Shown here: piece after piece, positions 1-20,422 of the stretch
Position numbering within the stretch: position 1 is the stretch's first letter
Layout of the letters: each line of letters begins with the position of its first letter
Virus record (IMG/VR): IMGVR_UViG_3300037485_000670
Span: 1 to 20,422 of that record
From: a virus
DNA length: 20,422 bases
Direction: 5' to 3' (one strand)
Translations under genes and position numbers: made by a program
The notes under the pieces: model-generated
Seen by the model: only the letters and a program-made list of their open reading frames with translations
What the model was told of the DNA's origin: nothing
Databases searched by the model: none

Positions 1-297
1 AGATACCATCATTGAATAAATGGTCTTATCCTTATATTCGGGGTACATTGCAGACTGAAGCAAGCAAAACTCTTTTACAGCGTGGTTAACCTCGTAAGTA
101 AAAAAGCCCGCAAAATTGCCGTCTATCTCGCAAATAATAGCCGAATTTTTTTGCATATTCTTTCTTGCGGCGCGATATGCAACACCATCCAATAAAGCGA
201 GTTCGGCTACCTTTACTTCATAGCCCGAGCCTATTACTGAGTTAACTTTTTTAATCTCAATTTTCGGTTCAAATAGTTGTGTTTGTTGTGTTTTCAT
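1..297 (-). CDS. Partial phage protein, possible GNAT-like fold
   Basis: An ATG at 297 opens a frame with no stop before the window edge, giving the first 99 residues. The N-terminus (MKTQQTQLFEPKIEIKKVNS) has the look of small phage regulatory or modification proteins. After about residue 60 there is a strand-rich stretch containing DGNFAGFFTYEV, followed by FCLLQSAMYPEYKDKTIYS. That strand-strand-helix pattern is reminiscent of the core of GNAT acyltransferases, but the acetyl-CoA loop would lie beyond the edge, so this is inference only. It starts 14 nt after the VRR-NUC stop and is the last visible gene of the recombination block. No hairpin separates it from its upstream neighbour, so it is probably co-transcribed. 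The frame is real with good confidence; the function is weak. Confidence 0.6.
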   Translation of the reverse strand, partial: MKTQQTQLFEPKIEIKKVNSVIGSGYEVKVAELALLDGVAYRAARKNMQKNSAIICEIDGNFAGFFTYEVNHAVKEFCLLQSAMYPEYKDKTIYSMMVS

Positions 298-310
298 GTG
301 TTTGTTGTTT

Positions 311-700
311 TTATTGATTCAAATAATTTTCAATTGTGTTCAGGCATTCATCTAACCCCGAGCAAAACAATGCCTCGAAACCCGCGTTTTTAAGGCGCGT
401 AAGGACTTCGAATTGTTCGGTTAGGTGTTCGTCTTGTTTTAGCGTTCCATCGCGTTTAAACGGCTTAAAATCGCTTTTCTTGATTTCGATAAACAAGCCG
501 CAAAATTTACCACGCGGGGCGGCGATAAATAAGTCTGGGTAGCCTCGGTGCGGATTCATCGATTTGTGAATCCTTGCTTGCCCTACGCTCATTTTTGTAC
601 CAGCGCTGAAATCAAACCTAAATAGTATTTCAGGGTGTTTGTAGCGCATATACTTAGAAATCGCGGTGTAAATATCGCTTTCGCGTGGCGGTCGTTTCAT
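311..700 (-). CDS. Stand-alone VRR-NUC nuclease (Holliday-junction resolvase type)
   Basis: This 129-aa protein is essentially a bare VRR-NUC domain of the PD-(D/E)XK superfamily. Visible active-site elements are an N-terminal acidic residue (E7), the GYPDLFI segment with D56, the GLFIEIKK strand with E72 and K74, and Q96 in the following helix. The C-terminal AGFEALFCSGLDE matches the closing strand and helix of the fold. Short stand-alone phage VRR-NUC proteins are known to act as dimeric Holliday-junction resolvases, which suits a gene in a recombination block. Its ATG overlaps the preceding stop by ATGA at 697-700, indicating translational coupling. The length is typical and nothing looks truncated. 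The family call is strong; junction specificity is inferred from relatives. Confidence 0.88.
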   Translation of the reverse strand: MKRPPRESDIYTAISKYMRYKHPEILFRFDFSAGTKMSVGQARIHKSMNPHRGYPDLFIAAPRGKFCGLFIEIKKSDFKPFKRDGTLKQDEHLTEQFEVLTRLKNAGFEALFCSGLDECLNTIENYLNQ

Positions 701-960
701 CGCTTGTAAATATTATTACAAACTATCATGTATTCTACGCGCCCCTTTTGCTCGGTTGTTTCGTCGTATAGGTCTATTAGTATGCTTCGATTGTTTTCGT
801 AATCGTTAAAAACCTTTCGGTATTTAAAACAGCATTCAAGATATTCGAAGCCGCACGATAAAAGGTATGAGGCTACGTTCTTATAAGTGTGTCCGATAAA
901 TTCGGTTAGGTCGCCGAGGTCGTTAGCGTGTGTATGTGCCTCTTTCAATGATTTGCGCAT
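697..960 (-). CDS. Hypothetical protein in recombination operon
   Basis: I do not recognise this 87-aa protein. It begins MRKSLKEAHTHANDLGDLTEF and is mostly helical in appearance, with an adjacent cysteine pair (ECCFKY) near the middle and an aromatic, charged C-terminus. There is no signal peptide or membrane segment. It overlaps the upstream gene by 38 nt and the downstream VRR-NUC gene by 4 nt (ATGA). The overlaps and its place between two nucleases suggest an accessory role in phage DNA processing, but the sequence gives no mechanism. Confidence 0.65.
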   Translation of the reverse strand: MRKSLKEAHTHANDLGDLTEFIGHTYKNVASYLLSCGFEYLECCFKYRKVFNDYENNRSILIDLYDETTEQKGRVEYMIVCNNIYKR

Positions 961-1171
961 TTAGTAAGTTTATTAAATCGGTTCGTTTAACTTTAAGTAG
1001 TATTGCTATCGTCGAGGCTGGTATCGTTCCTTTATGCAGCCACCAAAACTCCGCGCATCTTAACAACCTTAGATTGTTCGAAGCCTCCCTACGGTATAGG
1101 TGTTTAACTTGGTAGTTAAAATCCTGAATAAGCTGCATAAATACGTGTTTTCCAGCTCTAACCTTTTGCAT
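923..1171 (-). CDS. Small hypothetical protein, possible HTH
   Basis: The 82-aa product is basic in its first third (MQKVRAGKHVFMQL). Its second half reads IPASTIAILLKVKRTDLINL, which has the spacing of a helix-turn-helix (helix, short turn, second helix with Lys and Arg). I regard the HTH as plausible, not established. The gene overlaps the exonuclease stop by 14 nt and the next gene by 38 nt, so it is an internal cistron of the recombination operon. Alternatives are a nuclease accessory subunit or a small DNA-binding regulator. Confidence 0.6.
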   Translation of the reverse strand: MQKVRAGKHVFMQLIQDFNYQVKHLYRREASNNLRLLRCAEFWWLHKGTIPASTIAILLKVKRTDLINLLNAQIIERGTYTR

Positions 1172-1736
1172 TATGTAGGTAGTTAATGATTAACTGCGTG
1201 GCGCTTTCTATTTCAGCATCGTTATGCCGGTATAAATACAGGTCTTTAAATTTGCCCGATTTCTTAACCTTTGGCTGTACGCCGATATAGTAAAATTGCT
1301 TCGGGTCGAAGCCCATTAAAAGCGAGTACCAAACCGCCTGCACGTGGTTACAATGTTTAACCATATCCTCGGCAAAAGCCTGAATATTTTTAGCGCTGGT
1401 TGTTTTGACATCGGCAATAATGCCACGCTCTAACCAGCATAAATCCATCATGCCTTTACCTTCGACCATTATACCGTCAAGCGTTACGTTATTTAACGCG
1501 ATGTATTCGTGCTGAGCTTTGTCGAATAGTTCGCCTAACATCGCAACCTCGTGAATCGCGCTATAAACGTTTTGGGTAGTCGTAGGCATATCGTCGAACG
1601 TTTGCTCAAGTAAATCGAAATGGAACGCCGCGCCTTCGGTTAGCGCCTTTTGCGCATAGCTAATATCGCCGGTATAAAATCGTTTGATACGGCTTGCGCT
1701 AATTGCTGGGTGTTTAATGTATTCGTCGCGTGTCAT
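1158..1736 (-). CDS. RecE-like / PD-(D/E)XK exonuclease
   Basis: A 192-aa nuclease. The N-terminus (AISASRIKRFY) and the LTEGAAFHFDLLE segment with H39 match the pattern near the start of RecE-type and PDDEXK phage exonucleases. Catalytic residues are recognisable: D98 in GKGMMDL, then D109 and K111 in IIADVKTT, and a QxxxY motif (Q133, Y137) in HVQAVWYSLL. Such enzymes resect double-stranded ends for single-strand annealing recombination. The SSB-like gene lies upstream in the same block, but no RecT or Erf annealing protein is recognisable here. At 192 aa it is shorter than many RecE domains but keeps all core motifs. ATGA overlap with the preceding gene shows coupling. Confidence 0.85.
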   Translation of the reverse strand: MTRDEYIKHPAISASRIKRFYTGDISYAQKALTEGAAFHFDLLEQTFDDMPTTTQNVYSAIHEVAMLGELFDKAQHEYIALNNVTLDGIMVEGKGMMDLCWLERGIIADVKTTSAKNIQAFAEDMVKHCNHVQAVWYSLLMGFDPKQFYYIGVQPKVKKSGKFKDLYLYRHNDAEIESATQLIINYLHNAKG

Positions 1737-1978
1737 TGGTTGTAGGTTTCGTTGTAGTATTGTTCAAATTCATGTTTATAAAACACATTAGTTGCCTCTC
1801 CAATTATATGATAATGTCTTGTAAAGGCGAACATCTGCTCCTTCTCCATTACTTTGGCTTGTTCGTGTGCCTCTGTTATCAGTTCACCAAAATTGATAGT
1901 CGGTACATCCTCTTCATGATATTGCATAAATAGTTTTAGCATCCTATCGTAGAAATAATCTGTTGCGGTCTGTTTCAT
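1733..1978 (-). CDS. Small hypothetical protein, MEKEQ/YYNETY type
   Basis: This 81-aa protein begins MKQTATDYFYDRMLKLFMQY, has a central EQAKVMEKEQMFAF segment and ends EQYYNETYNQ. That arrangement is familiar from very common small orphan proteins of Bacteroidota phages and prophages; to my knowledge their function is unknown. It is soluble, helical and acidic. It is coupled on both sides by 4-nt ATGA overlaps, so it is made in step with the exonuclease. Similarity to that orphan group is from memory, not a search. Confidence 0.7.
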   Translation of the reverse strand: MKQTATDYFYDRMLKLFMQYHEEDVPTINFGELITEAHEQAKVMEKEQMFAFTRHYHIIGEATNVFYKHEFEQYYNETYNQ

Positions 1979-2370
1979 GATTTAAAAGGTTCTATTTGTT
2001 CAAGTGAAATAAAGATTTGTAATTCGAAACCTTGCTTTGCAAATAAAAGAAATTTGCCGTTTTCAAGTATGTATTCACGCGGTATGTCCCAGCGCCCGTA
2101 ATCGTCAACTATTCGCACCGTATCGAAGCGGGTTGCTTCAGCTATTAACTTATGGTTTAACCCGTACGCGTTACCCTTTTGTAAAAGATGCTTTGCCCGG
2201 TTGCGTGTTACCGTTAACGTTCGCGTTGGCATATCTATTTCGCCGATTTTACGCTCTTTAGTTGCTCCGTTTAGCTTTATCGATAGCCGCAGGGTGTTAC
2301 CCCCACGGCGTACGATTATACCATTACCAAAGCTATCTTCGACTAAGGCTGTGTTGTTATCTATTCTCAT
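1975..2370 (-). CDS. Hypothetical beta-rich protein
   Basis: I do not recognise this 131-aa protein. It has alternating hydrophobic and charged strands through the first 50 residues (NTLRLSIKLNGATKERKIGE), a basic RNRAKHLLQKGNAYGLNHK stretch and a mixed C-terminal part with WDIPREYI and FELQIFISLEQIEPF. No membrane or signal segment is visible. The basic middle could contact nucleic acid, but this is speculative. It sits in the ATGA-coupled chain between the coiled-coil protein and the exonuclease. Confidence 0.68.
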   Translation of the reverse strand: MRIDNNTALVEDSFGNGIIVRRGGNTLRLSIKLNGATKERKIGEIDMPTRTLTVTRNRAKHLLQKGNAYGLNHKLIAEATRFDTVRIVDDYGRWDIPREYILENGKFLLFAKQGFELQIFISLEQIEPFKS

Positions 2371-3038
2371 CGGATTACTTGCGTTTTATGTTCGTAAAGT
2401 TCAACCCCTGCAATACTTTCTACGCCAAGTTCCTTCATTGCTTTGGGTAGACCCTGTATTAAATCCTCGGGCGTTAGGTTATTATGCGCGAATTGAACCG
2501 CTAAAACCTTCAACCAGTCAACCTCACCAACGATACGCGCCTTTGTAGTGCTTCGGATATTTTTCGTTTGGTTATTCTCAACCGACGTGGCAAATAGCTT
2601 ATCGGTAAAGGCTGCCATAATATCGTTAACCGATTCGGCTTGTTTTAGGCTCGCAGCGGCTTCGGCTTTTAGTTTAGCTTCTGCGGCGGCTTGCTCGGCT
2701 TCGAGCCGTTCGTGATATTCGACCATGCGTTTTTTTGCATCTTCGATAAATTCGATTAGCGGCGCGGTGGCATCCTTTTCGAGTTTAATAAGTTCCTTTT
2801 TGAAATGCTCGAGCGGTGTGGTAACCTCTTTACGTGCGGCTTCGATTGCCTTAACCGCATCGTTAACGTCCTTAACAGCGGCGTTCATTGCTGTATATTC
2901 GCTAACGTTAACAACGCTGTTAGCTTCGCCGCCTACGGAGTTGCGTTTAATTATCGTCTGAGCGTTTAATACTTGAGGCGAATTTATCGCTAAGTATATT
3001 TTTTCAATTGGTATTTGTACCTTTGCAAGTGTGTTCAT
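2367..3038 (-). CDS. Coiled-coil recombination-block protein
   Basis: A 223-aa protein with a long charged, alanine-rich helical region from about residue 55 to 130 (for example AIEAARKEVTTPLEHFKKEL and HERLEAEQAAAEAKLKAEAA), almost certainly a coiled coil. The C-terminal 55 residues form a separate small domain containing TTKARIVGEVDWLKVLAVQ and LPKAMKELGVESIAGVELYE. The same two-part layout, with the GEVDW element, occurs in phage proteins lying beside recombination nucleases; their biochemical role is not clear to me. An oligomeric partner of the nuclease or SSB-like protein is a reasonable guess. The ATG at 3038 follows a hairpin-bearing 53-nt spacer, and this gene heads the coupled run. 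Confidence 0.75.
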   Translation of the reverse strand: MNTLAKVQIPIEKIYLAINSPQVLNAQTIIKRNSVGGEANSVVNVSEYTAMNAAVKDVNDAVKAIEAARKEVTTPLEHFKKELIKLEKDATAPLIEFIEDAKKRMVEYHERLEAEQAAAEAKLKAEAAASLKQAESVNDIMAAFTDKLFATSVENNQTKNIRSTTKARIVGEVDWLKVLAVQFAHNNLTPEDLIQGLPKAMKELGVESIAGVELYEHKTQVIR

Positions 3039-3061
3039 GTTGTCTGTTTAATTGATGTGTG

Positions 3062-3084
3062 AGGGGCGGCGCTTTGCCGCCCCT
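3062..3084 (-). terminator. 9-bp GC hairpin after SSB-like gene
   Basis: A perfect 9-bp stem (AGGGGCGGC / GCCGCCCCT) with a 5-nt loop lies 7 nt past the stop of the 224-aa gene. On the minus strand no U-tract follows; the T-rich tail is on the plus-strand side. It may stabilise the mRNA 3' end or terminate weakly. Confidence 0.5.
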
Positions 3085-3091
3085 TTATTAT

Positions 3092-3766
3092 TTAATCCCA
3101 CGGCAAGTCGTTAGCCGCTTTTTGTCCGAATATATCGTCGATGTCGGGTAACTGTTCAAAGTTTGCGGGCGGTTGTGTTTTAGGGGTGAAATCGTTTTTA
3201 AAGTTCGCCGCCGTCATTTTAATATATTCGTCCGATTCTTTAATCTTATCCTGTATGAACTCGGGCAACTTTGCGAATGTTTCTTGGTTGTGTTCGGTAG
3301 GCGAATAAACGAAAGCCTCATTAATCGGTTCGGGACACGTTAAGCCCTTTGGCATAGGTGTAATGCTCATAATGTTTGCATACGTGTTATCGCCTTTGGT
3401 TACGTGCGTTACGTTTACCATACACGTCTTACCGAGCAGGGCGAAAATATCGAACTTAGCCGCTTCGCCGTCGGTCATTTTTTTACCTATCCACGCTGAA
3501 ACATCGCGGCGCAACAACGCCTTTTCGTTCATTGAAAGCGTGTAAATGCTGCGAACGTAGTACGGCTGTTCGCCTTTGTCGTCGTTAAATACAGCTTTCT
3601 CGGTTGGCAGCTCAAATAGGAATTGAACTTTTCGCTTTTTGCCGGGAAAGTTACCGCCCTGCTCGGACGTTCCGAGGTCGATAATTTGATAGCAGCGCGC
3701 AGGGTATAAACCTTCGGGCGCGATTTGTCGTGCGGCGTTGCCGCCTGTTGGTGCTGTTAAAGCCAT
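3092..3766 (-). CDS. SSB-like OB-fold phage protein (putative)
   Basis: This 224-aa protein has a strand-rich N-terminal domain of about 140 residues (RKVQFLFELPTE, YYVRSIYTLSMNEK, ALLGKTCMVNVTHV, YANIMSITPMPKG), in line with an OB-fold core. A longer helical stretch and a disordered, Pro/Gln-containing region follow. It ends in an acidic, aromatic tip, NDLPWD. Single-strand DNA-binding proteins classically finish in an acidic tail with a terminal aromatic that recruits repair partners, and this tip closely resembles that. Its position next to recombination nucleases agrees. I infer ssDNA binding; the family itself is one I know only as a common phage hypothetical. The A/T-rich leader before ATG 3766 has no clear promoter, so it is probably expressed with the genes upstream. 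Confidence 0.68.
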   Translation of the reverse strand: MALTAPTGGNAARQIAPEGLYPARCYQIIDLGTSEQGGNFPGKKRKVQFLFELPTEKAVFNDDKGEQPYYVRSIYTLSMNEKALLRRDVSAWIGKKMTDGEAAKFDIFALLGKTCMVNVTHVTKGDNTYANIMSITPMPKGLTCPEPINEAFVYSPTEHNQETFAKLPEFIQDKIKESDEYIKMTAANFKNDFTPKTQPPANFEQLPDIDDIFGQKAANDLPWD

Positions 3767-3792
3767 TTTAAAAAGTATTAAGGGTTGAAAAA

Positions 3793-4092
3793 TTAAAGGT
3801 TCTCGGACTGAATCGAGTGTACGAGGTTGCGGTTAATACCGTCGATAACCTCAATGAATAGTTCGCTAAATGCGTTGCGTTCGAGCGGCTCAAATAGTCG
3901 GTGTTCGACTGGCACGCCTTCGACCTGTTCGCGGTGAAATTTACGCGCTAAGTTTGCCGCGCCCGAATCGCAGCGCGTGTAAATTCCTTTCATGCAGCCG
4001 TCGTTAACGAGCATCGTCATAATGCCGCTAAGGTGGTCGTACAAATAAAATTCGGTGTTCTCGTAGTTGCGGAAAATTGTAACTGTGTCCAT
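3793..4092 (-). CDS. Hypothetical protein, 99 aa
   Basis: I do not recognise this protein. It starts MDTVTIFRNYENTEFYLYDH, has two scattered cysteines (GCMKG, TRCDSG) and an acidic, helical C-terminus ending NLVHSIQSENL. No membrane segment. The ATG at 4092 lies 31 nt after the terminator of the stand-alone 60-aa gene and has no Bacteroidota -7 box of its own, so it may depend on read-through or on a promoter I cannot see. It is the first gene of the replication/recombination block. Confidence 0.65.
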   Translation of the reverse strand: MDTVTIFRNYENTEFYLYDHLSGIMTMLVNDGCMKGIYTRCDSGAANLARKFHREQVEGVPVEHRLFEPLERNAFSELFIEVIDGINRNLVHSIQSENL

Positions 4093-4114
4093 GTGTATAA
4101 GGGTTTAAAGGTTT

Positions 4115-4145
4115 AAAAAGAAAGGGGCGGTTATTAGCCGCCCGT
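4115..4145 (-). terminator. Intrinsic terminator of the 60-aa gene
   Basis: On the minus strand, GGGCGG-CTAATAA-CCGCCC is followed by CTTTCTTTTT. A 6-bp GC stem (4125-4130 / 4138-4143) plus a wobble pair and a T-rich tail gives a good intrinsic terminator just past the stop at 4155. Confidence 0.75.
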
Positions 4146-4154
4146 TAGGGTTGG

Positions 4155-4337
4155 TTATTTTGTTTCAGTAATTTGAGTTATTTCATTAATGCTAAAATCA
4201 CATCGAACAACGTCGCCGTCTTCGTTGATGTATTCGCAGTAAACAATAGTTCCCAAAAATTGAATAACTTTTACAAATTTACCATTTAGGTTTTTGTAGT
4301 TACTTTTGGTTTTGATTTGTGCTTTTAAAGTTGTCAT
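4155..4337 (-). CDS. Stand-alone small protein, 60 aa (moron-like)
   Basis: The start is the ATG at 4337 (MTTLKAQIKTKSNYKNLNGK). An earlier in-frame start would lie upstream of the predicted transcription start and inside the promoter, so I reject it. The 60-aa product looks like a small beta-barrel: FVKVIQFLGTIVYCEYI, NEDGDVVRCDFSINEITQI. The function is unknown. It has its own promoter (TTG-N19-TACATTTG) and terminator, making it an independent unit between the lysis-region and recombination genes. Its promoter and leader strongly resemble those of the 97-aa gene at 13527-13820, suggesting coordinated expression. Confidence 0.75.
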   Translation of the reverse strand: MTTLKAQIKTKSNYKNLNGKFVKVIQFLGTIVYCEYINEDGDVVRCDFSINEITQITETK

Positions 4338-4460
4338 GGTGTAAATGTTTAAGTGATTAAGTATGCAGCAAATGTAAAACCTTTTTTTAAATCTGCAATA
4401 CGAAAACAAAAATAAATGCAAAATATTTTCACACTAACTTATAAAACGCTGATAATTAAC
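4338..4460 (-). promoter_or_regulatory. Promoter module with distal CAGCG element
   Basis: The -33 TTG is at 4398-4396, followed by a 19-nt spacer and the -7 box TACATTTG at 4376-4369. The transcribed leader ends in AAACATTTACACC before the ATG. A TCAGCGTTTTATAAG element lies about 70 bp upstream of the -7 box. The whole block aligns by eye with 13821-13940, including the distal element at nearly the same distance. It is the only intergenic stretch here and contains no further gene. Confidence 0.78.
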
Positions 4461-4464
4461 GCCC

Positions 4465-5109
4465 CTAATTTTGCGACCTACCCAAACCAAAACCGATAAG
4501 CGCCCCGAATCCGACCTTTGCCGCCGTTGTTTCGTACCATTTTTTACGCGGTTCTGGTATTACATAGCTGCGCAGCCCTTCGACTTGCATATTCGGGTTA
4601 TCTATTGCAACCCGTACCACGCTTTCACGCTTACGAAACGGGAAAATACCGCGTAAAGTGTCGCCTATGCCTACTGAAATAGTCGCGGGTATGCTTAACG
4701 AATCGATTTGAAGGTAGCCGAGGCGGTTAATTTTGCCAGTTATCGTAAACCAACGCTCGAACTTTTCAAAGTTACGGGGTAAAATAAGCGCTGGCACGCT
4801 GTCGCGTATGTAAATCGGGTCGCCTAATTGTATTTTAGTCTTGTAAACGGTGCGCGTAACGACCTCAACCGCCGCTTTTGGCTTATCGATGCGCAGTTTT
4901 TCGGTTAGGTCTTTTAATTCTGCTATTTGTTGCTCTTGCGCGTATATCGTTAAGGAATCATTTAGGCGCGTTTTAACAAACTTTTGCTCGGTTAGTGTGG
5001 TTTGCGCTTGGTTATGGCACGAACGCACGAAAAACAGGCTTAAAATCGCTAAAAATAGCAATCTTTCAAGCCAAACGTAGCTTGGCGATGTATTGGTCGA
5101 TTCTTTCAC
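4465..5109 (-). CDS. Membrane-anchored coiled-coil protein (spanin-like candidate)
   Basis: A 214-aa protein from a GTG start at 5109; no in-frame ATG exists near the N-terminus. A hydrophobic segment at residues 13-29 (WLERLLFLAILSLFFV) is followed by a charged, probably coiled-coil stretch to about residue 75, then a strand-rich domain, then a hydrophobic glycine-rich C-terminus (AAKVGFGALIGFGLGRS). An N-in anchor with a periplasmic coiled coil close to endolysin and holin genes would suit an inner-membrane spanin-like role, but the globular domain is atypical, so this is a guess. Its 5' end overlaps the 52-aa gene by 44 nt. It ends in TAG and no terminator is evident before the next unit's promoter. 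Confidence 0.65.
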   Translation of the reverse strand: MKESTNTSPSYVWLERLLFLAILSLFFVRSCHNQAQTTLTEQKFVKTRLNDSLTIYAQEQQIAELKDLTEKLRIDKPKAAVEVVTRTVYKTKIQLGDPIYIRDSVPALILPRNFEKFERWFTITGKINRLGYLQIDSLSIPATISVGIGDTLRGIFPFRKRESVVRVAIDNPNMQVEGLRSYVIPEPRKKWYETTAAKVGFGALIGFGLGRSQN

Positions 5110-5224
5110 GGCATTTTACGTTTTCGGTTAGTATTGCTTTGGCTACATTTGGCGGCATTTCGCGCTCTGTTAGATAAATCCGAAGCACTTTAATAAGCCG
5201 TTTATCGATTTGCCTATCGGTCAT
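5066..5224 (-). CDS. 52-aa helical protein, coupled to PAS-HisKA gene
   Basis: A short frame starts at ATG 5224, sharing ATGA with the stop of the PAS-HisKA gene, and runs to TGA at 5066-5068. The product begins MTDRQIDKRLIKVLRIYLTE and ends RIDQYIAKLRLA. It is helical, basic and soluble, with one cysteine. The tight coupling and the lack of any other explanation for 5110-5220 support it as a real gene. No family is recognised. Given the coupling it may act with the PAS-HisKA protein, which is inference. Confidence 0.65.
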   Translation of the reverse strand: MTDRQIDKRLIKVLRIYLTEREMPPNVAKAILTENVKCRERIDQYIAKLRLA

Positions 5225-5805
5225 ATTTGGCGTGTTGCTTTCTTAACTAAAACCCTAACGGCTTCGTCCAAATTTACGACGGATTGCTCTAACATTTGCA
5301 AAAGTTCGCCGCGTTCGCTTTCTGAAATTGCTTTATTGCTACTTATCAATTTTACCAGTCCACTAACCGAGGTTAACGGCTGCCGTAATTCATGCGAAAG
5401 CATAAATCGAAATTCCTCAAGTAATACCCGTTGGCGTTCGTGTTCGTGGGCGCTTATGCTCGTTACATCGACTAATTGAAACCCGATAAAATGCACCGCG
5501 CCCATTATTGAATATATATTCCAAACATTAAAGCGCTCAGATAAATTCTTTTGTTTTGTTCGGGCGTAAACTCTCGCGGGTTCGGGTTGCTTATCCTTTG
5601 CCCTTTTTACGGCTTCTATGAGCGTATCTTTGTCCTCGGGGTTACTAACTATGTCGACGATGTTTTTCGGCTTAATATGGCTTGCGTAATGCTTAAAAAG
5701 TTCGTTAGTGCTTACGATTGTACCGTCGGTTTCGGTAACAACGTAAAACAAGTCTAAAGAGTTTTCTAAAATGTAAACGGTAGACACGATTGCAAATTTA
5801 AGCAA
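5221..5805 (-). CDS. PAS + HisKA protein lacking an ATPase domain
   Basis: A 194-aa protein with two signalling domains. A PAS-like sensor occupies roughly residues 10-118 (ILENSLDLFYVVTETDGTIV, AVHFIGFQLVDVTSI). A HisKA dimerisation/phosphoacceptor domain follows at residues 125-192, with the H-box FMLSHELRQPLTSVSGL and presumed phosphoacceptor H138. The protein stops at the end of the second DHp helix, so the HATPase_c domain that normally follows is absent, and no remnant of it lies downstream. It could dimerise with, or accept phosphate from, a host kinase, or titrate a host regulator. Start choice: TTG at 5805 or GTG at 5787; the GTG sits 5 nt after a TAAATTTG -7-like box. PAS assignment is moderate, HisKA strong. 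Confidence 0.82.
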   Translation of the reverse strand: MLKFAIVSTVYILENSLDLFYVVTETDGTIVSTNELFKHYASHIKPKNIVDIVSNPEDKDTLIEAVKRAKDKQPEPARVYARTKQKNLSERFNVWNIYSIMGAVHFIGFQLVDVTSISAHEHERQRVLLEEFRFMLSHELRQPLTSVSGLVKLISSNKAISESERGELLQMLEQSVVNLDEAVRVLVKKATRQI

Positions 5806-5828
5806 TAGTGTTAAATTATACTAAAAGT

Positions 5829-6227
5829 TTAAACGTTTCTAAGGTCGGAAATAAACTCCCGCCACGCCGCGCCGCAACCCATTAAATATTTGGCCGACAT
5901 CCAAAGCGTAAAACTAAAAACAACTCCATTAAATAGTATGTCGTAATTCATAGGCGTTTCTAAATCTTGCTGTTTTCTTACGGGCTGACTTTTGACCGTG
6001 TAGTACGTTGGCGCTTTTAACAAAGATACATCGCAGGGCTGTAAAGTATCAAAGGCGGTTAACACTTTTTCGGGCTTTGTCTTCGGTTTAGCCATAACGT
6101 ACTCGAAACTTTCGCGGTTAGCCTGCGCAAAACTTGTATCGGCATTCGCAGCCTCCCAGCTCATTGTATCGAGGTTTAGCTTATTATGCCTTGCAATTTT
6201 TATTGTATCCCTACGAATCTGTTGCAT
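5829..6227 (-). CDS. Hypothetical protein with C-terminal membrane segment
   Basis: A 132-aa protein, polar for its first 90 residues (MQQIRRDTIKIARHNKLN), with a single likely membrane segment near the C-terminus (residues about 95-117: DILFNGVVFSFTLWMSAKYL). It finishes CGAAWREFISDLRNV. It overlaps the holin-candidate stop by 17 nt and so belongs to the lysis cluster. A membrane-tethered lysis accessory is possible, though the tail anchor is unlike classic spanins. No family recognised. Confidence 0.65.
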   Translation of the reverse strand: MQQIRRDTIKIARHNKLNLDTMSWEAANADTSFAQANRESFEYVMAKPKTKPEKVLTAFDTLQPCDVSLLKAPTYYTVKSQPVRKQQDLETPMNYDILFNGVVFSFTLWMSAKYLMGCGAAWREFISDLRNV

Positions 6228-6417
6228 CGCTGTTTGCTTTTGGAATGTACCCAGCGGCGATTAGGGTTGCTACAATTGCCGCGAGTGTTTCGGTGGATAT
6301 GACTTTAAAGATTAACAAGAATATTGAAATAAGTATCATGAGGCTACCGACTGTGCCACGCCAATGCTTCACAATGATGTCAATGATTCGCCGTGGTTTG
6401 GTAGCCCGTTTTCGCAT
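6211..6417 (-). CDS. Putative holin
   Basis: From ATG 6417 the product is 68 aa; an in-frame TTG at 6456 would add 13 residues. A highly basic N-terminus (MRKRATKPRR) precedes two hydrophobic segments, GTVGSLMILISIFLLIFKVI and LAAIVATLIAAGYI, separated by a short STET turn, then a polar tail. Two close transmembrane helices in a tiny protein immediately downstream of an endolysin gene is the normal holin arrangement. Holins assemble in the inner membrane and release the endolysin. Sequence families are too diverse to name one. The gene ends with TAG and overlaps the next start by 17 nt. Confidence 0.7.
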   Translation of the reverse strand: MRKRATKPRRIIDIIVKHWRGTVGSLMILISIFLLIFKVISTETLAAIVATLIAAGYIPKANSDATDS

Positions 6418-6463
6418 GGCTAAGTTTACGCGAATGGCTGCCTTGCGTTTGGGCAATTGCGCC

Positions 6464-6922
6464 CTAAACTTTACACAATGAGAAATAGAGGTTCGCCTCT
6501 TCGCGCCTGCGATTGGTTAGCCCTGCAAGCACCTTGCCGGCTGCTTTATTCCAACGCAGAAACTCATCGAGAATCGAAGGGTCGGCTGCGTTTGCTTTGG
6601 CTTTCTTGAGCAGCGTAGATTTTACCAACGCACCCACGCCCACATTGTAGGCAAAGCACACAAGCGCATCGAACTGGCATTGATTCAATGAAGGCAAGTG
6701 CTTATTTACCGCCGCTTCGAATGGCTCAAGGGTAGCGAGCAAAAGCTGCGTTGCTTCCTTTTCGCCTGTCAGTTTTTCTCCGAGAATTACCTTCTTGCCG
6801 TTTGGGTATCGCGTGCTGCCGTAGCCAATGGTCGGAACGCCGGCAGGGCAAAGGTAGGAACTAAGCCGCAAGCCCTCATACTTCTTGATTAGGTTAAGAC
6901 CAAGCAGCGAGGTTGAGCGCAT
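6464..6922 (-). CDS. Endolysin, GH24 (T4-type) lysozyme
   Basis: A 152-aa muramidase that would cleave the MurNAc-GlcNAc bond of peptidoglycan at lysis. The family signature is clear: KKYEGLRLSSYLCPAGVPTI followed by GYGSTRYPNG gives catalytic E16 and T31, with C25 where T4 lysozyme has its aspartate; this Cys variant is common in GH24 endolysins. The core helix QFDALVCFAYNVGVGAL and the C-terminal GLTNRRREEANLY motif are also present. There is no signal peptide or SAR segment, so export should depend on the holin gene that follows within about 50 nt. Full family length. Confidence 0.93.
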   Translation of the reverse strand: MRSTSLLGLNLIKKYEGLRLSSYLCPAGVPTIGYGSTRYPNGKKVILGEKLTGEKEATQLLLATLEPFEAAVNKHLPSLNQCQFDALVCFAYNVGVGALVKSTLLKKAKANAADPSILDEFLRWNKAAGKVLAGLTNRRREEANLYFSLCKV

Positions 6923-6924
6923 TG

Positions 6925-7401
6925 CTATGCTCTTTCATATTGAATAATAACGGAAAACGGAATTGATAAACCACTTAAAGAGGTGTCAAGTGATTGGAAT
7001 TTCAAATTTGCACCAGTATCTACATATCCAGTAAATTGATTTTGTACCTCAATTGTTAACGCCCCTATTGCAGTACTTGTAGCTAATGAAAAAGGCAATG
7101 AAATGGCTGCTGTTCCAACAGAGTTTATAGAAAAATCAAGGCTCGCAGTGCCTTGTATGGTACAAGTTACTATGTTGCCTATGGCTGTATATAACCCAGA
7201 CGAAGGTGATATTGAAACAACAGCCCCAGAGTTACTGATTGCAGTTGGAAGATAGCTATCGCTATCTAAACCAAAGGAAGTAATCAAATCCCCCACCTCA
7301 ATCTGCTTTGACTGGTTAATTGCTGTATCAACAATGTACATTACATCGGTTGAGGCTGCTGATGCAGTTGATGGTAAATCGGTAACTTTAACGCCTGCCA
7401 T
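6925..7401 (-). CDS. Small virion or fibre-associated protein
   Basis: A 158-aa protein with a short N-terminal motif, VKVTDLPSTASAASTDVMYI followed by VDTAINQSKQIEVGDLI, a pattern I associate with tail-fibre and structural proteins of Bacteroidota phages. The rest is Ser/Thr/Gly/Ala-rich, strand-forming sequence with almost no charged residues, typical of extracellular beta-sandwich or fibre tips. It lies between the fibre genes and the endolysin, with a 2-nt gap to the latter. A role at the distal fibre or as decoration is inferred. By eye its DNA is poorer in CpG than the capsid genes. Confidence 0.65.
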   Translation of the reverse strand: MAGVKVTDLPSTASAASTDVMYIVDTAINQSKQIEVGDLITSFGLDSDSYLPTAISNSGAVVSISPSSGLYTAIGNIVTCTIQGTASLDFSINSVGTAAISLPFSLATSTAIGALTIEVQNQFTGYVDTGANLKFQSLDTSLSGLSIPFSVIIQYERA

Positions 7402-7424
7402 AGTTGTTGCTTTTGCCTGTAAAT

Positions 7425-7643
7425 TTACAAATTATTTAGATACGCAATTGCATCCGACGAACTTGTGTAAGTCGTGCCGTTTATCGAATGCTCAGTCAAT
7501 GTAATTAAATACACGCCCTGCTCTGTTGCAAGGTGCAAGGATGCTTCATCGACTTGCTCCCATCGTGGCTCGGTTAGCAATAGCCATCCGCTTGCAGTTG
7601 ATGTGAAATCAACACTATTTTTCGTGATACTTACGTTTGTCAT
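7425..7643 (-). CDS. Small fibre-companion protein, 72 aa
   Basis: A 72-aa protein (MTNVSITKNSVDFTSTASGW) with strand-like segments, ending SSSDAIAYLNNL. It is coupled to the 870-aa fibre gene by ATGA at 7640-7643 and followed by a 23-nt gap. Small cistrons immediately after fibre genes often encode chaperones or adaptors, but nothing in the sequence identifies either. Function unknown. Confidence 0.65.
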   Translation of the reverse strand: MTNVSITKNSVDFTSTASGWLLLTEPRWEQVDEASLHLATEQGVYLITLTEHSINGTTYTSSSDAIAYLNNL

Positions 7644-10252
7644 TTGATTTCTATTTGGTAGTATGATAAGATGGTTGAATCTCCTGCTGCTGCGTTCTGA
7701 ATTGCAAAAATGATGTATTGATTCTGAGCCCAGTCGATGTTTGAATTGGTTAATGTAGAAGTACCGATAACCGCATCACTTTGAATTGTCCCATTAGCTT
7801 GAACCGTTTGCGTATTAGTTGCTGTTTTAACGATTGCAGTTCTGTCTATTCCATTATATATCTGACTTATTAATGTAGTTGCAGATGTTATAATAAGCGT
7901 TGGCGCAGGGGTTACAATTGAGTCGGCAGTATTCACATATATTCTAAGCGTTGTACCGCCTGCTGTTCCAGTCTTCCCTACCCTTGCTTTAATCTCAATA
8001 ATGTTACCTACTGCTATTGTATTTGCAGGAATCAGCACAGATACCACCTTGTTGTTGTTGGTGTTGCCAGTTACCGCTGTTTGATTATTTAGGTCTTTAT
8101 AAATCAATGGCAAAGTCGGGAATGTTGCAAGTGTGCCGTTCCCTCTCACGTATTGCGAGGTCGTGCCGCTTGGTGTATCGAACTTTCCATTGAATGCTGT
8201 CCAATCTGCCGAGCTTAATGCGCCCCGATTTGTTGCGCTTGCCGTTGGAAGGTTGAACGTATGCGTTGACGTTGCCGAGCTGATTCCGAAATCCGTGCCA
8301 GCCGTTCCAGTTGCAAAGTTCTGCACTTGTGCGGTCAAGCCGTTTAGTGCGTTTAGCCCTGTGGTGAAGGTGGTGATTACTTGACAGAGGTTGTTATCTT
8401 CAGTATGCAGCGTAATGGTTCGCCCCGATGTGGTTACGAAAATGCGTATTGCGAGCCTATCGGTTGCAAGCAAAACCGTGCTTGGTACTGCAAGCGCACT
8501 GACGTATAAATCAACCACCGTGCCGCCTGTAATCGCTTCGGGGTTTGTAGCACCTGAAGATATGAGCGTAAAGGTTGAGCCATCGTACTTATATAATTCA
8601 ATGTAAAAGCTCGGATTTCCACCGCCACTCGAAGCATTAAAATAGGTTTCGAAGTTCCAATTGCCCGAAGGGATTGCTAAAAGATTTGGGTCACCTGCAT
8701 CTGTTATAAATTGCGCGATGTAGCCATTGCCTTGCGCGTTTGTTCGCGTGAAGTTCGTACCACCACCAAGCACAGGCACGCGATTCATCTCATAGTAGGT
8801 ATTGCCACCGAACGTGCCTTGGTTAACCGAGCCGTTTAGGTAGTAGCTAACCGATGCACCGCCACCACCTCCAAGAGGAAAGTTAGCAAGGCTTCCATCG
8901 CCGCGAACGTACTGGCTCACTACTCCGTTTGCAGTTATATCCACGCTCGGCGTAGTGGTATTATTCGGCACGTTAACGCTGAACGCTGGGTTAGTCGGGT
9001 TCGGAACGGTTGCCGCTACCGATGTGACCGTGCCATTGGTTAAAGTTGGAAACGGCGTAGGCGTTCCCGTCCCATCGAGATAGTCCGAGCTTGTTCCTGT
9101 TGGCGTATCGAATTTGTTACTAAATGAAGTAAAGTCCGCAGAAGTCAAGTAGCCATCATCGAACAAGTTGGCTGGCTGTATGCTGATATCAGGCGTAGCG
9201 CCACCCGTAGAACTTAGCGGCGCGGTTGCGGTTACATCTTCAACAATTGTAGCGGGCAGAACGGGTATAGTAGGTTTGTTTAGGATTTCAGCAACGCCAC
9301 TTACGGCATTCCAATCGCTATTAACTTGAGCAGCTGGTATTGTTGGCTTATTTAATATTTGATTATTGCCGCTCGTTGCGTTCCAGTTTGAGGGTTGTTC
9401 AACAAGCGGAAAGCCCGCCCCGAGGTTTACCCAATACGTCGTGTTTGTTGGCAGTATTGAATCGTTATTAGCGATGCAACGATAGACGTTACCATTGTAC
9501 CAAACTACGTTACCAATTAAATACTGATTGCCCGTAGAGCTTAAATGGTCATTTGTGAAAGGTAGCGCTAACAAAGTACCACCCCCACCCCCACCGCCTA
9601 CGGCTATTAACGGGTCGCTCGGTGTACCGTTTCCGATTATCGTAACCCCGTCAACCGCAACCTCGGTTAAGCAAGGTGTACACGGTAAAAAGTCGGGTGG
9701 TAAAGGAATGTCGCCCGTGTTACAAATATCGTAGCACGTATCCTCTGAGCCGCTAACAATCTCAACCTCTAATTCAATTACAACCGTGGCAAACTCGAAA
9801 TTAGGTGGTAAGGTTTTATCGCCCACCGTGTAGCCGTTCGGGATTACTTCATAGCTTACAACGTCGATAACGTCTTTAAATCCATAATCGCGCCCGCTTA
9901 CTAACTTATAAACCCGCGACGCTACCCAGTCGCCCGCATCTTCGCCGTCGCAGGGTAAGTGCGATTTTCGAACTATTGCATAAGCCGAAATGTTAAATTT
10001 CGTCGAATACATTTGTTTGCACCCGCTAACCCGTAGGCTATCGATTTTCGAAATGTTTACCTTACCACGCTTCGCCCAAAATAACGTACCCTGTTTAGAA
10101 TCGTAATCCGTTACGGGTATCGCTTGCCCGTCGCCTATGTAATAAATCCATCCCTTATCGCCTGTAAGCTCGCATAAACCATAAATGCGGTCGAATATAT
10201 TGCTTACCTCAATTCGTTGGTTTAAACGGTCTATAATGCTTTTTAAAATCAT
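7640..10252 (-). CDS. Modular tail fibre / receptor-binding protein, 870 aa
   Basis: The largest protein in the window. Residues 1-215 form a compact, partly charged domain with paired cysteines (CDGED, CYDIC, CTPC) that probably attaches to the virion. A glycine run (about 219-225) leads to a 50-residue module, about 230-280, with YLIGNVVWYNGNVYRCIANN, resembling small chitin-binding-type carbohydrate modules. Two NKPT repeats follow (NWNATSGNNQILNKPTIP, DWNAVSGVAEILNKPTIP). A KFDTP-type repeat then occurs at 371-402 and again at 681-712, flanking a probable jelly-roll (466-630). The C-terminal 150 residues are a second beta domain (LIYKDLNNQTAVTGNTNN onward), the likely receptor-binding tip. 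It is coupled by ATGA on both sides. Fibre identity rests on architecture and repeats. Confidence 0.8.
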   Translation of the reverse strand: MILKSIIDRLNQRIEVSNIFDRIYGLCELTGDKGWIYYIGDGQAIPVTDYDSKQGTLFWAKRGKVNISKIDSLRVSGCKQMYSTKFNISAYAIVRKSHLPCDGEDAGDWVASRVYKLVSGRDYGFKDVIDVVSYEVIPNGYTVGDKTLPPNFEFATVVIELEVEIVSGSEDTCYDICNTGDIPLPPDFLPCTPCLTEVAVDGVTIIGNGTPSDPLIAVGGGGGGGTLLALPFTNDHLSSTGNQYLIGNVVWYNGNVYRCIANNDSILPTNTTYWVNLGAGFPLVEQPSNWNATSGNNQILNKPTIPAAQVNSDWNAVSGVAEILNKPTIPVLPATIVEDVTATAPLSSTGGATPDISIQPANLFDDGYLTSADFTSFSNKFDTPTGTSSDYLDGTGTPTPFPTLTNGTVTSVAATVPNPTNPAFSVNVPNNTTTPSVDITANGVVSQYVRGDGSLANFPLGGGGGASVSYYLNGSVNQGTFGGNTYYEMNRVPVLGGGTNFTRTNAQGNGYIAQFITDAGDPNLLAIPSGNWNFETYFNASSGGGNPSFYIELYKYDGSTFTLISSGATNPEAITGGTVVDLYVSALAVPSTVLLATDRLAIRIFVTTSGRTITLHTEDNNLCQVITTFTTGLNALNGLTAQVQNFATGTAGTDFGISSATSTHTFNLPTASATNRGALSSADWTAFNGKFDTPSGTTSQYVRGNGTLATFPTLPLIYKDLNNQTAVTGNTNNNKVVSVLIPANTIAVGNIIEIKARVGKTGTAGGTTLRIYVNTADSIVTPAPTLIITSATTLISQIYNGIDRTAIVKTATNTQTVQANGTIQSDAVIGTSTLTNSNIDWAQNQYIIFAIQNAAAGDSTILSYYQIEIK

Positions 10253-10755
10253 GCTCCCAGTTGTTTATTGATTGCTGCAATTGTTAGTTCGGTATGTAAG
10301 CGCAGAAATTCTTTTTCTTCTTCTTCAGTTGGTTCGAATATAATACCATACCCAACAAAGGAAACGTATTTAGGGTTTACGGATTTACCGAACTGAAGCC
10401 CCAAAGTTTTTTTGTATTCAATTTCGTCTAACTGAATACCCGATTCTAAGCCCATATTAAATTGCGGTTCTTCGGTAAAATTACGCGCTAACATTCCTGT
10501 TAGTTCTAAAGGGTTTTTGCGTATCTTTTTTTTCGGTGTGTAGCCTGGTGAATATGGTGTAGTATAATCGCCGCCACGCCTTGCTGGTAGCGGTATCGTT
10601 TGCCCCGCGGTGTTTTGATGCTTGCCAGTTGAATCGAAAATCCGAATACGCATTAAGCGCCTTAATTCCGTAACCGCTTCATAAAGCGGCTCAAAGTCTG
10701 AAAGCCAGCCGTCATAAAGTGCATTAAGCCTTTTATCGACTTCCTGTGGACTCAT
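10249..10755 (-). CDS. Putative head-tail connector / tail-completion protein
   Basis: A 168-aa protein: helical N-terminus (MSPQEVDKRLNALYDGWLSD), a basic flexible middle (SPGYTPKKKIRKNPLELTG), then a strand-rich part (TGMLARNFTEEPQF, KTLGLQFGKSVNPKYVSFVG) and an acidic C-terminal helix. The layout, with LTGML followed by strands and a late aromatic-glycine element, resembles Mu gpG/HK97 gp10-type tail-completion proteins, which close the head-tail interface. Position two genes after the capsid gene agrees. The similarity is approximate and I would not exclude another neck component. ATGA overlaps on both sides. Confidence 0.55.
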   Translation of the reverse strand: MSPQEVDKRLNALYDGWLSDFEPLYEAVTELRRLMRIRIFDSTGKHQNTAGQTIPLPARRGGDYTTPYSPGYTPKKKIRKNPLELTGMLARNFTEEPQFNMGLESGIQLDEIEYKKTLGLQFGKSVNPKYVSFVGYGIIFEPTEEEEKEFLRLHTELTIAAINKQLGA

Positions 10756-11780
10756 GGCAGCGCCGTTACGTATTTGATATTCTTACGGCAATCGAAGCAA
10801 TGGTTATCGTCTGGCAGTCTCATATTTTGAAGCATCGCCGTTAATTCTGTATTGTATTGGTCGGCTGCTATATCGCGAGCGTTTGTTATACCGCCTAAAT
10901 CCTTTGCGCCCTTGTTTACGATTACCGAGGTGTTCGCCCGTTGGTTAGGGCTTACCGTTAACGCGTAGTTATATATTTCTACGGCTGTGGCGTATGCTAA
11001 CGCTAAACTCATTTGATTACCTATTGAACACAGCCACCCGCTACGGTCGCAGCTAACTGAATAATTTAGGCTCATGCCTGTTGTATATTTAGAATTTGAG
11101 CTACTTAACACGCTTACGCCGTCGGTTGTTAGGTTAATACCTATCGCATCTACGAACGGGCAAATATGCGCCTCGCGTACCGAACCGCCGCAGTCATAAC
11201 AGCTACCTTTTTTCGGTATAAACTTAACCGTATTCATAGTGGATTCATAAACAAACGCCAAATCTAATTTGCGCCTTTTGGCTGCGAACTCCTTACCGAT
11301 ATAGTATTCGATGCCGCCCGCCGTGTACGTTATTGTATCGATTAGCTGCAACGTAGTCATATCAAAAACAAGTATCGGTACGTTTGTATTGCTCGAATCA
11401 ATTGCGAGCGTTAAATCGCTTATAAATAAGTTTAGGTAGCTTAATGTATTCGGGCTTATCTTTACACGTATGCCGCCGTAATTACCCGCGCCTAAAGCGG
11501 TTTGAATATTTGAGTAATCGCTTACCACTTGCCCGACCCGCTTCGATTCGATAATCGTGTCGGCTTTCATCATAGGCGATAGGCGCGTTAGAACGTCGCT
11601 CGAAAGTTTTTTCCATGCAAAGGCGCGTTTATCTTCGAACAATTCTACCCCGTTGTTATACTGGTCGGTTATCAATTGCCCTAAAAAGGTGTTGTTTATA
11701 CCGAGTTCGTCGATATATAAGCCCGTCGTAGGTTCTGCGAGGTTGCAATCGCGTAAGCCTAAAAGTGATTCGTAGCACAT
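10752..11780 (-). CDS. Phage structural protein downstream of capsid (unknown role)
   Basis: A 342-343-aa protein starting at ATG 11780 (MCYESLLGLRDCNLAEPTTG). The in-frame GTG six nt earlier overlaps the -7-like box, so I prefer the ATG. The middle is strand-rich (TNVPILVFDMTTLQLIDTIT, AGGIEYYIGKE). Cysteine clusters stand out: SCYDCGG, AHICPF, SCDRSGWLCS and CFDCRK near the C-terminus, compatible with metal binding or disulphides. The type is frequent right after the capsid gene in Bacteroidota phages, to my recollection, without a defined function; a neck or tail-tube-adaptor role is possible. It begins a new transcription unit after a strong terminator. Confidence 0.7.
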   Translation of the reverse strand: MCYESLLGLRDCNLAEPTTGLYIDELGINNTFLGQLITDQYNNGVELFEDKRAFAWKKLSSDVLTRLSPMMKADTIIESKRVGQVVSDYSNIQTALGAGNYGGIRVKISPNTLSYLNLFISDLTLAIDSSNTNVPILVFDMTTLQLIDTITYTAGGIEYYIGKEFAAKRRKLDLAFVYESTMNTVKFIPKKGSCYDCGGSVREAHICPFVDAIGINLTTDGVSVLSSSNSKYTTGMSLNYSVSCDRSGWLCSIGNQMSLALAYATAVEIYNYALTVSPNQRANTSVIVNKGAKDLGGITNARDIAADQYNTELTAMLQNMRLPDDNHCFDCRKNIKYVTALP

Positions 11781-11785
11781 AAGCA

Positions 11786-11793
11786 CAAAGATA
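11786..11793 (-). promoter_or_regulatory. -7-like box TATCTTTG at start of 343-aa gene
   Basis: TATCTTTG fits TAnnTTTG exactly and lies 5 nt before ATG 11780, directly after the T-tract of the preceding terminator. No TTG is found at the usual -33 distance, so it is a half-site and weaker than the other promoters. Confidence 0.45.
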
Positions 11794-11821
11794 AAAAAAA
11801 GAGGGGTTGTTACACCCCTCT
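11793..11821 (-). terminator. Strong intrinsic terminator after the capsid gene
   Basis: On the minus strand AGAGGGGT-GTAACA-ACCCCTCT forms an 8-bp stem, followed immediately by eight T. It ends the capsid-gene transcript about 80 nt past the TAG. Confidence 0.9.
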
Positions 11822-11903
11822 ATTCGGTTACTAAATTATCTAACCCATTTTGCGTCAACAAGTCCTCATCGGCTTGCGATAACAAACTTACCAACGCTGC
11901 TAC
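11820..11903 (-). other. Open -1 frame extending past the capsid stop
   Basis: The last capsid codons read GTA AAC CCG TAG. The heptamer A-AAC-CCG (11909-11903) has the X-XXY-YYZ form of a -1 slip site. Slipping there bypasses the TAG and adds 27 residues starting VAALVSLLSQADEDLLTQNG, then TAG just before the terminator stem. The added peptide is acidic and amphipathic. There is no ATG or GTG with which to start it independently. An open frame of 27 codons is not rare by chance (roughly one in four), so this is a candidate only; a vestigial gene or a sequence error are alternatives. Confidence 0.35.
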
Positions 11904-12946
11904 GGGTTTACGATTTCAATGCAGTTAACGTAGTTGATACCCGCGTATTTATCGCCCGCTTCGTAAATATCGTCAGGTAATGTAACGAGTTTACCAGTAT
12001 GCGTCAATACAACAGATAAGTTACCGCAATCGTCTTTCATGGTTAAGTCAACAGGTAAGCCCGCAGGGGTGAAAGCAATTGTTTTAGAATAATTGCTACC
12101 CGCTACTGGTGTAATACCCGCGTTCCATTCTGCCATGTTAAACGATAGCCATTGCATCGCGCCAGCTGTCGTAGCTAAGTTCTTTAGCTGTGAACCTTGA
12201 GCCGCTGCCAAACGTGCATCGTAAGCAAAGCCGAAACCGTTTTGTTGCGAAATCGCTAACAAGTCGATACCGAATTGCGTGCAGCAACCTGCTTGTACCG
12301 CGTTAGCATAACGCTGCATTTCAGCACCGCCAAATACAACAGGCGCGCCCGGATAGTTAGCCATGCGTGTAGCTTGCAAGATGTCAGCTAAAGCAAATTC
12401 GTTCAATGCTTGCCCTCCCGTTTGACGGGTTGCAATGCGTAAACAGTCACCCGATACGGTGTAATAACCGCTAACCTCAGTACCCCACGACCCGATAGCG
12501 GCAACGGCTTGAGTAGCGGCGGCGCTTGCTACCTTACGGTCCATTACGTCCATTAAGCGCATGATTGATTCCAATACGTAACGGCTGTTTTCTTGGCAAT
12601 GACGGGCGATAGCATCAGCCGCAATCAATTGCTCAGCGATATACGTGTCGGTTGTTTCAAGCGTGTACGTGGTGGTCGAATCGCCGTAAGTGTTGGTAGC
12701 GGTACAAGTAAGGATATTACCGCCCTCTTCTACTTCCGTTTCGGGTAGGCGCTGAATCCAACGAGCCTCAACCGTCTTTAGCTTACCGCGACCGGGCGAT
12801 ACTTCCTGACGAATTAATTTTACGTTTTCAGGTGAATTAAGAAACTCGAGGAACGGTAGCTGTTCGCGCTGACCTACTTCGATAAAAAGCTCCGAAAGGC
12901 TCATTTGCACATTCGGGCATTCGGATAAAATGCGAGAAATTGACAT
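11900..12946 (-). CDS. Major capsid protein (HK97-fold candidate)
   Basis: From ATG 12946 the protein is 348 aa (MSISRILSECPNVQMSLSEL); a GTG at 12979 would add 11 residues but is preceded by a hairpin and less likely. Composition is typical of capsid subunits: low Lys, many Ala/Gly/Thr, long strand-rich C-terminal part. The stretch IRQEVSPGRGKLKTVEARWI resembles the N-arm/E-loop zone, and the following helix with RLMDVMDRKVASAAATQAVA resembles the spine helix. The portal, gpF-like, scaffold, capsid order strongly supports the call. It is a monocistronic unit or nearly so: a non-coding island lies upstream and a strong terminator downstream. The C-terminus carries the possible frameshift site described separately. 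Confidence 0.82.
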   Translation of the reverse strand: MSISRILSECPNVQMSLSELFIEVGQREQLPFLEFLNSPENVKLIRQEVSPGRGKLKTVEARWIQRLPETEVEEGGNILTCTATNTYGDSTTTYTLETTDTYIAEQLIAADAIARHCQENSRYVLESIMRLMDVMDRKVASAAATQAVAAIGSWGTEVSGYYTVSGDCLRIATRQTGGQALNEFALADILQATRMANYPGAPVVFGGAEMQRYANAVQAGCCTQFGIDLLAISQQNGFGFAYDARLAAAQGSQLKNLATTAGAMQWLSFNMAEWNAGITPVAGSNYSKTIAFTPAGLPVDLTMKDDCGNLSVVLTHTGKLVTLPDDIYEAGDKYAGINYVNCIEIVNP

Positions 12947-12981
12947 TTTGTTTTTAGGTTTTAGAGTTTGTGCTTGCACTT

Positions 12982-13006
12982 AAAAAGGCGGCAAACATTC
13001 ACGCCT
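12982..13006 (-). terminator. Hairpin with T-tract in capsid leader (attenuator-like)
   Basis: On the minus strand AGGCG-TGAATGTTTGC-CGCCT is followed by TTTT, 36 nt upstream of the capsid ATG. The stem is only 5 bp with an 11-nt loop, so it could be a weak terminator or a 5'-leader structure of the capsid mRNA. Confidence 0.35.
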
Positions 13007-13050
13007 AAAAATAATTTGTCATTTGAGCGCTGTAAATTTACGAAATGTTT

Positions 13051-13079
13051 TTGTAATTAAAAAAGTCGTTTTATATTTG
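13051..13079 (+). promoter_or_regulatory. Plus-strand Bacteroidota promoter for ncRNA
   Basis: TTG at 13051-13053, an 18-nt spacer and TATATTTG at 13072-13079 match the Bacteroidota consensus. It is the only good promoter I find pointing against the gene direction. The predicted start, about 13083, falls exactly at the first paired base of the downstream RNA stem. Confidence 0.72.
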
Positions 13080-13082
13080 CTC

Positions 13083-13180
13083 TCGAAACAATCGGGCGGT
13101 TGATTCGTATAAAAGATATTGATTCCTTTTACGGTTTCCTAATACCTCGAACAGCCCGCCCGCAGTTTCGGGGTTTTTTT
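13083..13180 (+). ncRNA. Predicted structured phage small RNA, about 98 nt
   Basis: The 5' end (13082-13099) pairs with the 3' end (13156-13172). There are 8 pairs (CUCGAAAC-type strand against GUUUCGGG), a 3x2 internal loop, then 7 GC pairs (CGGGCGG / CCGCCCG). Seven T follow directly at 13174-13180, so the closing stem doubles as a terminator. Inside, 13106-13115 and 13126-13133 form a second 8-bp hairpin with a 2-nt bulge. One closing pair is G-U only in the plus-strand RNA, and the T-tract exists only on that strand. Promoter, fold and terminator fit together without leftover sequence. I recognise no family; it lies antisense to the gene direction in the spacer upstream of the capsid gene. 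Confidence 0.68.
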
Positions 13181-13360
13181 ATGCCCAGCCCGTTCGAGCT
13201 ATTGACGGGATTAGTCGCAGACCTTTGGTTAGGTTAGGCTAAATGCGGAGGCGAGGCAAAGCAAGTATAACATCAAAACACAATACTTTTAAATCTATTG
13301 TCATGGGCTGTCAAACACCTTCCCGAATAGAGCCAAACTGTAAGCGAACGATTCTCAATG
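13181..13360. other. Non-coding stretch, nothing recognised
   Basis: No supported gene on either strand. A plus-strand 18-codon frame starting ATG 13181 (MPSPFELLTGLVADLWLG) begins right after the RNA's T-tract but has no supporting evidence. A short CCCGT/ACGGG hairpin lies at 13189-13208. Confidence 0.4.
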
Positions 13361-13475
13361 AGGATACTTAAAATTGGTAAGGCGTTTCTAATTCTCTCAT
13401 CGGGGGTAGGGGGTTAGAAACACCTTTACTTACCCTCTGTTTCACTCACTCAAACTCATAAGGATACTTTGAATT
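13361..13475. repeat. Direct repeats exactly 100 bp apart
   Basis: AGGATACTTAAAATT (13361-13375) and AGGATACTTTGAATT (13461-13475) match at 13 of 15 positions; a CTCA lies a few bases upstream of each copy. They bracket the inverted repeat. Confidence 0.6.
13377..13429. repeat. 15-bp inverted repeat with G/C-tract loop
   Basis: GTAAGGCGTTTCTAA (13377-13391) pairs with TTAGAAACACCTTTAC (13414-13429), with one bulged base. The single imperfect pair is C/A on the plus strand but G-U on the minus strand, so an RNA hairpin would be better formed on the minus strand. The 22-nt loop carries two runs of five G on the plus strand (GGGGGTAGGGGG). Confidence 0.65.
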
Positions 13476-13480
13476 TAAAT

Positions 13481-13507
13481 AAAAAAAAAGCCGCGTGTTA
13501 GGCGGCT
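13481..13507 (-). terminator. Intrinsic terminator of the 97-aa gene
   Basis: On the minus strand AGCCGC-CTAACAC-GCGGCT is followed by eight or nine T, about 20 nt past the stop at 13527. Clear and strong. Confidence 0.88.
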
Positions 13508-13526
13508 CTTAAATTGCTTTTAAAGA

Positions 13527-13820
13527 TTACAGGCGAGTGTATAAGCCTGTTACCTGAGTGAATATAGATTGTAACATATCGTTATAAACGTTTTCGAATT
13601 TTGCTTTTGTTTTGATGTTAAACTCTTTATCGAAGGTGTAAAAGTGTACATCGTAAAGGTCTAACGAATTAAGCTCGATGCTTAGTTGTTTTGCTTGTAC
13701 TTTGTTTCTGCGTAGTGTCATGCGCAAACCGTTGTTAGTTGCGATGAAGTTAAAAGAGCCAGTCATTACCGCGAATTTGTTACCGCCTAATTGCTCGAGA
13801 ATTTGTGTTGCTGTGTTCAT
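13527..13820 (-). CDS. Stand-alone 97-aa protein ending GLYTRL (moron-like)
   Basis: A 97-aa protein starting MNTATQILEQLGGNKFAVMT, with strand-rich NFIATNNGLRMTLRRNKV and LDLYDVHFYTFDKEFNIKTK, and a C-terminal helix MLQSIFTQVTGLYTRL. The pattern ILxQLGGNKF...NFI...LDLYDV...QSIFT..TGLYTxL is one I recall from widespread small orphan proteins of phages and mobile elements; the function is unknown. The gene has its own promoter and terminator and interrupts the scaffold-capsid order, the hallmark of a moron or independently timed gene. Its promoter and leader resemble those of the 60-aa gene at 4155-4337. Confidence 0.8.
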   Translation of the reverse strand: MNTATQILEQLGGNKFAVMTGSFNFIATNNGLRMTLRRNKVQAKQLSIELNSLDLYDVHFYTFDKEFNIKTKAKFENVYNDMLQSIFTQVTGLYTRL

Positions 13821-13940
13821 AGTGTGAATGTTTAAATGTTTAACGATGACAAATATATAACCTTATTTTGAATTAGCAAACTTATTCATAAAAAAAGTCA
13901 AATTATTTTTATTTGCTTATATAACACGCTGAGAATAAAG
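13821..13940 (-). promoter_or_regulatory. Promoter module with distal CAGCG element
   Basis: TTTG at 13880-13877, a 19-nt spacer and TATATTTG at 13857-13850 form a consensus promoter. The leader ends AAACATTCACACT before ATG 13820. A CTCAGCGTGTTATATAAG element lies 70 bp upstream of the -7 box. The block aligns by eye with 4338-4460. Confidence 0.82.
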
Positions 13941-13975
13941 CATAAAAAAAGGACTGGAAGCGAACCCAGCCCTTT
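13941..13975 (-). terminator. Intrinsic terminator after the 90-aa gene
   Basis: On the minus strand AAAGGGCTGG-GTTCGCTT-CCAGTCCTTT forms a 10-bp stem with one G-U pair, then continues into a T-run (TTTTTTT in all). The wobble pair would be an A/C mismatch on the other strand, favouring minus-strand use. The 45 nt between this and the stop hold no gene. Confidence 0.88.
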
Positions 13976-14019
13976 CTAATTACCCTAAAAGTAATCACGT
14001 TATGAACGTAGCTAAGATA

Positions 14020-14292
14020 CTACGGTAAATCGATTTTTCCAAAAAAAGGTTTATCGCTTACCGACCTTCGCCCCTCGCAGCTCCATAATTGACGCGCCCA
14101 CCAATTAGCCGAACCTTTCGGCGAAGGGATGCCAGCACTACGAGCGCAGTAAGAATTACCCGCATCCGTGCCGGGGTTAATCCGATACCCCGAAGCGCCA
14201 AAATGAATCTCGTTACCTTCATTATCTACGGCTTTGTATTTCTTACCCTCACGCTCCGAACTGGTAACGTTGTAACCTTCATACTGTGGCAT
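14020..14292 (-). CDS. 90-aa protein of head gene cluster
   Basis: The 90-aa product starts MPQYEGYNVTSSEREGKKYK and has EIHFGASGYRINPGTDAGNS, then a conserved-looking SYCARSAGI, ANWWARQLWSCEGRRSV. The Gly/aromatic pattern (GKKYKAxxxEG, FGASGYR, YCARS, WWARxLWxC) looks like a small ordered domain I have seen in phage and virus small proteins without a known role. Two cysteines are present. It overlaps the 53-aa gene by 14 nt and is followed by a terminator, so it closes the scaffold unit. A minor head role is inferred from position only. Confidence 0.75.
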   Translation of the reverse strand: MPQYEGYNVTSSEREGKKYKAVDNEGNEIHFGASGYRINPGTDAGNSYCARSAGIPSPKGSANWWARQLWSCEGRRSVSDKPFFGKIDLP

Positions 14293-14440
14293 AGTTGCTC
14301 TGAGTTAGTTTGTTTTCTAAATATGCTAAAACAACCTCAATAGCTTTGGTTAGCTGCGATGGTTCGAGCATTTCACTATTCAAACCTTGCCGCCACTCAG
14401 CATGGTGCTTTAAAACTTTATAGGCTTGCTTGATTGTCAT
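14279..14440 (-). CDS. 53-aa protein between scaffold and 90-aa gene
   Basis: A short frame from ATG 14440, sharing ATGA with the scaffold stop, to TGA at 14279-14281, 14 nt inside the next gene. The protein is MTIKQAYKVLKHHAEWRQGL followed by a Pro-Ser turn and a helix with AIEVVLAYLENK. It looks like a two-helix peptide. The coupling on both sides, and the otherwise unexplained 14293-14436 gap in a densely coded region, make it very likely real. The VLKHHxEWRxG pattern is familiar from short Bacteroidota phage proteins of unknown role. Confidence 0.78.
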   Translation of the reverse strand: MTIKQAYKVLKHHAEWRQGLNSEMLEPSQLTKAIEVVLAYLENKLTQSNYATV

Positions 14441-15261
14441 TTCACAAAGAAACGAGGGTTAACACCTTTAACACGTTTGTCGGCTTGCGTTTCGATTGCA
14501 GGGATTAACGGCTGCCCTGCGCGGCTCATAGGCTTACCCGCGTGTGGGTTCTTTTGAATTATACCCGCCGCCGTTGCTTCGGCTATCAATACATCGTTAA
14601 CACCTAAAAACGCGCCCGCCTTATCTTTAGATTTTAAGCGTTCGCCCGTCTTACGGTCTTTAACTATTGCGCTGCCATCATCCTCTAAATCGATTACAAA
14701 CTTTTCGTTAATCGCAGATTTAAAGCCTTTAATCGTGTACTCGTTTACGGTCGGGTCTAACTTCAATGCACCCAGTTCACGCTCAAATACGCTGCTAACC
14801 TTAATCGCTTTTTGTTCTTCGGCGGCTTGTGTTTTGTAGCTTTCGAATTGCGTTAACGCCTCTTGCCTTGCTTGCTCAACTTCGCTGTATTTACGCTCAA
14901 GTTGCTTATGTTTCTTTTCCCACTCAGCTACTAACTCAGCCGCGCCGTTACCCGTTGCTTTTTTCTCCCATTCTTCGCGTTGCTTTTCGTATTCGGTTTT
15001 AGCGCGTTCGGCTGCGTTGCGAATTACGTCTAAGCTCTTTTGCTCCTTAAAATCGTCTTCGGTTAGCGTAACACCAAAAGGCTCGAAGGCGCGTTTAACT
15101 ACGTTAGCGATAGAGCCGTTAAGTTTACCCAGCGTTGCGGCGTGTTCTTTTTGGTCTATCCAATTTTGCTGAAATTTCTCCTTCGCTGTTTCGAGGTTTT
15201 CGGCTTCGTCGAGGTTTAGGAATTTCACTAACTCCAACGCTTCCTCTGGTTTCATTGCCAT
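14437..15261 (-). CDS. Capsid scaffolding protein (coiled coil)
   Basis: A 274-aa protein whose N-terminal part (MAMKPEEALELVKFLNLDEA) leads into a long, highly charged helical region, residues about 85-160, with heptad-like spacing (EEWEKKATG, AEWEKKHKQLERKYSEVEQA), a probable coiled coil. A smaller mixed domain follows (LDPTVNEYTIKGFKSAINEK, VIDLEDDGSAIVKDRKTG) and a basic tail ends RVKGVNPRFFVK. Charged coiled-coil proteins encoded between the gpF-like and capsid genes are standard phage scaffolds that template procapsid assembly. No protease motif is visible. Its first 137 nt are shared with the preceding small gene in another frame. Confidence 0.82.
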   Translation of the reverse strand: MAMKPEEALELVKFLNLDEAENLETAKEKFQQNWIDQKEHAATLGKLNGSIANVVKRAFEPFGVTLTEDDFKEQKSLDVIRNAAERAKTEYEKQREEWEKKATGNGAAELVAEWEKKHKQLERKYSEVEQARQEALTQFESYKTQAAEEQKAIKVSSVFERELGALKLDPTVNEYTIKGFKSAINEKFVIDLEDDGSAIVKDRKTGERLKSKDKAGAFLGVNDVLIAEATAAGIIQKNPHAGKPMSRAGQPLIPAIETQADKRVKGVNPRFFVK

Positions 15262-15382
15262 AAATTATAGGGGTTTCAATTTGTTTTAGTTTCAATTCAC
15301 GTGCGCCCCTGTTTAATAGGTTCGAGGCTACAACGTCGGACGCGTGTATTATTTTACCATCTATTAGCAGTAAATATTTCAT
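15125..15382 (-). CDS. Small protein with basic C-terminus, overlaps scaffold gene
   Basis: An 85-aa product from ATG 15382 (MKYLLLIDGKIIHASDVVAS), with a compact N-terminal half containing NLLNRGARELKLKQIETPII and a very basic C-terminal third (PRRSRKPRNSEG, DRPKRTRRNAG). A TTG three codons earlier is rejected because it is the end of the promoter's -7 box. The first 45 codons lie outside any other gene and look strongly protein-like. The rest is read in a different frame from the scaffold start across 137 nt. The basic tail might bind DNA or capsid surfaces. Function unknown. Confidence 0.68.
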   Translation of the reverse strand: MKYLLLIDGKIIHASDVVASNLLNRGARELKLKQIETPIIYGNETRGSVGVSEIPKPRRSRKPRNSEGEISAKLDRPKRTRRNAG

Positions 15383-15388
15383 GCAGCA

Positions 15389-15418
15389 CAAAGATAGTTA
15401 ATTGAAATTGCAAAACAA
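15389..15418 (-). promoter_or_regulatory. Promoter of scaffold unit
   Basis: TTG at 15418-15416, a 19-nt spacer and TATCTTTG at 15396-15389 are an exact consensus match. The ATG of the 85-aa gene follows only 6 nt after the box, so its transcript would be leaderless or nearly so. Confidence 0.8.
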
Positions 15419-15443
15419 AAAAGGTCTTTAATCAATAAACCCT
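15417..15443 (-). terminator. Weak terminator at end of gpF-like gene
   Basis: On the minus strand an interrupted stem (AGG..TTTA / TAAA..CCT) ends in a run of six T that overlaps the -33 region of the next promoter. Weak stem; a possible transcription-unit boundary. Confidence 0.3.
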
Positions 15444-16339
15444 TCAGCCCTTGCGCGTGCCTTAACGGTTTCGGGTACTTTTGACGCTGGCACGGGTACT
15501 AAAGAATGCCTACACTCCCAACCCCCGCGATTAACAAATATTGTTCTTTCGTCGGTGTTATCTATTCGACCCGCCCACGTACCTTTTTTAATATCATTAA
15601 TGCCGCCGCTATTTTCACCGCGCCCCCACGCTTCTATTTCTTTTCTGTGGAATATTTCACCTTGCCTATGTTCGCAAAACGGACGCGTTGTAGGTATTTC
15701 ACCGCCTAAATATTGAAACCATTGTATACCGAGTTGCTCGTTAATAGCAGCCGAATAGCTGCTATCTGCAATAGCTTGAGCGGTACTGGCTACCGTTCTA
15801 ACGTTCTTTAATAATTTGCCGTCGATTTCTTTCGTTCCTATTATCGTTTGGCTTAATGCTTTGACAGCATCCCGAAGCGGTGCGCGTGCGGCTACGTTTG
15901 CCGTTAAAACCTCTAAAAATGGCTGCGATACAACTTCCCTTAATCCACTACCGAAAAAACTATTTATAGCGTTCTGTTTACTTATTTGAACTAACCGCCG
16001 CTGTGCTTCGGTAGGCTCAAACCCCGCCTCAAACTTTTGCGCTATCTCGGTAGATAGGTTTACACCCGCTTCGATTTGCGAAAGGAATTTTGAAACCGCC
16101 TCTTTATATTCGCCGCCCGCTAAAACTTTATTTAGTTCGTCGGCTATTAATCCGATTCGGTTAATGTTAGCATCGCTTTGAATTATGTTACCCGTACTAT
16201 CTACGTCCATATCGCGAAGCAACGGCTCGACGGTACGCCACGCATCGAGCTGCGCACGTTCGGCGCTCGTAGCCATGTCTTTCGGTATCTGTTCAAATAA
16301 CCGAATTTTCTTTTTTATCAGTTCGTCAAGCGATGCCAT
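15428..16339 (-). CDS. Mu gpF-like minor head morphogenesis protein
   Basis: A 303-aa protein with a helical N-terminal two-thirds and the C-terminal signature of the Mu F / SPP1 gp7 minor-head family. That signature is the segment TTRPFCEHRQGEIFHRKEIE with C222 and H224, a linker including TWAGRIDNTDERT, then FVNRGGWECRHSLVPV with C276 and H278. The Cys/His pairs probably bind zinc. These proteins associate with the portal and enter the procapsid in small copy number. The gene overlaps the portal stop by 14 nt, the usual portal to gpF-like order. Full length; TAA stop. Confidence 0.85.
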   Translation of the reverse strand: MASLDELIKKKIRLFEQIPKDMATSAERAQLDAWRTVEPLLRDMDVDSTGNIIQSDANINRIGLIADELNKVLAGGEYKEAVSKFLSQIEAGVNLSTEIAQKFEAGFEPTEAQRRLVQISKQNAINSFFGSGLREVVSQPFLEVLTANVAARAPLRDAVKALSQTIIGTKEIDGKLLKNVRTVASTAQAIADSSYSAAINEQLGIQWFQYLGGEIPTTRPFCEHRQGEIFHRKEIEAWGRGENSGGINDIKKGTWAGRIDNTDERTIFVNRGGWECRHSLVPVPASKVPETVKARARAEGFID

Positions 16340-18236
16340 TTAATAAGTCGCGTTGGGCTTGCTGAATAGGGTCTAATTGTACGCGCACCTTTTCGGCTGC
16401 AATATTACGCAATGCTACGACTTGTTCCTGTAAAGGTAAGTCGGTAAACTTCGGCGCGTCTTCGGTTGGTATGTAGTTACGAATTAACTCCATTACTAAC
16501 TGCGGGGCGCTAAAGTGTAAAACGTCCTGCCACTTTTCAACCGTGCCATTCGCCACCCTTGCAGCTATATCAGCGCTGCTCATAAGTAACAATTCGTCCG
16601 AGTGAATAATCAAATCGTAAATAGCGCTCGTTTCTTCGTCGGTATAGTGGATTGCCTTAATGTAATTGTAAACGTTGCTAAACGTAACCGAAGGCGGTAC
16701 GCCCGCCGTTATGCCTTCGCCTATAACAGCTAAATAATCGCTCGGTGTACTTATATCGAAGGTCGTAGGATAAACCAACGTAACGCCCCCGAATAAGTCG
16801 CCGTAACGCATTTTCCCAGTCGTTACAAGTATAAACTCATACAGGCTAAATAACTGGTCTGAAATAGGCTTTAAAAAGGCGTATAGACTACGCATCTTAT
16901 TTAGGCTACCTGTAGCCGTTACACCTTCGCCAACGCCTACCGCACTATCGCTACTTGGTAGGTGCAAAATGGAACGCGCTTTTTTCATTTGTGCATCTAT
17001 TTCGACGCGCAAAAAGTTGAGCGTATCCATAGGCGGCGAAACGAACTTTAAGTATTCACCACTTATACCGCTATCGCCCTCGCTTACCGAGGTCTTAGGC
17101 TTAATCAATAGCATACCCGTAGGGCTAAAACGCGACTTCAAACCGCCACCGCTACACGAAGGGCAGGTACGATAGCCGCCGTTTATAGGGTCGAATATTT
17201 GACCGTCTACGCATTTGTTACCTTCGCGGTCGTGAAAGTCGCAAACCTCACCTAGCGCCACCATAAACGGAAATGCGCTCGTTGCTTTACTTATTTGTAA
17301 ATAACTTTCATCTAATACCACTTGGTCGAGAAAAGGAACGGCGGTAATAAACGGCGATTGAAAGCATATTTCACCGTTAATCAGTTGCGGCATCCCTTGT
17401 AACTTATGGCATGGAACGTACCCGAGGTTATGAGCAAAGTAAAGCACAGGTTCGCTAAATTCCATTTCGGACTTTTTACCCGTTTGGTAAATCTTCCAAA
17501 TATTCATGTTATCGTATAGCTCTAAAACGATACCGCTTTTCTCTATTTTTGAGCCGTTCTTTACGCTGCTATAATCGTCGGTAATAACCAAATAATACTC
17601 TCCGAACTTTTGCCCTACAATCGATTTACATGAATAGTAATGCGGCATCGGTTTCAATAGGTCGTTACTAATTACTTCGCTATCATCATCCTCGCTTAAA
17701 ACCGTTTCCACGTCATCGGGTTCGATTGCAATAATACCGTTCGGGTCTACGAGCTTTAACGTTGGCAGCATCGTTTTAACGAACGCCTCTACGCTTCCGA
17801 ATTTTTCTATTTCCTCGTTAACGAACCTTTGAAACGTATCGTCGCCAAAACGTTCGTCGGCTTCAGGGAAATATTTAATACTCCAATTTTGGTCTGCGAA
17901 CGCACGGCTAACCGTAGATTTAAAATCTTCGAAAACGCTTAACGTCGTAGGCTTATAATTCGCCTTTATGTATTGCGCCTGCACGTCGGTTTGATTCGGG
18001 GCGCGCACGCTTAACAAATGTTCAGGGTAAACGTCGGGGCGTGTATGCGGTAAAATAGAATCGTACATCTTCGCCGCGTAGTTATACCCGTCCCAGTATT
18101 CAGGGTACTGGCTTACGCCGTTGCGCTGTTTAGTAACAGGGTTTAGCGGTGTGCTTCTATTCGCCTCTGCCCAGCCCTTAAACTTAACAGCAAAGCGATT
18201 AACGACCTTGTTTATTTCCTCGGTAGATAGTGCCAT
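16326..18236 (-). CDS. Portal protein with cysteine-knuckle insertion
   Basis: A 636-aa portal candidate, the dodecameric DNA-entry ring of the head. Support: size, position before a gpF-like gene, and the late helical segment MKKARSILHLPSSDSAVGVG followed by a Thr/Gly-rich stretch and long helices (KMRSLYAFLKPISDQLFSLY), as in stem/crown regions of portals. Residues 332-361 hold four cysteines, C332 and C342 (CDFHDREGNKC) then C358 and C361 (TCPSC), resembling an inserted zinc ribbon near the wing/clip boundary. An acidic patch (SEDDDSE) is at 181-187. The start ATG overlaps the mini-gene stop as TAATG at 18234-18238. Confidence 0.82.
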   Translation of the reverse strand: MALSTEEINKVVNRFAVKFKGWAEANRSTPLNPVTKQRNGVSQYPEYWDGYNYAAKMYDSILPHTRPDVYPEHLLSVRAPNQTDVQAQYIKANYKPTTLSVFEDFKSTVSRAFADQNWSIKYFPEADERFGDDTFQRFVNEEIEKFGSVEAFVKTMLPTLKLVDPNGIIAIEPDDVETVLSEDDDSEVISNDLLKPMPHYYSCKSIVGQKFGEYYLVITDDYSSVKNGSKIEKSGIVLELYDNMNIWKIYQTGKKSEMEFSEPVLYFAHNLGYVPCHKLQGMPQLINGEICFQSPFITAVPFLDQVVLDESYLQISKATSAFPFMVALGEVCDFHDREGNKCVDGQIFDPINGGYRTCPSCSGGGLKSRFSPTGMLLIKPKTSVSEGDSGISGEYLKFVSPPMDTLNFLRVEIDAQMKKARSILHLPSSDSAVGVGEGVTATGSLNKMRSLYAFLKPISDQLFSLYEFILVTTGKMRYGDLFGGVTLVYPTTFDISTPSDYLAVIGEGITAGVPPSVTFSNVYNYIKAIHYTDEETSAIYDLIIHSDELLLMSSADIAARVANGTVEKWQDVLHFSAPQLVMELIRNYIPTEDAPKFTDLPLQEQVVALRNIAAEKVRVQLDPIQQAQRDLLNGIA

Positions 18237-18313
18237 TATGCGACGGCTTTTGATGTTGGGTTAACGATTACGTGCGACCCGCACGACTTAGAACGGCAGT
18301 ATGTAGGTTTCAT
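18236..18313 (-). CDS. 25-residue cysteine mini-protein between methyltransferase and portal
   Basis: From ATG 18313, sharing ATGA with the methyltransferase stop, to TAA at 18236-18238, sharing TAATG with the portal start. The peptide is MKPTYCRSKSCGSHVIVNPT plus five residues. It contains two cysteines spaced CxxxxC. Coupling at both ends by overlapping stop/start codons is hard to explain unless the frame is translated. Function unknown; it could bind metal, act as a portal partner, or simply relay ribosomes to the portal gene. Confidence 0.62.
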   Translation of the reverse strand: MKPTYCRSKSCGSHVIVNPTSKAVA

Positions 18314-18936
18314 AATTTCTGCAATATTGATAAGCCACGCCCCTCGGAGGTGTTGAGCGTAACAACGTTATACTTATAATGATTAACGTAGCGCATTAAT
18401 TCCGCAACGTCTGGTATGTGTAGCGTATCATGGTAAGCAATAACGCCTCCCTTTGCGATTACGCGCTCAATCTCTTTAAACTCGGGTAAAATATTAGCCC
18501 AACTATGGTCGCCGTCAACAAAGATAAAATCGAAATGCTCACGAGGCATACCTTTAATAACCTTAATAGATTCGCCTAAAATGAAATCCACAGCTACACC
18601 GCCACGTTCTAACTTATGCTTGCGATGGTCGTTAATATCGATGCCAGCATAGTAACCGCCTTGCGGCAAAGCCTCAATCATTTTAACCGAGGTTTCGCCC
18701 TCGAATACACCAATTTCTAAAACGGCTTTAGCACCTTGCATCTTAATTAACGAACCGATAAACTCACATACATCGGGTTCACTATTCCAACCGTGGCGCG
18801 GCGTTTCACTAAAGGTTTCGGTTGTTACTAAAACCTTTTCGGGTAGCGGCTCAAGGGCGTAAACGTAATCCGTTTTAATCGCCTTTTCTTTTTTAGCTTT
18901 TGGCTCGGTTGCCTTTTTACTTTTTGTTCCCTGCAT
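18310..18936 (-). CDS. Class I SAM-dependent methyltransferase
   Basis: A 208-aa enzyme of the O-methyltransferase-3/Methyltransf_24 type. Motif I is AVLEIGVFEGET (residues 71-82), the acidic residue ending strand 2 is D100 in YAGIDIND, and a strand-4 motif FDFIFVDGDHSW (136-146) is followed by GGVIAYHDT (163-171), where D and H could bind a metal and orient the acceptor. The first 25 residues are a lysine-rich tail (KSKKATEPKAKKEKAIK). Substrate unknown; the adjacent glycosyltransferase suggests a sugar or glycan. It overlaps that gene's end by 20 nt and is coupled to the mini-gene. Confidence 0.85.
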   Translation of the reverse strand: MQGTKSKKATEPKAKKEKAIKTDYVYALEPLPEKVLVTTETFSETPRHGWNSEPDVCEFIGSLIKMQGAKAVLEIGVFEGETSVKMIEALPQGGYYAGIDINDHRKHKLERGGVAVDFILGESIKVIKGMPREHFDFIFVDGDHSWANILPEFKEIERVIAKGGVIAYHDTLHIPDVAELMRYVNHYKYNVVTLNTSEGRGLSILQKL

Positions 18937-19888
18937 ATTTGTTCGAGGTAATTCGATTTATAAAATGTATGTGCTGTTTGCCCGCATCGGCAAACCATTT
19001 TTTCAAAAGTCTATCGAGCCACTCAACATAAAACAACGGGGTAAAACCTTGCCCGCCGTAATATGATTGTAAATAGAATCGTTCGGTTATTTGTTCGAAT
19101 GTTAAGCGGCGTTGCATCGCAAAATGAATATACCCGTTTTCGCTTCCGTCGGTTTGACCTACTGAAATAATCGCAGGGTCTAAGCCTAATTTGGCTAACG
19201 CTACATTCATGTAAAGTTCGTCGGGTTGCCCGCCGCCCCATTTCATACGTAGCTTTTGAATTGGTAGCTGATTGTTTTCGTAATAGTCTTTAGCTATTAT
19301 GTAAATCTTTTCGGCTTCAATTCCTTTACGAATGTATTGAATCGAGCTATTAATTGCGGGTAAAACCGCCGTATCGCTTAATTCGAAATGCTGCCATATA
19401 TCGTCAGCCCAAGCCCACTGCATAGAAGGTATTGCGCGCCCTTGCTGTATGGTATGATAGCCGACCGTATGGCTTATGTAATCTTTACCCGCGTTGATTA
19501 ATTCGTTAATCATCGGCTCAATATCTTTGAGCGCAACGGCATCAACGTCGAGGTAAATGTTATGTTCAAAAGGTAGGTATTCGTAAAGATTAACCTTTAG
19601 CTTACCGGGGTCTAACTTGCCGCCCGTCGATAGGTGTTCAGGTTTAATCTCATTAATTGAATCGACGAAATCCGCAAGCCCGTGAGCGTACCCATAGCAC
19701 TTACTTCTATCGTCAACGTAAAGGGCAATTTTAAGCCTGCTATTGAATCGCTTAATACTAAACGCTAAATTATAAGCCGCGCCGTAATAGTGCGGTTTAC
19801 CAAACGCAAAAAGCACCACCCCGATATTACTCGGGGCGTGCTTCTCTTGGTCTAACGAGTTAGTTAAAGATTCCCGCTGGTGCATCAT
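18917..19888 (-). CDS. Glycosyltransferase, GT-A type with DxD
   Basis: A 323-aa enzyme whose core starts NIGVVLFAFGKPHYYGAAYN (residues 21-40). The first strand-helix element continues LAFSIKRFNSRLKIALYVDD. The metal/nucleotide-sugar motif is IYLDVDAVALKDI, with D114-x-D116, and the acceptor-side motif GGGQPDELYMNVALAKLG is at about 218-235. The pattern is GT8-like or a related GT-A family. It probably transfers a hexose; donor and acceptor are unknown. Candidate acceptors are host surface glycans or virion proteins. It overlaps the preceding virion-type gene by 29 nt. A terminator-like hairpin lies inside codons 15-27, so the functional start may be debated, but no later ATG precedes the core. 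Confidence 0.82.
   Translation of the reverse strand: MMHQRESLTNSLDQEKHAPSNIGVVLFAFGKPHYYGAAYNLAFSIKRFNSRLKIALYVDDRSKCYGYAHGLADFVDSINEIKPEHLSTGGKLDPGKLKVNLYEYLPFEHNIYLDVDAVALKDIEPMINELINAGKDYISHTVGYHTIQQGRAIPSMQWAWADDIWQHFELSDTAVLPAINSSIQYIRKGIEAEKIYIIAKDYYENNQLPIQKLRMKWGGGQPDELYMNVALAKLGLDPAIISVGQTDGSENGYIHFAMQRRLTFEQITERFYLQSYYGGQGFTPLFYVEWLDRLLKKWFADAGKQHIHFINRITSNKYAGNKK
19808..19845 (-). terminator. Terminator-like hairpin inside the glycosyltransferase 5' end
   Basis: On the minus strand, AAGCAC and CCCCGA pair with TCGGGG and GTGCTT (6 plus 6 bp with a small internal loop and a GTAATA loop), followed by TTT. It falls in coding sequence just after the upstream gene's stop. Confidence 0.45.
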
Positions 19889-20399
19889 ACTGAGTTGGAA
19901 TATCTTTATCGCGCCATGAAAAGGTTACCTCGTAGCGCTGTAATTCATTATTCTGCTCAGGCAAAATAAAGTTAGCGCTCGTTGTAATACCTACGGGCGG
20001 GTCGATAAAAATAATCTTACCGCTGTCGCACATATAAGCCATAATCCAACCAACGCGACGGTTATTAACGTCGTTCCAAAATAGGTTATTTTCGTCGGTT
20101 ACATTTGCATCGTATAACGTGGCGGTACGGTCTTCATTAATGCGGATAGGTGTACCACATCCAATCGGGCTATCTACCGTTACGGGCGAACCTGCTGGCA
20201 ATGCAAAACGAATATCTTCGATTATACGGGCTTCACCGCTCGCTAATAGCGCAGCAATTTCTACCGCGTCCGACGGGTCGGCTACGGTTACATTACAAGC
20301 GCCAACGATTACCGCTGAAACACCGCCGAGCTTATACTCGTTGCAGTCCACCAAATTATGTTCGAGTAACGACGAATCGCAATAGGAAACGCATCCCAT
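19860..20399 (-). CDS. Putative virion structural protein, 179 aa
   Basis: The product starts MGCVSYCDSSLLEHNLVDCN and is strand-rich with Gly/Ala/Val-rich segments (KLGGVSAVIVGACNVTVADP), five cysteines in the first 90 residues, and a C-terminus EVTFSWRDKDIPTQYDAPAG. Low helix content and the late TFSW and PAGIFN elements suggest a virion beta-sandwich or tail-tube-like protein. It lies upstream of the portal; there is no specific family match I can name. Complete gene: ATG 20399, TAA at 19860. Only 23 nt remain upstream, A/T-rich, without a recognisable promoter. Confidence 0.6.
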   Translation of the reverse strand: MGCVSYCDSSLLEHNLVDCNEYKLGGVSAVIVGACNVTVADPSDAVEIAALLASGEARIIEDIRFALPAGSPVTVDSPIGCGTPIRINEDRTATLYDANVTDENNLFWNDVNNRRVGWIMAYMCDSGKIIFIDPPVGITTSANFILPEQNNELQRYEVTFSWRDKDIPTQYDAPAGIFN

Positions 20400-20422
20400 A
20401 ATTTAAAAGGTGTTTATTGTTT

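Follow-up and report, generated by a model that had tools for sequence, protein, structure and literature searches.

The spacer upstream of a putative phage capsid gene contains what the evidence supports as a plus-strand structured RNA with its own promoter and terminator, previously undescribed and of no known family. Covariation among its homologues demonstrates, at the level of sequence comparison, that the family is real and that the loops of the first and third of its three serial hairpins form a kissing helix, a long-range contact backed by covariation and not by energy alone. The phages that carry this family, which is absent from Rfam, have no detectable portal or capsid protein relatives among isolated phages in the 50,697 phage records searched.

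Genomic setting and distribution of the RNA

The window, meaning the whole stretch of DNA analysed, is a 20.4-kb IMG/VR virus fragment whose genes lie nearly all on the minus strand and include endolysin, tail-fibre, and portal matches. A methyltransferase gene (18310-18936, minus strand; Pfam Methyltransf_3 and Methyltransf_24) is present between the portal gene and the window end. The kissing-loop RNA lies in a 550-nt spacer (Table 1) upstream of a 348-aa minus-strand gene with its start codon at 12944-12946. The assignment of this gene as capsid is putative, drawn from gene order and the preliminary description; its AlphaFold model (mean pLDDT 33.5) was of no use. The phage is presumably of an uncultured Bacteroidota type, a host assignment made from the promoter type only; phages of Flavobacterium, Elizabethkingia, and Tenacibaculum gave short matches confined to the promoter words. 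A search of the spacer for tRNA and tmRNA genes found none.

Table 1 Features in and around the spacer of the window
Feature	Coordinates	Strand	Details
Divergent promoter of putative capsid gene	13033-13063	minus	TTTT (-33), 19 nt, TAAATTTA (-7, 13040-13033)
Bacteroidota-type promoter of the RNA	13051-13079	plus	TTG (13051-13053), 18-nt spacer, TATATTTG (13072-13079)
Kissing-loop RNA, ~91-97 nt	13084-13180	plus	predicted start C13084, end in U-tract; covariance model R1, 103.6 bits
Hairpin H1	arm 13084-13090 with 13101-13107	plus	92.9% of cells paired, mostly invariant; one A-A mismatch in window
Loop L1	13093-13099	plus	CGGGCGG, within H1 (13084-13107)
Hairpin H2	13115-13144	plus	folds in each homologue; sequence and length vary; no kissing contact seen
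Hairpin H3, terminator stem	arm 13145-13154 with 13163-13173	plus	both sides changed in 5/10 pairs
Loop L3	13156-13162	plus	CCGCCCG, within H3 (13145-13173)
Kissing helix L1-L3	13093-13099 with 13156-13162	plus	7 Watson-Crick pairs in window
U7 tract of terminator	13174-13180	plus	from sequence; invariant in homologues
Module A, second structured RNA	13181-13462	plus	alignment A2; directly after terminator; ~280 nt
Intrinsic terminator, ordinary	13486-13510	minus	behind 97-aa gene 13527-13820 (phrog_9437)

A search with the capsid protein yielded 80 related loci, the source of the spacer comparison, and found no bacterial relative. All compared sequences are metagenomic. The RNA is present in the spacers of L004, L006, L008, L009/L020, L010, L014-L016, L022, L058, L066, and L067, and L158 and L174 came from pattern scans across the full set of viral contigs. 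The total is 10 distinct sequences in 16 viral contigs (window included), to which is added L005, an RNA-bearing contig that ends inside the RNA. Most matches of a first viral pattern scan were chance, many of them evidently coding DNA. Seven pattern matches in bacteria lack the kissing loops and the terminator and score as background with covariance model R1, and were therefore treated as chance. Across 40 related contigs, the same model gives high scores to the RNA in 10, with no second site. In RNA-bearing contigs that include the putative capsid gene, the RNA lies upstream of it. The RNA is missing from the contigs, some of them incomplete, of several relatives whose capsid proteins are 95-98% identical.

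At gathering cut-offs, Rfam 15 gave no match in the window or in the loci of 11 relatives, in agreement with the preliminary description, which had recognised no known RNA family. The best sub-threshold match was STnc220 (24.6 of 60 bits, E 0.075), and the C4 family (P4 CI/P1 c4) does not appear among the Rfam matches listed, with E-values up to 10. Two candidate assignments were rejected: 6S RNA (6S-Flavo), which gives no covariance model match and whose end-closed helix is not the conserved pairing, and phi29-type packaging RNA, which likewise gives no match and has a three-way junction as opposed to three serial hairpins. The complementary hairpin loops preserved by compensatory change place the RNA in the mechanistic class of kissing-loop RNAs.

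Conserved fold and kissing helix

The plus strand folds with an energy of -32.4 kcal/mol (z -3.4), better than 200 of 200 dinucleotide shuffles. However, the fold of the minus strand is just as good (z -3.8), so strand choice by energy alone fails. The words TTG plus promoter box occur five times against about two expected per 20 kb on both strands, which alone is not significant. Comparative evidence is needed, since both strands fold alike and the promoter words are near chance.

Across the 10 distinct sequences the conserved fold consists of the serial hairpins H1, H2, and H3, of which H3 is the terminator stem. The H1 consensus (CGAAACA...TGTTTCG) is nearly invariant, and that of H3 (CCYCGA...TTCGGGG) is followed by U7. 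The kissing helix comprises 6 to 7 Watson-Crick pairs and is 100% paired in 10/10 distinct sequences, with four of its seven pairs changed on both sides. The seven-pair loop combinations (L1/L3) are CGGGCGG/CCGCCCG in the window, CGAGCGG/CCGCTCG, CTTGCGG/CCGCAAG, CTTGCAG/CTGCAAG, and CTTGCGC/GCGCAAG. The six-pair combinations are GTGCAG/CTGCAC, GTGCCG/CGGCAC, and GTGCCT/AGGCAC; in these three loops one N was inserted in the alignment for register and those cells were set aside. The whole structure has 24 pairs, with 96.2% of cells standard and nine pairs changed on both sides, counts that represent non-independent events because the 10 sequences share ancestry. Its covariation score was reached by 0 of 500 shuffles. 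Conserved G-U pairs in H3 (alignment columns 74-98, 76-96, 77-95, and 78-93) would become A-C mismatches on the other strand, so the plus strand is favoured, as had been proposed from the window alone; promoter and U-tract agree.

The preliminary description had drawn a nested hairpin, in which an 8-bp helix joined the first and last bases of the transcript around seven GC pairs. The seven GC pairs are right, but they form a loop-loop kissing helix. The 8-bp end-to-end helix does not hold: it is broken in 5 of 10 relatives with no compensatory change, and its outermost pairs would involve bases that precede the predicted start. The nested hairpin is rejected for this uncompensated outer helix and for an inner arm broken at two positions, each in 7 of 10 sequences. 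Uncompensated change in the arms had been named in advance as evidence against the proposal; by that test the inner GC helix survives, within a different overall fold. The loop helix is common to the nested and the H1-H2-H3 folds, and the other helices of the nested fold break. RNAalifold still prefers the nested fold, but cannot write pseudoknots. The kissing helix could also form between two molecules instead of one.

Promoter, predicted start, and ends

Both the promoter (TTG-N18 followed by the TATATTTG box) and the seven T after the fold, as originally reported, are present in the window. As the promoter words alone are near chance, the assignment is carried by their fixed spacing to the RNA: TTTG-NNNN-CGAAAC is constant in all homologues. 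In L174 and L176 the box is weaker (TTAC-TTTG). The -7 box of Flavobacterium sigma-A, TAnnTTTG, lies at -12 to -5 (PMC9723704), which predicts a start at 13084 and not at 13083 as first proposed. H1 begins with C13084, which opens the CGAAAC motif; the four preceding positions vary freely among homologues (CTCT, TTCT, TAGG, and AAGC), as expected if they lie outside the RNA. A promoter- and terminator-bounded RNA of about 95 nt is predicted; the original estimate was ~98 nt. The accompanying description of the RNA as self-contained is not supported, as in every case the RNA forms the leading portion of a longer cassette.

Modules behind the RNA

Module A has a plus-strand consensus fold (-52 versus -30 +/- 4 for shuffled columns) and no Rfam match. 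It is present in the window, L117, L106, L158, L174, L176, and L110, and it leads into a 38-39-aa Lys-rich basic ORF in L022 and L058 that is lost in the window, L008, and L009. Module B (alignment A3), a structured RNA of ~330 nt found in L121 (5609-5938), L122, L088, L137, and L066, likewise has a plus-strand fold much stronger than that of shuffled columns. The ORF after it encodes a GIY-YIG nuclease in L006 and L067 and a Mom-family protein in L066. Module B shares a 5' GGUCGGGAUAAAcUACGGC hairpin and the next stretch with both Betaproteobacteria-1 (RF02932; 28.5 bits, E 0.0012) and HOLDH (RF02997; 21.2 bits, E 0.0025), the alignment to HOLDH covering the 5' part alone. Membership in either family was rejected, as these scores are far under the gathering cut-offs of 319.4 (HOLDH) and 49.4 bits (Betaproteobacteria-1).

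Comparison of the contigs demonstrates linkage of the kissing-loop RNA to these modules: it stands before the module in each of the 8 module-A and 7 module-B contigs, always in the same orientation, and the module begins immediately after the U-tract. Neither module was found without the RNA in front by exact-pattern scans, which were built from known members and would miss diverged lone modules. An identical 89-nt RNA core precedes module A in L058/L110 and module B in L066 and L067/L137, which puts the junction at the terminator. No TTG-N17-20-TAnnTTTG occurs inside RNA plus module in 15 contigs, which argues weakly against a promoter belonging to the modules.

Hypervariability and alleles

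The interior of the RNA is hypervariable, differing by 16-44% between contigs whose flanks differ by 1-3%. This is seen in L117/L158 (RNA 44.4% different versus flanks 2.6%, p 5e-24), L106/L158 (38.9% versus 2.3%), and L122/L088 (16.5% versus 1.0%, p 1e-8); in L174/L176 the values are 36.3% and 8.6%. The changes between L122 and L088 are in the loops, the H3 arms, and adjoining positions, with H2 and the flanks unchanged. The window and L176 share an RNA type despite flanks 13.9% apart. Allele exchange together with compensated local change would explain both the near-identical-flank and the shared-type patterns. There are eight distinct loop pairs, among which cross-complementarity is 0/56. 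The fast but joint change of loop letters points to selection on the contact and perhaps on its specificity, and rapid compensated change of this kind suggests that the contact is allele-specific. Near-identical genomes that differ almost only in the RNA, with both loops changed, constitute a natural mutagenesis series, which makes loop-loop control of termination and the question of self versus non-self among RNA alleles directly testable in vitro.

Possible functions of the RNA

We tentatively interpret the RNA as the leader at the 5' end of a non-coding RNA cassette in these phages, one that acts as a terminating attenuator, a reading that we consider possible and that is the simplest account using fold, linkage, and hypervariability. 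We infer that RNA polymerase would start at 13084 and make H1, H2, and then H3, whose stem with U7 would release most transcripts as ~95-nt RNA; the remaining transcripts would read through into module A (module B in relatives). The kissing helix L1-L3 would tune termination and read-through in cis on the nascent leader, and finished copies of the same allele may also act in trans. The terminator stem covaries, and the kissing helix is perfect in 10/10 sequences through eight loop pairs, both in support of an attenuator. However, a pure attenuator need not be hypervariable. Read-through in the window, L008, and L009 would yield non-coding RNA, since these have lost the module-A ORF.

The RNA might instead act in trans as a small RNA in its own right, a regulatory moron that binds host RNAs or proteins; its terminator would be efficient and the modules would be transcribed otherwise. 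We regard this as unlikely. The RNA has its own promoter and terminator, its presence among close relatives is patchy, as for morons, and its fast divergence would be consistent with a host-phage arms race. However, its linkage with modules A and B is 15/15, the loops likeliest to bind a target are already paired with each other, and no own-genome target stands above chance. The last point also bears on the earlier suggestion that the RNA regulates capsid expression, for which neither the window nor seven related contigs gave an antisense target above chance. Antisense control of the capsid or other phage genes was rejected, with start-region duplex scores of abs(z) <= 1.7 in the window; in the seven contigs, shuffled queries gave longest antisense matches at least as long as those of the RNA.

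Less probable still is an allele-specific RNA immunity or incompatibility, in which the finished RNA would pair through L1/L3 with an incoming nascent leader of the same allele and force termination, and a leader of another allele would escape. A hypervariable interior between near-identical flanks, loops that always change together, alleles common to different backgrounds as if exchanged, and the lack of cross-complementarity between alleles are all consistent with this, but compensated drift and recombination could give the same pattern, and the mechanism would presuppose lysogeny or frequent co-infection. If true, the RNA would be a hypervariable self/non-self determinant with orthogonal, exchanged alleles, each silencing only same-allele cassettes during co-infection. 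It would constitute an RNA-only incompatibility system that guards an element carrying a large structured RNA, joined in some phages by a GIY-YIG nuclease of homing type.

The phi29 packaging RNA is small and carries a pair of loops, complementary to each other, whose letters change in step. A self-assembling RNA of this type, with loops joining molecules into a ring or dimer, perhaps in the virion or packaging motor, is very improbable here. The two complementary, freely changing loops of the kissing-loop RNA recall the L and R loops of the phi29 RNA, and it is positioned among head genes, but it differs in architecture, lacking both a three-way junction and a conserved end-to-end helix, and it has no Rfam match. 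Nor is it conserved with the capsid, since contigs from relatives whose capsid proteins are 95-98% identical lack it, so the packaging role raised in the preliminary description is unlikely. A plain or bidirectional intrinsic terminator, that is, hairpin debris without RNA function, is hardly credible. H3 with U7 is a standard terminator and the minus strand folds just as well, but a terminator alone explains neither the compensated long-range kissing helix in 10/10 sequences nor the conserved promoter at fixed spacing, and as a complete account the idea is refuted if the covariation stands.

Comparison with known regulatory RNAs

The attenuator reading has parallels in known phage RNAs. The P4 CI RNA is a small phage RNA from an operon leader that causes premature termination by RNA-RNA pairing (PMC4825925), and the c4 RNA of P1/P7 acts in heteroimmunity through loop-presented pairing (PMC12197685). 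The architecture of the kissing-loop RNA is compatible with premature termination of the downstream transcript in the manner of P4 CI (seqA leader control) and P1/P7 c4. However, the kissing-loop RNA has its own promoter and terminator, pairs two loops of the same RNA, and has no sequence match in Rfam. The put RNA of HK022, a structured leader of ~70 nt just after a phage promoter, controls terminators (PMC9378689). The kissing-loop RNA resembles it as a structured phage leader just after a promoter, but put folds into two stem-loops and targets RNA polymerase, countering terminators further downstream, whereas the kissing-loop RNA has three hairpins and its terminator is part of the fold. 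In copy-control RNAs of the ColE1 RNAI/RNAII type, the sequence of the kissing loops determines specificity and compatibility, but the two partners are the sense and antisense transcripts of a single locus, whereas here both loops are on one strand. P4 CI, P1/P7 c4, HK022 put, and ColE1 RNAI/RNAII are relatives in logic, none shown to be related by sequence.

The capsid side of the spacer

A divergent promoter of the putative capsid gene is present in 15/15 contigs, with a -7 box of TAAATTT(A/G), that is, TAAATTTA or the same word ending in G, a T-rich -33 element, and N19 between them. L174 and L176 have a perfect version, TTTG-N19-TAAATTTG. The capsid and RNA promoters are back to back, their -33 elements no more than about 10 bp apart, so that initiation at one start site may preclude initiation at the other; there is no overlap between the RNA and the capsid mRNA. 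Minus-strand transcription probably stops ahead of the spacer at the terminator behind the 97-aa gene, so that the capsid gene would need its own promoter.

The 5' leader of the putative capsid mRNA contains a strongly covarying H-type pseudoknot (12971-13006, minus strand), recovered in all relatives examined (36 distinct sequences). Its stem 1 (AGGC/GCCY, 13002-13006 with 12986-12990) is essentially invariant, and stem 2 (12991-12997 with 12971-12977) has 18 different compensated versions and a mean score of 14.6, versus 5.9 +/- 0.8 with partners permuted. In logic it is like the autoregulatory pseudoknot of T4 gene 32 (PMC535899, PMC3014915). With the kissing-loop RNA, this pseudoknot, and exchangeable large RNAs, the spacer appears to be a hot spot of RNAs next to a head gene. 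At the same spot, L007, L011, L012, L017-L019, L031, L032, L069, and L072 have another structured RNA of ~400 nt and no kissing-loop RNA; it folds best on the minus strand (-82 versus -42 +/- 3 for shuffled columns).
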